From Shinella zoogloeoides (GTDB taxonomy: Bacteria > Pseudomonadota > Alphaproteobacteria > Rhizobiales > Rhizobiaceae), in the NCBI RefSeq assembly GCF_003574625.1, contig NZ_QNUJ01000012.1, positions 124,001 to 188,000 on the forward strand: a stretch of 64,000 nucleotides of DNA, written 5' to 3'. How positions within the stretch are numbered: the stretch's first letter is position 1; the number at the start of each line of letters is the position of its first letter. Position numbers and translations under genes: made by a program. Below, piece by piece: positions 1-64,000 of the stretch. The notes beneath the pieces are model-generated. The model saw only the letters and a program-made list of their open reading frames with translations. It ran no database searches and was not told where the DNA came from.

Positions 1-529
1 TTGCAGCCAATTGGCGCTCAATGTCCTGCGCACGTTTCAGCTCGGTCGTCTCGTTGACAATGCAGAACACTCCGGCGACCGCACCATCGTCACCGTGGAC
101 AGGAGAATAGGAGATGTCGAAATAGACCGTCTCCGGCCCGCGCCCGCGCTCGATGTAGAACGGCCGGTCCTTGGCCGAAACGGTCTCGCCGGTCTCCAGA
201 ACACGCCTCAAAAGCGGTTCAAGGTCTGTCCACAACTCGGCCCAATATTCACATGCGGGTTTGCCCAACGCATGCGGATGTTTGTCGCCGATGGTCGGTG
301 CATAGGCATCGTTGTAGAGGGCCAGGAATTGCGGTCCCCAGAAGAGGACGGTCTGGACGTTTGCTCCGAGCATGACATCGACAGCGGAACGGAGATACGG
401 CGGCCACTCGCAAAGAGAGCCGACATTTGTTCGACTCCAGTCGAACGAACCGATCAATCGTGCCATCTCGCCCTTATGGCGAGGAACCCACGGACCCGAC
501 ACAAAATCCCCCGCGCTCAGGTGGATCAT
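1..529 (-). CDS. PAS-domain sensor protein, probably a histidine kinase (3' end outside the window)
   Basis: Reading the minus strand from an ATG at 529 gives an open frame that runs off the window. The start follows an in-frame stop about 60 bases upstream and is the only in-frame ATG before the domain. The N-terminus (GEMARLIGSFDW, EWPPYLRSAVDVML, FWGPQFLALYNDAYA) is the PAS-type input module that opens many rhizobial sensor kinases. It is followed by ETVYFDISYSPVHGDDG and GVFCIVNETTELKRAQ, a PAS core running into a signalling helix. The transmitter domain is not visible, so histidine kinase is an inference; a diguanylate cyclase or adenylate cyclase output is also possible. No membrane segment is seen, which suggests a cytoplasmic sensor. 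Confidence 0.8.
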   Translation of the reverse strand, partial: MIHLSAGDFVSGPWVPRHKGEMARLIGSFDWSRTNVGSLCEWPPYLRSAVDVMLGANVQTVLFWGPQFLALYNDAYAPTIGDKHPHALGKPACEYWAELWTDLEPLLRRVLETGETVSAKDRPFYIERGRGPETVYFDISYSPVHGDDGAVAGVFCIVNETTELKRAQDIERQLAA

Positions 530-656
530 GCCCCACGATTGGACAACCGCTGAAGCATTATAAAGATGGCATCGCTGGAAAATTCGTCAACAGGTCAACG
601 ACCACGCGGTGATCAGCGAGAATGGCGGCGCCATAAGCTCTCCGTGGTCGGCCGCC

Positions 657-774
657 TTACTTGACGGCGCTGCGATAGAGAGTGATCCAGTCGGCCGGCG
701 CGATGCCGCGGCATTCGCCCATCATGCTGAAGCCGGTGCGCGTGAAGGCGTCCCCGCCGCCGCGATGGAACCGC
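657..774 (-). pseudogene. C-terminal fragment of an unidentified protein (possibly a methyltransferase)
   Basis: The last ~38 codons of a minus-strand frame read as plausible protein (GFSMMGECRGIAPADWITLY) and end in a stop at 657. Beyond about 774 the same frame is only the shadow of the flavodoxin-like gene on the other strand. It resembles the tail of a SAM-dependent methyltransferase, but that is a weak impression. The fragment abuts the 5'-truncated gene head to head, so both look like debris from one deletion. Confidence 0.35.
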
Positions 775-1283
775 TGGGTGTGGCAACGGAGTTCCTGCAG
801 CTTGCCGATTACGACATCAAGCCCGGCGTTACCTCGGATGAAGGCAATGGCGACACGTGGCCCGACATCCGCCGCAGGATTCTGAATGCCGATATCCTCA
901 TCATGGGCACGCCGATCTGGATGGGCCAGTCCTCCAGCGTCTGCAAGCGGGCGCTGGAACGCATGGACGCCTTTCTGGAGGAAAAGGACGATGAAGGCCG
1001 GATGGTTTCGTACGGCCGGGTCGCCGCCGTTGCCGTCGTCGGCAACGAGGACGGTGCACATCACGTCTCGGCGGAACTCTTTCAGGCTCTGAACGATGTC
1101 GGCTTCACCATTCCCGCCAACGCCGTGACCTATTGGGTCGGGGAAGCGATGGGTTCGGTCAATTTCGTCGATCTGACGGAAATCCCCGAGGTCGTGCGGT
1201 CCACGCTCGATCTCGTCGCCCGCAACACGGCGCATGCTGCCCGCCTCTTCAAGGCGCAGCCTTATTCTGGTGAAGAAGACTGA
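775..1283 (+). pseudogene. 5'-truncated flavodoxin / NAD(P)H-dependent FMN reductase family gene
   Basis: From about 775 the plus frame encodes the body of a flavodoxin-like oxidoreductase: LADYDIKPGVTSDEG, ADILIMGTPIWMG, VAAVAVVGNEDGAHH, TYWVGEA. Family members normally begin with a beta strand and the FMN-phosphate-binding loop, about 45 residues before the first of these motifs. Here the upstream in-frame codons (from 609) are unrelated and overlap a fragment of another gene on the opposite strand. The FMN loop is therefore missing and the gene is probably inactive. The frame stays open to the stop at 1283, so translation from 609 cannot be excluded. Confidence 0.65.
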
Positions 1284-1385
1284 CCACAGCGAAAAAGCCA
1301 AAGACGAACGACGCAAGGAAGAAAAGAACAGCTTCATCCTCGACTACCGACTGCTTCGGCAAGTCCACCTCACCAATCGTTCAGC

Positions 1386-1410
1386 GGAACAAAGCCTATC
1401 GCCCCCCGTT
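1386..1410 (+). promoter_or_regulatory. EcfG-type (general stress sigma) promoter
   Basis: GGAAC at 1386-1390, a spacer of exactly 16 bases, and CGTT at 1407-1410 match the alphaproteobacterial EcfG/RpoE2 consensus GGAAC-N16/17-CGTT. It lies 32 bases before the start codon of the aldehyde-oxidase small subunit, the right distance to drive that operon. Confidence 0.7.
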
Positions 1411-1442
1411 AGCGACCCATCCTCGTGATGAAAGGCAGCACC

Positions 1443-1958
1443 ATGGACACCGCGCTTGAAGACCGTTTTCCGACCTGTCCCCTCTCCCTCACGATCAATG
1501 GCAAGCCCTACACGCTCGACGTCCATCCCTGGACGACGCTGCTCGACCTTCTGCGCAGCGATCTTGAGCTGACAGGCACCAAGAAGGGATGCGACCATGG
1601 CCAGTGCGGCGCATGCACGGTCCTCATCGAGGGGCAGCGGATGAACGCCTGCCTCAAGCTCGCCGTCACGTTGGAGGGAGCTGCGATCACCACCGTGGAA
1701 GGTCTTGGCACGCCTGAGGAAATGCATCCCGTGCAGAAGGCGTTCGTCGAGCATGATGCCTTTCAGTGTGGCTACTGCACTCCGGGGCAGATCTGTTCCA
1801 CCATCGGGCTGCTGAACGAAGGGCATGCTTCCACGCGTGAAGACATTCGCGAATTGATGAGCGGCAATCTCTGTCGTTGTGGCGCCTATACCAACATAGC
1901 CGACGCCATCGAGGAGGTGCTCGCAGATAGAGCCTCCTATCGGGAGGCTGCGGAATGA
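1443..1958 (+). CDS. paoA: aldehyde oxidoreductase, [2Fe-2S] small subunit (PaoA-like)
   Basis: This is the iron-sulfur subunit of a xanthine-oxidase-family molybdoenzyme, 171 residues from the chosen ATG. The first cluster motif is KKGCDHGQCGACTVLIEG; the second is QCGYCTPGQ with NLCRCGAY. Upstream in-frame GTG (1425) and ATG (1428) are possible, but AAAGG at 1431-1435 sits correctly for the ATG at 1443. E. coli PaoA carries a Tat signal, whereas no signal peptide is seen here, so the complex may be cytoplasmic. The gene overlaps the FAD subunit by 4 bases. Electrons would pass from the Mo centre through these clusters to FAD. Confidence 0.93.
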   Translation: MDTALEDRFPTCPLSLTINGKPYTLDVHPWTTLLDLLRSDLELTGTKKGCDHGQCGACTVLIEGQRMNACLKLAVTLEGAAITTVEGLGTPEEMHPVQKAFVEHDAFQCGYCTPGQICSTIGLLNEGHASTREDIRELMSGNLCRCGAYTNIADAIEEVLADRASYREAAE

Positions 1959-2971
1959 AGCGCTTTACTTACACACGCGCCGAAACCGTTGCAGATGCCG
2001 TTGCAGCCCTTGCCGCCCGCCCGCAAGCCCAGTTTCTGGCTGGCGGCACCAATCTCGTCGATCTCATGAAGTACGACGTGGCGCGCCCGGACGCGATCAT
2101 CGACATCAATTCTCTTCCCTTGAAGGAAATCGAGGAGCTGCCTGATGGCGGCTTTCGCATCGGCGCGCTGGCGAGCAATTCCGCCGTTGCCTACGATGCC
2201 CGGATTCAGGCACGGTTCCCCCTGCTTGCAAGCGCCATCCTCGCCGGTGCCTCGCCGCAATTGCGCAATGCCGCGACGACGGGCGGCAACCTTCTGCAGC
2301 GGACCCGCTGTTCCTATTTCTACGACCCCTCCACCCCCTGCAATAAGCGCGAACCGGGCAGCGGCTGCGCGGCCATTGGCGGCCTCACCCGCATGCACGC
2401 CATCCTTGGCGCCAGCGACAAATGCATCGCCGTTCATCCCTCGGACATGTGTGTGGCGCTCGCGGCCCTGGACGCGACCGTGGAGGTGGTGGGGCCTGAC
2501 AGCGCAAGGGACATTGCCTTTGGGGATTTCCATCGATTGCCGGGGGACATGCCGCACCGGGACAATACCCTTGCGCGTGGCGAGATCGTCACCGGCATCC
2601 GTTTGGAAGCCAATCGTTTCGCCGGCCACTACACCTATCTGAAGCTGCGAGATCGTCTGTCCTATGCCTTTGCTCTGGTGTCCGTGGCCGCCGCGATGGA
2701 AATCTCCGACGGTCGCATCGTCGACCTTCGTGTCGCGCTTGGCGGCGTGGCGCACAAGCCTTGGCGCGATCCCCTCGTCGAAGGGGAGTATGCCGGTGCG
2801 CCGGCGCAGGATGTAACATTCCAGCACGTGGCCGACCGCCTGCTCCATGAGGCCAAAGGGCTTGGCGGAAACGACTTCAAGATTCCCCTCGCCCGAAAAG
2901 CGATCGTGCGCGCATTGCGCCAGGCGGCTGGCGGCACGCCCCAAAGCCAAACGATCAAGGCAATCCAGTAG
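1955..2971 (+). CDS. paoB: aldehyde oxidoreductase, FAD-binding subunit (PaoB-like)
   Basis: The 338-residue product has the CO-dehydrogenase-flavoprotein fold. FLAGGTNLVDLMK near the N-terminus and ATTGGNLLQRTRCSYF are FAD-contact motifs. The insert RTRCSYFYDPSTPCNKREPG, followed by SGC, carries three spaced cysteines. With one more, this is the hallmark of the extra [4Fe-4S] cluster in E. coli PaoB, absent from ordinary xanthine dehydrogenases. Start and stop overlap the small-subunit gene by 4 bases, implying translational coupling. The large subunit follows after 9 bases. In the complex it reoxidises the Mo centre and hands electrons to O2 or another acceptor. Confidence 0.93.
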   Translation: MKRFTYTRAETVADAVAALAARPQAQFLAGGTNLVDLMKYDVARPDAIIDINSLPLKEIEELPDGGFRIGALASNSAVAYDARIQARFPLLASAILAGASPQLRNAATTGGNLLQRTRCSYFYDPSTPCNKREPGSGCAAIGGLTRMHAILGASDKCIAVHPSDMCVALAALDATVEVVGPDSARDIAFGDFHRLPGDMPHRDNTLARGEIVTGIRLEANRFAGHYTYLKLRDRLSYAFALVSVAAAMEISDGRIVDLRVALGGVAHKPWRDPLVEGEYAGAPAQDVTFQHVADRLLHEAKGLGGNDFKIPLARKAIVRALRQAAGGTPQSQTIKAIQ

Positions 2972-2980
2972 GAGGCAAGC

Positions 2981-5233
2981 ATGCTCGACCGTTCCAAAAT
3001 CGTCGGCTTGCCGATATCGCGCATCGACGGGCCTCTGAAAGTGACCGGGCAGGCCAAATATGCAGCAGAACATTTCGAGCCCGGAATGCTGTTCGGCCAT
3101 GTGGCGCTCGCCACCATCGCAGCTGGCCGCATCCTGGCAATCGATACGCGCGCGGCGGAACGCGTGCGGGGCGTGGTCAAGATCTACACCCATGAGAACC
3201 GGCCGAAAGCGGCCTATCGCGATAGCAAGTGGAAGGATGCCGTGGCGCTGCCCGGGCACCCGTTCCGTCCCTTGGAGAATGACCGCGTGCTGTTCGATGG
3301 CCAGCCGGTCGCTTTCGTGGTCGCAGAAACGCCGGAGGCCGCACGCGACGCCGCCGGCTTGATCCATGTGCATTATGCCGCCGAAACCCCGCATACCGAC
3401 ATCGTGGCGGAACAGCACAACAGCTACGAGCCGCCGGTCGCGCGCATGAAGCAGTTTCTGCCCCCGCCGCCGCGCGGCGACGCCGAGGCCGCTTTCGCCG
3501 CGGCACCGCACAAGATTTCTGCCGATTATGTGCTGGCGGGCGAACATCACAATCCGATGGAGCTGTTCGCAGCCACCGTGCGCTTTGAAGATGAAGGCAG
3601 GCTCACCATTCACGACAAGACGCAGGGCTCGCAGAACAGCCGCGATTACGTCTGCGGCGTGTTTGGCCTCGACCCCGACAAGGTGATCGTGAAAAACGAC
3701 TTTGTCGGCGGCGCCTTTGGCCAGGCACTGCGGCCGAAACACCACCTCTTCTTCGCCGTCATGGCAAGCCTCGATCTCAGCCGGTCGGTGAAGGTGGAGA
3801 TGACGCGGCGGGAAATGTTCTACCTCTCATGGCGCCCATCCTGCGTGCAGACCGTCTCGCTGGCGGCGGATGACGAAGGCCACCTTCAGGCCGTCCTGCA
3901 CCACGCGGTGCACACCACCTCCCGCCACGAGGATTACCAGGAGAATGTCGCAAACTGGTCCGGCCTCGCCTACAAATGCGATAATGTGAAAATCTCCTAC
4001 GAACTCGTAAAGCTCGACCTCGCAACACCTGGTGACATGCGCGCGCCGGGCGCGGCGAGCGGCGTTGCAGCACTCGAAATGGCGATGGATGAACTCGCCT
4101 ACGACGTCGGCATCGATCCGCTGGAACTGAGGGTGCGCAACTTTGTCCACCGCGACCAGAACCAGGACAAGGCCATCACCTCCAAGGCACTGCATGCCTG
4201 CTACCGTGAAGGCGCTAAGCGCTTCGGCTGGTCGCAGCGCTCGCCCAAGCCGCGCTCCGTGCGCGACGGCAACGACCTCGTCGGTTGGGGCATGGCAGGC
4301 GGCATCTGGGAAGCCATGATGTCGAAAGGCGAAGCAGCGGTCCGCTTGTCGGCCGATGGGAATGTCATGGTCAGCGCGGCGGCCTCCGACATCGGAACCG
4401 GAACATATACGATCCTCGGCCAGCTCGCGGCGGAGGTCTTCGACTGTCCGATCGACGCCGTCACGGTGGACATCGGCAGGTCCGACCTTCCAAAGACCGG
4501 CGTCGAAGGCGGCTCCTGGACGGCCGCGACCACCGGCTCGGCCGTTCAGGCGGCGGCGAAAGCCGTCGTGAAGACGCTTCTGGATCATGCCAAGTCGATG
4601 GAGAATTCGCCGCTCGCCAAGGCGAGCGAAGAGCAGGTCGAAATCGCCGAAGGCCGCCTCGTTCTTGAGACCAATCACCAGGTCGGCATCGCTCTTGCCG
4701 ACATCATGGCGATGGCCGGCCTCGACGCGGTCGAGGAGCACGCCAAGGTCGGCCCCGATATGCTGTCGATGATGCGTTATGCCGCCTATAGCCATTCAGC
4801 GGTCTTCGTCGAGGTGAAGGTCGATGAAGAGCTGGGTGTTGTGCGGGTCACGCGCGTGGTGAGCGCCATCGCCGCGGGCCGGATCCTCAACTCCAAGACC
4901 GCGCGAAGCCAGATTCTCGGCGGCGTCGTGATGGGCATCGGCATGGCTCTGCACGAGGAGGGCATGATCGATCATCGCACCGGCCGCATCATGAATCACA
5001 ATCTTGCCGAATATCATGTGCCGGCCCATGCCGACATTCATGACATCGATGTGATCTTCGTCGAGGAGGATGACGACAAGGCAAGCCCGATCGGCGTTAA
5101 GGGGCTCGGCGAGATCGGCATCGTCGGCGTTGCCGCCGCTGTGTCGAACGCGATCTTCCATGCGACCGGCAAACGCATCCGCGATCTGCCGATTACGATC
5201 GACAAGATCCTCGAAAGCGAGGTCGTACAATGA
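2981..5233 (+). CDS. paoC: aldehyde oxidoreductase, molybdopterin-binding subunit (PaoC-like)
   Basis: The 750-residue catalytic subunit starts just after a strong AGGAGG at 2971-2976. It opens with a hammerhead domain (PISRIDGPLKVTGQAKY) and contains cofactor segments NDFVGGAFGQ and GVEGGSWTAATTGSAV. Near the C-terminus GVKGLGEIGIVG supplies the catalytic glutamate conserved in the family. Length and order match periplasmic or cytoplasmic PaoABC-type aldehyde oxidases, which detoxify aromatic and other aldehydes. It overlaps the following catalase gene by 4 bases. No maturation (PaoD/XdhC) gene is in view, so assembly must use a chaperone encoded elsewhere. Confidence 0.93.
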   Translation: MLDRSKIVGLPISRIDGPLKVTGQAKYAAEHFEPGMLFGHVALATIAAGRILAIDTRAAERVRGVVKIYTHENRPKAAYRDSKWKDAVALPGHPFRPLENDRVLFDGQPVAFVVAETPEAARDAAGLIHVHYAAETPHTDIVAEQHNSYEPPVARMKQFLPPPPRGDAEAAFAAAPHKISADYVLAGEHHNPMELFAATVRFEDEGRLTIHDKTQGSQNSRDYVCGVFGLDPDKVIVKNDFVGGAFGQALRPKHHLFFAVMASLDLSRSVKVEMTRREMFYLSWRPSCVQTVSLAADDEGHLQAVLHHAVHTTSRHEDYQENVANWSGLAYKCDNVKISYELVKLDLATPGDMRAPGAASGVAALEMAMDELAYDVGIDPLELRVRNFVHRDQNQDKAITSKALHACYREGAKRFGWSQRSPKPRSVRDGNDLVGWGMAGGIWEAMMSKGEAAVRLSADGNVMVSAAASDIGTGTYTILGQLAAEVFDCPIDAVTVDIGRSDLPKTGVEGGSWTAATTGSAVQAAAKAVVKTLLDHAKSMENSPLAKASEEQVEIAEGRLVLETNHQVGIALADIMAMAGLDAVEEHAKVGPDMLSMMRYAAYSHSAVFVEVKVDEELGVVRVTRVVSAIAAGRILNSKTARSQILGGVVMGIGMALHEEGMIDHRTGRIMNHNLAEYHVPAHADIHDIDVIFVEEDDDKASPIGVKGLGEIGIVGVAAAVSNAIFHATGKRIRDLPITIDKILESEVVQ

Positions 5234-6327
5234 GCGATCGCCTCGCCATCACACGACTTCGCTACTACCCCGAAGTCGAGAAAATCGAACCGGACGAGCC
5301 CCAAACCGCACGCGACATCGCCGAGACGATGCTCTCCATCGCCGAAAAGACCTATGCCGACAGCGGCCATGCGACCCGCTGCGTGCATGCCAAGAGCCAT
5401 GGCCTGCTTGCCGCGCGCCTCGAAGTGCTCCCCGACCTTTCGCCGGAACTGGCACAAGGAATTTTTGCCAATCCGCAGACATATGAAGCCGTAGTTCGGC
5501 TCTCGACAACACCGGGCGACCTGCTACACGACAGCATCTCCACGCCGCGCGGTATGGCTTTGAAGGTGCTGGACGTCCAAGGCGCGCGGCTGCCCTGTGC
5601 GGAAGGATCGATTAGCCAGGACTTCGTGATGGTCAATGGAAAGACCTTTAACTCGGCGAGTGGAAAGGCCTTCTTGCGAAGCCTGAAGATGCTGGCTCTG
5701 ACAACCGACCACCTGGAGCGGAGCAAGGAGCTGATTTCCAAAGTGTTTAAGGGCGTGGAAGCCGTCATCGAAGCGGTCGGTGGCGAAAGCGTGATGCTCA
5801 AATCGCTCGGCGGCAATCCGCAAACCCACATCCTCGGCGACAGTTTTTTCACCCAGCTGCCGCTGCGTCATGGCGATTATATCGCGAAGCTGGCCATCGT
5901 TCCGGCTTCGGAAAATCTTCGGGCGCTCAGCGGAACGAGGCTCGATACCGGCGCCGATCCCGACATTATCCGCCACGAGGTACAGCGCTTTTTTGCCGCG
6001 GAAACGGCTGTCTGGCATCTGCAGGTGCAGCTGTGCACCGATCTTAACGACATGCCAGTCGAAGGCGTCGACGCTTGGGACGAAGACAAGAGCCCTTTCA
6101 TCACCATCGCCCACATTGTCGCCGAACCGCAACCGGCCTGGAATGAGGACCGCGTGCAAACGGTTGATGACGGCATGAAGTTCAGTCCATGGAACGGCGT
6201 TGTAGCGCACCGGCCACTCGGGTCGATCATGCGCTTACGCAAACTGGCCTACGAGAAGTCAGCCGCCTTCAGGTCACAGCGGAACGCGACAGCCGTGACT
6301 GAACCGGCGCATTGTCCGTTTGCGTAG
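5230..6327 (+). CDS. catalase-family heme protein, fused into the aldehyde-oxidase operon
   Basis: The 365-residue product has the small catalase-like fold: RCVHAKSHGLLAARLEV with the distal histidine, VRLSTTPGD, STPRGMALKVLDV, and DFVMVNGKTFNS. It is shorter than a classical catalase (about 480 or more residues) and belongs with the compact catalase-related proteins. The ATG overlaps the paoC stop by 4 bases, so it is translated with the oxidase. PaoABC-type enzymes release H2O2 when they use O2, so a coupled peroxide scavenger fits. Whether it is a true catalase or a peroxidase-like enzyme cannot be told from sequence alone. Confidence 0.85.
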   Translation: MSDRLAITRLRYYPEVEKIEPDEPQTARDIAETMLSIAEKTYADSGHATRCVHAKSHGLLAARLEVLPDLSPELAQGIFANPQTYEAVVRLSTTPGDLLHDSISTPRGMALKVLDVQGARLPCAEGSISQDFVMVNGKTFNSASGKAFLRSLKMLALTTDHLERSKELISKVFKGVEAVIEAVGGESVMLKSLGGNPQTHILGDSFFTQLPLRHGDYIAKLAIVPASENLRALSGTRLDTGADPDIIRHEVQRFFAAETAVWHLQVQLCTDLNDMPVEGVDAWDEDKSPFITIAHIVAEPQPAWNEDRVQTVDDGMKFSPWNGVVAHRPLGSIMRLRKLAYEKSAAFRSQRNATAVTEPAHCPFA

Positions 6328-6930
6328 ACGGCTACCGTCCGGCCGCATCATGGATTACCTCACGACTTGCGCAGAGCCAGATCGCTTTGCTCTTGAATGG
6401 ATCTGAATCGATGACCCGCACCTTCTTATAATTTGGCGGGCAGCGTATCGGTCCTGTCACTTGAGACCGCCATCCCCGACCACGGTCTTATAGCCATTCG
6501 GAAAGGCGTGATGAAATCGTGGGCGAAGGCGGCGCTCGCTGCTCGTTCGACTGCAGCCACGTCAGCCTCATCCACGATTTCCTCTTCGCCCAAACCGACC
6601 GCATGCTACACGTCTGCAATGCGCCGTCACCTGCAGCGACCTCGGCGATCCCGATTGCGGAAATGATCGTGACTCGGCTGACCGGTGTCAGCCCTAGTGC
6701 CACGAGGTGACATTGGCGTAAACGACACAATCCACCTGCTAGGTCACACGGCTTTTATCAGACGCGAGATATTCGGTGCGGACATCCACCGCGGCAAGCC
6801 GGCCTTCAACGACATCGCAATGCATGTGGCGCATGACCTCGAGAGGGCTGGCATGCATTGCCAGCCAGAAAAGACCACACTCCCGTTTGTGACCCGATAA
6901 ATTCCAATCTGACGCGACTTCAAAGCTCGG
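6328..6930. other. 600-base gap without a confident gene
   Basis: Nothing here is recognised. Two tiny minus-strand frames could be real. One is 6332-6460 (42 codons from GTG, containing NYKKVRVIDSDPFKSKAIWL). The other is 6739-6858 (39 codons from ATG, containing HMHCDVVEGRLAAVDVRTEY). Neither has a good ribosome binding site. Both could equally be remnants of decayed genes. Confidence 0.4.
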
Positions 6931-9900
6931 TCATTCACCTATAACCACGAGAACATGGCTGTCCCCATCCAGCGGCAAGCGTATCGGGCCGCCGGCGTAG
7001 GGCAACGGCGCGCTGTCCAACGTCGCGGAGGGCGTGCTGTCTGGCCGATCCGAAACCCTTCCGATTTGGATTTCGTAGCGAGTATCACTCATTGTGATTA
7101 TCACCTCGACCTGCGGCCATGATGCCGGCAGGCAGGGTTCCATCACGAGCACTCCACCTTCCCGGCGCAGGCCGAGGATGCCCTCGATGCCGGCACGATA
7201 CATCCAGGCGGCGGAGCCGGTGTACCATGTCCAGCCGCCGCGCCCGATATGCGGCGCGACCGAATAGACGTCGGCGGCCACCACATAGGGCTCGACCTTG
7301 TAGCGCAATGCTGCCTCCGACGTGCCTGCATGGTTGATCGGGTTGAGGAGCGCGAAGAGATCGTGTGCCTTGTCGCCCTCCCCCAGCCGGGCGAAAGCGA
7401 GGATCGCCCACATGGCAGCGTGGCTGTACTGGCCGCCGTTTTCGCGCAGACCCGGCGGATAGCCCTTGATGTAGCCCGGATCACGCGGGGTCGCATCGAA
7501 CGGCGGCGTGAAGAGGAGCGCGAGGCCGTCCTCCTTGCGGATCAGGTGAGTTTCCAGCGACGCCATGGCGGCGGCGGCGCGGGCGGGATCGGCAGCGCCG
7601 GACAGGACCGCCCAGGACTGGGCGATGCTATCGATCCGGCATTCGTCATTGTCCTTCGATCCCAGCCATGAGCCGTCATCGAAAGTGGCGCGCCGGTACC
7701 AGGCCCCGTCCCAGGTTTCCTGTTCAATGGAAGCCTTGAGCGTCTGCGCATGCGCCTTCCAGCGCGCAGCGCGCTCGGGGTCGCGGCTCTCCGCAAGCGG
7801 TGCAAACAGGTCGATCGCGCGGATCAGGAGCCAACCAAGCCAGACGCTTTCGCCCCCGCCCCCCTCGCCCACCCGGTTCATACCGTCGTTCCAGTCGCCG
7901 GTGCCCATCAGGGGCAGGCCATGCCGGCCGGTGAGCGCGACAGCCTGGTCAAGGCCGCGGGCGCAATGCTCGAAGAGCGATGCGAACTGGCCGGAGGGCG
8001 TCGGCTGGAAGAAGGCATCGTGTTCTCCCTCGGCGAGGACCGGCCCATCCAGGAACGGGATGGCTTCATCAAGGATCGGCGCGTCGCCGGCCGTTCCGAT
8101 ATAGGTCGCGGTGGCGAAGGCGAGCCACACGCGGTCGTCGGAAATCCGCGTGCGAACACCTGCGCCGGAATGGGGTAACCACCAATGCTGCATGTCGCCT
8201 TCGGCAAACTGCCGCCCGGCGGCGCGCAGGATATGCGCCCGCGTCTCCTCCGGCCGGGCGAAAGCGAGCGCCATACCGTCCTGCAACTGATCGCGGAAGC
8301 CATAGGCGCCGCTGGCCTGGTAGAAGGCCGAGCGCGCCCAGATGCGGCAGGCAAGCGTCTGGTAGAGAAGCCAGCCGTTCAGCATGATATCCATCGCCCG
8401 GTCCGGCGTCCTGACCTGCACGGTCTGCAAAAGCGTCTGCCAATACGTCGTCACGTCGGCAAGAGCCGCATCGAGATCGGCGGCGCGGTAGCGGGTGATC
8501 AGCGCGCCCGCCGCCTCGGCCGAAGCAGCCTCGCCGAGGAAGGAGACGAGTTCGATGCTTTCGCCCGGGTCGAGCTCGACCGTGCATTGCAGCGCCGCGC
8601 AGGGATCAAGACCGGCACCGACCTTGGCGCCGAGCGGCATTCTCCTTGCGAGCGCCGCCGGTCGTGCGGAACTGCCGTTGCGTCCGAGGAATTCCGTGCG
8701 GTCGGCGGTCCATGCGGTCTGCCGGCCGCCGAGATCGGCAAAGGCGACGCGGCCGGGGAAACTCATGGCCGATCGATTGCGGGCGAAAACCGCCCTCGTC
8801 TCGGCGTCAAGGGATGTGGCGATGAAAGGTGCGCCGGCACCCCGCAGGGTGCCGAGCACCCATTCGGCATAGCTCGTGACCGACAGGCGGCGCGGCCGCG
8901 ACGAATGGTTGGTCAGCGTCAGCCGCGAAATGCGGATCGGATCGGCGAGCGGCACATAGGACAGCAGCTCGCTTTCGATCCCGTGCGCCCGATGCGCGAA
9001 ACGGCTGTAGCCGAAGCCATGGCGTGCAACATACCGCCCGTTATCCCGGATCGGCTGGGCCGTCGGGCTCCAAAGATCCAGCGTCTCCTCGTCGCGGATG
9101 TAAAGCGCCTCGCCGGAGGGGTCGTAGACCGGATCGTTGGACCATTGGGTGATCTGGTTCTCGCGGCTGTTTTCCGCCCAGCTATAGGCGCTGCCGTCGC
9201 TCGACACTTGGAAGCCGAAGGCGGGATTGGCGATGACGTTGATCCAGGGCATCGGGGTCGTCGCGCCGTCTTCCAGCACGGTGACATATTCCGTGCCGTC
9301 CCTGTCGAAGCCTCCAAATCCATTGAAGAATTCCAGATCCACCGGTGGCGCGACCATCTCGGCCGAGGATTTCGAGGGAAAGGATGGCGGCAGAGGAGCC
9401 GAGCGCTCGACGCCAGCAGAAAGGCGTGCGAGCTGATCGGCGATGAGGCCATGATGGGCGGACAGCACGACGCGCGCGGTGGCGTTCAGGAGATTCTTCG
9501 TCTCCTGGTTCAGGAAATCGGTGCGCAGCACATGCACCGCGCCCTGCGCCGGCATGTCGCCGAAACGCGGGCGGGACTGGCTGGAGCGCACGGCGGCTTC
9601 AACGGCGTTCTGCAAGTCCTGCACATAGGAGGCGGCACGTTCGTTGACGATCACCAGATCGACGGCGAGCCGCTTGATGCGCCAGTATTCGTGTGCGCGC
9701 AGCATCTGGCGCAGCTGGGGAAGGTCTTCGGTATCCTCGATGCGCAGCAGCACGATCGGCAGGTCGCCGGAAATGCCGTAGGGCCACAGGCCCGACTGCG
9801 GCCCGGCACCGGCGAGGATGGCATCCGAGGCGGGACGGAAGCGCGCGTCGGCATAGAGGATGGGCGCGGCAAGACGCTGGAAGTCCGACGCCTCCTCCAG

Positions 9901-12900
9901 ATCCATATCGAGATGGTGAAGCTGCACCTGCGCCTGGGTCCAGGCGAGCGTCTTCGCCCGCTCGAAGGCGCTTCTGTCGTGGTGCTTGTCGATGCGTTCA
10001 AGAAGCTCTTCCCGCGACCGTGCGACAACCGTCCAGAAGGCAATGCGCGCCACTTTGCCGGGAAGCACCCGCACGCTGCGGCGCAGCGCGAAGATCGGAT
10101 CGAGCACGGTTCCCGCGGTGTTGGACAGCGCCTGCCCGTCATGAATGGCGGCGGCCGTGGCGATGGTGCGGCCGCGCCCAAGGAAACGGGCGCGATCGGA
10201 TTCGTATTGCGGATCGGCAATCGTATCGCCCTCGACCACGGTGAAGTTGGCCGCCCAGATCTCCGCCTCCGAGGGCGTGCGGCGGCGGCGCGTGGCGATG
10301 AGCGCGCCGTATTCGGCCAAATGCTCGGTCTCGACGAACATCTTGGCGAAGGCGGGATGCGCGTTGTCGGTGGCCGGGGTGGCGAGCACCAGTTCGGCAT
10401 AGGAGGTCAGTTCGATCTCGCGTGCCCGCCGCCCGCTGTTGGTGAGGCAGATGCGGCGCACCTCGCCGTCGTCCTCGCCGGAGACGATGACATCCATCTC
10501 CGTCGTCAGCGTCTCGTCATGGCGGATATATTGTGCGTGGTCCTCGCCGAAGACCACCGAGGCCTCGGCCCTGTCGCCGACTACCGGCAGCGTGGGGGAG
10601 AAGATCGTGCCGGTCTGCATGTCCCTGAGAAAGATGAAAGCGCCACAATCGTCGCGGGTCGCATCCTCGCGCCAGCGCGTGACGGCGATGTCGCGCCAGC
10701 GGCTGTAGCCGCCGCCCGTGGCCGTCAGCATCACCGCATAACGCCCGTTGGACAAGAGATGCGTGACCGGCGCGCCGGCAACGGGCAGCGAGAGCCGGCG
10801 TACCGACGGCGCCGGGTTCAGCGAAATTCCTGCGGAGGCCTTGACCTCCTCGGCGCGCGGCCGGGCGATCGCCACATCGCGCGGCATGCGCTCCGACAGC
10901 AGGAGTTCGCTGGCCATGATCATCGGCTCCCGGTGGAACCGCGCCCGCATACGCCCGTCCTGCAGGAGGACGGCGATGGCGACGATGGTCATGCCTTGGT
11001 GGTGAGCCATGTAGCTGCGGATGATCTCGACGCGGGCGTCTTCGGGCAGGCGGGCGCGGGTGAAGTCCAGCGCCTCGTAGAAGCCGTGCAAGCCGCGCGC
11101 GCCAAGGGATTCGAGATGCCGGTAGTTTTCGAGCGCAGCATGGGGATCGACCATGGCGGCAAGGCCGGTGGCATAGGGGGCGATGACAATGTTGCCTGAC
11201 AGCCCGCGCTTGAGGCCGAGCCCCGGCACGCCGAAGTTGGAATATTGATAGGTGAACTCGATGTCACGCGCATTGAAGGCGGATTCCGATATGCCCCAAG
11301 GCACGTGCCGCGACCGCCCATAGGCCTCCTGCCGTGCGACGATCAGCCTGTTCGTGTCGTCGAGCAGGCTTCCCGCCGGTGCGCGCATCACGAGCGACGG
11401 CATGAGATATTCGAACATCGAGCCCGACCAGGAGATCAGCGCCGAGCCGCTGCCGAGCGGCGTCGCCGCCCGGCCGAGGCGGAACCAATGGCGCGTGCTG
11501 ATATCGCCCTTTGCGATGGCGAAGAAGCTCGCAAGCCGGGCTTCCGAAGCAAGAAGGTCGTAGCAGTTCGGGTCGAGCCCGTTGTCGGCGAGCGAATAGC
11601 CGATGGACAGGAGCTTCCTGTCGGGATCGAACAGAAAGGCGAAATCCATGTCGAGCGCCATGGTGCGGGCTGTGTCCGCAAGCGCCTGAAGCCGGGCTTT
11701 CACGGAGGCGGCATCATCGCGGAAGACCTGTCGGTCGCGCGCGGCCTGTGTGACGGATCGGGCGAGCGCGCCGATCCAGAACGTAAGATCGGCGGCCGTG
11801 CCGTCATCGGCAGGTGTTGCCTGCTCGGCCAGTTTCAGGGCCTTGTCCAGAAGCCGCGTCAATGCGGGTGTTGCGGCCTCGATGGATTGCGGGCCACGCA
11901 CGAGGGTTTCAGCTTCGTCAATAATGTCCGTCAGGCTGGCACCGGGATTGCCGGCCGTCTCGCCGAGAGCCATGCGGGCGAGCGCCAGCGTATCACCGAA
12001 ACCCTCCCCGTCTTCCGCCGGCGGCGTCCCGGCCCACTCCTCGCAGGCATTCGCCAATGCGATCAGGTGGCCGGCGAGATTGCCGCTATCGACGGAGGAG
12101 ACATAGGCGGGAGCGAGGGTTCTGAGATCGCGTGTATCGTACCAGTTGAAGAAATGGCCGTTGAACCGGTCGAGCCGCTTGAGCGTCGAAAAGGTCGCTT
12201 CCAGCCGTTCAAGCGCTTCAAGCGTTCCCACCCAGCCAAAGTCGCGCGCAGCGACCGTCGAGAGAAGATAGAGACCGATATTGGTCGGCGAAGTCCGATG
12301 GGCGATGGCGGGCAGCGGGGTTTCCTGGAAATTGTCCGGCGGCAGCATGTTTTCCAGCGGCGTGACGAAGGTTTCGAAGAACCGCCATGTGCGCCGCGCG
12401 ACGAGCCGGAGTTCCGCCGCATCGGCATTCGAAAGCGCCCTGCCCGGCCGTGCCGTCGGCGATCGGCTGACCCAGAGCGCGAGGGCGGGCGCGGCCGACC
12501 AGAGGAGTGCCAGCAACAGCGCCAGAGGCCAGGCGACCGGCGAAAACGCGACAGCAGCGGCCAGGAGGACCAGCCCGACGACGGTGCCGCCCGCCATGTC
12601 ACGGTAGAAGCCGGCGAGCGTCAGCCGCATCCGGTTTCCAGCTGTCGCGGCGGTCGTCCACTCCAAGAGTTTCCTGCGCGTCACCAGCAGCCGACCGGCG
12701 GTTCTGAGCACGGCATCGCAATTGCGCCAAGCCTGATCGGGCAGGAAGGACAGGCCGAGCGCCGCCTGCATCGCGGCGAGCTTGATATCGCCGGCAAGCC
12801 TGACGGCATGGCTGCTCAGTTGCAGGCCGCTGCGGCGCGGCAGGATGGCGAAGGCCACCGGCAGGAAGGCGGGAAAGACGATGCATGAAGCGACCAGCAG

Positions 12901-15555
12901 CGCCGCGGTCACGCCCGCCTGCAACGGCATCGCGCAACAAGCCACGAGCGCTGCGAATGTCGACGGCGCGATGAGGGTGCGGCGCAGATTGTCCAGCATC
13001 TTCCAGCGGCCGAGTGCGGGAAGTGCCCGCCGCCCGAATATCCACGGTAGCAGCTGCCAGTCACCGCGTGTCCAGCGGTGCTGGCGCCGGGCGGCAACGT
13101 CGTAGCGCGACGGAAAATCGTCGACCACCTCGACATCGGAGGCGAGCCCCGCCCGCGCGAACGTGCCCTCGAAGAGATCGTGGCTGAGAAGGGTATTCTC
13201 CGGAATGCGGCCGGCCAGCGCCGCCTCGAAGGCATCGACATCATAGATGCCCTTGCCGGTATAGGAACCCTCGCCGAACAGGTCCTGATAGACGTCGGAA
13301 ACGGCCGCCGCATAGGGATCCATGCCACCGGGCGCGGAAAAGACCCGCTGGTAGAGCGAGCCTTCGCGGCCGATGGGAAGCGACGGGGTGACGCGCGGCT
13401 GTATGATCGCATAGCCGTCGACGACCCGCTGCTGCACGGTATCGAAGCGCGGCCGGTTGAGGGGATGCGCCATCTTGCCGATCAGCCGCAGGACCGTGTC
13501 GCGCGGCAATTTCGTATCCGCATCGAGGGTGATGACATAGCGCACGTCCGGCGGGACGGATGGCGACTTTCCGCCAAGCGCCATGAAGCTGGTGTCGGTG
13601 GCGCCGCGCAGCAGGCGGTTGAGCTCGTGCAGCTTGCCGCGCTTTCGCTCCCAGCCCATCCAAACATTCTCGCTGGCATTGAACCGGCGCTTTCGATGCA
13701 GCAGCAGGAAGCGGTCGCCGGCCGGACCCGGCCCGTGCCGGCGGTTGAGGTCGGCCATGGTCTCAACAGCGAGCGCGAGAAGCGCGCCATCGCCCTCGAC
13801 GGTCTCCTGCGAGGCGTCCTTTCCGTCGGTCAGCAAAGCGAAGCTCAGGTCGCCGCCCGCGCCCGAGAGATGATGGACCTCCAGCCGCTCGATCTGCTCC
13901 AGCAGGTCGGCACGATTGCTCAGGAGCGTCGGCACGACGACCAGCGTGCGTGACGACGATGGGACGCCCTGCGCGAGTTCCAGTCCCGGCAGACCGGTCG
14001 CGCTGTGGCTCCAGCTCACGAAGCGGTTGACGAGCGCCGTCGCGATATCGCTTGCCGGCAACAGCGCCAGCACCGCGAAGACGATCAAGCCGGGCGCCGA
14101 GAGACCGGCGATGGACAGCAGCCATAGCGCAAGCGCCAGAAGCATCGCCGTCACGAGCCCGATCGCCCCGACATAACCGGTAATGCCCGTGCGCGCCGCC
14201 AGCCGCCCAGCGATCAGATGCCGGGGCGGGCGGAACCCGACCGCGCGCTCTAGAGCCGGCCGGCCTTCCGCGATCAGGTGGTAGCCCGGATCGCCGACAC
14301 GTTCGGCCTGCGAGGCGGTGTCCCCCGCGAACGGTGCGGCCTGCGCCGCTTTCACCGCCTGCCCGGCAATGTCGAGTTCCGACAGGTCCGAGCCGCGGGC
14401 GAGGTCTTCGAGGGCGCTGCGATAGAGGTTGCGCGTGGCGAAATCCATGCGGGCGAAGCTGCCGTCGGCCGAAAGGCACGCATCGACGAGGCTGACCTTT
14501 TCAAAAAGATCGGCCCAGTCAACATCGCTGATCAGCCGCATGCTGGTGATGATGTTCCTGATCGTGACATTCGACGCGCCCTGGCGCTGCTGGGCATGCC
14601 GCACCACGGCATCCACCGAGCTATCCTGCCTTGCCAGCCGCGCCTCCAGCCAGCCATGCGCCGGCGTCGTGCTGGGGTCCTGGTCGCGCAGCCGTTTGGC
14701 AAGCTGGGCCGCGAAGAGTTCGGGCAGGGGGTCGGCGGAGACCCTTTCAAGCGCGCTGCCGCGACCCTCGTTCGCCAAGAGCCTGTCGGCCAGCGCATCC
14801 GCCTCGGCACGCATGCGGCGCCCGGCGGTAATCTGGTCGGCAAGCCTGCGCAGGTTCTCGACGAGCACGATGCGCAGGGTGATCGCCACAGCCCACAATT
14901 CGCCGATCGTCAGGGGTTGGACCTTTTGATAGGCGGCTATGAAGCGGACGAGCGTCTCTGGATCGAAATGGCTGTCGGTGTGCGCGACGAAGGCCCAGGC
15001 AATGCCGAAGACGCGTGGATATCCGGCGAACGGCCCCTCGGCGAGTTTTGGCAGTTGCCTGTAATAGTTGGGCGGCAGGTCGTCATGAATCTCGCGTATC
15101 TGCTCCTCGACCAGATGGTAGTTGTCCAGCAGCCATTCGGCCGCCGGCACAACGCCGCGTTCGTTCTCCACCTCCAGGGCGCTGGCACGATAGGCGGCAA
15201 GCAGGACCGCTGCGTTGGTCTTCAGGCGCTTGTGCAGCGACTGGACGGACGGCGGCCGCTTCGTTACCGGCTGGGCCAGCGCTAGGGTCGCTGCGTGCTG
15301 CTCGAGCCTTTCAATGCCGAACAGTTCCTCCCGTACCGGCATGGGATCGTTCCACGGCCCGTCCGGCGTGCGGCGGAAACCGAAGCCGGACGACGGACGG
15401 TCGCCGTCGCCTTTCCCGTCCGCAGCCGCTGGCGGCTCCGGCGGCGGTTTGGAACCCTCCTCGGTGTGGAGGATCTGTTCGGCCCCGGTTCTTTCGACAA
15501 CAGCGGTCTCCGAGTTGCCAATGTCTTCCACGCCACGCTCTTGGCCTCTGGCCAT
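6931..15555 (-). CDS. ndvB: cyclic beta-1,2-glucan synthase (ChvB/NdvB type)
   Basis: A 2874-residue membrane enzyme that makes periplasmic cyclic beta-1,2-glucan from UDP-glucose, needed for osmoadaptation and host interaction in Rhizobiaceae; ChvB and NdvB are about 2820-2830 residues. The ATG at 15555 is preferred because AAAGGA lies six bases upstream; an in-frame ATG at 15609 lacks this. In order: an N-terminal region; two membrane spans near residues 465-505; a glycosyltransferase core with TLDADTKLPRDT (~677) and the QHRW signature (~824); more spans near 862-905 and 985-1030; a middle cyclisation region; and a C-terminal GH94 phosphorylase-like domain with GTGDWNDGMN (~2551), whose aspartate controls chain length. 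It stands alone, with no ndvA exporter visible. Confidence 0.96.
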   Translation of the reverse strand: MARGQERGVEDIGNSETAVVERTGAEQILHTEEGSKPPPEPPAAADGKGDGDRPSSGFGFRRTPDGPWNDPMPVREELFGIERLEQHAATLALAQPVTKRPPSVQSLHKRLKTNAAVLLAAYRASALEVENERGVVPAAEWLLDNYHLVEEQIREIHDDLPPNYYRQLPKLAEGPFAGYPRVFGIAWAFVAHTDSHFDPETLVRFIAAYQKVQPLTIGELWAVAITLRIVLVENLRRLADQITAGRRMRAEADALADRLLANEGRGSALERVSADPLPELFAAQLAKRLRDQDPSTTPAHGWLEARLARQDSSVDAVVRHAQQRQGASNVTIRNIITSMRLISDVDWADLFEKVSLVDACLSADGSFARMDFATRNLYRSALEDLARGSDLSELDIAGQAVKAAQAAPFAGDTASQAERVGDPGYHLIAEGRPALERAVGFRPPRHLIAGRLAARTGITGYVGAIGLVTAMLLALALWLLSIAGLSAPGLIVFAVLALLPASDIATALVNRFVSWSHSATGLPGLELAQGVPSSSRTLVVVPTLLSNRADLLEQIERLEVHHLSGAGGDLSFALLTDGKDASQETVEGDGALLALAVETMADLNRRHGPGPAGDRFLLLHRKRRFNASENVWMGWERKRGKLHELNRLLRGATDTSFMALGGKSPSVPPDVRYVITLDADTKLPRDTVLRLIGKMAHPLNRPRFDTVQQRVVDGYAIIQPRVTPSLPIGREGSLYQRVFSAPGGMDPYAAAVSDVYQDLFGEGSYTGKGIYDVDAFEAALAGRIPENTLLSHDLFEGTFARAGLASDVEVVDDFPSRYDVAARRQHRWTRGDWQLLPWIFGRRALPALGRWKMLDNLRRTLIAPSTFAALVACCAMPLQAGVTAALLVASCIVFPAFLPVAFAILPRRSGLQLSSHAVRLAGDIKLAAMQAALGLSFLPDQAWRNCDAVLRTAGRLLVTRRKLLEWTTAATAGNRMRLTLAGFYRDMAGGTVVGLVLLAAAVAFSPVAWPLALLLALLWSAAPALALWVSRSPTARPGRALSNADAAELRLVARRTWRFFETFVTPLENMLPPDNFQETPLPAIAHRTSPTNIGLYLLSTVAARDFGWVGTLEALERLEATFSTLKRLDRFNGHFFNWYDTRDLRTLAPAYVSSVDSGNLAGHLIALANACEEWAGTPPAEDGEGFGDTLALARMALGETAGNPGASLTDIIDEAETLVRGPQSIEAATPALTRLLDKALKLAEQATPADDGTAADLTFWIGALARSVTQAARDRQVFRDDAASVKARLQALADTARTMALDMDFAFLFDPDRKLLSIGYSLADNGLDPNCYDLLASEARLASFFAIAKGDISTRHWFRLGRAATPLGSGSALISWSGSMFEYLMPSLVMRAPAGSLLDDTNRLIVARQEAYGRSRHVPWGISESAFNARDIEFTYQYSNFGVPGLGLKRGLSGNIVIAPYATGLAAMVDPHAALENYRHLESLGARGLHGFYEALDFTRARLPEDARVEIIRSYMAHHQGMTIVAIAVLLQDGRMRARFHREPMIMASELLLSERMPRDVAIARPRAEEVKASAGISLNPAPSVRRLSLPVAGAPVTHLLSNGRYAVMLTATGGGYSRWRDIAVTRWREDATRDDCGAFIFLRDMQTGTIFSPTLPVVGDRAEASVVFGEDHAQYIRHDETLTTEMDVIVSGEDDGEVRRICLTNSGRRAREIELTSYAELVLATPATDNAHPAFAKMFVETEHLAEYGALIATRRRRTPSEAEIWAANFTVVEGDTIADPQYESDRARFLGRGRTIATAAAIHDGQALSNTAGTVLDPIFALRRSVRVLPGKVARIAFWTVVARSREELLERIDKHHDRSAFERAKTLAWTQAQVQLHHLDMDLEEASDFQRLAAPILYADARFRPASDAILAGAGPQSGLWPYGISGDLPIVLLRIEDTEDLPQLRQMLRAHEYWRIKRLAVDLVIVNERAASYVQDLQNAVEAAVRSSQSRPRFGDMPAQGAVHVLRTDFLNQETKNLLNATARVVLSAHHGLIADQLARLSAGVERSAPLPPSFPSKSSAEMVAPPVDLEFFNGFGGFDRDGTEYVTVLEDGATTPMPWINVIANPAFGFQVSSDGSAYSWAENSRENQITQWSNDPVYDPSGEALYIRDEETLDLWSPTAQPIRDNGRYVARHGFGYSRFAHRAHGIESELLSYVPLADPIRISRLTLTNHSSRPRRLSVTSYAEWVLGTLRGAGAPFIATSLDAETRAVFARNRSAMSFPGRVAFADLGGRQTAWTADRTEFLGRNGSSARPAALARRMPLGAKVGAGLDPCAALQCTVELDPGESIELVSFLGEAASAEAAGALITRYRAADLDAALADVTTYWQTLLQTVQVRTPDRAMDIMLNGWLLYQTLACRIWARSAFYQASGAYGFRDQLQDGMALAFARPEETRAHILRAAGRQFAEGDMQHWWLPHSGAGVRTRISDDRVWLAFATATYIGTAGDAPILDEAIPFLDGPVLAEGEHDAFFQPTPSGQFASLFEHCARGLDQAVALTGRHGLPLMGTGDWNDGMNRVGEGGGGESVWLGWLLIRAIDLFAPLAESRDPERAARWKAHAQTLKASIEQETWDGAWYRRATFDDGSWLGSKDNDECRIDSIAQSWAVLSGAADPARAAAAMASLETHLIRKEDGLALLFTPPFDATPRDPGYIKGYPPGLRENGGQYSHAAMWAILAFARLGEGDKAHDLFALLNPINHAGTSEAALRYKVEPYVVAADVYSVAPHIGRGGWTWYTGSAAWMYRAGIEGILGLRREGGVLVMEPCLPASWPQVEVIITMSDTRYEIQIGRVSDRPDSTPSATLDSAPLPYAGGPIRLPLDGDSHVLVVIGE

Positions 15556-15662
15556 AATCATTCCTTTGCCCGGATGCGGCCAGGCAGCCGGCCGGGCGAA
15601 ACCCGGCAATCGTTCTGGGGATGTGAAGGGTCGCCGAAGCTCCGCTCCAGTGTTAGGCGCTC

Positions 15663-15914
15663 TCAGCCGAAATCGGCACGTGTCAGGACGTAAACCGGCT
15701 TTCGGCCAGCGGAATAGGCGCGCCGCGCCGCCTTGTAGACAGAGACGCGGGCATCGTCGAAAGCCCTGAGATAACCGGCTTCGGATAGCACTCCCGGGAA
15801 TAGGTCAGCCCCCGCGAAGAACGGAATCTCGAACATGCCGTCATGACCAATGAAACGGATACGCTTGCCAGCCTCTTCATAGCTTCGGCTTTGGTTTGGA
15901 AAACTGAGACTCAT
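15663..15914 (-). CDS. DUF1488 family small protein
   Basis: The 83-residue product MSLSFPNQSRSYEEAGKRI has the DUF1488 pattern (SFPNxSRSY, IRFIGHDGMFEIPFF), a family common and multicopy in rhizobia and of unknown function. The ATG at 15914 is chosen over an upstream in-frame ATG at 15971 because GAGGAA precedes it by six bases and because family members start at this point. It lies upstream of the glucan synthase on the same strand with a ~110-base gap holding a short GC-rich hairpin, so co-transcription is possible but not required. Confidence 0.8.
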   Translation of the reverse strand: MSLSFPNQSRSYEEAGKRIRFIGHDGMFEIPFFAGADLFPGVLSEAGYLRAFDDARVSVYKAARRAYSAGRKPVYVLTRADFG

Positions 15915-16324
15915 GGAACGTTCCTCGCAGTGAACGGCTGCCTCTTCGATACGAAAAGCCGCCATGAGCACCGGAATAGTCCCGCCGGCGCTGTTTAATA
16001 AAGAATTTCATCCAAAAACCTGATGCAGGCTGCACAAAATTCCAAAAACTCAAATAAAAGATGTAACTCATGACTGTAAATTCTCATCGACAACCCATGA
16101 GTTCATTTGTTTTTCGATTGAATTCATCATATCATAAAAATCAAAATCCTGAGTTTTTATTTTGCGGCGGGAAAACAATGAGTGACTTCAAAGAAAAAAC
16201 TTTAAATTCATTTGCTTTCTGCGCGTTGAGGCGCACACTGAAACTGTCCGGATTGCCATTGGCTCCAGGTCCGAGCGCGGGCCCTTATCGATCTCGATAA
16301 TCATCGATTCTAGGGAGTAAAGTC
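15915..16324. other. AT-rich intergenic region
   Basis: About 400 bases between divergent genes, clearly AT-richer than the surroundings from 16000 to 16220. It contains an inverted repeat AACTCATG (16065-16072) / CATGAGTT (16096-16103). A frame starting at 16178 (MSDFKEKTLNSFAF) is open for about 40 codons, but has no clear ribosome binding site and is not recognised. No other feature is supported. Confidence 0.4.
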
Positions 16325-16666
16325 ATGTCATTCAGTCTGAACATGGAAAAAGCAAAACCCTACATGGTGGGTTTCGTTCTCGGCCTCGTGGCTGCGCCGC
16401 TCATCGCCTTCAATGCGGGATGGGTTTCGACCACCAGCGCACGCGCCGAGGCGGTGAGAACCGCGCGGGTAGAGACCCTTGCGGGCATATGCTCCGCGAC
16501 GGCCGGCCGCATAGCCACGGCCGCGAGCACCGATCTGGCAACCGTCAAGGGATACGAAAACCGTGCAAAGCGGGACGAACTCGTCGCCGCCGCAATGGCC
16601 GATATCCAGGTGCCGGCAGATCTTCTCAGCAAGGTCACCTTCGATTGCGGGCGCACATTGTCCTGA
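16325..16666 (+). CDS. small single-pass membrane-anchored protein, unknown function
   Basis: The 113-residue product has one N-terminal hydrophobic span (YMVGFVLGLVAAPLIAFNAGW, residues ~13-33). A short, alanine-rich soluble domain follows, with two cysteines (ICSATAGR, FDCGRTLS) that could form a disulfide in the periplasm. AGGGAG lies seven bases before the ATG. A strong hairpin follows the stop. The architecture is common among uncharacterised rhizobial proteins. No catalytic motif is seen and no function is proposed. Confidence 0.75.
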   Translation: MSFSLNMEKAKPYMVGFVLGLVAAPLIAFNAGWVSTTSARAEAVRTARVETLAGICSATAGRIATAASTDLATVKGYENRAKRDELVAAAMADIQVPADLLSKVTFDCGRTLS

Positions 16667-16690
16667 CGAGCACTGAATTCACAAGATGCG

Positions 16691-16718
16691 AAGCCGAAGG
16701 CGTTTTCGCCTTCGGCTT
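16691..16718 (+). terminator. terminator-like hairpin
   Basis: A perfect 12-bp stem (AAGCCGAAGGCG / CGCCTTCGGCTT) closes on a TTTT loop 24 bases after the stop codon at 16666. The U-run after it is poor, so it may need help from Rho. Confidence 0.6.
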
Positions 16719-16795
16719 TCGGTTGGAGTAATTTGTGAATTTCAAGCAGGCAGCCGTTCCTGTCATGAATCTTCCAACCAGACCTGCCTCCGTTG

Positions 16796-16996
16796 CTACT
16801 TTCGCTTCAACTTCGGCAAGGGCGCAGGATTGATCACCTCTTTCGCCAGGCGGAGCGCGCGCAATTTCTCGGTCTTCTTTTCCCGCGTTGCTGCCTCCTG
16901 GTCGATGATCCTCCAGGCGACCGAGTTGGTCTCCGACGCCTTTTTATCTGCAGTAGTCTTTGTCGGCTTGAAAAACCGCTCGCTGTTCGCTGTCAT
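16796..16996 (-). CDS. small charged protein, unknown function
   Basis: The 66-residue product is rich in K, R, E and A (RFFKPTKTTADKKASETNSV, TREKKTEKLRALRLAKE) and ends in KLKRK. No membrane span or signal is seen; the central part should form a helix. AAGGAG is seven bases before the ATG, which supports translation. Similar short basic proteins recur in rhizobial genomes without a known role. It lies 56 bases downstream of the acyl carrier protein gene on the same strand and may be the last gene of that operon. Confidence 0.7.
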   Translation of the reverse strand: MTANSERFFKPTKTTADKKASETNSVAWRIIDQEAATREKKTEKLRALRLAKEVINPAPLPKLKRK

Positions 16997-17052
16997 CCGT
17001 CAACTCCTTCATCCCGTAACGACTGATCGTCATCCAGGCGTCCGCTTATCTG

Positions 17053-17301
17053 TCACGACTGTGCTGCAACGACGAAGTCGATGGCGTCCTTAACCGTCAG
17101 GAATTCTTCGGCTGGCTGGTCGGGAATGGCGATTCCAAACTCGTCCTCGATGAGCATCACAATCTGGACCATTTCCAGGGAATCTGCCCCCAAGTCATCG
17201 ATAATCGAAGCATCATCGACAACCCTCGTTATCTCGACGGCCAACTGTCCGGTGATAATGTTCCTTACGCGCTCGGCTATATCAGCTCTTGCGTCTTCCA
17301 T
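17053..17301 (-). CDS. acyl carrier protein
   Basis: The 82-residue product has the carrier-protein four-helix pattern. The phosphopantetheine attachment serine is in DLGADSLEMVQ, and the recognition helix is followed by LIEDEFGIAIPD. It resembles AcpP but sits away from fatty-acid synthesis genes, at the end of an operon of tiny proteins, so it is probably a dedicated paralogue rather than the housekeeping carrier. The partner acyltransferase or ligase is not in this window. The start is preceded by a modest AGGA. Confidence 0.93.
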   Translation of the reverse strand: MEDARADIAERVRNIITGQLAVEITRVVDDASIIDDLGADSLEMVQIVMLIEDEFGIAIPDQPAEEFLTVKDAIDFVVAAQS

Positions 17302-17324
17302 GGCGTCTGTCCTGATGAAGGATA

Positions 17325-17459
17325 TTATTGCACCGATGCCGGTTGACGCGATTGAGAGGGGTGAAGCCGATCATATCGGCTTTGGTCCGGGCGGTAGCCC
17401 CAAACAAAACCGATCGCCAAAACCAAGACGACGAGCATCGCTATCATGCGACCGGGCAT
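17325..17459 (-). CDS. 44-residue single-span microprotein
   Basis: Reading minus from an ATG at 17459 gives MPGRMIAMLVVLVLAIGFVW followed by a polar tail of about 24 residues ending at 17325. The hydrophobic stretch is long enough for one membrane span. The start lies inside the 3' end of the preceding gene (16-base overlap), and the carrier-protein gene begins 23 bases after its stop, so it fits a tightly packed operon. The ribosome binding site is weak and would rely on coupling. No homologue is recognised. Confidence 0.5.
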   Translation of the reverse strand: MPGRMIAMLVVLVLAIGFVWGYRPDQSRYDRLHPSQSRQPASVQ

Positions 17460-17734
17460 CGTGGCCACCCAGCGGTGGAACCGCCTTCGTTTTCCCAAAT
17501 CTCGACGCTGGCGCGCTGTTCTTGTGCGCGCGCTTTTCGGGATAGAGGATAGTTTCCGACATCAATCGTCGCCGACTTGATCAATCGGATAAGATTTGCC
17601 GCATCCTCATTCATGGTTTCCTGCCCGGGCACAAGGCTGTGGGTCTCATAGTCGGCGTTCTTGAGAATCTGCCGGAGGACGGTTCGGCGGTGCGTTCCTG
17701 GAATATCGGGGCCCTTGAAGATGAGGATTACCAT
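17444..17734 (-). CDS. 96-residue protein, unknown function
   Basis: The ATG at 17734 is chosen because GGAGGG lies six bases upstream; longer in-frame versions overlap the microprotein gene in another frame. The product begins MVILIFKGPDIPGTHRRTVL, an apparently folded alpha/beta start, then ILKNADYETHSLVPGQETMN, and ends in a polar tail (SRKARAQEQRASVEIWE). No domain is recognised. Its start overlaps the stop of the upstream microprotein by 7 bases and its stop overlaps the next microprotein, so it is the second gene of a four- or five-gene operon. Confidence 0.65.
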   Translation of the reverse strand: MVILIFKGPDIPGTHRRTVLRQILKNADYETHSLVPGQETMNEDAANLIRLIKSATIDVGNYPLSRKARAQEQRASVEIWENEGGSTAGWPRCPVA

Positions 17735-17850
17735 AGCCAACCCTCCATGAGGAGGATGAGGCTCATCGTCAGGCTGGCTGCAAAAAACACATAGCCGCTC
17801 GCGGCGTCCGATACGTATTGCTGCTGTTTGCGGAAGAAAGCGGAAGACAT
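17728..17850 (-). CDS. 40-residue membrane microprotein A (paralogue of the one at 20073)
   Basis: Minus-strand ATG at 17850 with a very strong AAGGAGGAC before it. The product begins MSSAFFRKQQQY, has a hydrophobic span (YVFFAASLTMSLILLM) and ends EGWLW. It shares start (MSS.F), size, span position and the EGWL tail with the 38-residue product at 20073, and the two genes also share a conserved 5' leader. Conservation of RBS, frame and tail argues that it is translated. It is the first gene of an operon leading to the acyl carrier protein. Function unknown; a single-span regulator or partner of a membrane complex is only a guess. Confidence 0.7.
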   Translation of the reverse strand: MSSAFFRKQQQYVSDAASGYVFFAASLTMSLILLMEGWLW

Positions 17851-17869
17851 CGAGTCCTCCTTCATTTTC

Positions 17870-17926
17870 AGGGCCAGGGTAACCACCCCTCAAACAGCAG
17901 CGCCCTTGTCAATGGCTGCTGGAATA
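17870..17926 (-). promoter_or_regulatory. conserved 5' leader element, copy A
   Basis: Read on the minus strand, this 57-nt stretch contains TATTCCAGCAGCCATT, GGGCGCTGCTGTTTGAGGG and GTTACCCTGGCCCT in the same order and spacing as copy B at 20001-20056. CAGCAGC and GCTGCTG form a 7-bp stem; AGGG and CCCT form a second short stem. It ends 19 bases before the start codon of microprotein A. Whether it acts as DNA (promoter or operator) or RNA (leader structure) is not settled. Confidence 0.65.
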
Positions 17927-18088
17927 CAAACCTTGCGCCCGATACCTCGCATTGGCAAGTCCTCAATTGCGGTCGTTTCGTGCCGGCAGCGCGCCAAGGT
18001 AGGCGGTCTACGGATGAGAAGGCGAAGTACTGTTCACCATCGATGACTTTCGGCAAGGGCGCCAATCACGGTGACCTTGGTCAAAGAC

Positions 18089-18113
18089 GGAACGTTGCGC
18101 GGTTCCAGGGGTT
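18089..18113 (+). promoter_or_regulatory. EcfG-type promoter
   Basis: GGAAC at 18089-18093, a 16-base spacer and GGTT at 18110-18113 match the general-stress sigma pattern with one mismatch in the -10. It ends 24 bases before the GTG of the receiver-domain gene. Confidence 0.55.
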
Positions 18114-18137
18114 GGTGAGCATTGGCAGGAGAATATC

Positions 18138-18491
18138 GTGCGCAAAGTTCTGGTTGTCGAAGACGAAGTGCTGATCCGCTTGACATTGGTTGACGCACTG
18201 CATGAGGCGGGCTTCGATGTTCTAGATACCGGCTCGGCAGAGCATGCTATCGAGATCATAAACGAGCAGACGATCCATCTGCTTTTCACAGACATCCAGT
18301 TGCCAGGCAAGCTAACGGGCCTTGATCTCGCCCATAGAGTTTTCGAGCGTTTTCCCGATGCCGGGATTATCGTGGCGTCGGGCCGGATACACCCGATGAG
18401 CACGGATTTACCGCCTGCGGCAAAGTTCTTTTCAAAACCATTCGGCTTCGACGAGATCATCGCGTGCTTCAAAGCAATGAACCGTCCCTAG
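18138..18491 (+). CDS. single-domain response regulator (receiver only)
   Basis: The 117-residue product is a CheY-like receiver with no output domain. The acidic pocket is VVEDE near the start, the phospho-acceptor aspartate is in LLFTDIQLPG (about residue 54), and the conserved lysine is in KFFSKPFGF. GTG start with AGGAGA six bases upstream. It lies directly before an HWE-family sensor kinase, so the two probably form a phosphorelay in which the receiver acts as partner or phosphate sink. An EcfG-type promoter sits just upstream, which links it to the general stress response. Confidence 0.92.
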   Translation: MRKVLVVEDEVLIRLTLVDALHEAGFDVLDTGSAEHAIEIINEQTIHLLFTDIQLPGKLTGLDLAHRVFERFPDAGIIVASGRIHPMSTDLPPAAKFFSKPFGFDEIIACFKAMNRP

Positions 18492-18580
18492 ATTTCGGCC
18501 GCATTCCAAATGCACATATATGACTGCGCAAGCGATATGATCCGTGGCATAACGTGCTGGGCGGAGTTCGAGATATCTTC

Positions 18581-19624
18581 ATGAAGATCGCAGTCGATAC
18601 CGGAACGATTTCCTCCCGGGAGCGCTTCCTTGAAGCGATCGTGCAGAGTGCGATCGACTACGCCATCATATCCATGGATCTCGACGGCCTCGTGACAAGC
18701 TGGAACGAAGGCGCGGTAAAGATACTTGGCTGGAAAGCCGAGGACATGATCGGAAAACCGGGCACGGTCTTCTTCACGCAGGAAGACAGGGAAAATGGCG
18801 TTCCGCAGAAGGAGATGACCGCTGCCCTCAACCGGGGCCGGGGCAATGACGAGCGATGGCATCTGCGCGCCGATGGCACGATGTTCTGGGCCTCGGGCGA
18901 GATGATGGCGTTGCGCGCGCCCGACGACAAGATCATCGGCTTCATCAAGATCCTTCGCGACAGGACTGGGGAACGCGAACGGGAGGAACGTGAGCGCCTC
19001 CTCATGCACGAGCTCGCCCACCGCATGAAGAATACGCTGTCTGTCGTTCAGGCGATCGTGACGCAATCCTTGAGGAATGCGGTTTCACTGGACGATGCGA
19101 GCGACAAGCTTCAGCTGCGTATTGCGGCCTATGCCAAGGCCCATGAAATCCTGCTGCAGAAAGATTGGGTAAGTGCGACGCTCGCGGATGTCATGGCCGC
19201 CGCCCAGATGAATATCGGGTTGGACGGGAGCTCCCGTATCAGGGCAGATGGACCTGATATCCGGCTAGGACCCCAAGCGGCCCTATCGTTCGCAATGGTT
19301 TTCCACGAACTTCTCACCAACGCTTCGAAATACGGAGCCCTGTCAAACGAAGAGGGGCATGTCGAGATCTCTTGGGACCTAGAGCACCGCGATGGAATGG
19401 AGACACTCATCGTGTGCTGGCGGGAGTTAAATGGCCCGCGCATTGTCAATTTCGAACCGGACCGCAAGGGTTTTGGTTCGCGCCTCATCGTTTCTAGCCT
19501 GCAAGCCTTTGGGGAGGCATCCGTTTCCTACCGGCAAGAAGGGTTCGTCCTCCTTGCCGTGTTACCGCTCGCGAAACTTCAGCTCCAAAACGACTTGTCG
19601 GCAATTGAAAATGCGCCGTACTGA
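18581..19624 (+). CDS. PAS-domain sensor histidine kinase, HWE family
   Basis: About 347 residues from the ATG at 18581 (a GTG at 18554 is also in frame; neither has a strong RBS). A PAS domain (IVQSAIDYAIISMDLDGLVT, SWNEGAVKILGWKAEDMIG) is followed by the phospho-acceptor box HELAHRMKNTLSVVQAI, an N box HELLTNASKYGALS and the family's WxE motif in CWREL. A C-terminal glycine box is GFGSRLI. No membrane span is seen, so it is a soluble sensor. Its neighbour is a single-domain receiver. In alphaproteobacteria HWE kinases often feed the PhyR/EcfG general stress cascade; that role here is inferred from the surrounding stress genes. Confidence 0.92.
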   Translation: MKIAVDTGTISSRERFLEAIVQSAIDYAIISMDLDGLVTSWNEGAVKILGWKAEDMIGKPGTVFFTQEDRENGVPQKEMTAALNRGRGNDERWHLRADGTMFWASGEMMALRAPDDKIIGFIKILRDRTGEREREERERLLMHELAHRMKNTLSVVQAIVTQSLRNAVSLDDASDKLQLRIAAYAKAHEILLQKDWVSATLADVMAAAQMNIGLDGSSRIRADGPDIRLGPQAALSFAMVFHELLTNASKYGALSNEEGHVEISWDLEHRDGMETLIVCWRELNGPRIVNFEPDRKGFGSRLIVSSLQAFGEASVSYRQEGFVLLAVLPLAKLQLQNDLSAIENAPY

Positions 19625-20000
19625 GACGATCACGTCGCTCTTCTAAATATTCAGAACCTGTTGGCCCTCAGGAACGATTTGAATCTCCCATCCTCCTGGC
19701 ACTTGCAGAAGCAACCAACAAAAAAGGCCGGGGCGAAACCGCACCGACCTTCCTCATCATCGCTTGTCTACCAGTGCCAGTACATCCGTGGTCAAAAGCA
19801 TGAAGCGATGACAGAAATTGCGAGCAACAGAGATTCTCCAGCGCTCATAAGCAATTCTGACAATCAATATATAGATACTAATTATGTCGAAAACAAGTGC
19901 AATCGGCATATCTTATTAATATTACAAAAGGAAAATGAGCTGAATCTCTAAAATACAAAAACCATTCGTTGCTAAAGAAGGGAAACGGGTTCACTGTAAT
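19625..20000. other. intergenic region with orphan minus-strand terminator
   Basis: About 375 bases, AT-rich from 19840 to 19990. A plus-strand frame at 19809 (MTEIASNRDSPAL) is open for about 47 codons but has no ribosome binding site and atypical composition. The only structured feature is the hairpin at 19724-19751. No gene is supported. Confidence 0.45.
19724..19751 (-). terminator. intrinsic terminator on the minus strand
   Basis: On the minus strand a 12-bp stem with two mismatches closes on a four-base loop and is followed at once by a run of six T (GGCCTTTTTTG). No minus-strand gene lies upstream of it within 300 bases, so it may end an unannotated small RNA. Confidence 0.55.
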
Positions 20001-20056
20001 TATTCCAGCAGCCATTTTACGGGCGCTGCTGTTTGAGGGTTTGTTACCCTGGCCCT
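20001..20056 (+). promoter_or_regulatory. conserved 5' leader element, copy B
   Basis: TATTCCAGCAGCCATT (20001-20016), GGGCGCTGCTGTTTGAGGG (20021-20039) and GTTACCCTGGCCCT (20043-20056) are identical to copy A at 17870-17926, with small differences only between the blocks. CAGCAGC (20006-20012) pairs with GCTGCTG (20025-20031); AGGGT pairs with ACCCT. It ends 16 bases before the start codon of microprotein B. Confidence 0.65.
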
Positions 20057-20072
20057 AAGCGAGGAGGACATC

Positions 20073-20189
20073 ATGTCTTCCCTATTTCATCTACCGAAGA
20101 AACACGATTTCGCGACGTTAGCCGGTTACGCCTTACCCGCGGCTAGCTTTGCATTAATCGTCTACATCCTGATCGAGGGATGGCTTTGA
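20073..20189 (+). CDS. 38-residue membrane microprotein B (paralogue of the one at 17728)
   Basis: ATG at 20073 follows GAGGAGGACATC, a strong ribosome binding site. The product begins MSSLFHLPKKHDF, has one hydrophobic span (LPAASFALIVYILI) and ends EGWL, like microprotein A. The same 56-nt leader precedes both genes. It is followed 40 bases later by a conserved small protein on the same strand. The shared leader, RBS and tail are the evidence for a real gene; function is unknown. Confidence 0.7.
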   Translation: MSSLFHLPKKHDFATLAGYALPAASFALIVYILIEGWL

Positions 20190-20229
20190 TGGTTTTCAGC
20201 GCAATGACGGCGGAAAGGTGGTGCTCAAG

Positions 20230-20517
20230 ATGACCGAAAGAACCACAGAAACCGAAATCACATTCACGCATCCATTTCATCTGGAGTCCCTTTCGGAGCC
20301 TCTGGAAGCGGGCACGTATCGCCTTGTCGTTGACGAGGAGTTGATAGAAGGCCTGAGCTTCACGGCGTATCGGAGGGTGGCGACCCATCTTGAAATTCCC
20401 GCGATCTCGGTCGCTATGGCCAGGCGCCAATTCCTTCAGGTGTCGCCGGGCGAGATCGAGAAGGCATTGGCACGCGATGGAGCTGGCATGGACGTGGGTC
20501 GACCTAACATTTCCTGA
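20230..20517 (+). CDS. 95-residue conserved protein, unknown function
   Basis: The product (MTERTTETEITFTHPFHLES, then AGTYRLVVDEELIEGLSF and YRRVATHLEIPAI) looks like a small beta-rich domain followed by a short helix. Similar proteins occur in rhizobial genomes without a known role. The ATG at 20230 is preferred; GTG codons at 20218 and 20221 are in frame, and GGAAAGG lies 11 bases before the ATG. It sits just after microprotein B and ends before a bidirectional terminator. Confidence 0.65.
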   Translation: MTERTTETEITFTHPFHLESLSEPLEAGTYRLVVDEELIEGLSFTAYRRVATHLEIPAISVAMARRQFLQVSPGEIEKALARDGAGMDVGRPNIS

Positions 20518-20593
20518 TCGCAAGATTGATTGCCAATCGCCAATGCTCGAAGCGGGCGCTACGTCCTTCGAGTATCAATCATCCACCCGACGT

Positions 20594-20620
20594 AAAAAAG
20601 CCGGCGATTGCCGGCCTTTT
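20594..20620. terminator. bidirectional terminator
   Basis: GCCGGC (20600-20605), loop GATT, GCCGGC (20610-20615), flanked by A-run on the left and T-run on the right. It lies between the convergent genes ending at 20517 and 20631. Confidence 0.75.
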
Positions 20621-20630
20621 CCGAGATGGT

Positions 20631-21224
20631 TCAACGCCTATAGCGCAGGCGCTCCTGTTCGACTTCCGCCGGCCCGTAGGGGTCGAGGGTGTCATCGAAC
20701 CGGGTCCAGCCCTCGTTGGCATAGACCGCGCGCCGCTGGCCGGGATCAACCCAGTTCGACTTGCGAAGGATGGCTTCGGCCTCCGCCTGGAGGCTTTCGT
20801 CAACCTTCGCCGTCACGAGCGTCCCGCCGCGGCGAACCCCCTCCGCATAGACGTGCGCATCGTCTTCGGAGACGCCGGATTCGGTCAGCGCGCCGATCAG
20901 CCCACCCGCGGCGCCACCGGCTACGGCGCCTGCTACTGCGCCCGCCGCGGTAGCGGCAAGCCAACCGGCAGCAACCACGGGCCCGACGCCGGGAATGGCC
21001 ATGATGCCGAGCCCCGTGAGAAGGCCGCCGACGCCGCCGACGGCGGCACCGATGCCTGCACCTGTCCCCGCGCCTTCGGCGGCATTGGTTTCCTTGTTAT
21101 GACGTTCGTCCGCATTGTTGGAAACGATGCTGATATCGCTGGACGGCACGCCGCGTGCCTCCAGGGCGCTGACGGCAGCGCTTGCATCGGAATAATCGTC
21201 GAAAAGTCCTGTAACGGTTTTCAT
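20631..21224 (-). CDS. general stress protein 17M-like domain protein
   Basis: The 197-residue product starts MKTVTGLFDDYSDASAAVSA, the YflT/GSP17M-type N-terminal fold (about residues 1-40). A long glycine/alanine-rich segment follows (GAGIGAAVGGVGGLLTGLGI to VAGGAAGGLIGAL) that could insert in or lie against the membrane. Then comes a second ferredoxin-like stretch (YAEGVRRGGTLVTAKVDES) and a polar tail. It follows the PepSY-like gene by 22 bases on the same strand, and both appear driven by the EcfG-type promoter at 21604-21630. Members are typical of stress regulons; the molecular role is not known. Confidence 0.85.
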   Translation of the reverse strand: MKTVTGLFDDYSDASAAVSALEARGVPSSDISIVSNNADERHNKETNAAEGAGTGAGIGAAVGGVGGLLTGLGIMAIPGVGPVVAAGWLAATAAGAVAGAVAGGAAGGLIGALTESGVSEDDAHVYAEGVRRGGTLVTAKVDESLQAEAEAILRKSNWVDPGQRRAVYANEGWTRFDDTLDPYGPAEVEQERLRYRR

Positions 21225-21246
21225 AGGAATCTCCTGAAAGCTGAGT

Positions 21247-21564
21247 TTAGTTGGCGACGATGTTGCCCTGATAGTCGAGCGCGACGCTCATGGCCTTGCC
21301 GTCCTTCGTCGCCTTGGCCTGCCAGACACCCTTGTCATCCAGCATGAGGCCGGTGACATCGGCATAGCCGGCTGCGGTAATGCGTTCCCGCGCCTGGTCC
21401 TCCGTGAAGCTGTTCGCGCCTTCGACCGGAGCAGTCGCATTCTTGGTGTCGGGCGTCGCAACAGCCGGCGTGTCGCCATCGGTTGTCGGGGTGGTTGACG
21501 TCTGAGCGAAGGCGCCAAAGGTCGATGCGCCCACCAAGGCGGCGGCTAGGAGAAGTTTTTTCAT
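21247..21564 (-). CDS. secreted PepSY-like small protein
   Basis: The 105-residue product has a clear signal peptide (MKKLLLAAALVGASTFGAFA, cleavage after AFA), a threonine/proline-rich linker and a C-terminal PepSY-type domain (ARERITAAGYADVTGLMLDD, VALDYQGNIV). It would act in the periplasm. A ribosome binding site (GAGGAA) is close to the ATG. It is the first gene of a two-gene minus-strand unit with the 17M-like stress protein. PepSY domains are often inhibitory or binding modules; no partner is visible here. Confidence 0.82.
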   Translation of the reverse strand: MKKLLLAAALVGASTFGAFAQTSTTPTTDGDTPAVATPDTKNATAPVEGANSFTEDQARERITAAGYADVTGLMLDDKGVWQAKATKDGKAMSVALDYQGNIVAN

Positions 21565-21603
21565 GATCTTGTTCCTCGTTGGAGCCTGAGATCAGGCCCT
21601 ATT

Positions 21604-21630
21604 GGAACACCCTGTCTGTCGCATGGTTCC
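21604..21630. promoter_or_regulatory. overlapping divergent EcfG-type promoters
   Basis: On the plus strand GGAAC (21604-21608), 16 bases, then GGTT (21625-21628). On the minus strand GGAAC (21630-21626), 16 bases, then TGTT (21609-21606). The two elements occupy the same DNA because GGAAC and GTTCC are inverted copies. One would serve the PepSY/17M pair, the other the microprotein and membrane protein at 21741 and 21828. Confidence 0.55.
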
Positions 21631-21740
21631 GCAAGTCAAAAAATAGAAATTACCGCGCCGTTTCATGGAACCTCAGGGGATTCAAAGAGTTGGGGCGCCA
21701 GGTGCGGGTACTCGCTCGCGCACTACTGGAGGTCTTCAAA

Positions 21741-21818
21741 ATGGGTCGCGGCATTCTTCTCTGGCTTCTGGGTATTCCCCTGCCGATCGTTATCCTGCTC
21801 GTCCTTTTCCTGCGATAG
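21741..21818 (+). CDS. 25-residue hydrophobic microprotein
   Basis: MGRGILLWLLGIPLPIVILL plus five more residues is essentially one membrane span. GGAGG at 21728-21732 is eight bases before the ATG. A longer in-frame version from 21579 is open but its N-terminus reads as non-protein and overlaps the promoter. Very similar tiny proteins recur in rhizobial and other proteobacterial genomes, often next to stress genes. The next membrane-protein gene starts nine bases after its stop. Function unknown. Confidence 0.65.
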   Translation: MGRGILLWLLGIPLPIVILLVLFLR

Positions 21819-21827
21819 GAGGCGGAC

Positions 21828-22730
21828 ATGTCCCTTTACAGGTCGGGTGTTTCCGACGTCGGTGTGGAATCCAGCACACCGGCCCTCGCATGGGGGCCGG
21901 TCATCGGCGGCGCGGTGGCCGCGGCGGCCGCCACGATCATTCTACTCCTGCTTGGCTCCGGCGTCGGCCTGACGATGGTCTCGCCGTGGTCGGGCGACAG
22001 TGCTTCCTTCACCACTGTCGGCGTCACGGCAGCGATCTGGTTCGTGGTCGTCCAGTGGTTGGCCTCCGCGCTCGGCGGCTATCTGACCGGCCGCCTGCGC
22101 ACCAAGTGGGCCAACGTCCATACGGATGAGGTGTTCTTTCGCGACACCGCGCATGGCTTTCTAAGCTGGGCACTGGCAACGGTGGTTGTCGTTGGCATGG
22201 CGGGCTCTGCATTCACCTCGCTCGCCGGCGCCGGCGCCCAGGCCGTATCGACGGCGACAGCCACCGCCACGGTTGCGGGCACCGCGGCCGCGGCAAACAG
22301 CGATGCGGCCGCACCCGATGCTGCGACCGGCTACTTCACGGATATGCTGTTGCGCCCGCAGGATCTCGCGAGCCGCGCTCAAGCGGACAATGCATCGGCC
22401 ACGGCCGAAATTTCCCGCATCCTGATGCAAGGTGCGGTAAATGACGGCGTGCCGGAGGCCGACCGGGCTTATATCTCATCAATCGTTGCGTCACGCGCCG
22501 GTATCCCACCCGAAGAGGCGCGCGCCCGGGTCGATCAGGTACTGACTCAGATCGAGGATGCGAAGAATGCCGCCCTCAAAGCCGCCGACGAGGCCCGAAA
22601 ATCCGCCGCGACGGCGGCGATGCTTGGCGCCCTGTCCTTTCTCGTCGGCGCCTTCATCGCATCGGCTGCAGCAGCTCTCGGCGGACGCCAGCGTGACGAT
22701 GAAGAAGCAGCCTTGATTGTTACACGATAA
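21828..22730 (+). CDS. membrane protein, unknown function
   Basis: The 300-residue product begins after AGGAGG. Spans are visible at about residues 22-50 (WGPVIGGAVAAAAATIILLL), 65-90 (VGVTAAIWFVVVQWLASALG), 112-140 and near the C-terminus (AAMLGALSFLVGAFIASAAA). Between the third and fourth spans lies a soluble alanine-rich stretch (residues ~145-255) that should be helical. GGYLTGRLRTKW follows the second span. The family is widespread in alphaproteobacteria and uncharacterised. It shares a transcription unit with the microprotein at 21741 and is followed by a strong terminator. Confidence 0.8.
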   Translation: MSLYRSGVSDVGVESSTPALAWGPVIGGAVAAAAATIILLLLGSGVGLTMVSPWSGDSASFTTVGVTAAIWFVVVQWLASALGGYLTGRLRTKWANVHTDEVFFRDTAHGFLSWALATVVVVGMAGSAFTSLAGAGAQAVSTATATATVAGTAAAANSDAAAPDAATGYFTDMLLRPQDLASRAQADNASATAEISRILMQGAVNDGVPEADRAYISSIVASRAGIPPEEARARVDQVLTQIEDAKNAALKAADEARKSAATAAMLGALSFLVGAFIASAAAALGGRQRDDEEAALIVTR

Positions 22731-22738
22731 GCAATCTG

Positions 22739-22766
22739 GAAGCCGCCCTCTCGGGGCGGCTTCTTT
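22739..22766 (+). terminator. intrinsic terminator
   Basis: A perfect 10-bp stem GAAGCCGCCC / GGGCGGCTTC with a five-base loop and a short T-run, nine bases after the stop at 22730. Confidence 0.8.
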
Positions 22767-22829
22767 CCGTTCATTCGCCAGAAGAATTATTGTGCAGCGC
22801 AGCAACTTTAATGCTGCGGAGGGGTTACA

Positions 22830-23954
22830 GTGTATGCGGCCAATCCGTCGCGCTACCTGGAGCTCCTCATGAGATCGCTATCTGATACACTCGAACGGCT
22901 CGCGCGACTGCGCTCAGTCAAGCCTGCGACATCGCCCGGCTCCATTCTCAAGAAGCTCGATCATTTCGGCGCAAACCCGGGCGCCTTGGCGGCGTGGCAG
23001 CATGTGCCGAAGCAATTGCCGGCGGGGCCGGCGCTGGTGGTCGTGCTGCACGGCTGCACGCAAACCGCCGCCAGCTACGATGTCGGTTCAGGCTGGTCCG
23101 CGCTCGCCGAGGACTACGGCTTTATTGTCCTTTTCCCCCAACAGAACAGGCAGAACAACGCGAACCTGTGCTTCAACTGGTTCAATGCCGCGGACACCCA
23201 GCGGGATCGGGGCGAAGTGATGTCGATCCGACAGATGATCGCCAGCGTGGTCGCCGAACATGGCGTCGATGAGCGCCGAATCTATATCACCGGTCTATCG
23301 GCCGGCGGCGCCATGGCGAATGCCATGTTGGCCTGCTATCCAGAAGTCTTTGCCGGTGGCGCTATCATCGCCGGGTTGCCCTACGCCGCCGCCTTGACTG
23401 TTCCCGAGGCGTTCGACCGAATGCGCGGGCAGGGTCTTCCCGGCACCAATAGCCTGCAGGAAAGCCTGCGCACCGCCTCACGCCATGATGGCGCTTGGCC
23501 GACGATTTCCGTCTGGCAGGGTACGAGCGACAACACTGTGGTCCCTGACAACGCAGCCGCGCTCGTCGCGCAATGGCGGGGCGTACATGCGGTTCCGGTA
23601 CAGCCCACCCAAATCGAGACGATGGGTAGAAATTTGCGATCTGTATGGCACGACGATCGCGGCCTGGAGGCAATAGAACTCTACATCATTTCAGGTATGG
23701 GTCATGGCACGCCGATCGAAGCGTCCAGCGGATATGGTAGGGCAGCGCCGTTCATGCTCGACGTCGGTGTTTCCTCGACTGTGCAGATAGCGAGAGGCTG
23801 GGGCCTTGCCGCCTCCTTCGAGCGCCGCGGTCAGCCGCATGCGTCCTCCTTCCCAGACGAAACGGTCAAGCAGCCGCCCTCACCTGCCGGTGCTGACAAC
23901 AGTATTCAGTCCATCATCGAGAAAGCGCTGCGTTCCGCGGGCTTGATGAAGTGA
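22830..23954 (+). CDS. PHB depolymerase family esterase
   Basis: The 374-residue product is an alpha/beta hydrolase of the esterase_phb type. VVVLHGCTQTAASYDVGSGW forms the oxyanion region, the nucleophile serine is in ITGLSAGGAMANAM, and GMGHGTPIE supplies the histidine. No signal peptide is seen, so it would act inside the cell, for example on stored polyhydroxybutyrate oligomers or other short-chain esters. GTG at 22830 has GCGGAGGGG just upstream; an ATG at 22869 is an alternative. It stands alone between the membrane-protein gene and the YciE gene. Confidence 0.88.
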   Translation: MYAANPSRYLELLMRSLSDTLERLARLRSVKPATSPGSILKKLDHFGANPGALAAWQHVPKQLPAGPALVVVLHGCTQTAASYDVGSGWSALAEDYGFIVLFPQQNRQNNANLCFNWFNAADTQRDRGEVMSIRQMIASVVAEHGVDERRIYITGLSAGGAMANAMLACYPEVFAGGAIIAGLPYAAALTVPEAFDRMRGQGLPGTNSLQESLRTASRHDGAWPTISVWQGTSDNTVVPDNAAALVAQWRGVHAVPVQPTQIETMGRNLRSVWHDDRGLEAIELYIISGMGHGTPIEASSGYGRAAPFMLDVGVSSTVQIARGWGLAASFERRGQPHASSFPDETVKQPPSPAGADNSIQSIIEKALRSAGLMK

Positions 23955-23993
23955 GGGTGGGTTCGGTTCGTACCGATTTATTTTCCGAGCAGC

Positions 23994-24018
23994 GGAACGT
24001 CGTCTCGGTTCCACGGTT
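23994..24018 (+). promoter_or_regulatory. EcfG-type promoter
   Basis: GGAAC (23994-23998), 16-base spacer, GGTT (24015-24018), ending 41 bases before the YciE-like gene. Confidence 0.6.
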
Positions 24019-24059
24019 GTTTGAGTCCATTCATCTCGAAAATTTGATCGGATTCTCCA

Positions 24060-24566
24060 ATGGCTACGGAAAAGACTTTGAACGACCTCTTCCTTGATAC
24101 GCTCAAGGATATTTACTTCGCCGAAAAACAGATCCTGAAGGCCCTGCCGAAGATGGCGCGTGCGGCCCAGTCGGAAGAAGGCAAAGCCGGCTTCCTGCAG
24201 CACCGCGACGAAACCCAGGGGCAGATCGAGCGCCTCGAACAGGTGTTCGAGCTCCTCGGCAAGCCGGCCCGCGGCAAGACCTGCGAAGCCATCCAGGGCA
24301 TCATCGCCGAAGGCGAGGAGATCATCGAGGATTACAAGGGCACCGCCGCCCTCGATGCCGGCCTCATTTCCTCGGCCCAGGCGGTCGAGCACTATGAGAT
24401 CGCCAGGTACGGTACGCTGAAGGCCTGGGCGAAACAGCTCGGGCTGAAGGACGCGATCCCCCTTCTCGATGCCAATCTCCAGGAGGAGATCGCCACCGAC
24501 CAGAAGCTGACTGCGCTTGGCGAAGCCTCCGCGAACGCCAAGGGCTCGTTGAAGAAAGCCAGCTAG
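24060..24566 (+). CDS. YciE/DUF892 ferritin-like protein
   Basis: The 168-residue all-helical product matches the YciE family: LFLDTLKDIYFAEKQILKAL, then EEGKAGFLQHRDETQGQIER and AVEHYEIARYGTLKAWA. The spaced Glu and His residues (AEKQ, HRDET, EHYE) are the dimetal ligands of this ferritin-like fold. YciE proteins are induced by osmotic and other stresses and may handle iron or peroxides. A GGAAC-N16-GGTT promoter lies upstream and a terminator-like palindrome downstream, before the KatE catalase. Confidence 0.92.
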   Translation: MATEKTLNDLFLDTLKDIYFAEKQILKALPKMARAAQSEEGKAGFLQHRDETQGQIERLEQVFELLGKPARGKTCEAIQGIIAEGEEIIEDYKGTAALDAGLISSAQAVEHYEIARYGTLKAWAKQLGLKDAIPLLDANLQEEIATDQKLTALGEASANAKGSLKKAS

Positions 24567-24585
24567 ACTGCCGACCACACGATCA

Positions 24586-24611
24586 GGCCGCCCTTGAAGG
24601 GCGGCCCTTCT
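24586..24611 (+). terminator. terminator-like palindrome
   Basis: GGCCGCCCTT (24586-24595), one central base, AAGGGCGGCC (24597-24606), then CTTCT. It separates the YciE and KatE genes. Confidence 0.65.
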
Positions 24612-24660
24612 GCTTTCGGGTCATCGGCGCCCGTTGAAACCAGTTCATCAGGAGCCCACC

Positions 24661-26808
24661 ATGGCCAGGAAGACAACCGCTGCATCGCCGCATCCCGCAA
24701 CCAACACCGCCACGATCCACGATGTGAAGCTAAAGCGTGGGGTTGGCGGCGAACTGCACCAGACAGCCGAAGACGACACGCCCGTATTGACGACAGCCCA
24801 GGGCGGGCCAGTTGCCGACGATCAGAACTCGTTGCGCGTCGGCCCGCGCGGGCCGCTCGTCGTCGACGACTTCCATTTTCGCGAAAAGATCTTCCATTTC
24901 GACCACGAGCGCATTCCCGAACGGGTGGTACATGCCCGAGGTTATGGCGCGCACGGCTTCTTCGAAACCTATGAGTCGCTTGCCGCCTATACCAAGGCCG
25001 ACCTCTTTCAGCGCCCTCGCGAACGCACGCCCGCCTTCGTCCGTTTCTCGACGGTCGCGGGCAGCAAGGGGTCAGTCGACCTAGCGCGCGACGTGCGCGG
25101 TTTTGCCGTGAAGATCTACACGAACGAAGGCAATTGGGATCTGGTCGGCAACAACATTCCGGTCTTTTTCATCCAGGATGCCATCAAATTCCCCGACATC
25201 ATCCATGCGGTAAAACCCGAACCCGATCGAGGCTTTCCGCAGGCGCAGTCAGCCCATGACACTTTCTGGGATTTCATCAGCCTGACGCCCGAGAGCATGC
25301 ACATGATCATGTGGGTCATGTCCGATCGCGCCATCCCACGCTCTTTCCGCTTCATGGAAGGGTTCGGCGTGCATACGTTCCGCTTCGTCAACGCCAAGGA
25401 CGAGTCGACCTTCGTCAAGTTCCACTGGAAGCCGAAGCTCGGCCTCCAGTCCGTCGCCTGGAACGAGGCCGTGAAGATCAACGGCGCCGACCCTGACTTC
25501 CACCGCCGTGACCTCTGGCAGGCCATCCAGTCCGGCAATTTCCCGGAATGGGAATTGCAGGTCCAGCTCTTCGATCAGGATTTCGCCGACAGCTTCGATT
25601 TCGACGTGCTCGATCCGACCAAGCTTATTCCGGAAGAAATCCTTCCGCCGAAACCCATTGGCCGCCTCGTTCTCGACCGCATGCCGGACAATTTCTTCGC
25701 CGAGACCGAACAGGTCGCCTTCATGACGCAGAACGTGCCGCCCGGCATCGACTTCAGCAACGACCCTTTGTTGCAGGGTCGCAACTTCTCCTATCTCGAT
25801 ACACAGCTTAAACGCCTCGGTGGCCCGAATTTCACGCATCTGCCGATCAATGCGCCGAAGTGTCCTTTCGCGCACTTCCAGCAGGATGGGCACATGGCGA
25901 TGCGCAATCCGTCTGGCCGGGTGAACTACCAGCCAAACTCGTTTAACGAGGGTCCGCGTGAATCGCCGATGCGTGGCCATCGCCCCTTCGCTGCTGAAGA
26001 ACAGGGCATCAAGGCCCGGCTGCGCCCGGAAAGCTTCGCCGACCACTACAGTCAGGCCCGGCAGTTCTTCATCAGCCAGACGCCGCCGGAGCAGCGTCAT
26101 ATCGCAGCCGCCCTTACCTTCGAACTTAGCAAGGTCGAAACGCCGGCCATCCGCGAACGCATGGTGTCCCATCTCTTGAACATCGATGAAACGCTCGCGA
26201 CGACCGTTGCCCAGAAGCTAGGCCTCCAGTCCATGCCGAAGTCGGCCGATGCGGCTATTCCGACCCGCCAGGATCTCGAAGTCTCGCCCGCGCTCAGCAT
26301 CGTCGAGAACGGGCCGAAGCGCTTCGAGGGTCGTAAGCTCGGCATCCTCGTTACCGACGGCGTCGATGCCAAGCTGCTGAACGGGCTGATCACGGCGGTC
26401 AACAAGGAAAAGGGCATGTGCGAACTGATCGCCCCGAAGGTCGGAGGCGTCACGGCGTCGGACGGATCGTTGGTCAAAGCCCACCACATGATCGATGGCG
26501 GGCCGTCGGTCCTTTTCGACGCTGTCGCATTGCTGACCTCTGCCGAGGCGATCAACGACCTGGTGACGGAGGCGGCCGCGCGCGACTTCGTGGCGGACGC
26601 CTTCCAGCACTGCAAGTTTATCGGTTACGACCAGTCGGCCATGCCGTTGCTGGACAAGGCCGGGATCACCGATGCCCTTGATGAGGGGGTACTTGCCCTT
26701 CCCGGTGAGGATGGGCTTTCCGGTTTCGTGTCGGAACTGGGCAAGTTGCGCGTATGGGGCCGAGAGCCGTCCGTAAAGCTCGGCAAGGCATCGCAGCCTG
26801 CCAAATAG
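24661..26808 (+). CDS. katE: large-subunit monofunctional catalase (KatE/HPII type)
   Basis: The 715-residue product decomposes H2O2. The ATG at 24661 is preceded by GGAG at six bases. An N-terminal extension is followed by the catalase core: the distal histidine in [51 protein letters not shown] with the conserved asparagine, and the heme-ligand tyrosine in [15 protein letters not shown]. After about residue 540 comes the flavodoxin-like (DJ-1/glutaminase-like) C-terminal domain ([15 protein letters not shown]) typical of clade-2 catalases. With YciE and the 17M protein it forms a stationary-phase or general-stress block. Confidence 0.96.
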
Positions 26809-26810
26809 AG

Positions 26811-26861
26811 CTCGGCAAAGGGGCGCGCCGTCCTATTAGGAAGGCGCGCCCCTTTGCCGAG
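26811..26861 (+). terminator. long terminator hairpin after katE
   Basis: A perfect 19-bp stem (26811-26829 with 26843-26861) and a small inner stem TCCT/AGGA in the loop. It starts two bases after the katE stop codon. Confidence 0.75.
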
Positions 26862-27123
26862 TCGCACTGGCGTCGTCCGCAACATGCTCAAGGACGGAGG
26901 CGCCGTCGCCGTTGGGTCCTATTCTTCTCCATCGCTCGGAATATGGCTATCGACGCCTCGTGTCATCGAAACGAAAAGTCGTCCGTGTATTCCGGTCGGC
27001 TTCTGCTCTTGAACGGAATCGAACCAACGCCCCATCTGCTACATTCACCACGCGCTTGAAAACACTGGATGATTTACTGCCCGCGAAGCACCGCGCACGG
27101 GTTCAGCGGCGACCGGCGATTTC

Positions 27124-27375
27124 CTAATCGGCAATCGCCTTTACGACCGCGAAGTCCATGTCGGCACGCGGTTCGATGCGCGCGACTTCGCTGGCGACCT
27201 TGGTCCAATGCCAGTAGTCACCGGCATTCCCTCGTGTTCGGCTGCGCGCGGCCCTTCGCTGAGCCTCGTAATAGGCGTTGACCGGGTCAACTGCAGCAAG
27301 CTGCCTGGCATCTTCCTGCCAACGGCGGCGGATCTCCCGACGGTGTTCGATCCATTGCCACAGGAGTTCGATCAT
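27124..27375 (-). CDS. 83-residue protein, unknown function
   Basis: The ATG at 27375 overlaps the stop of the DUF429 gene by 4 bases, which fixes the start; a longer in-frame version would lie inside that gene. The product is helical and basic at first (LLWQWIEHRREIRRRWQEDA), then VNAYYEAQRRAARSRTRGN, GDYWHWTKVASEVARIEPR. No domain is recognised. It is the last gene of an exonuclease-DUF429 operon. Confidence 0.7.
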   Translation of the reverse strand: MIELLWQWIEHRREIRRRWQEDARQLAAVDPVNAYYEAQRRAARSRTRGNAGDYWHWTKVASEVARIEPRADMDFAVVKAIAD

Positions 27376-28193
27376 GGCCGGCCCCGCTGCGACGCCAGAA
27401 GTTCTGATTGGGGGATCCAGATCGCCGAGGTCTCGTCGCCGAACGGCATGGCAGTTCCCTCGAAGGCGCATATCCCGACCCATGCGCAGATGACCGCGTC
27501 GAGCTTGTCCTCGAACGCCTTCAATTGCCATGATGGTGCCTCGAACGGAGGAAGCTGCAAAACGTCAGTGGCGCCCGGTATGTCCTCGTCGAGGCAGGCG
27601 ACGATCGTCCGCCAGGTTTCGAAAAGTTTGGTGCGCCGGCCGGCGGGGCTTTCCGTTGGCCAGTAATTGCGGATCTTCCCGTGCTTGTAGGGCAACCGCC
27701 TTTCAGCGCGCATCAGTTCGACCAGGGCCGGATGCGGATAGACTTCCAACAGGCCCGGCACACCAACCTCTTTCGTCAACAGTCCGTATCCGCAGTTCCC
27801 GAAACCGCTCCTCAGATCGTCGCTGATCTTGCCGGGCCTGATCGCACTCGGCGTGTGCGTGCTGCAATGCCGGGCGCCATAGGCAGCCGAAACCAGATTG
27901 TCCGAAACTCGCCGCGCGGTGATCGGCTCAAGAGAAAGGGGCATATCCACCGCAACGAGGTCGATAGGAGCTCTAGCGATTTTCCCGGCTGCGGCAAGGA
28001 GAGCCGCGGCCTCTACGACGGAACCGGACGGTCGGGAGGTGGAGATCGGACCCTCCTCGGCGTGGTCCAGAAGGTGACGATAGGACGATCCCGCAAAGAT
28101 CAGGCACCAATTGCCGGCCGCGGAGGAAACCAACGCGACACCGCTCGGCTGTGTTGCGGTCCAGGCTGAATCAATTCCCAGAATGGTTGTCAT
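27372..28193 (-). CDS. DUF429 protein, predicted RNase H-fold nuclease
   Basis: The 273-residue product begins MTTILGIDSAWTATQPSGVA, where the aspartate in GIDSAW is the first metal ligand of the RNase H-like fold. VDMPLSLEP gives the second acidic site, LLEVYPHPALVELM is the family signature, and FEDKLDAVICAWVG carries the third acidic site. DUF429 proteins are predicted nucleases without a demonstrated substrate. The gene lies 16 bases after the exonuclease gene and overlaps the next small gene, so all three are co-translated. Confidence 0.85.
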   Translation of the reverse strand: MTTILGIDSAWTATQPSGVALVSSAAGNWCLIFAGSSYRHLLDHAEEGPISTSRPSGSVVEAAALLAAAGKIARAPIDLVAVDMPLSLEPITARRVSDNLVSAAYGARHCSTHTPSAIRPGKISDDLRSGFGNCGYGLLTKEVGVPGLLEVYPHPALVELMRAERRLPYKHGKIRNYWPTESPAGRRTKLFETWRTIVACLDEDIPGATDVLQLPPFEAPSWQLKAFEDKLDAVICAWVGICAFEGTAMPFGDETSAIWIPQSELLASQRGRP

Positions 28194-28209
28194 CCGCCTT
28201 CCCGACCAT

Positions 28210-29190
28210 TCAAACAGCCCGGAAGCGATCGAACGCCGTCAGATACTTGACCGGTGGATCGGCATCCCAGCGATAGATCTCCGCCCGCAGGAAATGCAGT
28301 TCCTCGTCGAGCGCTGCCTCTGGCAATTCCACCCACCAGGATTTCGGGCGGCCGTCGGAGCCGTCGGACCAGCGATAGCCACGCGCCTTGAGATGATCTT
28401 TCATGTCGAATGGGCTGTTTTCGGCGTAGATGCGAACCCGCGACTGCTGGCTCGCCCGATAAAGTTCCGCGAATGGCGTTGCGACCGAAGCGGACCGTGT
28501 CCGCCCGAGCACTTCCAACAGCGCGAAACAATCGTCGACAGCGCGGTGCCCATCGTGAAAATATCCCGACTGGCCGATCAGGTAACCGAGCTTGCTTCCC
28601 TCGAAGCCGCGCGCCGACCAGTCGATTTCGGAGACCGAGCAGGCCCACGCCTTATGGGCAAAGATCGGCGAGAAGGCTTCGCAAAAGGGCCGGTCGAAAC
28701 CGGCGTTGTGGGCAATGATCAGGTCCGCCGGTTCGATGAGGGATTTGAGGCGGGTAACGTCGATCACCTGGCCGGCGACCATGTTGTCGGTGATGCCGGT
28801 CAGCCGTGTGATTTCGGCTGGGATGGGAACGGTCGGCTGCTGGAGTCCGCCATAGACGCCGGTGACATCGCCAATCTCGCCCGCGTCATTGAAGTTGAAG
28901 GCGATAACGCCGATTTCGATAATTTCGTTGGAGCGGTGATTAAGGCCGGTGGTTTCGGTGTCGAGGATCACGCCTCGACGTGGAAATTCGGGCCGAGCAT
29001 TCTCGACTGCTGATCGGGGCGGGAGCCTTCGCAGGATGCGATAGTTGCCGGTCGCTTCCAGATGGCAAGCCATAGCCTCGTCATCAGAACCGAAGCCGCC
29101 CTGCCCCCTTCCACCAACAGCCTGCGGCTTGGCCACCTTCGTGCTGGCCGGCAAAACAGCAGCTGCAAAGAAGTCGAGTTGCGACGTCAT
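28210..29190 (-). CDS. DEDDh 3'-5' exonuclease (DnaQ/epsilon-like)
   Basis: About 326 residues from the ATG at 29190 (29214 is also possible; no strong RBS decides). Exo I is in VILDTETTGLNHRSNEIIEI, Exo II in IIAHNAGFDRPFCEAF, Exo III in HDGHRAVDDCFALLEVLG, giving the DEDD-h set. After about residue 220 a second domain (RIYAENSPFDMKDHLKARGY, then KSWWVELPEAALDEELHF) appears in alphaproteobacterial versions and may bind nucleic acid. It heads an operon with a DUF429 nuclease and an 83-residue protein, so it is more likely a repair or RNA-processing enzyme than the replicative proofreader. Confidence 0.88.
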   Translation of the reverse strand: MTSQLDFFAAAVLPASTKVAKPQAVGGRGQGGFGSDDEAMACHLEATGNYRILRRLPPRSAVENARPEFPRRGVILDTETTGLNHRSNEIIEIGVIAFNFNDAGEIGDVTGVYGGLQQPTVPIPAEITRLTGITDNMVAGQVIDVTRLKSLIEPADLIIAHNAGFDRPFCEAFSPIFAHKAWACSVSEIDWSARGFEGSKLGYLIGQSGYFHDGHRAVDDCFALLEVLGRTRSASVATPFAELYRASQQSRVRIYAENSPFDMKDHLKARGYRWSDGSDGRPKSWWVELPEAALDEELHFLRAEIYRWDADPPVKYLTAFDRFRAV

Positions 29191-29396
29191 AGTATTCTGA
29201 TCCGATTGCGGCATGGCTGGCCACAATACGCATCGGCATATCCGCAATCAACGACGCCCCCGATCGGGTGCACGTCCCACGAGGCCTGCGATGGAGGAAC
29301 TGCGGACACGCACTATTCATAGCAAAGAACGACTTTGGGTACTGACGTCGAAATCGTAGGATGCCGAGCAACGATTTGACGATTTTGAGCACAGCC

Positions 29397-29876
29397 ATGA
29401 ACAATCAGGCGCAACAGCCGATCCGAGAACATCATTTTTATGTCTCAACCGCGAAATTCCTGTTCCACCACCCACGACACGGCATTGTGGCTGTCCGCGA
29501 CCCGATACGACTGACGGACGCCAAACGGCATGGACTGGCCCCCATCGTACTTTATGGGCTCACCGTCGCCGGCCTGCCAATCCGCTGGTTGACGTTCTCC
29601 ACGATGGAGAACCGCAAATCGTTCCGCGAAGTGCTGCTGACTGCATGGGGAAGCGCCGAGGGTTTACGCGGCCTGCCAGATGTTTTGCGGGTGAACCGCT
29701 ACGTGGAACAGGCCGACCCATCATTGGCGGTTGATATTGCCAGGATCGGCATCCGGCTTGAGGTCGCCGACCCCAAGGACAAAGCGGCTCCGGCATCATT
29801 GCGCTCGGCTCGCGATGCTTCGTCGCTCCCCTTCGGAGGAGCATCGAGGGGTCGGTTCCGGCTGAGGGCGAAATGA
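29397..29876 (+). pseudogene. hypothetical protein gene truncated by the Tn3-family transposon
   Basis: From ATG at 29397 the frame reads as a normal protein (EHHFYVSTAKFLFHHPRHGI, LYGLTVAGLPIRWLTFSTME) up to about residue 145. It then runs into the left inverted repeat at 29848, ending in transposon-derived codons (GRFRLRAK). The rest of the gene is not obvious after the right end of the transposon. The remaining part is not recognised. Truncated and probably inactive. Confidence 0.6.
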
Positions 29877-29885
29877 CACCCTAAG
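29848..29885 (+). repeat. left 38-bp terminal inverted repeat
   Basis: Matches the right repeat at 34 of 38 positions, with differences at positions 12, 15, 16 and 18. Confidence 0.92.
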
Positions 29886-30486
29886 CGTTCGACCTGTGTC
29901 GTTGCACGATGTCAGCGACGGTGTTCTTGCTGATTCCGAGATCACGAGCAATCCAGCGGTAACTTCGCCCTTCTGCGCTCAACGTAATGACCTTCGGCGC
30001 AAGACGATCTGATTTGGGACGCTCTCCGGTCTGGCGGCCGAGCTTTTTGCCGCGCGCTTTTGCTGCGGCGAGGCCGGATTTCACCCGTTCGCTGATCAGG
30101 TCACGTTCGAACTCCGCAATGCCGGAAAGGAATGTCGCCAGCATCCGACCATGCGGCGACGACAGGTCGAAAGTCATGCCGTTCATGGCGATGACAGAAA
30201 CCTTCCAGCTTTCCAGCTCGCGCAATGTGTTGAGCAGGTCGATTGTTGAGCGTCCCCATCTGGACAATTCCGCGACCAGGATCGCATCAACCTGTCTAGC
30301 CTGAGCAAGCGCCAGGACTTTTTTGCGTTCGGCCCGATCGAGTTTCGCGCCGGAGCCCGTCTCCTTAAAAGTTGCTACCACGTCGTACCCGGCACGACTG
30401 GCGAATGCCGTCAGGTCACGCTCCTGCCTTTCGCACGACTGATCAGCGGTTGAAACACGACAATAAATTGCGGCGCGCTGTCCCAA
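29881..30486 (-). CDS. tnpR: Tn3-family resolvase (serine recombinase)
   Basis: The 201-residue product has the serine-recombinase catalytic core: AAIYCRVSTADQ with the nucleophile serine near residue 12, AILVAELSRWGRSTIDLL, and SGIAEFERDLISERVKSGLA. A short C-terminal helix-turn-helix (YRWIARDLGISKNTVADIV) follows. The TTG start is supported by GAGGG five bases upstream. It resolves transposition cointegrates at res. It is divergent from tnpA and its stop lies inside the left inverted repeat. Confidence 0.95.
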   Translation of the reverse strand: MGQRAAIYCRVSTADQSCERQERDLTAFASRAGYDVVATFKETGSGAKLDRAERKKVLALAQARQVDAILVAELSRWGRSTIDLLNTLRELESWKVSVIAMNGMTFDLSSPHGRMLATFLSGIAEFERDLISERVKSGLAAAKARGKKLGRQTGERPKSDRLAPKVITLSAEGRSYRWIARDLGISKNTVADIVQRHRSNA

Positions 30487-30540
30487 TTGAACCCTCGTGG
30501 ATCTTGATGCAGGAAGGCCTTGATTTGTATGGGCTGATTG

Positions 30541-30574
30541 TTGTCCAAAACAGACTATACTTCAATAGGGACAA
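30541..30574. promoter_or_regulatory. res-like recombination/regulatory site
   Basis: An imperfect palindrome with TTGTCC (30541-30546) and GGACAA (30569-30574) around an AT-rich centre containing TATA. It lies between the divergent tnpR and tnpA, where the Tn3 res site and promoters are expected. Confidence 0.5.
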
Positions 30575-30581
30575 TCGCATC

Positions 30582-33479
30582 ATGCCAAGGCGACACATTC
30601 TCACCGAGCGTCAGCGCTCGGCACTGTTCGATTTGCCTACCGACGAATTGTCGCTGCTCACGCATTACACACTGGCCGACGACGATCTTGAACATATCCG
30701 TGAACGGCGTAGACCGGAAAATCGGCTCGGGTTTGCCCTACAGCTCTGCGCGCTTCGCTATCCAGGTCGGGCGCTGACAGCCGGCGAACTGATCCCACAA
30801 GAAATCCTTTCCTTTATCGGCGCTCAGCTCGGCATCCCGGCCGATGCGCTTCTCACTTACGCCGCACGGCGCCAGACTCGCCAACAACATATGGAAGCCT
30901 TGCGCAATATCTACGGTTACAAGGCTTTCGCGGGTCGTGGCGTCCGTGATCTGCGAGACTGGCTTGTCGATCAGGCTGAAGATGCCAGGTCCAATGAAGA
31001 TCTGGCACAGCGTTTCGTTGCACAGTGTAGGAAAATGATGACGATCCTGCCGGCGGTGTCGACCATCGAGCGCCTGTGTGCGGACGCTCTCGTTGTCGCC
31101 GAACGACGCATCGAGACACGAATTGCCGACCGGCTTGACCTTGAGGCGCGTGAGCGACTGGACGGGCTTTTGACCGAAATGGTTGACGGAAACATTAGCC
31201 GTTTCATTTGGTTGCGTCAGTTCGAGGTTGGTAGCAATTCGGCGTCAGCGAACCGTTTGCTTGACCGCTTGGAATTCCTGCGCGGTCTGGAAGTCGATCC
31301 CCAAATCCTCTTCGGCACTCCGCCACACCGCATCGCGCGACTGCGTCGGCAGGGAGAGCGCTATTTCACTGACGGCCTGCGCGACATCAGCTCGGATCGA
31401 AGGTGGGCGATCCTCGCCGTTTGCGCCGTTGAATGGGAAGCCGCAATTGCCGACGCCATCATCGAAACCCATGACCGCAACGTCGGCAAAACCTGGCGAG
31501 AAGCGAAACGGTTGCATGACGAGCGGATCGCTAGTTCCAAAACGGCAGTCACCGATACGCTTCGCGCCTTCACGGCATTGGGAGCTTCGTTGCTTGAAGC
31601 CCGCGATGACGGCATTCCGCTGGAAAATGCAATAGCGCGAACATCCGACTGGCTTCGGCTTGAACAATTGGTCGCAGCAGGGACGCAGCTTACCAACACG
31701 TTGGCAGACGAGCCGCTGGCTCATGTTGGACAAGGATATCATCGCTTCCGTCGATACGCGCCAAGGATGTTACGATGCTTAAAGCTGAAGGCCGCGCCAG
31801 TGGCCGAGCCGTTGATTGCAGCGGCAAAAGCCATCGGTGAAACGCGTGCGCCTACATCAACCGGTGTATCCTTTCTGCGACCGAATTCGAAATGGCATCG
31901 TCATCTCCGCGCGCGAGATGGGGGCGACATTCGTTTATGGGAGGTTGCGGTCCTCTTTCATCTTCGCGATGCTTTCCGATCGGGAGACATATGGCTTGAT
32001 CATTCCCGCCGATACGGTGATCTCAAGCAGGTTCTTGTGCCGTTGACCTCGGCGCAGGCAAACGCCAGCTTGGCAGTTCCTCTCGATCCTCAAGCCTGGC
32101 TGGTAGATCGCAAAGCCCGTCTTGCGGACGGTTTTAAGCGGCTGGCGCGTGCCGCGCGCGACGGGACCATTCCCCATGGCAGCATCCAGGATGGAACGCT
32201 GCGGATCGACCGGCTCACCGCGGACGTTCCCGAAAACGCAGAGGAGCTGGTTCTCGATCTCTATCGCCGGATGCCGTCCGTCCGGATTACAGACATCTTG
32301 CTGGAGGTCGATGAAGCGGTCGGCTTCTCCGACACCTTCTCCCATCTGAGAACCGGAGCCCCGTGCACCGACCGGGTCGGCTTGCTGAACGTCCTGCTTG
32401 CGGAAGGACTGAATCTCGGCCTCCGGAAAATGGCAGAAGCCTCGAACACCCATGATTACTGGCAGTTGTCGCGTCTTGCACGGTGGCATGTCGAGAGCGA
32501 GGCCATGGACCAGGCGCTGGCGATGGTTGTGGCCGCGCAGGGGAAGCTACCGATGTCCCGGTTCTGGGGCATGGGGATCACCGCATCGAGCGATGGCCAG
32601 TTCTTCCCTTCGGCCCGGCAGGGTGAGGCGATGAACATGGTCAACGCCAAGTACGGAAACGAACCCGGCCTCAAGGCATACACTCACGTCAACGACCAGT
32701 TCGCACCGTTCGCGTCGCAGACTATTCCCGCGACAGTCAGCGAGGCCCCGTACATCCTTGACGGCCTGCTGATGAATGAGGCCGGTCGTCAGGTCGGAGA
32801 GCAATATGCCGATACGGCCGGCTTCACCGACCACTTGTTCGGGACCAGTGGAATGCTCGGCTACCGGCTCATCCTGCGCATCCGCGACCTGCCGTCGAAA
32901 CGGCTCTACGTGTTCAACCCCGCAGCAACGCCCAAGGACTTACGCGGTCTGGTCGGTGGCAAAATCCGCGAAGAACTGATTGTGGCAAACTGGCCTGATC
33001 TGTTCCGGTGCGCCGCCACCATGGTCGCCGGCAAGATCCGGCCGAGCCAGTTGCTCCGAAAACTTGCCTCCTATCCTCGGCAGAACGATTTGGCGGCCGC
33101 GCTTCGGGAAGTTGGCCGCGTTGAACGCACTCTCTTTATTATAGAGTGGATTCTCGACACCGATATGCAGCGCCGCGCCCAGATCGGCCTTAATAAAGGC
33201 GAGGCTCATCATGCGCTCAAGAATGCGTTGCGCATTGGCAGGCAGGGTGAAATCCGGGATCGAACCACCGAGGGGCAGCATTACCGGATCGCCGGACTGA
33301 ACCTGCTCACGGCGATCATCATATACTGGAACACCGTCCATCTCGGCCATGCTGTTGCCGAACGGCGGAATGAAGGTCTTGATGTCCCGCCCGAGCTTCT
33401 GGCCCACATCTCTCCGTTAGGTTGGGCGCACATCCTTCTGACCGGCGAATATCTCTGGCCCAAGGAGGCAACCCCTTAG
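30582..33479 (+). CDS. tnpA: Tn3-family transposase
   Basis: The 965-residue product has normal Tn3 length. The ATG at 30582 (MPRRHILTERQRSALFDLPT) matches family N-termini; a longer in-frame version would overlap tnpR. Catalytic residues: Asp671 in ITASSDGQFFP, Asp727 in PYILDGLLMNE, Glu874 in GLNKGEAHHALK. The C-terminal block NLLTAIIIYWNTVHL is the conserved DDE_Tnp_Tn3 end. The stop lies inside the right inverted repeat. No frameshift or stop interrupts it, so it should be functional. Confidence 0.96.
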   Translation: MPRRHILTERQRSALFDLPTDELSLLTHYTLADDDLEHIRERRRPENRLGFALQLCALRYPGRALTAGELIPQEILSFIGAQLGIPADALLTYAARRQTRQQHMEALRNIYGYKAFAGRGVRDLRDWLVDQAEDARSNEDLAQRFVAQCRKMMTILPAVSTIERLCADALVVAERRIETRIADRLDLEARERLDGLLTEMVDGNISRFIWLRQFEVGSNSASANRLLDRLEFLRGLEVDPQILFGTPPHRIARLRRQGERYFTDGLRDISSDRRWAILAVCAVEWEAAIADAIIETHDRNVGKTWREAKRLHDERIASSKTAVTDTLRAFTALGASLLEARDDGIPLENAIARTSDWLRLEQLVAAGTQLTNTLADEPLAHVGQGYHRFRRYAPRMLRCLKLKAAPVAEPLIAAAKAIGETRAPTSTGVSFLRPNSKWHRHLRARDGGDIRLWEVAVLFHLRDAFRSGDIWLDHSRRYGDLKQVLVPLTSAQANASLAVPLDPQAWLVDRKARLADGFKRLARAARDGTIPHGSIQDGTLRIDRLTADVPENAEELVLDLYRRMPSVRITDILLEVDEAVGFSDTFSHLRTGAPCTDRVGLLNVLLAEGLNLGLRKMAEASNTHDYWQLSRLARWHVESEAMDQALAMVVAAQGKLPMSRFWGMGITASSDGQFFPSARQGEAMNMVNAKYGNEPGLKAYTHVNDQFAPFASQTIPATVSEAPYILDGLLMNEAGRQVGEQYADTAGFTDHLFGTSGMLGYRLILRIRDLPSKRLYVFNPAATPKDLRGLVGGKIREELIVANWPDLFRCAATMVAGKIRPSQLLRKLASYPRQNDLAAALREVGRVERTLFIIEWILDTDMQRRAQIGLNKGEAHHALKNALRIGRQGEIRDRTTEGQHYRIAGLNLLTAIIIYWNTVHLGHAVAERRNEGLDVPPELLAHISPLGWAHILLTGEYLWPKEATP

Positions 33480-33512
33480 GGTGTCATTTCGCCCCCTACC
33501 TGAACCGACCCC
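33475..33512 (-). repeat. right 38-bp terminal inverted repeat
   Basis: Inverted partner of the repeat at 29848-29885. The stop codon of tnpA lies within it. Confidence 0.92.
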
Positions 33513-33694
33513 ATTTACGAAGGGTCGTCGTAGGGAACACGGACGAGGTATGGAACCCGCTTATGGAAAAAGAACGTGACGTTAAAATCGACACAGGACG
33601 ATCCAGCAGTCGAATTCACCAAGGCCGTTGGTCCCCCAAGGCTGCAGGCGCTCGGCGGGAACGTGAGATGCAGCCATTGTACGGTCCAAACGAC

Positions 33695-34459
33695 TTAGGT
33701 ACGCAGGTAGTTTCCACCGTTGATGTCGAGGACCGCGCCCGAAATGAAGCTTGCGGCATCGGAACAGAGAAACGCGATAGGAAGCGCCACCTCCTCGGGC
33801 CGCGCTGCCCGACCCAGAGGCTGCCGGGCGACCGCAGCCGGCACGTCGATCTCGCTGAGCATGGCGGTGTCTATCGTGCCGGGAGCGACTCCGTTGACCA
33901 GCACGCCCTGCGAGGTGAACCGCGCCGCCAAATAGCGGGTTAGCGTATGGATTGCGCCCTTGGTCACGCCGTAATGCGGGGCAACGCCGGGAAAGGTCCC
34001 ACCGGTATGGCCGGCGACAGAGCCGATCAGCACGATGCGGCCACGCCCGCGCGCCGCCATGGCGGGGGCGAAGACCCGCGCGAGATGCATCGGCGCCTTC
34101 AGGTTGACATCGAACGATAGGTCAGCCTGGGCATCCCAGTCGGGCGCATCCCAATCCAGTACGCGATACAGCCCACTGGCGACGACTAAGCCGTCGATCT
34201 CGCCGGCCCATGCGGCCAGCTTGTCTGCAGCATCGGCGCACGCGATATCGATTTCCATTGCGCTTGCCCGATATCCTTGGGCGCGGAGCACCTGCACTTT
34301 CGGCTCGCAGCTGCTGCGATCGGTGAGCAGCACTTCCGCGCCCAGTTGACAGCAGGTCCGGGCCGTCGCCCAGCCGATGCCGCCCGCCGCGCCGGTGATG
34401 AGGATGCGGCGGCCGTCCAACCGGTAGGCCTGGGGAAGCGAAACTTGCGTTTCGATCAT
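33695..34459 (-). CDS. SDR-family oxidoreductase
   Basis: The 254-residue product is a classical short-chain dehydrogenase: NAD(P) motif ILITGAAGGIGWATA near residue 17, catalytic serine in IVLIGSVAGHTGG, and YGVTK for the Tyr-Lys pair. The C-terminus (FISGAVLDINGGNYLRT) is typical of the FabG-like subgroup. The ATG at 34459 is preceded by GGAGAG at seven bases. It is the last gene of the minus-strand dioxygenase operon, 22 bases after the aspartate-dehydrogenase-like gene. The substrate is unknown; a hydroxy or keto intermediate of the ring-cleavage pathway is the likely choice. Confidence 0.88.
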   Translation of the reverse strand: MIETQVSLPQAYRLDGRRILITGAAGGIGWATARTCCQLGAEVLLTDRSSCEPKVQVLRAQGYRASAMEIDIACADAADKLAAWAGEIDGLVVASGLYRVLDWDAPDWDAQADLSFDVNLKAPMHLARVFAPAMAARGRGRIVLIGSVAGHTGGTFPGVAPHYGVTKGAIHTLTRYLAARFTSQGVLVNGVAPGTIDTAMLSEIDVPAAVARQPLGRAARPEEVALPIAFLCSDAASFISGAVLDINGGNYLRT

Positions 34460-34481
34460 GTCTGGTCTCTCCTTTTCGCCT

Positions 34482-35854
<1,373 letters not shown>

Positions 35855-35889
35855 TCACTCCCTTAGTTTCGGCGCTGCCGCGCCTGGTT

Positions 35890-36846
35890 TCAAGTCAGCG
35901 TCAGGCCGCAGCTTTCAAATGCCTCGCGCGTGGCCCGCTTTTCGGCCTCGGTCAGTTCCAGCAGAGGCGTGCGCACGCGGCCACCCACCTGCCCCAGCAG
36001 CTCCTGCCAGTACTTTTGGTGCGCGTGCGGCTTTTCGGTGGGTTTCGTGCGGCGGAAGGCGTCGCGCACCGGTTCGAGGCTAGCGCTGATGGCGCGCGCC
36101 TCTTCGAACCTCCCGGCAAAGGCTAGCTCAGTGTAATCGCGCATGCGTCGGTCGGCCTTAGTCTGCAACGTGTAGGGCGGCGAGGAGCAGAGATAAAGCT
36201 GCCAGCCCAGTTCGACGATGTTCTCGAGCCATTCCTCTTCCGAGGCGGTGGACACGAGAATGCGATCGCCGGCCAGTTCGGTCAGACGCTTGTACATCTC
36301 GCGAGGCACCGAATACTTTATCGCCACCACCGTCTCGATGTCGGCAAGGCGATTGCACAGTTCGGGACTCATCAGATAGCCGCTATCGGGATGCGACCAC
36401 AACGCCATACCAATATCCACCTTGGAGGCGATAGATTCGTAGTAGCGCACCAGCGTTTCGTCCTGGGCCTTGAGGAAATGCAGAACTGGCGCGTGGACGA
36501 CGATATAGTCCGCCCCGCAAGCCTGGGCGTGGCGGGCAAGATCGATCACGACGTCCATGTTCTGGTCGGAGCAGGACATGATTGTCTGGGCACGGCCATC
36601 GGCGGCCTTCACCGAAATGTCGAACATGCGCTTGCGCTCGTCGACCGACATGGAGAAGAACTCGCCCTGTTTACCGGCGACGAAGAGGCCTTCGATGCCG
36701 AGTTCTGTGATCCAATGCTCCATGTTGCGGCGGTAACCGCCCTCGTCGATCGCGCCGTCCTCGCGAAACGGTACATTGGCAGCAGCCCAGACGCCACGCA
36801 TCGTGGCTCTGGAATGGTTCTTGGCGTCCAACCTGCTGTATTTCAT
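35890..36846 (-). CDS. dihydrodipicolinate synthase superfamily lyase/aldolase
   Basis: The 318-residue TIM-barrel protein has GLFVAGKQGEFFSMSVDERK, corresponding to the family's GTTGE loop, and the Schiff-base lysine in VVAIKYSVPREM. The usual YNxPxR tyrosine motif is replaced by LWSHPDSGYLMSP, so it is not a true DapA; related members act as aldolases, hydratase-aldolases or lyases on 2-oxo acids. It starts the minus-strand unit that leads into the dioxygenase gene 38 bases later. A role after ring cleavage, splitting a 2-oxo acid, is plausible but unproven. Confidence 0.82.
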   Translation of the reverse strand: MKYSRLDAKNHSRATMRGVWAAANVPFREDGAIDEGGYRRNMEHWITELGIEGLFVAGKQGEFFSMSVDERKRMFDISVKAADGRAQTIMSCSDQNMDVVIDLARHAQACGADYIVVHAPVLHFLKAQDETLVRYYESIASKVDIGMALWSHPDSGYLMSPELCNRLADIETVVAIKYSVPREMYKRLTELAGDRILVSTASEEEWLENIVELGWQLYLCSSPPYTLQTKADRRMRDYTELAFAGRFEEARAISASLEPVRDAFRRTKPTEKPHAHQKYWQELLGQVGGRVRTPLLELTEAEKRATREAFESCGLTLT

Positions 36847-36943
36847 CTACGGCGCTCCATCAAAACGATCAATTCGCCGCGATTTCATCCGGGGAGCAGT
36901 TATATTTCAAGAATGAAAATTTCTATCAATTAATAAGAAAAAG

Positions 36944-37876
36944 TTATAGATCGGGCCATGTCATAGAGTCGCGCCCGGCTGGGATCCGGCCCTGCACATG
37001 GTTTCGCAGCACGGCGATGAAGCTGCTGACGGCGGGCGAAAGCGATTTGCCGCTGGCGCGGATCAGGCAGAGGTCGCGCGACACCGTCGGGTCCACCAGT
37101 GGCCGCGCCACCAGATCGAACTGATCAGCCCTTGAAAGTGCATAGGTCGGCAGGACCGATACCCCCAGCCCGGCGCCGACGAATGCAAGCGCCGTGGTGA
37201 CCAGCGAGGCCTCGAATTTCGGGCGCAGGACTTGTGAAGCCGACTCCGCTCCAATCTCCATCAGGCGCCGGATGCCGCTGCTGCGCGACATCGCAATCAG
37301 TGGCAGTGCCGGCAAATCGTCCCAGCGTACATAGGCGCCCGCGGCCAACGGATGGCCGACCGGCATGAACAAAGCAAGATTGTCGCGCATCAGAACGGTT
37401 CGCTCGATACCTTCCTCATGCGCGGAAAAGGTGCCCAGGCCGCAATCGGCGTTATTCGAGGTCACTTCTTCCCGGATGTCCAGCGCCGGCGCATCGAGCA
37501 ACTCGACAGTGATGCCGGGGTATTCGCGATGAAAGGCAGCGATTGCCCATGGGACGATTGCGGACGACAACAATGGCGGCGCGGCGATGCGTATTCGCCC
37601 GCGGCGTCGGGCTGCGAGATCCCTGGCGTTCTGGATGGCATGGCCGAGATCCTCCAGAACCTTGGAGGACGAGGCGCGGAATTCTTCACCCGCCTGGGTC
37701 AGCTCGACCCGCCGCGTGGTCCGGTCGAACATGCGGATCCCCAGCTCGGTCTCGAGGTCGCGGATAGTCGTCGAAAGCGCTGGCTGGGCCACGCCCATAT
37801 GCCGGGCTGCGGCAGAAAAGCTCTTGTGTTCCGCGACAGCCAGGAAGGCCTCGATCTGCTTGATCGCAATGCGCAT
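36944..37876 (-). CDS. LysR-family transcriptional regulator
   Basis: The 310-residue product has the LysR N-terminal helix-turn-helix (QIEAFLAVAEHKSFSAAARH, MGVAQPALSTTIRDLE). A periplasmic-binding-like effector domain follows (RIRIAAPPLLSSAIVPWAIA). The ATG at 37876 is chosen over 37888 because GGAAA lies just upstream. It is divergent from the aldehyde dehydrogenase and co-oriented with the dioxygenase operon. The 37889-38046 gap holds ATGAAT/ATTCAT half-sites, so it probably controls both arms in response to a pathway intermediate. Confidence 0.92.
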   Translation of the reverse strand: MRIAIKQIEAFLAVAEHKSFSAAARHMGVAQPALSTTIRDLETELGIRMFDRTTRRVELTQAGEEFRASSSKVLEDLGHAIQNARDLAARRRGRIRIAAPPLLSSAIVPWAIAAFHREYPGITVELLDAPALDIREEVTSNNADCGLGTFSAHEEGIERTVLMRDNLALFMPVGHPLAAGAYVRWDDLPALPLIAMSRSSGIRRLMEIGAESASQVLRPKFEASLVTTALAFVGAGLGVSVLPTYALSRADQFDLVARPLVDPTVSRDLCLIRASGKSLSPAVSSFIAVLRNHVQGRIPAGRDSMTWPDL

Positions 37877-37903
37877 GGGAATTTCCATTTATAGCCACAG
37901 GAG

Positions 37904-37936
37904 ATGAATTAATACGATAATTCATTCTGGATGAAT
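37904..37936. promoter_or_regulatory. probable LysR binding sites
   Basis: ATGAATT (37904-37910), eight bases, AATTCAT (37919-37925), then five bases and ATGAAT (37931-37936). These alternating half-sites sit just upstream of the lysR start in the divergent gap, the usual place for the regulator's recognition and activation sites. Confidence 0.5.
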
Positions 37937-38046
37937 GAAAATGTCAATGCGATGGTTTCGAGGATCAAGCTGTTCCGCGAAAACCAGCAAGACTGGTGAT
38001 GCGAGATGGCGCGCCTCGCATCCTGGCGAAGCCAGACTAACAAGGT

Positions 38047-39486
38047 ATGAGAATGACGAGTTACCCAAAATTACAGCTCTATATTGCGGGCACATGGCGC
38101 TCTGGCGGTGAGTCGATCCCGGTCCTCAACCCGGCCGATGAATCGGTCATCGGCGAATTGCCGGTGGCGATGCGCGCTGATCTGGATGATGCGCTCGAGG
38201 CGGCGGACCGTGGCTTCCGGATCTGGTCGCGGACCGCACCGGCGAGGCGAGCCGAGGTGATACTGCGCGCCGTGGCGCTGATGAAGGAGCGCACCGAAGA
38301 AATCGCCAGGTCGATCACGCTGGAGCACGGCAAGCCCATTGCCCAAGCCCGGCTGGAGGTGCAGCGCGGCTGCGAATTCTTCGAATGGGACGCCGGTGAG
38401 GCGATACGCGCATACGGCCGGGTTATCCCCAGCGCCCCCGAGATCCGCTATATCGTCATCCATCAGCCGGTCGGCACGGTCGCTGCATTTTCGCCATGGA
38501 ACTTCCCGATGAGCCAGCCGGCGCGCAAGATCGCCGGGGCGCTCGCCTCAGGCTGCTCCATTATCCTCAAGGCCGCCGAGGAAACGCCCGCCGGGGCGCT
38601 GCATATTGCACGTGCCTTCCATGACGCCGGCTTGCCTGCCGGGGTGCTGAACCTAGTCTTCGGGGTGCCGGCCGATATTTCATCCTACCTGATTCCCAAG
38701 GAGCAGGTGCGGCTGGTGGCTTTCACCGGCTCGACCGCGGTGGGAAAACACCTGACACAGATCGCCTCGCACAGCGTGACGCCCGTGCTTATGGAACTAG
38801 GCGGCCATGCGCCGGTCATCGTCTGCGATGATGTCGATCCGGCGGCAGCGGCGGCACTTTCCGTCTCCCGCAAGGCGCGCAATGCGGGCCAGGTCTGCAC
38901 CTCGCCGACGCGGTTCTTCGTCCACAAGAACATCTATCGCGCGTTCCTCGACGCCTTCGTCGAGCGCGCAAAGGTGGTCCGGATCGGCGATGGATTTGAT
39001 AGCAGCACGGAGATGGGTCCGGTCGCCAACCACAGGCGCGTCGAAGCCATCCAGACCTTGGTCGAGGATGCCCGTAACCGCGGCGCGCGCATACTCGCCG
39101 GCGGCGAAAGGCCGGGCGGCAAGGGCTATTTCTATCCGCTCACGGTTGCGGCGGAACTGCCCGAGGGTTCTCGGGCGCTGGAGGTCGAGCCCTTCGGCCC
39201 GCTGGCACTGATCAATCCTGTCGATTCCATCGAAGAGGCCATCGAACGGGCCAATGCTCTGCCGTTCGGGCTGGCGGCTTATGGCTTCACCCATTCCGCC
39301 CGCAACGCTCATCTGCTAGCCGAGCGAATCGAAGCAGGCAATGTCTCGATCAACACGCTCGAGGCCTCGGTAGCGGAAACCCCCTTCGGGGGGGTGAAGG
39401 AAAGCGGCTATGGCCGTGAGGGCGGCGCCGAAGGCTTGCACCACTATATGACCGTCAAAAACATCTCGCACCGAATGGTGCTGTGA
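38047..39486 (+). CDS. NAD(P)-dependent aldehyde dehydrogenase
   Basis: The 479-residue product is of the succinate-semialdehyde / aminomuconate-semialdehyde dehydrogenase type. It has FSPWNFPMSQPARKIAGALA, KAAEETPAGAL, the NAD loop VAFTGSTAVGK, catalytic glutamate in VLMELGGHAPVI and catalytic cysteine in NAGQVCTSPTRF. It is the first gene of the plus-strand arm, before an amino-acid ABC importer, and lies opposite the 3-hydroxyanthranilate dioxygenase operon. Oxidation of the semialdehyde from ring cleavage is the obvious candidate reaction. Starts at 38047 and 38053 are equivalent. Confidence 0.92.
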   Translation: MRMTSYPKLQLYIAGTWRSGGESIPVLNPADESVIGELPVAMRADLDDALEAADRGFRIWSRTAPARRAEVILRAVALMKERTEEIARSITLEHGKPIAQARLEVQRGCEFFEWDAGEAIRAYGRVIPSAPEIRYIVIHQPVGTVAAFSPWNFPMSQPARKIAGALASGCSIILKAAEETPAGALHIARAFHDAGLPAGVLNLVFGVPADISSYLIPKEQVRLVAFTGSTAVGKHLTQIASHSVTPVLMELGGHAPVIVCDDVDPAAAAALSVSRKARNAGQVCTSPTRFFVHKNIYRAFLDAFVERAKVVRIGDGFDSSTEMGPVANHRRVEAIQTLVEDARNRGARILAGGERPGGKGYFYPLTVAAELPEGSRALEVEPFGPLALINPVDSIEEAIERANALPFGLAAYGFTHSARNAHLLAERIEAGNVSINTLEASVAETPFGGVKESGYGREGGAEGLHHYMTVKNISHRMVL

Positions 39487-39522
39487 TGGCAGAAGCAACT
39501 GTAGCAAAGGGGGGTATTTGAC

Positions 39523-40542
39523 ATGAAGCATCTGAAAACCGGACTTATCGGCCTTGCGTCTCTTCTGGCTGCCGGAACGGTGGCCCAGGCTGAGGGCGTC
39601 TTGGACCGGGTGAAGGCGCGTGGCGAACTGCGCTGCGGCGTCGGAGACCCGACTCCGGGCTGGCACAGCCTGAACAACGACAACCGCTGGGTCGGCTTCG
39701 GCGTCGACTACTGCCGCGCCGTTGCGGCGGCAGTGCTGGGCGATGCGGAGAAGGTTGCGGTCATGCCGATCGGCTGGGCGCAATCCTACGAGGCGCTGCG
39801 CTCGGGCGAAGTTGATATCGCCACCACCTCCCATACCTACCGGATCGAGCGCGACACGGGTCTGCAGGTTAACTTTCCGTCCGCATATTTTTTTACAGGT
39901 ATTACGGTGATGACCCGCAAGGAGCACGAGATCCGCTCCTTCGAGGATCTTGAAGGGGCCACCATCTGTCACATTTCGGGCAGCTCCGACGAAGCGACGA
40001 TTGCGGAATGGTACCGCGCGCGCGGTCTGAAGTTCAAAAGCCTGCCCTTCGATACGATGACTGCGGTTTCCGAGGCATATTCCAAGGGGCGTTGCGATGC
40101 ATTTGCGACCGAGCCGGCCCTGCTCGCGGGCTTTCGCATCGGCTATGCCGACCCGGAGGAGCATGAAATCCTGAACGATCTCTTTTCGATCGATGCGCTC
40201 GGTCCGATGGTGGTCGAGGGCGACGAGCAATGGAACAACATCACCCGCTCGGTGATCTTTGCCACCGTTGCGGCAGATCAATATGGGTTGACCGAGGCAA
40301 ATGCCGCCGAAGTCGCGCAGAACTCGGACAATGCGTCTGTGCGCCGCCTGCTTGGTACCGAGGGTGAACTGGGCAAATTCATGGGCCTTTCCGCCGATTG
40401 GGGCCTGCAGGTCATCACGCAGGTCGGGGCCTATTCTGCAATCTATGACCGCAATCTGGGCAAGGGCAGCGCCAGCAAGATCGAACCGGGCTTCAACCGG
40501 CTCGTGCGCGATGGCGGCCTGTTCTGGTCACCCAGCTTCTGA
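39523..40542 (+). CDS. amino-acid ABC transporter substrate-binding protein (AapJ-like)
   Basis: The 339-residue product has a signal peptide (MKHLKTGLIGLASLLAAGTV, cleaved near AQA) and a family-3 solute-binding domain: RVKARGELRCGVGDPTPGWH, WVGFGVDYCRAVAAAVLGD, and DAFATEPALL. The length and the first motif match AapJ-type general amino-acid binding proteins. AAGGGGGG precedes the ATG. It is followed by an ATPase and two permeases. With the dioxygenase arm nearby, the ligand may be an aromatic amino acid such as anthranilate or 3-hydroxyanthranilate, or a dicarboxylic amino acid. Confidence 0.9.
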   Translation: MKHLKTGLIGLASLLAAGTVAQAEGVLDRVKARGELRCGVGDPTPGWHSLNNDNRWVGFGVDYCRAVAAAVLGDAEKVAVMPIGWAQSYEALRSGEVDIATTSHTYRIERDTGLQVNFPSAYFFTGITVMTRKEHEIRSFEDLEGATICHISGSSDEATIAEWYRARGLKFKSLPFDTMTAVSEAYSKGRCDAFATEPALLAGFRIGYADPEEHEILNDLFSIDALGPMVVEGDEQWNNITRSVIFATVAADQYGLTEANAAEVAQNSDNASVRRLLGTEGELGKFMGLSADWGLQVITQVGAYSAIYDRNLGKGSASKIEPGFNRLVRDGGLFWSPSF

Positions 40543-40562
40543 GTGCCAGGAGCAAACCTCAG

Positions 40563-41351
40563 ATGAAAACCAATACAGCCTGCAAGGATGATCCCGGCGT
40601 CGCCTGCGGCACGGACATTGCGGTGGACATCTCCGGACTGTGCAAATGGTACGGCGATTATCAGGTGCTGGACGGCGTCTCGCTTACGGTCAGGCGCGCT
40701 GAGAGGATCGTGATTTGCGGCCGGTCCGGCTCTGGCAAATCGACCCTGATCCGTTGCATCAACCGTCTCGAGCGTTACCAGGCGGGCCGTATTGTCGTTG
40801 ACGGCATTACGCTCAACGACGACCTGCGGCGCATTGACGAGGTGCGCCGCGATGTCGGCATGGTGTTTCAGAGCTTCAATCTCTTTCCACACATGACCAT
40901 CCTCGAGAACTGCTGTCTCGCGCCGATGCTGGTGAGGGGGATGAAGCGCCCGGAGGCCGAAAGGCTCGCGCTGCACTTCCTGGAAAAGGTGAAGATCCCC
41001 GATCAGTCCGGAAAATTTCCGGTGCAGCTTTCGGGCGGCCAGCAACAGCGTGCCGCCATCGCCCGCGCGCTTTGCATGAAGCCCAAGATCATGCTGTTCG
41101 ACGAGCCGACTTCCGCGCTCGATCCCGAGATGATCAAAGAAGTGCTTGATACGATCATTGCGGTGACCGACGAGGGCATGACCATGCTTTGCGTGACGCA
41201 TGAAATGGGCTTTGCGCGCAGCGTGGCCGACCGGATCGTTTTCATGGAGCAGGGACAGATCATCGAGGCTACCGATCCGCACAGTTTCTTTACAGCGCCG
41301 AAGCATAAGAGCGTGCGCCAGTTCGTCGAACAGGTAAGGACCATAGCATGA
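40563..41351 (+). CDS. amino-acid ABC transporter ATP-binding protein (AapP/GlnQ-like)
   Basis: The 262-residue ATPase has Walker A CGRSGSGKSTLIRCINRLE, Q-loop MVFQSFNLFPHM, signature QLSGGQQQRAAIARAL, Walker B IMLFDEPTSALDPE and switch histidine in CVTHEMGFAR. It overlaps the first permease gene by 4 bases. It energises the importer encoded here. Confidence 0.95.
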   Translation: MKTNTACKDDPGVACGTDIAVDISGLCKWYGDYQVLDGVSLTVRRAERIVICGRSGSGKSTLIRCINRLERYQAGRIVVDGITLNDDLRRIDEVRRDVGMVFQSFNLFPHMTILENCCLAPMLVRGMKRPEAERLALHFLEKVKIPDQSGKFPVQLSGGQQQRAAIARALCMKPKIMLFDEPTSALDPEMIKEVLDTIIAVTDEGMTMLCVTHEMGFARSVADRIVFMEQGQIIEATDPHSFFTAPKHKSVRQFVEQVRTIA

Positions 41352-42394
41352 CCTCATTTCAGAGACGGGGTCTGGTCTGCGCTCTCCTCGTTCTGGCGCT
41401 GGGTCTCGGCCTGGTGCTTTCCGTAGAGTACGGGTTTTACCTGTCGGCATCGGGACTGACGATTTCTTCGTTCGTCCTGCCCTGGGACCCGTCCTGGTCT
41501 TATCTGGCAGCGTTTGCTGTGGCGGCGGTCAATTCGCTGGCGGCCGGCCTTATCGCGATCCTGTTCTCGACCTTGATTGGGGTGGGAATCGGCATGCTGG
41601 GCACGCTTCCCAACCCGACCGCCAGGCTGATCTGCCAGCTGTATGTCGGCGCCTTTCGCAACGTGCCGGTGCTGTTTGTGATCCTTCTGTTCTATTTCGT
41701 CGGCATCCTTTTGCCCTCGCCCGCCAAGGCATCTGGCCTGCTGGAGCTGGTGTTCCTGTCGAACCGCGGTTTCGTTCTTCCCGAATTCCATCTGGCCGGA
41801 ACGACCGACCTGGCGCTGGCCGGACTGGCACTTGCAGCGGGGCTGGTGCTATGGCGGTTGCCGGTTCCCGCACTGACCCGGCTGTGCGGCAGCGTGCTTG
41901 CCGCACTCGTGATCTGCTGGCTGTGCTTCGATGCCGAAGCTCCCGAACAGGGCAAGTTCGGCTTCCGCAGCGGATTTGAGATTCCGCTCGAGTTTCTCGC
42001 CCTGACCGCAGCCTTGTCTTTCTACTATGCCGCCGAGATAGCAGAGATCACCCGCGGCGCGATCGGTGCGGTCGACAAGGGAATAATCGAAGCCGCCCGC
42101 GCGCTCGGGCTGCACAGCTTCGACCGCTTCCGGAAGATCACCGCACCGCTCGCCCTGCGTTTTGGCTTACCAGCAGCGCTCAACAGCTATCTGGTGGTGA
42201 TGAAGGCCACCTCGCTGGGCGTTGCGATCGGCTACACCGAGCTGTTTTCGGTGGCGCGGCTGTCGATGTCGGCCTCGGGACGCATCATCGAGTGCCTCAG
42301 CCTGATGGGACTCTATTTCTTGCTGATCTGCGGAACGCTTTCGCTGGTCGTGAACTATGTCAACACCAGGCTGAGAACACAGGAAAGACAATGA
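41348..42394 (+). CDS. amino-acid ABC transporter permease (AapQ-like)
   Basis: The 348-residue protein has an N-terminal span (RGLVCALLVLALGLGLVLSV), several further spans and an EAA loop (GAVDKGIIEAARALGLHSFD) for ATPase contact. The length fits the longer AapQ-type permeases rather than the ~230-residue HisQ type. It overlaps both neighbours by 4 bases. Confidence 0.92.
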   Translation: MTSFQRRGLVCALLVLALGLGLVLSVEYGFYLSASGLTISSFVLPWDPSWSYLAAFAVAAVNSLAAGLIAILFSTLIGVGIGMLGTLPNPTARLICQLYVGAFRNVPVLFVILLFYFVGILLPSPAKASGLLELVFLSNRGFVLPEFHLAGTTDLALAGLALAAGLVLWRLPVPALTRLCGSVLAALVICWLCFDAEAPEQGKFGFRSGFEIPLEFLALTAALSFYYAAEIAEITRGAIGAVDKGIIEAARALGLHSFDRFRKITAPLALRFGLPAALNSYLVVMKATSLGVAIGYTELFSVARLSMSASGRIIECLSLMGLYFLLICGTLSLVVNYVNTRLRTQERQ

Positions 42395-43422
42395 CTAGCC
42401 TTTCAGCCCCTTCGCACAACCGGGTCCACCGGATCGGTTTCCTCCTCTTTCTCGGCCTGCTAGCGGTTCTGCTGCAGCCTTTTTTCCGCTGGGCCTTTCT
42501 AAATGCGAGCTGGAGCGGCGATGCCGAGACCTGCCGGGCCGGTGCCGGTGCATGCTGGGCCTCCATCCGGCTGCGGCTGGAGTTTTTGATTTATGGTTTC
42601 TATCCGACCGACCTGCGTTGGCGCCCTTTCACCGGGTTGATCATTCAGGGGATCGCGCTGGTATCGATCTGGGGCGTACCTAGCATTTGCAAAAGCCTGT
42701 CGCGCAGCTATCTGGCGGTGCTGGTGGCCTTCGTGCTCTCGTTCTGGGTGCTGGCCGGCGACGGCATGCTCTTGATCAATGTGCCCTCCCGGCTCTGGAC
42801 CGGCTTTTCGCTAACCGTCCTGCTCGCCTTCGGCGGCTTTGTTCTGGCGTTCCCCCTCGGTGTTCTGCTCGCCTTCGGGCGCCGCTTCGGCAATGACTAC
42901 GTCGCTGCTATCTGCGGCTGCTATATCGAGGTGATGCGGGCGCTGCCTTCGGTGGTGACGATGTTCGCGATCCTGGTCATTGCACCCTACCTGCTTCCAG
43001 CCGCGATCGGCGAGAATGTCTTCCTGCGCATCCTCCTCGGCTTCGTGCTGGCGATGTCGGCCTTCTATGCCGAGGCCCTGCGCGGCGCGTTCCTGACCTT
43101 CGACAACGGCCAGATCGAGGCCGCCCAGTCGCTCGGCCTGAAACGACTCAGCATCCACTGCCGGATCATCCTGCCGCAGGTGGTGATCCTGTCCTTCCCG
43201 GCCCTGATGAACATCAATCTGATGGTCTTCAAGGACACCGTGTTGATCCTGACTTACGGCTACTACGAACTTCTGGGTGCGGCCAACGCCTCAGTCAACA
43301 CCCAGGAATGGAGCAGCTTCGCCATGGAGATGTTCCTTGTCGTCTATCTGGTGTTCTTGGGTTCGGGCATGCTGATCTCGACCGTCGGGCGGCGGATCGA
43401 AGAAAGCCTGCGACGGGTCTGA
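42391..43422 (+). CDS. amino-acid ABC transporter permease (AapM-like)
   Basis: The 343-residue protein starts at the ATG at 42391, which overlaps the stop of the other permease; an earlier in-frame start would lie within that gene. Spans begin with FLLFLGLLAVLLQPFFRWAF. The transport domain holds LSLTVLLAFGGF-type segments (here FSLTVLLAFGGFVLAFPLGV) and the EAA loop FDNGQIEAAQSLGLKRLSIH. It pairs with the permease upstream. Confidence 0.92.
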   Translation: MTSLSAPSHNRVHRIGFLLFLGLLAVLLQPFFRWAFLNASWSGDAETCRAGAGACWASIRLRLEFLIYGFYPTDLRWRPFTGLIIQGIALVSIWGVPSICKSLSRSYLAVLVAFVLSFWVLAGDGMLLINVPSRLWTGFSLTVLLAFGGFVLAFPLGVLLAFGRRFGNDYVAAICGCYIEVMRALPSVVTMFAILVIAPYLLPAAIGENVFLRILLGFVLAMSAFYAEALRGAFLTFDNGQIEAAQSLGLKRLSIHCRIILPQVVILSFPALMNINLMVFKDTVLILTYGYYELLGAANASVNTQEWSSFAMEMFLVVYLVFLGSGMLISTVGRRIEESLRRV

Positions 43423-43531
43423 ACCCCGATGGGCTGGCCGGTCCCAATTCCGGCAAGTCCGATCCGATGCGACGTCACCGGCACCTATCCTGGCGCATGC
43501 GCCCGGACGTGCCGGGATTTCACAGCTTACC

Positions 43532-43548
43532 AATGGCACAGTGCCATT
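43532..43548. repeat. 17-bp palindrome
   Basis: AATGGCAC, one base, GTGCCATT. It lies in the 200-base gap between convergent genes and has no T-run, so it is more likely a protein-binding site or remnant than a terminator. Nothing else is recognised in the 43423-43626 gap. Confidence 0.45.
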
Positions 43549-43626
43549 ATTGGCCCCGATCGTCCGCAAGGCAGGCAGCAGCGCGTCGATCCTGTATGCG
43601 GACGACGTGAGGGTAGAGGCAATAGG

Positions 43627-44226
43627 CTACTGCCTCGGCTCGAGAAAGCGCCGGACCATGGTGGTGATGAGCTTGCGGCTTTCGTCGAAGTCGATACCGG
43701 GAACCATCAGGGGCAGCATGGGTGTGGCGTCGACGATGGCGATCAGCATGGCGGCGGTATGTTCGGAGTCGAGACTCGCATCGACCTCGCCGCGCGCCTG
43801 ACCGGCTTTCAGCGTATCCGATAAAAGCCGACGCACTCCGTCCGAATTGCGAGCGAGGATGTTGCGGATCCGCTCGTTACGCCCCGCCTCGGCCAGGAGC
43901 TCGAAGAGGATGCGACAGTGCGCGGCGTCGTCCCAGCTCTTCATGCTCCAGATTTCGGAAAGGAGCACCGTCGCTACGTCTCCCGCCTCCCGCTGCCGCT
44001 CGAAGTGGTTATGCAGCGTGGAGAGGTAATCATCGGCCATCTGCTCGACAATCGCCTCCTTGCCGGGGAAGTAGTGGTAGAGATGGCCCGGGCTCATCTC
44101 CGCCTCCTTGCAGATCATTGAGATCGAAGCTCCCTGCAGACCATGCCGCAGGAAGCAGCGATGCGCAGCCTCGAGAATCTGCTGCCGTTTTCCCTCGTGC
44201 TGCTCAGGGACGAGTTTGCGTGCCAT
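43627..44226 (-). CDS. TetR-family regulator
   Basis: The 199-residue product has the TetR helix-turn-helix (KRQQILEAAHRCFLRHGLQG, ASISMICKEAEMSPGHLYHY, FPGKEAIVEQM) and a helical ligand domain. It is divergent from a DoxX protein and an MFS pump. Inverted repeats in the shared gap suggest that it represses both and itself. Confidence 0.93.
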   Translation of the reverse strand: MARKLVPEQHEGKRQQILEAAHRCFLRHGLQGASISMICKEAEMSPGHLYHYFPGKEAIVEQMADDYLSTLHNHFERQREAGDVATVLLSEIWSMKSWDDAAHCRILFELLAEAGRNERIRNILARNSDGVRRLLSDTLKAGQARGEVDASLDSEHTAAMLIAIVDATPMLPLMVPGIDFDESRKLITTMVRRFLEPRQ

Positions 44227-44253
44227 GTTGCCTCCAACAAAAATAGAATGATC

Positions 44254-44305
44254 GCTCTATCTATATTGACGATAGAGCAAGACCGGAATATTAGAATGAA
44301 CATTC
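44254..44305. promoter_or_regulatory. TetR operator candidates and promoter for doxX-MFS
   Basis: GCTCTATC (44254-44261) and GATAGAGC (44271-44278) form an inverted repeat with a nine-base centre. TTGACG (44266-44271) and TATTAG (44289-44294), 17 bases apart, form a promoter facing the DoxX gene. A second small palindrome GAATGAACATTC (44294-44305) follows. A repressor bound to either repeat would block this promoter. Confidence 0.55.
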
Positions 44306-44363
44306 AATCTATTATGGAACGCGCCGCAGGTCCAGTGCGGCCGTCTTCAAGGCGCGGGGTATC

Positions 44364-44726
44364 ATGGCCAAATCGACCTTGTCATTTTCCTCTATCCTCG
44401 CTTGGCTGCTGGCGGCCTTCTTCCTGTTCGGGTTTTATGGAAATGCCTTCATCACCGTCGACTATGCGGCCGCCTATGCGCGTTGGGGCTACCCGAACTG
44501 GTTCCACTATCTCACCGCGGCGCTCGAACTTGCCGCCGCACTTCTGCTGATCGGCAGCGGTACGCGCATCTACGGCGCCGGGCTCGGTGCCGTGGTGATG
44601 GCGGCGGCGACACTGACCACGCTCGCCCATGGGGACTACTCCCACACGACGGCGCCTGCCATCGTGCTCCTCGTCTCCCTCACAGTCCTCGCGCTCAGCC
44701 TCGCGGCGCGGCGCAGGACCACTTGA
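44364..44726 (+). CDS. DoxX-like membrane protein
   Basis: The 120-residue product has four likely spans: SILAWLLAAFFLFGFYGNAF, YLTAALELAAALLLIGSG, YGAGLGAVVMAAATLTTLA and APAIVLLVSLTVLALSLAA. The pattern (F-GN near the first span, ELAAALLLI in the second) fits DoxX/DUF4345-type proteins, which often accompany redox or efflux genes. It starts the plus arm of the TetR unit and precedes the MFS gene by 27 bases. Confidence 0.82.
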   Translation: MAKSTLSFSSILAWLLAAFFLFGFYGNAFITVDYAAAYARWGYPNWFHYLTAALELAAALLLIGSGTRIYGAGLGAVVMAAATLTTLAHGDYSHTTAPAIVLLVSLTVLALSLAARRRTT

Positions 44727-44753
44727 TCACTCCCCTCATTTCGGAGCAGACAT

Positions 44754-46175
44754 ATGAATGAACCAGTGCAATCGGCCGGTCCGGCCGAAGGAACGAACGC
44801 GTCCCTATCACAGGCCGATACATGGTCGGACCTCCTCACCGGGCGACATCTTGCCATCGTGACGGTTCTGGCGAGCGGCGTGCTGATCTACGCCATGAAC
44901 CTCTATTTCACGGCCGCGCTGATGCCCTCCATCGTCGCCGATATCGGCGGCCAGCACTACTATGCTTGGGTGACGACATCCTTCGTCGTCGCTGCCATTG
45001 TCGCCTCGCTGTTCGTTAGCCGCATTCTCGATTGGAAGGGGCCAAGGGCGGCCTATGTACTGGGCTTCCTCACCTTTGCGTTTGGGGCCGCTGGCAATGC
45101 CTTGAGCCCGACTATGGAGCTGCTAATCGCCGGCCGTGTCGTCCAGGGACTCGGCGGCGGCCTCCTTGCCGGCCTTGGCTATGCGGTTATCCGCTCCGCC
45201 CTGCCCGAGCAGCACTGGGCCCGCGCGACGGGCGCCGTATCGGCCATGTGGGGTCTCGGCACGCTCTTTGGCCCCGCGCTCGGCGGTATCTTTGCCGAAC
45301 TCGGCCTCTGGCGCTGGGCCTATGGCGCCCTGGCCTTTGCGGCGCTCGTTTTCACCATCCTTGCACAACGGTGCTTTGGCGGGGTCGCCGGGGCCCGCCA
45401 CCGTGCGCCCGTGCCAGTCGCCTCGCTCGTTCCGCTAGTGCTCGCCATCGTCGCGATCAGCCTCAGCGCCGTCGTCCCGATTGGTTGGCCAACTCTGGCG
45501 ATGGTGGGTGCAGGCTTGGTGCTTCTGGTCCTTTTTGTCACCGTCGAGCGGCGCGCGCACGATACCATCCTGCCGCGCATAACCTATCGGCGCGGCAATT
45601 CGCTGAAATGGGTCTACCTCACCGTCGCCGCGCTTAGCGCCGGCGTCATGGTCGAGACCTTCATTCCGCTCTTTGCGCAGAAACTCGCAGGCCTCGCCCC
45701 CCTTGCCGCGGGTCTTCTTGGCGCGGTGCTTTCCCTGGCCTGGGTCATCGCACAGCTCTTCGTCGTATCGGTATCGTCAGACGCAGGACGACGGCGCGCC
45801 ATACGCCTCGGCCCGCTGCTGCTGACCGCCGGCCTCATCGCCTACGGCCTGCTGCAGGCGGAAGGAACCGACCTGGCGATAATCACCCTCTGGGCCGCCG
45901 TGCTGGCGGTCGCCGGCGCGGGCATAGGGCTTGCCTGGCCGCTGCTCGGCGTCGCTGCCATGAGCGCGACCAGCGACCCAGCGGAAGCCGGCAAGGCAGC
46001 AGCGGCGATCACGACGACTCAGCTCATCGCCTTCTCCGTCACCTCCGCCTTCGCCGGAACACTGATGGCTGCGGGCGGCGACTCGGTGCTGGAGGCCGCG
46101 CGCTACGTGACACTGGGCATCGCCCTCCTCACCCTCGCCGGCATTCTCACCGCTGGCATCGCGACGAGACGATAA
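44754..46175 (+). CDS. MFS drug efflux transporter
   Basis: The 473-residue protein has 12-14 spans, beginning IVTVLASGVLIYAMNLYFTA. The MFS loop is seen as SRILDWKGPRAAYVLGFLTF, and the motif GRVVQGLGGGLLAGLGYAVI is typical of drug:H+ antiporters of the DHA2 type. It follows DoxX and precedes soxR. Control by the divergent TetR is likely. The substrate is unknown; the SoxR gene next door suggests redox-active compounds. Confidence 0.9.
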   Translation: MNEPVQSAGPAEGTNASLSQADTWSDLLTGRHLAIVTVLASGVLIYAMNLYFTAALMPSIVADIGGQHYYAWVTTSFVVAAIVASLFVSRILDWKGPRAAYVLGFLTFAFGAAGNALSPTMELLIAGRVVQGLGGGLLAGLGYAVIRSALPEQHWARATGAVSAMWGLGTLFGPALGGIFAELGLWRWAYGALAFAALVFTILAQRCFGGVAGARHRAPVPVASLVPLVLAIVAISLSAVVPIGWPTLAMVGAGLVLLVLFVTVERRAHDTILPRITYRRGNSLKWVYLTVAALSAGVMVETFIPLFAQKLAGLAPLAAGLLGAVLSLAWVIAQLFVVSVSSDAGRRRAIRLGPLLLTAGLIAYGLLQAEGTDLAIITLWAAVLAVAGAGIGLAWPLLGVAAMSATSDPAEAGKAAAAITTTQLIAFSVTSAFAGTLMAAGGDSVLEAARYVTLGIALLTLAGILTAGIATRR

Positions 46176-46254
46176 TCGGAGCCCGCCACACACCGCCGCA
46201 GCCGCGCATTTCGCAAAGCTGCGGCGAATGTCTATTCGTCGAAGGATGCCACGG

Positions 46255-46770
46255 ATGGAAAGAACCTGCCCCAAGACCAGCCTGACGGTCGGCGACGTCG
46301 CGCGCCGAAGCGGCATCGCCATCTCGACGGTACATTTCTACGAGGCAAAGGGCTTGATCGCAGGCTGGAGAACAATTGGAAATCAGAGGCGCTACCACCG
46401 CGCCGTTCTCCGGCGCATCGCTATCATTCGTATTGCGCAGCGCGCGGGCCTACAGCTCGGTGCGATCCGCGATGGGCTTGGGGGCCTTCCGCAGGATCGC
46501 GTTCCCGACAAGGCGGATTGGCGGCGGCTTTCCGAAAACTGGCGGCAGATGATCGAGGACCGCATCGACTGTCTGACGCAATTGCGCGACCAGATCACAG
46601 GCTGCATCGGTTGCGGCTGTCTTTCGCTAGAGGAGTGTCCGCTGCGCAATCCGGATGACATTCTCGGCCGGGAGGGGACGGGGCCACGACGGCTTATCGC
46701 AGCCCCGCCCTCAGACGAAGACGAGGGCGGCCCCCGGGCGCGGGGAGGTCATCGCCGGGTCCGCGCATAG
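46255..46770 (+). CDS. soxR: redox-sensing MerR-family regulator SoxR
   Basis: The product of about 171 residues has a MerR helix-turn-helix (LTVGDVARRSGIAISTVHFY, EAKGLIAGWRT), a dimerisation helix and the [2Fe-2S] site CIGCGCLSLEECPLRNPDD with the C-x2-C-x-C-x5-C spacing. The ATG at 46255 is preferred (GAAGGA eight bases upstream, family-like N-terminus); 46228 and 46246 are alternatives. Its 3' end overlaps the convergent flavin reductase gene by 22 bases. No soxS is present, as expected outside enterics. A perfect SoxR box lies upstream of the cytochrome c gene. Confidence 0.95.
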   Translation: MERTCPKTSLTVGDVARRSGIAISTVHFYEAKGLIAGWRTIGNQRRYHRAVLRRIAIIRIAQRAGLQLGAIRDGLGGLPQDRVPDKADWRRLSENWRQMIEDRIDCLTQLRDQITGCIGCGCLSLEECPLRNPDDILGREGTGPRRLIAAPPSDEDEGGPRARGGHRRVRA

Positions 46771-47273
46771 GCGCGGTCATGCCAGAGGAGCGGGCGCACG
46801 CCTTCGGAAATATCCGCTGCGGTCACGCGCCCGGCAAAAAGCATGTGATCGGCAATCGGCATGGCGCCGGCAAGCATGCAATCCAACGAAACGGCGGAAG
46901 CGAAGAGGCGCGGTCGGCCGGACCGCCACCATCCCCATATGCCCATGAGATAACGGCTCTCTGGGGAAACCTTTCCCGCGAAAGCGTCGGCGATAAGCTC
47001 CTGCCCCTCGCCGAGCATGGCGAGCGAAAAGCCCTGGCTTGCTTCGATGGTCTGGGCCAACGCACTGTCCCGCGTGATCGAGACGAGGATCGTTGGCGGA
47101 TCCGCGGTAAGGGAAAAGGCCGCCGTCACCGTGCGGCCGGGGCAAAAGCCGGCGCATTCGGCGCTGACGACGCAAACGGTAGAGGCCATGCGCGCCATGG
47201 CCGAGAGGAAGACGGGCCTGGTAATCACGGGCTCAGGACGGTCCCGGTCATGTTCTAACGTGACGATGTTCAT
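46749..47273 (-). CDS. flavin reductase domain protein
   Basis: The product of about 174 residues has the split-barrel flavin-reductase fold: FLSAMARMASTVCVVSAECA, GRTVTAAFSLTADPPTILVS, SRDSALAQ-like segment and the C-terminal YLMGIWGW to GRVTAAD region. Such proteins use NAD(P)H to reduce FMN/FAD or serve oxygenase partners. GGAAAG supports the ATG at 47273; 47279 is also possible. It follows the cytochrome c gene by about 20 bases and shares its SoxR-controlled promoter. Confidence 0.88.
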   Translation of the reverse strand: MNIVTLEHDRDRPEPVITRPVFLSAMARMASTVCVVSAECAGFCPGRTVTAAFSLTADPPTILVSITRDSALAQTIEASQGFSLAMLGEGQELIADAFAGKVSPESRYLMGIWGWWRSGRPRLFASAVSLDCMLAGAMPIADHMLFAGRVTAADISEGVRPLLWHDRAYARTRR

Positions 47274-47297
47274 GGTCATGCTTTCCCGACAATGGCA

Positions 47298-47693
47298 TCA
47301 GTCGCGATGCCGCTTAAGATAGGCGATGATGTCGCGAATATCCTTCGCCTTGCCGAAACCGGGAAAGGCCATCCATGTGCCCTTGATCATCGCCTGCGGC
47401 CGCTTCAGAAACGTCGCCAGCTCCGCCTCGGTCCAGACGAGGCCGTTTGCGGCGGCGGCACGCATGGCGTCGGAATAGGGATAGTCCGGAGAGGCCGCCG
47501 CTGGTCGCTCGACGACGCCTTCAAGCAAAGGGCCGCGACGGCTCTCGTTGGCATCCGGTCGGTGGCAGACCGAGCAGCGCTTGAAGAGCCTTTCGCCTGC
47601 AGCGAGGTCGGCGGCATCTTCAGCAAATGCATTGGGGGTGGTGGAGAGAAGAAGAAGGCTCGCAACAAGGGATGCGAGGGAATGGCGATCCAT
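47298..47693 (-). CDS. periplasmic class I cytochrome c
   Basis: The 131-residue product has a signal peptide (MDRHSLASLVASLLLLSTTP, cleaved near AFA) and the heme site RCSVCHRPD. The axial methionine is in GTWMAFPGFG. RRGPLLEGVVERPAA and DIIAYLKRH are typical of small class I cytochromes. It is directly behind a SoxR-type promoter and co-transcribed with a flavin reductase, which suggests a redox-stress electron shuttle. Confidence 0.93.
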   Translation of the reverse strand: MDRHSLASLVASLLLLSTTPNAFAEDAADLAAGERLFKRCSVCHRPDANESRRGPLLEGVVERPAAASPDYPYSDAMRAAAANGLVWTEAELATFLKRPQAMIKGTWMAFPGFGKAKDIRDIIAYLKRHRD

Positions 47694-47724
47694 GGCCGAA
47701 CTCCGTTGAGGTTGAGGCCATATC

Positions 47725-47755
47725 CCTATAGTTCCTCAACAATAGTTGAGGTCAA
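47725..47755 (-). promoter_or_regulatory. SoxR-controlled promoter with SoxR box
   Basis: CCTCAACAATAGTTGAGG (47734-47751) closely matches the SoxR box. On the minus strand TTGACC (47755-47750) and TATAGG (47730-47725) are separated by 19 bases, the overlong spacer that MerR-family activators need. It lies 32 bases before the cytochrome c start. Confidence 0.88.
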
Positions 47756-47759
47756 TAGC

Positions 47760-47885
47760 GACTTTCCGGAAATTGCCGCTCATCCCGCGGGCGGAGATGC
47801 GCGCACGCGGCCGGCCGAGCGTACGGCGAAAGACGGCGGAAAAGGCACGCGGATTGTCATAAGCAGCATATCGCTGCAGCGGGCA
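47760..47885 (-). pseudogene. C-terminal fragment of an AraC-family regulator
   Basis: The minus frame reads LQRYAAYDNPRAFSAVFRRT followed by LGRPRARI, the second helix-turn-helix of AraC-type regulators. There is no N-terminal part and no start, so it is a remnant. Confidence 0.55.
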
Positions 47886-47957
47886 AAACACTTCCCTGGC
47901 ACCTGAAAAACAGGCAATTACAGACGGGCACTAGCCCAGCTCAGGACGCCGATATTG

Positions 47958-48851
47958 CTAACCGATAGCCCCATGACGACTAATCGCGTCCAGAGCCAGT
48001 CTGTGACCCGCGTAGACCGAGCCAACGATTGTGTCTCCGAGCGTACGCGCTGCTAGATAGCCAGCATTGAAGGCATCGCCCGCGCCGGTCGGGTCCACGA
48101 CTTGGATGGCTTGTTCGAGCTCGATTTCCTCAGTCCTGCCCTCAGAGATAACGGCCATCAGGCTCCCACCGTTCTTCACAATGACCTCCGGAACACCCCA
48201 TGTCGAGTATCGCTCCGCGCACGCGATCGGCGAGGCGTCCCTGAAATGCTCACGCTCGTCGCCGAAGCTCGGCAGAACGATATCGGCCAGTCTAGCGGCA
48301 TTGGACAGGACGGCTCGCAATTGACTTTGCGAACTCCAGAGTTCGCGGCGAATGTTCGGGTCGAACACCACCCGGGCGCCCCTCAGCCGAGCGCGCTTGA
48401 CGCTGCGCAGGAAGGATAGCCGCCTTGCGAGCGGCAATATTGCTAGGGTGATACCGCTGAAGTAGATGACGTTCGCGTCGACCATCGCCTGCCAGAGCAC
48501 GTCTCCGTCGTCCGCCAGGTGGCGTGCGGCTGAATTCTTGCGCCAGTAGGTGAAACGCCGGTCGCCATTTTCCTGATGGATGATGTAAAGGCCGGGGAGG
48601 TAGGCCTCGAGCTCCGGGCTTCCCGCAAGTTCGATCCCGCTCTGCCTGATAAAGCTCCGCATGGCCTGCGAGTGGATGTCGCGTCCGGTCGCGGTGAAGA
48701 ATGCAACCTCCCAGTCCGCAGCCGAAAGGAGGCGCCTCATATACCAGGCGGTGTTTAGGACGTCGCCGGCAAAGACGAGTTTCAGGGCACCCGCCTCCCC
48801 CGAAATCTCGATCATCGCTTCGCCGATGAAGAGAGCCTTTTGCACAGTCAT
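47958..48851 (-). CDS. PfkB-family sugar kinase (KdgK-like)
   Basis: The product of about 297 residues starts at the ATG at 48851 (MTVQKALFIGEAMIEISGEA); longer versions overlap the SDR gene. It has the PfkB substrate block AGDVLNTAWYMRRLLS and the C-terminal catalytic motif VVDPTGAGDAFNAGYLAART. GLYIIHQENGDRRFTYWR is typical of 2-keto-3-deoxygluconate kinases. It is the last gene of the minus arm after a hydantoinase and an SDR, so it probably phosphorylates a sugar acid or sugar released by that pathway. Confidence 0.88.
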   Translation of the reverse strand: MTVQKALFIGEAMIEISGEAGALKLVFAGDVLNTAWYMRRLLSAADWEVAFFTATGRDIHSQAMRSFIRQSGIELAGSPELEAYLPGLYIIHQENGDRRFTYWRKNSAARHLADDGDVLWQAMVDANVIYFSGITLAILPLARRLSFLRSVKRARLRGARVVFDPNIRRELWSSQSQLRAVLSNAARLADIVLPSFGDEREHFRDASPIACAERYSTWGVPEVIVKNGGSLMAVISEGRTEEIELEQAIQVVDPTGAGDAFNAGYLAARTLGDTIVGSVYAGHRLALDAISRHGAIG

Positions 48852-48870
48852 GCAATGTTGCTCCAAGTGA

Positions 48871-49605
48871 TCACCACATAACGTCGCCGCCGTTTGGGGA
48901 CAGGCTCTGCCCGATGATGAAGGCGGCCTCGTCACTGGCAAGGTAAAGGTAGGCAGAGGCGACCTCTTCGACGGTGCCAATGCGCCTAATTGGCAACTGG
49001 GAGATTTTCCATTCCTTCCAGGCGGGGTCACTGGCATGCCACATCGGTGTGTCGGTCGGACCCGGGCATACGCAATTCACAGTGATACCTTGAGATGCGA
49101 CCTCCTGGGCAAGCGAAACACTGAGGGCGACGAGTGCAGCTTTGGAGGCGCAATACGCGGCTTGCTGTGGCGCGGGTTTGTGGGCCAATTGCGACGCCGT
49201 GTTGATGATGCGGCCAAAGCCCCGTTGCAGCATATGGGGGAGCACGGCCTGTATCGCGTGCAGGGTGCCATCCAGATTCACATCGAAGACACGCCGCCAC
49301 TCCTGTAGGGGCACCTCATGAAAATCTAGTGCCGGCGTGCCCGTCCCGGCATTGTTGACGAGGATGTCGATATGGCCAAGCGTTTCCAGCGCCCTGTCGA
49401 CGACAAGTCGAACGGCTTGTGCATTCGTCACATCGCAGGCGATGCGGATTGCCGTTTCGCTTGACGACAACTCGTCAGCTTCGAACCTATCCGCGACACA
49501 GACCCGGATGCCGGATCTCTCGAAGCGATCGCGGACGGCAGCCCCGATACCGGATTTTCCGCCAAAGATCAGTGCGGTTCGGCCTTTGAACTCCGGCATA
49601 GTCAT
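48871..49605 (-). CDS. SDR-family oxidoreductase
   Basis: The 244-residue product has the cofactor motif ALIFGGKSGIGAAVRDRF (the usual TGxxxGIG with FGG in place of TG), DILVNNAGTGTPALD, catalytic serine in RIINTASQLAHKPAP and YCASK. The second start codon at 49599 is also possible. It overlaps the hydantoinase stop by 4 bases. It probably oxidises or reduces a sugar or hydroxy acid in the same pathway. Confidence 0.88.
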   Translation of the reverse strand: MTMPEFKGRTALIFGGKSGIGAAVRDRFERSGIRVCVADRFEADELSSSETAIRIACDVTNAQAVRLVVDRALETLGHIDILVNNAGTGTPALDFHEVPLQEWRRVFDVNLDGTLHAIQAVLPHMLQRGFGRIINTASQLAHKPAPQQAAYCASKAALVALSVSLAQEVASQGITVNCVCPGPTDTPMWHASDPAWKEWKISQLPIRRIGTVEEVASAYLYLASDEAAFIIGQSLSPNGGDVMW

Positions 49606-50978
49606 TGCTCCACTCGCGCGCGCGGAAGAAACCGACCATACCCAGGTTGGCCGCAAAATTCACCATTATCGACGATGACTTCCCCGCGCAGCAGGACCGA
49701 GACCACACGGCCCCTGACATTCAGGCCTTCATAGGCCGAATAGTCCACCGCATGGTGAAGATCGCTATTTCGAATGGTCCATTCCGCATTCGCATCGAAG
49801 AGGACGAGGTCGGCGTCACTGCCGACCGCGACATTGCCCTTGCGTGGCGCCAGGCCGAAGGTTCGTGCCGGGCGCGAGGACGCAAGATCGACGAACTGCT
49901 CGATCGTAATGCGGCCCTGGACGACGCCTTGATATAGGAGCACGAGACGTTCCTCTATGCCGGGAAGGCCGTTAGGGATCTTAGTGAAGTCAGCTCGCCC
50001 ACCTTGTTTTTGATCGTAAAAGCGGGTCGAGGAATGGTCGGAAGAGACCGTTTCGAACAGGTTGTGGCGAAGGGCGAGCCAGAGCGCCTCCCGGTCCTTT
50101 TCCGTCCGGGCTGGCGGTGAGAAGACATATTTCGCGCCCTCGAATCCGGGCTGGTCGAGGCTTTCTTTCGTCAGGAAAAGGTAATGCGTGCAAGTCTCAG
50201 CGAGAACCGGCGCACCGCGCAGCTTGCCGCGAACGATTTCGTCGAGCGCCTCGGCGCAGGTGACATGGACAACATAGAGCGGTGCACCGGTTATCTCGGC
50301 CAATGCAATAGCGCGCGCCGTCGCCTCGGCCTCGGCGCGCGCCGGCCGGGTTTCGGCATGGTATTTCGGCGCGGTCTTGCCCTCTCGCAGATATTGCTGC
50401 TGCAAGTGATAGATGGCATCACCGTTTTCGGCATGGACCATGACCATGGCGCCGCACTGCCGCGCCGTTGTCATGGCCGTCATCAGCGCATGGTCATCCA
50501 CCATGGCGCCACCCTTGCCGGACATGAAGAGCTTGAAGCTTGTGATGCCTTTCTCCGGCAATGTCGCCAGTTCCTTAGCGATCGCCTCGTTAAAGTCCGG
50601 AATAAGCATGTGATAGCCGAAATCGATCGCGGCCTTGCCCTTGGCCTTACCGTTCCAGTTTGCCAAGCCCTCCGCGAGCGTGCCGCCCGGCGTCTGTTGG
50701 CAGAAGTCGATGAGCGATGTTGTGCCGCCACAGGCCGCGGCAATTGTCCCCGAGCGGAAATCGTCGGCCGTCATCATGTTGAGTGACGGAGCATCGAGAT
50801 GTGTATGGACATCGACGCCGCCAGGCAGAACCAGCAAGCCCGCCGCCGACACCATGCGTCGCGCCTCGGGCAATGTTCCCCCTATCTGCACGATGCGGCC
50901 GTCGTCGACGCCGATATCAGCCTTGAATGTCCCCGCGTTCGTCGCGATGGTGCCGTTGACAACAATTAGATCGATCAT
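49602..50978 (-). CDS. dihydropyrimidinase / D-hydantoinase family amidohydrolase
   Basis: The product of about 458 residues opens cyclic ureides to N-carbamoyl amino acids. Metal site: PGGVDVHTHLDAPSLNM, the carbamylated lysine in TSFKLFMSGKGGAMVDD, histidines in VMVHAENGD and LYVVHVTCAEAL, and the aspartate in ETVSSDHSS. The substrate loop TCTHYLFLTKE is family-typical. ATG codons at 50987 and 50978 are both possible, neither with a strong RBS. It heads the minus arm, and the matching N-carbamoyl hydrolase is encoded on the other arm. Confidence 0.93.
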   Translation of the reverse strand: MIDLIVVNGTIATNAGTFKADIGVDDGRIVQIGGTLPEARRMVSAAGLLVLPGGVDVHTHLDAPSLNMMTADDFRSGTIAAACGGTTSLIDFCQQTPGGTLAEGLANWNGKAKGKAAIDFGYHMLIPDFNEAIAKELATLPEKGITSFKLFMSGKGGAMVDDHALMTAMTTARQCGAMVMVHAENGDAIYHLQQQYLREGKTAPKYHAETRPARAEAEATARAIALAEITGAPLYVVHVTCAEALDEIVRGKLRGAPVLAETCTHYLFLTKESLDQPGFEGAKYVFSPPARTEKDREALWLALRHNLFETVSSDHSSTRFYDQKQGGRADFTKIPNGLPGIEERLVLLYQGVVQGRITIEQFVDLASSRPARTFGLAPRKGNVAVGSDADLVLFDANAEWTIRNSDLHHAVDYSAYEGLNVRGRVVSVLLRGEVIVDNGEFCGQPGYGRFLPRARVEQ

Positions 50979-50985
50979 ATATATC

Positions 50986-51046
50986 ATTCTTTATGCAGAA
51001 CATTGTACTATGCAAAGAACATAAGAGGCCTGTTACCCTCCGTCAA
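50986..51046 (-). promoter_or_regulatory. promoter of the hydantoinase arm with IclR-type operator
   Basis: On the minus strand TTGACG (51046-51041), 17 bases, TATGTT (51023-51018). Over and after the -10 lies ATTCTTTATGCAGAACA (50986-51002, plus-strand reading), with a second GAACAT 19 bases on (51017-51022). The same motif occurs at 52352-52368. Confidence 0.6.
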
Positions 51047-51111
51047 CGGCTTTTCGATTACAAACACCGAAAAGCTGTGATAGGCCTCGACCCTCGCTCA
51101 AGGTTCTCATC

Positions 51112-52014
51112 ATGACGTCTTCTCGCCCCCCTGTGGCCACCAACCCAGACTCGCCTTTGCAGGCCCCTGAAAAACTGACCCATGACGGCACCCACTGGAT
51201 GGTCACATCGAGTGTTGGGGAGGGACGTAAGCCGGGTCTCGGCCTGGTTCCAGCCTTGGATAAGGCGATCGCCATCATCGAATATCTGAACTGGCAGCCG
51301 GACGACGAGGCGACGCTTGCCAACATTTCGTCGGCGCTGGAGATCACCAAGAGCCATTGCCATTCAATACTGAAGACACTGCAGGAGCATGGCTGGCTGC
51401 GATTTGACGAGCGGGCCAAGACCTATGCTCTGCATCCCGGACTCCTTGGCAGCGTCTCGAAGCTCCTGGCGATTCCGATAATTGACATCATCCGAACCGA
51501 GATTTCCAACCTGGTGTCCGCCATCCGGCTTCCCTGCGTATTATCGCAACCCATGCCGGACGACACATTCATGCTGATCGACAAGTTCCACGACCCGATG
51601 CGCATCGAGGTTTCCCTGCCGATAGGCTTTCGCTATCCGCGGGATGCGTCGGCGCAGATGCGCGCCTACCTCGCCTGGATGCCTGAGGAGAAGATCCAGG
51701 CCTGGTTCCAGGACTGGAAGCCTGTGCGATATACTGCTGCGACACTGATGACGCAGAAGGATATCGTCGGCGAACTGCAAGCAACACGGCAGCGGGGCTA
51801 TGCCCGAAGCCGCGCCGAGTTCACGGATGGCCTCATGGCGCTCGCCCTACCGATCTTCGGAAAGAGCGGCGAGGTGGAGTTCATCATCAACTGCTCGGCA
51901 CCCATCGACGTGATGAGCGCTCTCGAGGGAGATGTATCGACCGCAATGCGGCGGGCGGTGCAGAAAATCCACCAGCAGACCCTGGCGCGCCTGCCGCGAA
52001 ACTTTCGCGGATAG
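51112..52014 (+). CDS. IclR-family transcriptional regulator
   Basis: The 300-residue product has the IclR winged helix (LDKAIAIIEYLNWQPDDEAT, ISSALEITKSHCHSILKTLQ) and the C-terminal effector domain (RYPRDASAQMRAYLAWMPEE, YARSRAEFTDGLMALALPIF). It lies between the two catabolic arms. Operator-like repeats overlap the promoters on both sides, so it probably represses both until an intermediate is bound. Confidence 0.92.
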   Translation: MTSSRPPVATNPDSPLQAPEKLTHDGTHWMVTSSVGEGRKPGLGLVPALDKAIAIIEYLNWQPDDEATLANISSALEITKSHCHSILKTLQEHGWLRFDERAKTYALHPGLLGSVSKLLAIPIIDIIRTEISNLVSAIRLPCVLSQPMPDDTFMLIDKFHDPMRIEVSLPIGFRYPRDASAQMRAYLAWMPEEKIQAWFQDWKPVRYTAATLMTQKDIVGELQATRQRGYARSRAEFTDGLMALALPIFGKSGEVEFIINCSAPIDVMSALEGDVSTAMRRAVQKIHQQTLARLPRNFRG

Positions 52015-52304
52015 GCTACCGGGCAATTCGGACCTTAGCTCTTCCTCTGCGCGGTTCTCAATTACCGAATCGCCTCGCACTTTCCTGAGCGCGTGCTTCA
52101 AGTCGCGCGGCTCCCGCGCGATCGACGCTCGGCCCGGACACGCCAGACGCATCGCTCCTGCAATGCGCATTCTTTCCGATCCTAATTCCGGTCGAAGCCG
52201 ACCGAACAGTCACGCCGTACGCAGCAACGGGCGAGGCATGCATCAGAGCGTCGAAAAAATGCGGCCCGCAGCACGAAAATCGGCGTGCAGCGGGAAAAAT
52301 CCAC

Positions 52305-52369
52305 TTGACAGAAAAATTCCAGATGGTTGAGTAATCCGTATACAGAACACTATTCTTTATACAGAACAC
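52305..52369 (+). promoter_or_regulatory. promoter of the ABC-importer arm with IclR-type operator
   Basis: TTGACA (52305-52310) and a weak -10 near 52328-52333 precede two direct repeats of TATACAGAACAC (52339-52350 and 52358-52369), 19 bases apart. ATTCTTTATACAGAACA (52352-52368) matches the operator on the other arm in 16 of 17 positions. The 52015-52304 stretch before it has no recognisable gene. Confidence 0.6.
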
Positions 52370-52385
52370 AACGAAAGGGGATGAA

Positions 52386-53738
52386 ATGTCGGTCTCAGGG
52401 AAACACCTACAATCAGCTGCCCGCTTGCGAGGAGCAAACAGCTTGATCGCCGCTGTCGGCCTAGCTGCGCTGGCGCTTTCGCCCGCATTCGCCGAGGAAA
52501 TCACCATCGCGACGGTGAACAACCAAGACATGGTGATCATGCAGGAGTACTCCAGCGTGTGGGAGCAGAAGACCGGCAACACCATCAACTGGCTGGTCCT
52601 GGAAGAGAATGTGCTGCGCCAGCGCGTCACAACCGACATTTCGACCAATGGCGGCCAGTTCGACATCATCACCATCGGATCCTATGAGGCGCCTATTTGG
52701 GGAAAGAACGGCTGGCTTCTTCCGGTCGACGACCTTGGCACGCAGTATGACTATGCGGACATTTTCGAGACAGTGAGGAAGGGGCTTTCCGTAGACGGAA
52801 AGATCTTCGCCTTGCCGTTCTACGCCGAAAGCTCGATGACCTATTATCGTCGGGACCTTTTCGAGAAAGCGGGCATTTCGATGCCCAACCAGCCGACCTA
52901 TTCGCAGATCGCCGAATTTGCCGCGAAGATTCATGATCCGGATAACAAGGTCTATGGCATCTGCCTTCGCGGCAAGCCAGGTTCTGGCGAGAACATGGTC
53001 CCGATCATGACTTCGGTAAACACACATGGCGGCAAGTGGTTCGATATGACGTGGAACCCCCAGATCAACGGTGAAGCCTGGCATAAGGCGGTAAACCTCT
53101 ATGTCGATCTGCTCAACAAGTATGGCCCGCCAGGGGTAACGTCCAACGGCTACAACGAGACCCGCGCACTTTTTGCCAGCGGAAACTGCGGCATGTGGAT
53201 CGATGCCACCGTCGCTGCAGGCTACCTCTTCGACCCAGCGGAGAGCAAGGTTGCAGACACGGTCGCATTTACAAAGGCCCCAGTCGCAGACGTTCCCAAT
53301 GGCGCTGCGCTGCAGTGGGCATGGGCGCTCGCGATTCCCAAATCGTCGATCAAGGCCGAGGTCGCAAAGAGCTTTATGGCCTGGGCAACTTCGAAAGAAT
53401 ACATCCGCGAAGTCGGCGAAAAGAAGGGCTGGATTCTGATCCCACCGGGGACCCGGAAGTCCACCTATGACCTGGCTGAGTACCAGAAGGTGGCGCCCTT
53501 CGCGAACTTTGTCAAAGACGCAATCCTGTCGGCCGACCCGACCAATCCCAGCAAGGATCCTGTGCCCTATACCGGCATAACATATGCGTCAATTCCGGAG
53601 TATCAGAGCATCGGCACCGAGGTCGGTCAGCAGATTGCGGCGGCCCTTACTGGCCAGCAGACAGTCGCTCAGGCGCTCGCAGCCGGTCAAGCCTTCACCG
53701 AAAAGACGATGGAACAGTCGGGCTACTTGAAGAAGTAG
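52386..53738 (+). CDS. sugar-type ABC transporter substrate-binding protein
   Basis: The 450-residue product has a twin-charged signal peptide ending ALSPAFA, and a family-1 solute-binding fold: EEITIATVNNQDMVIMQEY, FDIITIGSYEAPIWGKNGWL, YAESSMTYYRRDLFEKAGI. The resemblance is to SmoE/MtlE-type polyol-binding proteins. GAAAGGGG precedes the ATG. It leads an operon with two permeases, an epimerase, a carbamoylase and an ATPase. Confidence 0.9.
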   Translation: MSVSGKHLQSAARLRGANSLIAAVGLAALALSPAFAEEITIATVNNQDMVIMQEYSSVWEQKTGNTINWLVLEENVLRQRVTTDISTNGGQFDIITIGSYEAPIWGKNGWLLPVDDLGTQYDYADIFETVRKGLSVDGKIFALPFYAESSMTYYRRDLFEKAGISMPNQPTYSQIAEFAAKIHDPDNKVYGICLRGKPGSGENMVPIMTSVNTHGGKWFDMTWNPQINGEAWHKAVNLYVDLLNKYGPPGVTSNGYNETRALFASGNCGMWIDATVAAGYLFDPAESKVADTVAFTKAPVADVPNGAALQWAWALAIPKSSIKAEVAKSFMAWATSKEYIREVGEKKGWILIPPGTRKSTYDLAEYQKVAPFANFVKDAILSADPTNPSKDPVPYTGITYASIPEYQSIGTEVGQQIAAALTGQQTVAQALAAGQAFTEKTMEQSGYLKK

Positions 53739-53758
53739 ACAACTTTTCCTCCCGGAGT

Positions 53759-53788
53759 TGCGCTCGGCCGTCACCTTGGTCGGGCGCA
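53759..53788 (+). other. intercistronic hairpin after the binding-protein gene
   Basis: An 11-bp stem with two G-U pairs (53759-53769 with 53778-53788) and an eight-base loop, without a T-run. Such hairpins often protect binding-protein mRNA and reduce downstream transcription. Confidence 0.5.
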
Positions 53789-53816
53789 GCTTGCGGATGG
53801 CATCGGAGATTATACA

Positions 53817-54740
53817 TTGAACTCGACATCATCAGCCGTCCAGCACGGCATTGCCCAGATGGAGTCTTCCACCAGGGCCGAGAGCATCGGGCCGAAGACC
53901 TATCTTGTGGCGCCTTCCGTCGCGGTGCTGCTGGTCTGGATCACCGTCCCGACCGTCATGACCTTGTGGTTCTCCTTCCAGCACTACAATCTGGTCAACA
54001 CCGCCGGCCGGGAATTCATCGGCTTCGCCAACTATCTCTACTTCTTCAGCTCGAGCTCGCTCACGATCGCGGCGCTGAACTCGATTTACGTGGTTCTGGG
54101 CGTTATCGCGATCACCGTGTGTCTCGGCATAGGACTGGTCCTATTGCTTGACCGGGACTTCACAGGGGCCAGAATTGCCCGCGTGCTGGCGATCTCGCCC
54201 TTCTTCGTAATGCCGACGGTCGCAGCGCTGATCTGGAAAAACCTGCTTCTCGATCCGGTTAACGGATTGTTGGCGACCGTGCTGGGCCTTGTAGGGCTGC
54301 CGGCGGTGGATTGGTTCGGCACGTTCCCGATGTTTTCAATCATCGTCATCATTGCATGGCAGTGGATCGGCTTCTCGACGCTGATCCTGCTGACAGCTCT
54401 TCAATCTCTCGACCATGAGCTGAAGGAAGCCGCGGCGATGGATGGCGCCGGCGCCTTCGCAACATTTCGTTTCATCGTGCTGCCGCATCTCGCGCGGCCG
54501 ATCGGCATTATCGTGATGATCGAGACTATCTTCCTGCTGTCGGTCTTCGCCGAGATATTCGTGACCACATCGGGTGGGCCAGGCCTCGCCTCGACCAATC
54601 TTTCGTTCCTGATCTACGTGCAGGCGCTGCTGCGCTTCGACGTCGGTCTGGCATCCGCTGGCGGCGTCATTTCGATCATCTTGGCCAATGTCGTCGCCTA
54701 TTTCCTGGCCAAGACAGTGTCTCGCTCGCTGGAGATTTGA
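53817..54740 (+). CDS. sugar-type ABC transporter permease
   Basis: The 307-residue protein starts at a TTG supported by GGAG eight bases upstream (ATG at 53859 is the alternative). Six spans begin with TYLVAPSVAVLLVWITVPTV. The EAA loop is LDHELKEAAAMDGAGAFATF. MalF/SmoF class. It forms a heterodimer with the next gene's product. Confidence 0.92.
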   Translation: MNSTSSAVQHGIAQMESSTRAESIGPKTYLVAPSVAVLLVWITVPTVMTLWFSFQHYNLVNTAGREFIGFANYLYFFSSSSLTIAALNSIYVVLGVIAITVCLGIGLVLLLDRDFTGARIARVLAISPFFVMPTVAALIWKNLLLDPVNGLLATVLGLVGLPAVDWFGTFPMFSIIVIIAWQWIGFSTLILLTALQSLDHELKEAAAMDGAGAFATFRFIVLPHLARPIGIIVMIETIFLLSVFAEIFVTTSGGPGLASTNLSFLIYVQALLRFDVGLASAGGVISIILANVVAYFLAKTVSRSLEI

Positions 54741-54743
54741 CCC

Positions 54744-55571
54744 ATGGAAAAGCGCGGAACGTCATCCTCGACAGTCTTGAATTTCATCGCCGGCTGGGGC
54801 GCGGTGATTCTTCTCATCTTCCCAATCATTTGGATGTTCCTGACCAGCTTCAAGACCGAGATCGACGCCTTGTCACCGGAAGCATCACTGATCTTCCAGC
54901 CGACGCTGGATAATTACCGAACCGTGCTGGCCCGATCGAATTACCTCACCTTCGCGCTTAACAGCGTCTACACGTCCGTCGCCGCGACGCTGCTAGCGCT
55001 GCTAGTCGGCTTTCCGGCCGCCTACAGCATGGCGTTCCTTCCGACCGCGAAAACGCGGCAGACGCTGCTCTGGATTCTGTCCACAAAGATGATGCCACCC
55101 GTCGGCGTGTTGGTTCCGATCTACATTCTGTACCGCGACATGGGGCTCATCGACTCGCATCTTGGCCTGATTCTGCTCTTCATGTTCGCCAACCTGCCGA
55201 TCGTGGTCTGGATGCTGTACTCGTTCTTCCGCGACATCCCCCGCGACATCCTCGAGGCCGCCCGCATCGACGGCGCCGGTCTATGGGAGGAATTCCGATA
55301 TGTCCTCATCCCGCTCTCCGGTCCTGCGCTCGCGTCCACGGCGCTGCTGTCAATCATCCTCTGCTGGAACGAAGCGTTCTGGAGCATCAACCTCACCACG
55401 ACCAAGGCGGCGACGCTCGCGGCTTTCATCGCCACCTACTCGGCACCACAGGGCCTGTTCTGGGCCAAGTTGTCGGCCGCCGCAGTGCTTGCGATCGCGC
55501 CCGTACTGGTCATGGGCTGGATTGGCCAGCGCCACCTTGTCCGCGGCCTGACATTCGGAGCTGTGAAATGA
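54744..55571 (+). CDS. sugar-type ABC transporter permease
   Basis: The 275-residue protein is of the MalG/SmoG class, with spans from FIAGWGAVILLIFPIIWMFL and EAA loop IPRDILEAARIDGAGLWEEF. It starts three bases after the other permease and its stop overlaps the epimerase start. Confidence 0.93.
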   Translation: MEKRGTSSSTVLNFIAGWGAVILLIFPIIWMFLTSFKTEIDALSPEASLIFQPTLDNYRTVLARSNYLTFALNSVYTSVAATLLALLVGFPAAYSMAFLPTAKTRQTLLWILSTKMMPPVGVLVPIYILYRDMGLIDSHLGLILLFMFANLPIVVWMLYSFFRDIPRDILEAARIDGAGLWEEFRYVLIPLSGPALASTALLSIILCWNEAFWSINLTTTKAATLAAFIATYSAPQGLFWAKLSAAAVLAIAPVLVMGWIGQRHLVRGLTFGAVK

Positions 55572-56506
55572 ATGCGACCAAATCTGATTTGGAGAGGCCC
55601 ACGATTTTGGTCACTGGGGCCCAGGGACTGATCGGGAAAGCCGCCGCGCGGGATCTGCGCGGCGCAGGTTTCCGCGTGCTGGCGACCGACCGCCTTGCCT
55701 CGGCCGATTGCCAGGCCCTAGATTTCACGAACAGCGCGGCGACCGACGCGCTCGCCGACAGTGGAATAGAGGCGATCGTTCACTGCGGCGCGATTTCTGG
55801 CCCCGCCGACGCCAGGAACAACCCGCAACTGATCGCGGCCGTCAATGTCGGCGGCACGATGAACCTGTTGGAGCTTGGGCGGAAGGCCGGTATCCGCCGC
55901 ATAATCTACTGCTCGTCGACGAGCGTTTATGGTGACCTTGCCGGTGATGGCCCGGTCGTCGAGGATGTCCTGTTGCGGCCCAAGAGCCTTTACGGCGCCT
56001 CGAAGGCGGCTGGCGAGCTCCTCGTCGCCGGTTATGGCCAGCAGTTCGGCTTCAGCAGCATCGCGCTTCGGATCAGCACAGTCTATGGCCCTGACCGCAG
56101 GCACTTCTGCGCCGTCCGCACCCTTGTGGATGCAGCTGTTCAGGGCCGCAGGGGAATATTGGAACACGGCCTCCATGACTTCAGGCAGTATGTGCATGTT
56201 GATGACGTGGCGGCGGCGATAGTTCTGGCGCTCGAGGCGGATCGACCCAAGCGATCGACTTACACAATCACTGGGGGTGAACGACGGGATCTTGGCAGCA
56301 TGGCTGGTCTAATTTCTCGCCTCGTTCCGGGCTTCGAATACCTGATCGGCGGAAGCCCAGATCCTGGCGAGGATCGTCATCCGACCTTCTCGATCGCCGC
56401 TGCCGCGAGCGATCTGGGCTTCGCGCCCCGAATTTCCATGGAACAGGGCATTGCCGCGTTGATCGCTCACGTTCGCGCCCACGGCCCCATATCGGAGCAA
56501 GCATGA
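55568..56506 (+). CDS. NAD-dependent epimerase/dehydratase
   Basis: The 312-residue extended-SDR protein has ILVTGAQGLIGKAAARDL, RIIYCSSTSVYGDLAG and the active-site YGASK. The ATG at 55568 overlaps the permease stop; an earlier in-frame start lies inside the permease gene. NGGT-type contact VNVGGTMNLLELG is present. It resembles sugar-acid or uronate dehydrogenases as well as epimerases. It sits between transporter genes, so it likely acts on the imported sugar moiety. Confidence 0.9.
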   Translation: MNATKSDLERPTILVTGAQGLIGKAAARDLRGAGFRVLATDRLASADCQALDFTNSAATDALADSGIEAIVHCGAISGPADARNNPQLIAAVNVGGTMNLLELGRKAGIRRIIYCSSTSVYGDLAGDGPVVEDVLLRPKSLYGASKAAGELLVAGYGQQFGFSSIALRISTVYGPDRRHFCAVRTLVDAAVQGRRGILEHGLHDFRQYVHVDDVAAAIVLALEADRPKRSTYTITGGERRDLGSMAGLISRLVPGFEYLIGGSPDPGEDRHPTFSIAAAASDLGFAPRISMEQGIAALIAHVRAHGPISEQA

Positions 56507-57435
56507 TGGAGCGTGTCCTCAGAATCGCAGCAGCACAAATGGGTCCGGTCAATTCCGGTGAGCCGCGGAGTGCCACAGTCGGCCGCATGATGGGGCTGCT
56601 CGATCAAGCGGCGGATGAAGGTTGCACTCTCGCGGTCTTTCCGGAACTTGCTCTGACAACCTTCTTTCCCAGGGTCTATCTCGCCGATCTTGCCGATGCG
56701 GACGGTTTTTACGAGCACGACATGCCGAACGCGGATGTGCAGCCGCTATTCGATCTGGCGCGACGTCGGCGCATCGGCTTCAGTCTGGGCTATGCCGAAA
56801 TCACAACCGATGACGAGGCGACGCATCGCTACAATACGCAGATCCTCGTGGACCCCGATGTCGGGATCGTGGCCAAGTATCGCAAGGTCCATTTGCCTGG
56901 GCATACCGATTATCGGCCTGCAGATCCGTTCCAGAATCTTGAAAAGTACTATTTCGAGGTCGGCAATCTCGGCTTTCCCGTGGTCGATGCTTTCGGTGGC
57001 CGAGTAGGAATGTGCATCTGCAACGACCGCAGGTGGCCTGAGACCTATAGGATGATGGGTTTGAACGGTGTCGAGATTATTGTCCTTGGATACACGACGC
57101 CGCTTCACAATCCTCGCGCCGAACAGTCGGCGGAACTTCGCATGTTCCAGAGCCGATTGTGCATGCAGGCGGGCGCCTACCAGAACTCCACCTTCGTCGT
57201 CGGCGTCGCCAAGGCTGGCAGGGAAGACGGTGTCGACCTGATGGGCGGATCCTGCATCATACATCCAGACGGCCGCGTCATCGCCGAGACAAGCGGGGTA
57301 GACGACGAAATCGCGGTAGCGGACTGCAACCTCGACGACTGCCTAAACGGCAAGGCGGAAGAATTCAATTTTGAGCGAAACAGGCGTCCTGAACTCTACG
57401 GCGGCCTGCTCGCACCCCACAGGAGTATTCGATGA
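56503..57435 (+). CDS. N-carbamoyl-D-amino-acid hydrolase (nitrilase superfamily)
   Basis: The 310-residue product closely follows the Agrobacterium D-carbamoylase pattern: catalytic Glu in VFPELALTTFFPR, Lys in AKYRKVHLPGHTDY, and Cys in GMCICNDRRWPETYRMMGL. C-terminal IFNF-like EEFNFERNRRPELYGGL also matches. It hydrolyses N-carbamoyl-D-amino acids to amino acid, CO2 and ammonia. It overlaps its neighbours by 4 bases and complements the hydantoinase on the opposite arm. Confidence 0.93.
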   Translation: MMERVLRIAAAQMGPVNSGEPRSATVGRMMGLLDQAADEGCTLAVFPELALTTFFPRVYLADLADADGFYEHDMPNADVQPLFDLARRRRIGFSLGYAEITTDDEATHRYNTQILVDPDVGIVAKYRKVHLPGHTDYRPADPFQNLEKYYFEVGNLGFPVVDAFGGRVGMCICNDRRWPETYRMMGLNGVEIIVLGYTTPLHNPRAEQSAELRMFQSRLCMQAGAYQNSTFVVGVAKAGREDGVDLMGGSCIIHPDGRVIAETSGVDDEIAVADCNLDDCLNGKAEEFNFERNRRPELYGGLLAPHRSIR

Positions 57436-58499
57436 CGGCAGTCAACATAGAAGGTTTGAACAAACATTTCGGCGCCATCCACACGCTCAAGAACATCAAC
57501 CTCCATGTCGAGGAAGGAGAGTTTGTTGCTCTTGTCGGTCCATCGGGTTGTGGCAAGTCAACCCTGCTGAGGATCATTGCCGGGTTGGAGAGCTCCGACG
57601 GCGGTTCAATCAGGATAGGCGTGCGTGACGTCACACAGCTACCATCCAAACAGCGCGATATCGCCATGGTATTCCAGAGCTACGCGCTTTATCCGCACAT
57701 GACAGTAGCGGAAAACTTGGGTTTCTGCCTTCGCATGCAGAAGCGACCGAACGGCGAGATCCGATCGAAGATTGTGGAGGCCGCGCGCATCCTGCATCTC
57801 GAGACGCTATTAGATCGACGTCCCAAAGAACTGTCGGGCGGACAGCGACAGCGCGTTGCCATGGGGCGTGCGATCGTCCGCGACCCACAGGTGTTCCTTT
57901 TCGATGAGCCGCTTTCGAATCTTGATGCAAAGCTTCGCGTCATCATGCGGGCAGAGATCAAGGAGGTGCAGCAGCGCCTGAAGACGACAACAATATATGT
58001 CACGCATGACCAGATCGAAGCCATGACCATGGCCGACCGGATCGTGATCATGGACAAGGGCGAAATCGTACAGGTCGACACGCCTATGGAGCTCTATCGC
58101 AGGCCCCGGAACACCTTCGTCGCCAGCTTCATAGGGTCTCCCCAGATGAACTTCATTGATGCCAAGCCCGACGGGAAGGGTGGAGTTGCGCTCGGCCAAC
58201 ACCTGGCGTTTCAGCCAGGTTCTGACGTATCCCAGAAGGCGGGCGAATTCGTCGTCGGGATCCGCCCGGAAGATTTACTCCTCGACGAGGAAGATGGCCT
58301 GCGAGCGAAGGTGACGCTCGTAGAACCGACCGGCGCACAGACCTATATCCATGCCTGCACCGAAGACGGCAACAGCCTGGTCACCATCGAAAACGGAGAC
58401 CGGAGGCTCCGTATCGGAGACCAGATCCGCCTGAAGCCCATCATTCGGCACCTGCATCTCTTCGATCGGGCTTCCGGCGAACGCGTGACTGTCACCTGA
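57432..58499 (+). CDS. sugar-type ABC transporter ATP-binding protein (MalK/UgpC class)
   Basis: The 355-residue ATPase has Walker A GPSGCGKSTLLRIIAGLE, Q-loop MVFQSYALYPHM, signature LSGGQRQRVAMGRAIV, Walker B VFLFDEPLSNLDAK and switch region VTHDQIEAMTMADRIV. A C-terminal TOBE/OB domain follows (VVGIRPEDLLLDEEDGLRAK). It is the last gene of the operon. Confidence 0.96.
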   Translation: MTAVNIEGLNKHFGAIHTLKNINLHVEEGEFVALVGPSGCGKSTLLRIIAGLESSDGGSIRIGVRDVTQLPSKQRDIAMVFQSYALYPHMTVAENLGFCLRMQKRPNGEIRSKIVEAARILHLETLLDRRPKELSGGQRQRVAMGRAIVRDPQVFLFDEPLSNLDAKLRVIMRAEIKEVQQRLKTTTIYVTHDQIEAMTMADRIVIMDKGEIVQVDTPMELYRRPRNTFVASFIGSPQMNFIDAKPDGKGGVALGQHLAFQPGSDVSQKAGEFVVGIRPEDLLLDEEDGLRAKVTLVEPTGAQTYIHACTEDGNSLVTIENGDRRLRIGDQIRLKPIIRHLHLFDRASGERVTVT

Positions 58500-58779
58500 G
58501 TGTGCCGGTGAGCACGTGGAGTTATGCATTCGGCGGGATCGACGAGCGAGAGCGGAATGGCACGCTTCGCGGCGGCCGACTGCCAGGTTCATTGGACAGA
58601 GGCGACCCTTCGTCGACTGCAGGTCTCCTTATATTGACCGATTTGAGGATGCAGATGTGCAGAACATCAAAATTTCTCACAGCGACCTTTGCGCGTCTGA
58701 TACGACCCCACGGCGCTGTATGTGGTCTGGGCAGGCGATTTCGTCTGTGTGTCCAGTCAGGTTCCCACTATCGTGGCGA

Positions 58780-59735
58780 AGTTAACGTGGGTGGGCATCG
58801 TCGCGCAGACCGAATAAGTGATCGCCAACTCAAGGCCGTGCCGCCTGACGACAATTCGCGGCCGCGGTGCAAGCACCGCGGCTACCATCAGTGCCCTGAC
58901 CCGGATCTCGGCAGGTTCAAATCGGCCTGCACCTCGCGGCCACTGGAGAGTTGTCGTACCCAATGATAGCAAGATCCTCGGGCACCCGGACCCCGTTGGT
59001 TCTGGCAGCGTTGATCAAAGGCACGGCGTCGAGGTCCGACCAGACGAAGACGGCTCTTGGACAATCCCTGGTTGCTAGGAAGTCCCTGATCGCAGCTTCA
59101 CGGGTTTCGGCCACCGGTGGCAGCCGGATGATCTTGCTCTCCAGCCCAGCCTGTTTCATTGCCTCCAAGTAGCCCATCTCGCGTTGAAGCGCGACGACCT
59201 TCGACGGGGAACCGAGGAAGTCATAGCCGAGCATCGCTACGTCCCGGTAGCCTTGGCTCACTGCATGTTCTACAGCGAGCGCAGCCCTTCCGATCGTCGG
59301 AATTGACGGTGTCATAGGTTTGGGCGTGCGACTCATGATGGGCGATCACGCCGATTGGAATTAGGCGCGCATAGCGCTCCAGCACCTTGCCGGAGATACG
59401 TGGCGCAATGATCAATACGCCATCCATCCGGTTGTCGATCATCGACTCGATCATCGACGCCTCGATCGGGCTTGCCGAACGGCCGATACCGATCAGCGGC
59501 TCTCGATCACGCCTGCAAGAAACGGGTTCGACAGATCAATCACGAGCATGCCAATCGTATAGGTGCGCCCGCGCATGCCTCTTGCGGCGACCGATGGTCG
59601 ATAGTTCAGCTTCTCGATCGAGGCTTCCACCTTGTTCCGGAGAACCGTACTGATGAGATTGCCCGGTTGAAGAAACTGCCGCCGCGACCGCCGTTTCGCC
59701 GTGAGGCATGGAGAAGGCGACGGATTTAAAACTGG
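58780..59735 (-). pseudogene. decayed LacI-family regulator gene
   Basis: Minus-strand pieces in several frames add up to one LacI-type protein. From the N-terminal side: VLRNKVEASIEKLNYRPSVA and GRTYTIGMLVIDLSNPFLAG (near 59500-59650), then MIESMIDNRMDGVLIIAPRI (near 59450), then YRDVAMLGYDFLGSPSKVVA to AVFVWSDLDAVPLINAARTN and DLAIIGYDNSP (58930-59300). Frameshifts separate the pieces and the helix-turn-helix start is scrambled. It was probably the local regulator of the adjacent sugar-type operon or an old neighbour. The 58500-58780 stretch shows nothing recognisable. Confidence 0.75.
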
Positions 59736-62700
59736 ATGTTCCGCCGGCAAGTGCCGAACCTTCGTTGCTCGCGGCTGATCGCCAGGCGGCGGACGATGAC
59801 ATAAAACACCGGTGTCAGCACCAGACCAAACAGCGTGACGCCGAGCATGCCGGCAAAGACGGCGATGCCCATGACGTGGCGCATCTCTGCGCCAGCGCCC
59901 GTTGCAACCACCAGCGGCACGACCCCGGCGATGAAGGCGAGGGAGGTCATCAGGATCGGTCTGAGCCGAAGCCGGGCCGCCTCGAGCACGGCGGGCATCG
60001 GATCGACGCCTTCGTCTTCCTTCGCCCGTGCGAACTCGACGATCAGGATCGCATTCTTGGCCGCCAGCCCCACGAGAACGACGAAGCCGATCTGCGTGAA
60101 GATGTTGTTGTCGCCTCCCGTAAACCAGACCCCGGCGATTGCGGACAGCAGCGCCATCGGCGCGATCAGCAGCACGGCGAACGGCAAGGACCAGCTGTTG
60201 TACTGCGCAGCGAGAATGAGAAACGCCAGCAGAACGGACAGAGGGAAGATGTACATCGCCGTGTTCCCGGCCTGCTTCTCCTGGTAGGCCAGTTCAGTCC
60301 ATTCGAAGGTCATGCCGGGTGGCAGCGTCTCCGCCGCGATCCGTTCTATGGCAGCGGTCGCTTGCCCGAACGAATAGCCGGGCGCCGGGCCACCGCTGAT
60401 ATCGGCCGACGGGAAGCTGTTGTAATGCATGACGCGATCCGGCCCGGAGCTGTACTTGACCGTCAACAGGGCGGACAGCGGGATCATCTCACCCGCCGCG
60501 TTGCGCACCTTCAGCCGGCCGATATCCTCCGGCTGCATGCGGAACGGCGCGTCGGCCTGGACCACGACGCGATAGGTCCGGCCAAAGCGGTTGAAGTCGT
60601 TGGCGTAGAGTGATCCGAGGTTGACCTGCAGGGTTTCGAAGATGGTGTTGAGCGGCACCCCTTGAGACTTGGCTTTCACGCGGTCGATATCCACCTGCAC
60701 CTGCGGCGCATTCACCTGAAAGCTTGCAAGCATTCCGGCAAGCTCCGGTGTCTGCATCGCCTTGCCCATGATCGCGCCCTGTGCTTCGGCAAGCGCCGCA
60801 AAGCCGAGCCCGGCTCTGTCCTCGACCTGGATCTTGAAGCCCCCGGTCGTACCGAGGCCCGGAACCGGTGGCGGCGGGAAGATGCCGGCGAAACCATCGG
60901 GTATCTGGCTGAACTTGCCCATCAACCGACCGGCAATCGCGAATGCGGACAGGGCCGGATCCTTGCGCTCGTCGAAGGGCTTCAGCATCGTGAACATGAC
61001 GGCGGCATTGGGAATATTGACCATACCGTTGACGGAGAGCCCCGGGAAAGCGACGACGCTTTCAACGCCCGGTTCGGCAAGGGCGATCTCCGACATCTTC
61101 TTGACGACCGCCTCGGTCCGGTCGAGCGAGGCGCCCGTCGGCAATTGCGCGATGCCGACCAGGTAATATTTGTCCTGCGCCGGGACAAAGCCGGCCGGCA
61201 CGGTCTGGAAGCCCAGCCATGTCGTGGCGACCAGGCCGGCATAGACGAGAAGAACGAGCACGCTGAGTCTGACGGCGCGACGCACCGACCAGACATAGGC
61301 GTTCGAAGCACGTTCGAAGAACCGGTTGAAGAGCCGAAAGAACCAGCCGAACAGGCCGTCGATCACCCGGGTCAGCAGATCGCGCTTCACCTCGCCGTGG
61401 TGCGGTTTTAGGAGCACGCCCGCAAGTGCCGGGGAAAGCGTGAGCGAATTGACCGCCGACAGGATGGTCGAGATGGCGATCGTGAGCGCAAACTGGCGAT
61501 AGAACTCGCCTTGCAGACCGGACAGGAAAGCGGACGGAATGAACACGGCCGAGAGCACGGACGTGATCGCTATGATCGGCCCGGTCACTTCGTCCATGGC
61601 CTTGCGCGCCGCTTCCTTCGGCGTTTCGCCAAGCGCGATGTGACGCTCGACGTTTTCGACGACGACGATCGCGTCGTCGACCACGATCCCGATCGAGAGC
61701 ACCAGGCCGAACAGCGACAGCGTGTTCAGCGAAAAGCCGAACATGTACATCAGCGCGAACGTGCCGACCAACGAAATCGGCACGGCGACCAGCGGGATGA
61801 TCGACGCGCGCCAGGTCTGGAGGAAAAGCACGACCACAATGACGACCAGAACGATCGCTTCAAGCAGCGTCATCACCACAGCCTCCAGCGAGGCCTTCAC
61901 GAAAACCGTGGGATCGTAGGCGATGCGATACTCTATGCCCTCCGGAAAGCCCTTCTGCAGTTCCTCCATGGAGGCGCGGATGGCGCTCGCCACATCGAGC
62001 GCGTTGGCGCCGGGGCTCTGGATGATCTGCAGCGCCAGCGCCGGCTTGCCATTCAATAGGCTGCGCAGGGCGTAGGAGTCGGCGCCCAGTTCGATACGGG
62101 CAATGTCGCGCAGCCGGGTGACCTGTCCATCCGCGCCGGTCTTGACGACGATCGCGCCGAACTGCTCCTCGCTGGATAGCCTGCCGAGCGTGTTGACCGT
62201 GACCTGCAGTGCTGCCGAGGCATCCGGTTGCTGGCCGACGGAGCCGGCGGCAACCTGAGCGTTCTGCTCCTGGATTGCAGCAACCACATCGGAAGCGGTC
62301 AATCCGCGTGCCGCCACCTTGGCCGGATCGAGCCAGACCCGCATGGAGTACTCGCCGGCACCCCAGACGAGCACGTCACCCACACCCGACAGGCGCGCAA
62401 GCTGGTCGCGGACCTGCAGCGTCGCGAAGTTCGACAGGTAGAGAGGATCGTAGCGGTCATCGGGCGAAACCAGGTGCACGACCATCAGGATGTCGGGCGA
62501 GGTCTTTTGCGTCACGACGCCGATGCGCTGAACCTCTTGCGGCAAACGCGGAAGCGCGCGCGAGACGCGGTTTTGCACCTGGATCTGCGCCATGTCGGGA
62601 TCGGTGCCCTGCTGGAAGGTCACCGTCAGCGTCATGCGTCCGTCGGTTGCGGCTTGCGAGCTCATGTAAAGCATGTTCTCGACGCCGTTGATCACCTGCT

Positions 62701-62902
62701 CCAGCGGAGCGGCAACCGTTTCGGCGATCACCTCCGGGCTGGCACCCGGGTAGCTTGCGGTGACCTGTACCGTCGGCGGCGTCACCTGGGGATATTCACT
62801 GAGCGGCAGCTTCAGGAGGGTCAGGCCACCGCCGATCAGCATCAGGACCGAGAGAACGACCGCAAAGATGGGACGATCGACGAAGAAGCGTGGGATGTTC
62901 AT
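59726..62902 (-). CDS. RND multidrug efflux transporter, inner-membrane subunit (AcrB/MexB type)
   Basis: The 1058-residue HAE1-type pump has the classic start MNIPRFFVDRPIFAVVLSVL, the porter-domain motif YPGASPEVIAETVAAPLEQV, and the proton-relay aspartates in GLVLSIGIVVDDAIVVVENV. Twelve spans in two sets of six are visible, with two large periplasmic loops. A second conserved block is IFTQIGFVVLVGLAAKNAIL. It overlaps the adaptor gene by 4 bases. No outer-membrane channel gene follows; instead there is the LacI remnant. Confidence 0.96.
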   Translation of the reverse strand: MNIPRFFVDRPIFAVVLSVLMLIGGGLTLLKLPLSEYPQVTPPTVQVTASYPGASPEVIAETVAAPLEQVINGVENMLYMSSQAATDGRMTLTVTFQQGTDPDMAQIQVQNRVSRALPRLPQEVQRIGVVTQKTSPDILMVVHLVSPDDRYDPLYLSNFATLQVRDQLARLSGVGDVLVWGAGEYSMRVWLDPAKVAARGLTASDVVAAIQEQNAQVAAGSVGQQPDASAALQVTVNTLGRLSSEEQFGAIVVKTGADGQVTRLRDIARIELGADSYALRSLLNGKPALALQIIQSPGANALDVASAIRASMEELQKGFPEGIEYRIAYDPTVFVKASLEAVVMTLLEAIVLVVIVVVLFLQTWRASIIPLVAVPISLVGTFALMYMFGFSLNTLSLFGLVLSIGIVVDDAIVVVENVERHIALGETPKEAARKAMDEVTGPIIAITSVLSAVFIPSAFLSGLQGEFYRQFALTIAISTILSAVNSLTLSPALAGVLLKPHHGEVKRDLLTRVIDGLFGWFFRLFNRFFERASNAYVWSVRRAVRLSVLVLLVYAGLVATTWLGFQTVPAGFVPAQDKYYLVGIAQLPTGASLDRTEAVVKKMSEIALAEPGVESVVAFPGLSVNGMVNIPNAAVMFTMLKPFDERKDPALSAFAIAGRLMGKFSQIPDGFAGIFPPPPVPGLGTTGGFKIQVEDRAGLGFAALAEAQGAIMGKAMQTPELAGMLASFQVNAPQVQVDIDRVKAKSQGVPLNTIFETLQVNLGSLYANDFNRFGRTYRVVVQADAPFRMQPEDIGRLKVRNAAGEMIPLSALLTVKYSSGPDRVMHYNSFPSADISGGPAPGYSFGQATAAIERIAAETLPPGMTFEWTELAYQEKQAGNTAMYIFPLSVLLAFLILAAQYNSWSLPFAVLLIAPMALLSAIAGVWFTGGDNNIFTQIGFVVLVGLAAKNAILIVEFARAKEDEGVDPMPAVLEAARLRLRPILMTSLAFIAGVVPLVVATGAGAEMRHVMGIAVFAGMLGVTLFGLVLTPVFYVIVRRLAISREQRRFGTCRRNIQF

Positions 62903-64000
62903 CGACGCGCCTCCTGCGATGCGGCCGCTGCCACATCGCCTTCCGCGGCTTGCTCCGGCGCCATCGAAATCGCCTGCGGGTCCACCTCCATGCCAGGGCG
63001 AACGAGCCCCTTGACGATGACCTTCTCACCCGGCTTCAGGCCGCTTGCGACCACGCGCAGGCCGTCGATCATCGGGCCGAGTTCGATCGGCCGGTACTCG
63101 GCCTTGTTCCCCGAGCCCAGCGCCAGCACATAGCGGCGGCCCTGATCGGTACCGATCGCCTGATCGTCGATCAGCACGGTACGGGCCGGCTCGGCCGTCA
63201 CGAGGTTCACCCGGGCAAACAGACCGGGCGCGAGCAGACGATCCGGGTTCTTGACGATCGCCCGGGCGCGGATGGTTCCGGCGCTGCGCTCGACCCGGTT
63301 GCTGATGAAATCGAGAACAGCGGCATGGGGGAAGCCGGCATCCGTCATCAGACCAACCTGGACAGGCAGGTTCGCGGTCCCTCCGTCTTCTTTTCCGGGA
63401 CGCGCGCGCGCGACGAAATCCAGAAACGTGGCCTCATCGATGTCGAAGTAGACGTAGAGCGGGTCTCTCGAGACGATGGTGGTGAGAAGCGTGGAGGCAC
63501 CCGCATTGCCGCCGGTAACCAGGTTGCCCTCCGTCACGCGCACCCGATCGACCCGCCCGCCGATCGGGGCCGCAACGCGGGTGAAGGAGAGGTCGAGCTC
63601 AGCCGCGGCCACCGCTGCCTTCGCCATGTCGACCTCGGCCTGCCGTTGGCGGCGCAGGGCCTCCGCGTCGTCATAGGTCTTGCGCGACACGGTCCCGTTC
63701 GGAGCCAGGGATTTGGCGCGCTGGAACGCGATTTCGGCATGCTCGAGAAGGACGATCGCCTGTTGCAACTGAGCCTTGGCTGAGTCCAGGGCAACCTGGA
63801 ACGGACGTGGATCGATCTGGAAAAGGACCTCTCCCGGTTTCACGAGACCGCCTTCCGGAACACTCACGACGTCGATGGCGCCGCCGACACGCGGACGCAG
63901 TTCAACGGATTTCGCAGCCTCGAAATGGCCGGTGAACTCCACCGCAGGCGCGACATCGCGGGTGATGACCTCGGCGACCGGAACCTTGGGAATGGGCGCT
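62899..64000 (-). CDS. RND efflux periplasmic adaptor (membrane-fusion protein), 5' end outside the window
   Basis: The frame is open to the window edge (367 codons visible). It carries the lipoyl/barrel-sandwich halves (VELRPRVGGAIDVVSVPEGG, LVKPGEVLFQIDPRPFQVAL and FTRVAAPIGGRVDRVRVTEG), the alpha-hairpin and the beta-barrel domain (LFARVNLVTAEPARTVLIDD), as in AcrA/MexA. The signal or lipid anchor lies beyond 64000. The stop overlaps the pump start codon. Confidence 0.93.
   Translation of the reverse strand, partial: APIPKVPVAEVITRDVAPAVEFTGHFEAAKSVELRPRVGGAIDVVSVPEGGLVKPGEVLFQIDPRPFQVALDSAKAQLQQAIVLLEHAEIAFQRAKSLAPNGTVSRKTYDDAEALRRQRQAEVDMAKAAVAAAELDLSFTRVAAPIGGRVDRVRVTEGNLVTGGNAGASTLLTTIVSRDPLYVYFDIDEATFLDFVARARPGKEDGGTANLPVQVGLMTDAGFPHAAVLDFISNRVERSAGTIRARAIVKNPDRLLAPGLFARVNLVTAEPARTVLIDDQAIGTDQGRRYVLALGSGNKAEYRPIELGPMIDGLRVVASGLKPGEKVIVKGLVRPGMEVDPQAISMAPEQAAEGDVAAAASQEARR

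Follow-up and report, generated by a model that had tools for sequence, protein, structure and literature searches.

Among the nearest known systems to the leader described here are compact riboswitches with a small 5′ pseudoknot close to a masked ribosome-binding site, and in one of them, preQ1-II, an additional hairpin lies within a pseudoknot loop. The H-type pseudoknot riboswitches found in 5′ leaders include preQ1, SAM-II and SAM/SAH (cf. PMC11625349). Our leader is predicted to share the small 5′ pseudoknot and the masked site. It departs from these riboswitches in lacking an Rfam match, in its variable loops, and in its targets, which are orphan small proteins with no metabolic gene; furthermore, its Shine-Dalgarno (SD) sequence is predicted to be masked not by the pseudoknot but by a separate downstream hairpin that reaches into codons 2–3.

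Two other types of leader are comparable. The ROSE-type RNA thermometers of rhizobia also place a 5′ leader hairpin over the SD; here, unlike in ROSE, the hairpin is unbroken, extends past the AUG and is predicted to stay closed at 60 °C. The mRNAs of type I toxins with a divergent sRNA (zor/orz, tisB/istR) have a structured leader with a masked SD, as is predicted for ours, and the small hydrophobic peptide and divergent sRNA that go with them are seen at some of our loci.

The sRNA in question, ar35 (SmelB053; RF02346), is itself, like the leader, a Rhizobiaceae-centred, multi-copy, structured RNA, and the two are recurrent neighbours. Unlike the leader, ar35 is transcribed separately, and its third stem-loop resembles a terminator (PMC3927594, in excerpt). 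From the same order, the Rhizobiales-1, Rhizobiales-2 and flg-Rhizobiales motifs are candidate structured RNAs, too (Weinberg 2010, PMC2864571, in excerpt). The latter two carry Rfam numbers there, and no Rfam family matches the leader; Rhizobiales-1, for which the same table gives '? n N' but no Rfam number, is set beside the leader by description only.

Two leader copies in the window

The window (the whole 64,000-nt stretch of Shinella zoogloeoides DNA that was analysed) carries two small ORFs on opposite strands. As the initial annotation had pointed out, identical blocks of 16 (TATTCCAGCAGCCATT), 19 (GGGCGCTGCTGTTTGAGGG) and 14 nt (GTTACCCTGGCCCT) precede both in the same order (Table 1). 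The two copies contain a 36-nt inverted repeat, the arms of which are 94% complementary and 2115 nt apart. The resemblance is far above chance: copy 2 as query retrieved copy 1 from the whole genome at E = 3.3e-14, with no third match at E 0.001, and the covariance model scores copies 2 and 1 at 92.6 and 83.8 bits. The description of the products was also accurate: both start MSS, have a single hydrophobic span and contain EGWL. Beyond what had been described, the identity of the leaders extends through the SD and the start codon into codons 2–3 (GGAGGACnnnATGTCTTCC), and a second small ORF immediately follows each micro-ORF. The overlapping layout seen behind copy 1 recurs at five other loci (L071, L202 from A. 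tumefaciens F2, L062, L065 and L060), and an ORF of the type behind copy 2 also follows the microprotein at six (L071, L089, L155, L005, L030 and L068).

Table 1. Positions of the leader elements and adjacent genes in the window
Feature	Position	Strand	Basis
Leader copy 1, matched over the whole model, from the −10 edge of the promoter to codon 4	17839..17934	−	CM R1, 83.8 bits
P1 5′ arm CAGCAGC, copy 1	17915..17921	−	sequence; covariation
GGGC, predicted pseudoknot 5′ strand, copy 1	17902..17905	−	complementary in 99.8% of cells, nearly invariant
P1 3′ arm GCTGCTG, copy 1	17895..17901	−	sequence; covariation
P2 5′ arm AGGG, copy 1	17887..17890	−	sequence; covariation
P2 3′ arm CCCT, copy 1	17876..17879	−	sequence; covariation
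GCCC, predicted pseudoknot 3′ strand, copy 1	17871..17874	−	sequence; strand complementarity
P3 5′ arm GGAGGAC (SD), copy 1	17854..17860	−	sequence; pairing statistics; start-region folding
P3 3′ arm GUCUUCC (final AUG base with codons 2–3), copy 1	17842..17848	−	sequence; pairing statistics; start-region folding
Promoter-like TTGCCA...GCGCAAGGT, copy 1	17930..17958	−	upstream logo, 153 copies
Leader copy 2, full model match	19993..20084	+	CM R1, 92.6 bits
P1 5′ arm CAGCAGC, copy 2	20006..20012	+	sequence; covariation
GGGC, predicted pseudoknot 5′ strand, copy 2	20021..20024	+	sequence; strand complementarity
P1 3′ arm GCTGCTG, copy 2	20025..20031	+	sequence; covariation
P2 5′ arm AGGG, copy 2	20036..20039	+	sequence; covariation
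P2 3′ arm CCCT, copy 2	20047..20050	+	sequence; covariation
GCCC, predicted pseudoknot 3′ strand, copy 2	20052..20055	+	sequence; strand complementarity
P3 5′ arm GGAGGAC (SD), copy 2	20063..20069	+	sequence; pairing statistics; start-region folding
P3 3′ arm GUCUUCC, copy 2	20075..20081	+	sequence; pairing statistics; start-region folding
Promoter-like TTGCTA-N17-CACTGT, copy 2; differs from common −10 motif	19969..19997	+	upstream logo
Membrane microprotein gene, 40 aa (MSSAFF...EGWLW)	17728..17850	−	ORF; orthologue in L071
Second ORF, 96 aa, ...EIWENEGG... near C-terminus; ATG overlaps microprotein stop (ATGGTAA)	17444..17734	−	ORF comparison
Membrane microprotein gene, 38 aa (MSSLFH...IEGWL)	20073..20189	+	ORF; locus comparison
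Second ORF, 95 aa counted from given ATG (ETEITF...EGLSFTAYRRVATHLEIP type)	20230..20517	+	ORF; locus comparison
sRNA ar35 (RF02346), divergent from leader copy 2, 131 nt apart	19717..19861	−	cmscan, 133.8 bits

Distribution and covariation of the leader family

When relatives were searched with a covariance model, as had been proposed at the outset, the leader turned up in 97 of the 394 genomes sampled from the Rhizobiaceae, to which the window belongs, with up to nine copies per genome and matches in 34 of 109 genera. S. meliloti 1021 carries two copies on pSymA, at 1086056–1086150 (−) and 12535–12627 (−), and a class-wide sample of 289 added one further match only, a weak one. Rfam, scanned at the gathering threshold (window and further loci) and at E up to 5 (10 loci), placed no family over the leader, and the literature searched yielded no description of the leader family or of the regulon proposed below, in keeping with the earlier remark that no described family of such layout was known. 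Judged by sequence comparison, the leader is a Rhizobiaceae-wide, multi-copy family of structured 5′ leaders, larger than was seen in the window. As candidate leader transcripts, SmelA060/A072 (S. meliloti sRNAs induced by heat and salt) were rejected, since a single base separates the two and the pSymA leaders are much further apart.

Helices P1–P3 were scored in 136 distinct sequences, where 97.6% of 2437 cells are paired, compared with 36.0–55.1% in slid controls. Double changes occur in 13 of the 18 pairs (5.2 in shuffled alignments) and in 122 cells (17.5 in shuffled), mainly in P1 and P2. When mutual information was calculated between every two columns of this alignment (129 sequences), P1 and P2 pairs took seven of the top ten places. 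This large alignment was fitted to the covariance model. With the first 31 copies, aligned without such fitting, four pairs have double changes against 2.4 in shuffled (reached in 26 of 500 shuffles), and the double-change cells number 14 against 5.2 (reached in no shuffle). Pairs are kept by compensatory change, as in a structured cis-regulatory 5′ leader RNA. Covariation in these alignments supports P1 and P2, the CAGCAGC/GCTGCTG and AGGG/CCCT stems that the initial annotation had drawn, and more weakly P3, which it had overlooked. Its view that the leader is the selected unit is supported; the leader shows compensatory changes and recurs in many Rhizobiaceae.

P3 pairs the SD, GGAGGAC, with GUCUUCC, which comprises the G of the AUG and codons 2–3. 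The stem is uninterrupted by bulge or internal loop, extends past the AUG and has a nearly fixed G-U pair. Double changes are confined to four cells, in four pairs, so that the support for P3 comes mainly from near-universal complementarity, for which another constraint may partly account.

The GGGC and GCCC strands complement each other in 99.8% of cells and have no double changes; since they hardly vary, covariation gives them no test. The match, anticipated in the suggestion that GGGC could pair with GGCCC, is kept throughout and is compatible with an H-type pseudoknot. A candidate stem UUG-GGGC/GCCC-CAA, replacing P2 and the pseudoknot, was rejected with 79.9% of cells paired and double changes below those of shuffles. 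Loop 1, the P1–P2 joiner and the P2 loop are variable, and besides the helices and the SD region, strong conservation is seen only in CRA after the pseudoknot.

Promoter-like motif, start region and downstream genes

A promoter-like motif, TTGC-N16/17-GCGCAWGGT, ends a few bases ahead of P1 and is common to 153 of 166 copies examined. All four TTGCYAA-type matches checked lie at a leader, as do none of four other promoter-pattern matches. The pattern occurs in 21 of 21 genomes, and most matches are unrelated to leaders, judged by sequence. The 5′ region of SMa0022, considered alongside the pSymA leader copy, is reported to be rpoE2-responsive (PMC3616915, in excerpt).

An ATG or GTG stands at the expected place in 158 of 166 leader matches (exact duplicates removed, a few shortened repeats still in), with the start context having formed part of the covariance model and of one pattern search; the other eight score 24–48 bits, and one is cut by the locus end. 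A start codon just downstream on the same strand is again what a structured cis-regulatory leader would have. The start region is unusually stable: in 154 leader copies the median MFE is −10.3, with 97% at −9 or lower, compared with −3.0 and 2% for 94 control start regions from mechanically called long ORFs of named loci. The unpaired probability of the SD stays below 0.02 at 15–60 °C in a thermodynamic model without pseudoknots (three copies). The consensus has no U-run after P2, which makes termination less likely than translational control.

Because P3 pairing covers codons 2–3, unrelated products nearly all start MSS. This count is inflated, as ATGTCTTCC was contained in the pattern that picked one locus set and the model includes those positions too. 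Where the P3 3′ arm differs (UUCUCC), MFS replaces MSS, and four of four such rows, two of them the same locus entered twice, still pair with the SD arm, one through an altered arm, GGAGAAC.

The downstream genes are more diverse than the window pair suggested. The tie to membrane microproteins proposed in the initial annotation does not extend to the family, in which clear hydrophobic products of 30–50 aa come from only 36 of 158 ORFs; a V(L/F)xx(A/S)G(Y/F) motif is found in 52 of the 158. The coding part is less conserved than the leader in the window pair, as stated there, and dN/dS in the window's 38-aa group is 0.29–0.99; micro-ORF groups elsewhere have low dN/dS (0.08–0.24 in one group, six comparisons), which gives them the appearance of real genes. 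No downstream protein tested passes the Pfam or NCBIfam cut-offs (one Pfam match is sub-threshold), and PADLOC has no family for those tested. AlphaFold gives a small helical model for a downstream family of ~100 aa at a mean pLDDT of 66.8, and nothing in the PDB matches it at E ≤ 0.001, so that no function was assigned. Among 106 neighbour ORFs scanned (out of 145 listed, called mechanically), no common pathway emerged and no family has more than three members.

How the leader may act

We favor the reading, at a probability of about 0.62, that the window leaders belong to a Rhizobiaceae-wide family with covarying stems that likely serves as a default-off translational gate, opened by a shared factor. 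The transcript would start at about P1, and the leader would fold into an H-type pseudoknot and then a hairpin that conceals the ribosome-binding site and start codon, blocking translation. One trans-acting regulator, be it a protein, an RNA or a small molecule, would serve all copies; with a single shared regulator, the leader genes would make up one post-transcriptional regulon of small orphan proteins. At several loci, the membrane microprotein and the second small protein behind it are probably translationally coupled. No conserved alternative pairing able to free the SD was found. A bolder reading, somewhat less likely than not, is that the leaders represent a new class of RNA switch, in which a pseudoknot sensor is coupled to a lock whose reach into the coding sequence sets the first three residues of each product. 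One common signal would open it, and the orphan small genes under its control, unrelated to one another and as many as nine in a Rhizobiaceae genome, would form a single post-transcriptional regulon. Rhizobial symbiosis and stress biology are well studied; a regulon of this kind, one RNA module before many short genes, would be undescribed in the literature searched. It would mean that an RNA constraint fixes the N-termini of unrelated proteins, and the leader would be a handle for finding small proteins and annotating them correctly.

The gate might instead be a true riboswitch, whose pseudoknot domain binds a small molecule and relays the signal to the SD hairpin. Known riboswitches do use a compact 5′ pseudoknot ahead of a masked SD, and the leader travels together with its promoter-like motif; we nevertheless consider this unlikely, given the variable loops and joiner with little but CRA strongly kept, the tested products below the Pfam and NCBIfam cut-offs, and neighbours that share no pathway. 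Improbable, too, is a 5′ structure that chiefly guards the mRNA against decay, its 5′ end tucked into P1, while P3 tunes initiation without any switch. The start expected at the first P1 base pairs, as inferred from the upstream motif, would suit such a role, which leaves the SD-complementary codons 2–3 and the unusually stable start region unexplained.

Slightly less probable still is that the leader mRNA is the target of ar35, in the manner of a type I toxin-antitoxin or zor/orz pair in which the sRNA pairs with an mRNA that encodes a small hydrophobic peptide. ar35 adjoins a leader in the window and, in two further sets of loci, at 5 of 14 and at 3 of 18, being divergent and 101–132 nt away in seven of these eight; from the other side, a leader lies within 1.5 kb at 8 of 30 ar35 loci, two of the eight at 28–30 bits only. 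The conserved GGAUGUA loop of ar35 complements UACAUCC in the window's 38-aa gene, and motifs complementary to the loop region exceed their frequency in mononucleotide shuffles about two- to threefold (ACATCC, 24 of 128 vs 11.2; ACATCCG, 11 vs 3.3; TACATCC, 7 vs 2.6), but these shuffles ignore relatedness, and five of the seven TACATCC genes are one orthologous group. In six comparisons of sRNA with mRNA, the longest match was no better than in shuffled sequence in five, the exception being a 10-nt match at one locus (L013) that 2.5% of shuffles reached. The ar35 model finds a match in 139 of 199 genomes of the family, 90 of them above the Rfam cut-off, vs 97 of 394 for the leader, and most leader genes, unlike type I toxin mRNAs, do not encode a small hydrophobic peptide. 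The ar35 model gives no match over the leader, only beside it. With complementarity mostly at chance level, apart from the weak exceptions of L013 and the loop motifs, ar35 is an unlikely antisense regulator.

An RNA thermometer, with heat melting P3, would fit the hairpin over the SD, in which one G-U pair is nearly fixed; it is highly improbable and was rejected, since neither bulge nor internal loop interrupts this hairpin and the predicted melting described above, for three copies, leaves the SD closed even at 60 °C. It is likewise very hard to credit that the leader is a DNA element only, such as the operator raised in the initial annotation or a sigma-factor site, or a drifting repeat spread through duplication: it is multi-copy, with inverted-repeat arms and a linked promoter-like motif, but many of its pairs are kept through G-U, nearly fixed in P3, as well as through double changes, which would be unexpected for a DNA palindrome, and the model still matches diverged copies across the 34 genera.

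Predicted fold of the leader and its conservation

The repeated blocks, ORFs and coordinates that the initial annotation assigned to two loci were confirmed in the sequence of the window (table below). A covariance model of the leader, R1, was built from 31 copies. The consensus opens with YUU-CRGCAGC (P1), a loop of about 8, GGGC, GCUGCYG (P1') and about 4 nt; it continues with AGGG (P2), a variable loop, CCCU (P2'), N, GCCC, CRA and a spacer ending in AAA, and closes with GGAGGAC (P3, the Shine-Dalgarno sequence, SD), usually 3 nt, and AU-GUCUUCC (P3', the AUG plus codons 2-3).

Positions of the leaders and associated features (window coordinates unless a locus is named)
Feature	Position	Strand	Remark
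Leader copy 1	17839..17934	-	before the 40-aa microprotein
Microprotein, 40 aa	17728-17850	-	
Second ORF	17444-17734	-	ATGGTAA overlap with microprotein stop; WENEGG as in other leader-linked proteins
Leader copy 2	19993..20084	+	before the 38-aa microprotein
Microprotein, 38 aa	20073-20189	+	
ar35 (RF02346), sRNA	19717-19861	-	divergent from leader copy 2, gap of 131 nt
Very large ORF	6931-15609	-	2892 aa
Leader in locus L206	1501-1593		S. meliloti 1021 pSymA 12535-12627
Tandem leaders in locus L064	2698-2791; 2858-2951		160 nt apart

Across 136 distinct copies in an alignment fitted to R1, 97.6% of cells are paired, compared with 36.0-55.1% when partners are slid. The compensatory stem changes for which a check had been suggested are present, chiefly in P1 and P2: double-sided changes occur in 13 of 18 pairs (5.2 in shuffles) and in 122 cells (17.5 in shuffles), distributed over 5/7 pairs of P1, 4/4 of P2 and 4/7 of P3, the last with four such cells in total. 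When all column pairs of a model-fitted alignment were scanned (129 copies, being 140 matches minus the seven lowest and four duplicates), P1 and P2 pairs took seven of the ten top places. The first 31 copies, aligned with MAFFT and not fitted to the structure, gave 96.8% pairing against 34-60% when slid. Double-change cells in this alignment numbered 14 (5.2 in shuffles), reached by no shuffle, and double-change pairs four (2.4 in shuffles), reached by 26 of 500. Wobble pairs are common: a single P1 pair has 21 GU, two P2 pairs have 20 and 21, and a single P3 pair has 126. This favours an RNA over a DNA palindrome.

The additional pairing of GGGC with GGCCC, raised in the initial annotation, stands as far as complementarity goes, which is kept in 99.8% of cells; the near-invariance of both segments yields no double changes. 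GGGC immediately adjoins P1', a layout like that of an H-type pseudoknot whose long loop encloses P2, and the predicted GGGC/GCCC helix is likely to be a real pairing. A competing stem drawn by many single-sequence folds was rejected, being paired in 79.9% of cells and hence not conserved.

Predicted occlusion of the start site

P3 is a new element of the leader. The folding energy of the start region (-18 to +12) has a median of -10.3 in 154 leader copies, 97% lying at or below -9; in 94 control ORFs from the named loci (called mechanically, >250 aa, SD-like motif present) the median is -3.0 and 2% reach -9. Predicted SD exposure stays below 2% across 15-60 C for three copies in a pseudoknot-free model.

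Because the P3' arm spans the AUG and codons 2-3, products without evident similarity begin with MSS. Of the 166 matches, 158 have an ATG or GTG where one is expected, and 148 of these ORFs begin MSS, a count inflated by ATGTCTTCC, which the locus pattern search demanded and the model included; the others begin MFS (4), VSS (2), MTS (2), MSY (1) and MSF (1). The four MFS rows, two of which are duplicates of one locus, read UUCUCC; each keeps its pairing with the SD arm, in one row through a changed arm, GGAGAAC. The eight matches outside the 158 score 24-48 bits, one being cut by the locus end, and some matches below about 50 bits, including the two MTS rows, may not be real leaders.

The best account of the leader is that its predicted fold would act as a default-off translational gate, common to a dispersed set of small genes and opened by a putative shared factor. 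A shared protein or RNA that recognises the fold is more likely than a classical metabolite riboswitch, because the loops are variable, except for the CRA after the pseudoknot, and the neighbouring genes have no common pathway. In the main texts of the open-licence literature we found no description of the element, nor is it described in the accessible portions of PMC10117765, PMC2873474, PMC3616915, PMC3927594, PMC7143759 and PMC2864571.

Downstream genes and upstream motif

The downstream ORFs are small (median 84 aa; 123 of 158 at most 100 aa), and a clear hydrophobic span is found in 36 of the 40 with 30-50 aa. The motif V(L/F)xx(A/S)G(Y/F), typical of a family of about 100 aa, occurs in 52/158, and W(E/D)(N/D/E)(E/D)GG in 15/158. 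In the window and in relatives (18 loci examined), a second small ORF, of one of two types, lies downstream of the microprotein. The first carries WENEGG near the C-terminus of its product, and several overlap the microprotein by ATGGTAA; the second is of the ETEITF...AYRRVATHLEIP type. Neither was present at three of these 18 loci (L044, L132, L084). None of the tested products exceeded a Pfam, NCBIfam or PADLOC cut-off, and the window's second ORF (17444-17734) has no Pfam family above its threshold.

For the micro-ORFs, dN/dS is 0.08-0.24 in one group (six pairs) and 0.23 for a single pair. A third group of 15 pairs, where numbers are small, spans 0.09-2.3, and the 38-aa group of the window itself gives 0.29-0.99 (six pairs). 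Thus, from dN/dS, the micro-ORFs are likely coding, weakly tested for the window copies. Two database entries for leader genes, P0023 and P0002, seemingly have start codons inside the leader and are likely misannotated; P0023 is a 134-aa S. meliloti version apparently read through it.

The strongest upstream signals, numbered from P1, are TTGC (-37 to -34) and GCGCAWGGT (-17 to -9), in an analysis of 153 of the 166 copies; the remaining 13 had fewer than 60 upstream bases or no M/V start. Their spacing resembles a sigma-70-type promoter, with a predicted start at P1 or within about 3 bases. As a sequence motif, it fits the description of S. meliloti sigma-70 promoters, with poorly conserved -10 regions and a motif with conserved TTG and a downstream A (PMC3616915).

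Distribution and the ar35 neighbour

A whole-genome search at E 0.001 returned only two leader copies in the window's own genome, the query at 1.2e-33 and the second copy at 3.3e-14, and Shinella plasmids carry near copies of copy 1. A 76-nt leader query matched 28 of 297 family genomes. The covariance-model search proposed earlier showed that the leader recurs: R1 matched 97 of 394 family genomes and 34 of 109 genera, with at most nine copies per genome, and found none in 297 of the 394. Beyond the window's own genome, a class-wide sample of 289 genomes gave a single match, a weak one at 32 bits and E 2e-4. A pattern search of named genomes yielded at least 117 stretches; among the 80 loci listed, 78 have an R1 match; the two without one, from Pseudomonas and a Saprospiraceae MAG, were taken as chance pattern matches. 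Holders include, among others, Rhizobium johnstonii 3841, R. leguminosarum, R. aethiopicum, Sinorhizobium fredii, S. americanum, Ensifer aridi, Agrobacterium arsenijevicii, Neorhizobium, Ciceribacter, Pseudorhizobium, Shinella, Mesorhizobium and Nitratireductor.

On pSymA of S. meliloti 1021, the replicon searched, there are two copies. One, in L206, retains a promoter-like GCGCAAGGT before the leader, and ORFs starting just upstream resemble what we take to be an IS-type transposase. The near-identical tandem leaders of L064 have an ambiguous base in the sequence that separates them and may be an assembly artefact.

The linkage between ar35 and the leader is real. The sRNA is present at 5/14 and 3/18 further leader loci (selected for scanning), divergent from a leader at 101-132 nt in seven of eight; at the exception, L069, both run in the same direction, 565 nt apart. 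The compared loci include Shinella-like relatives of the window locus (L071, L115), and the neighbourhood recurs across genera. Conversely, a leader lies within 1.5 kb in 8 of 30 ar35 loci, a subset listed from 139 genomes with an ar35 match, two of the eight at 28-30 bits only. From loop and terminator we infer that ar35 is SmelB053, a family for which PMC3927594 gives a GGAUGUA loop and similarity to the 3' ends of cold-shock mRNAs. Complementarity between ar35 and leader mRNAs is at chance level in five of six comparisons, the sixth being at 2.5%; motifs complementary to its loop occur at 2-3 times their frequency in shuffles, which ignore relatedness.

Judged by size and position, the window's very large ORF has a putative counterpart in A. 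tumefaciens F2 (L202); the gene there carries the annotation putative cyclic beta 1-2 glucan synthetase and likewise lies near a leader.
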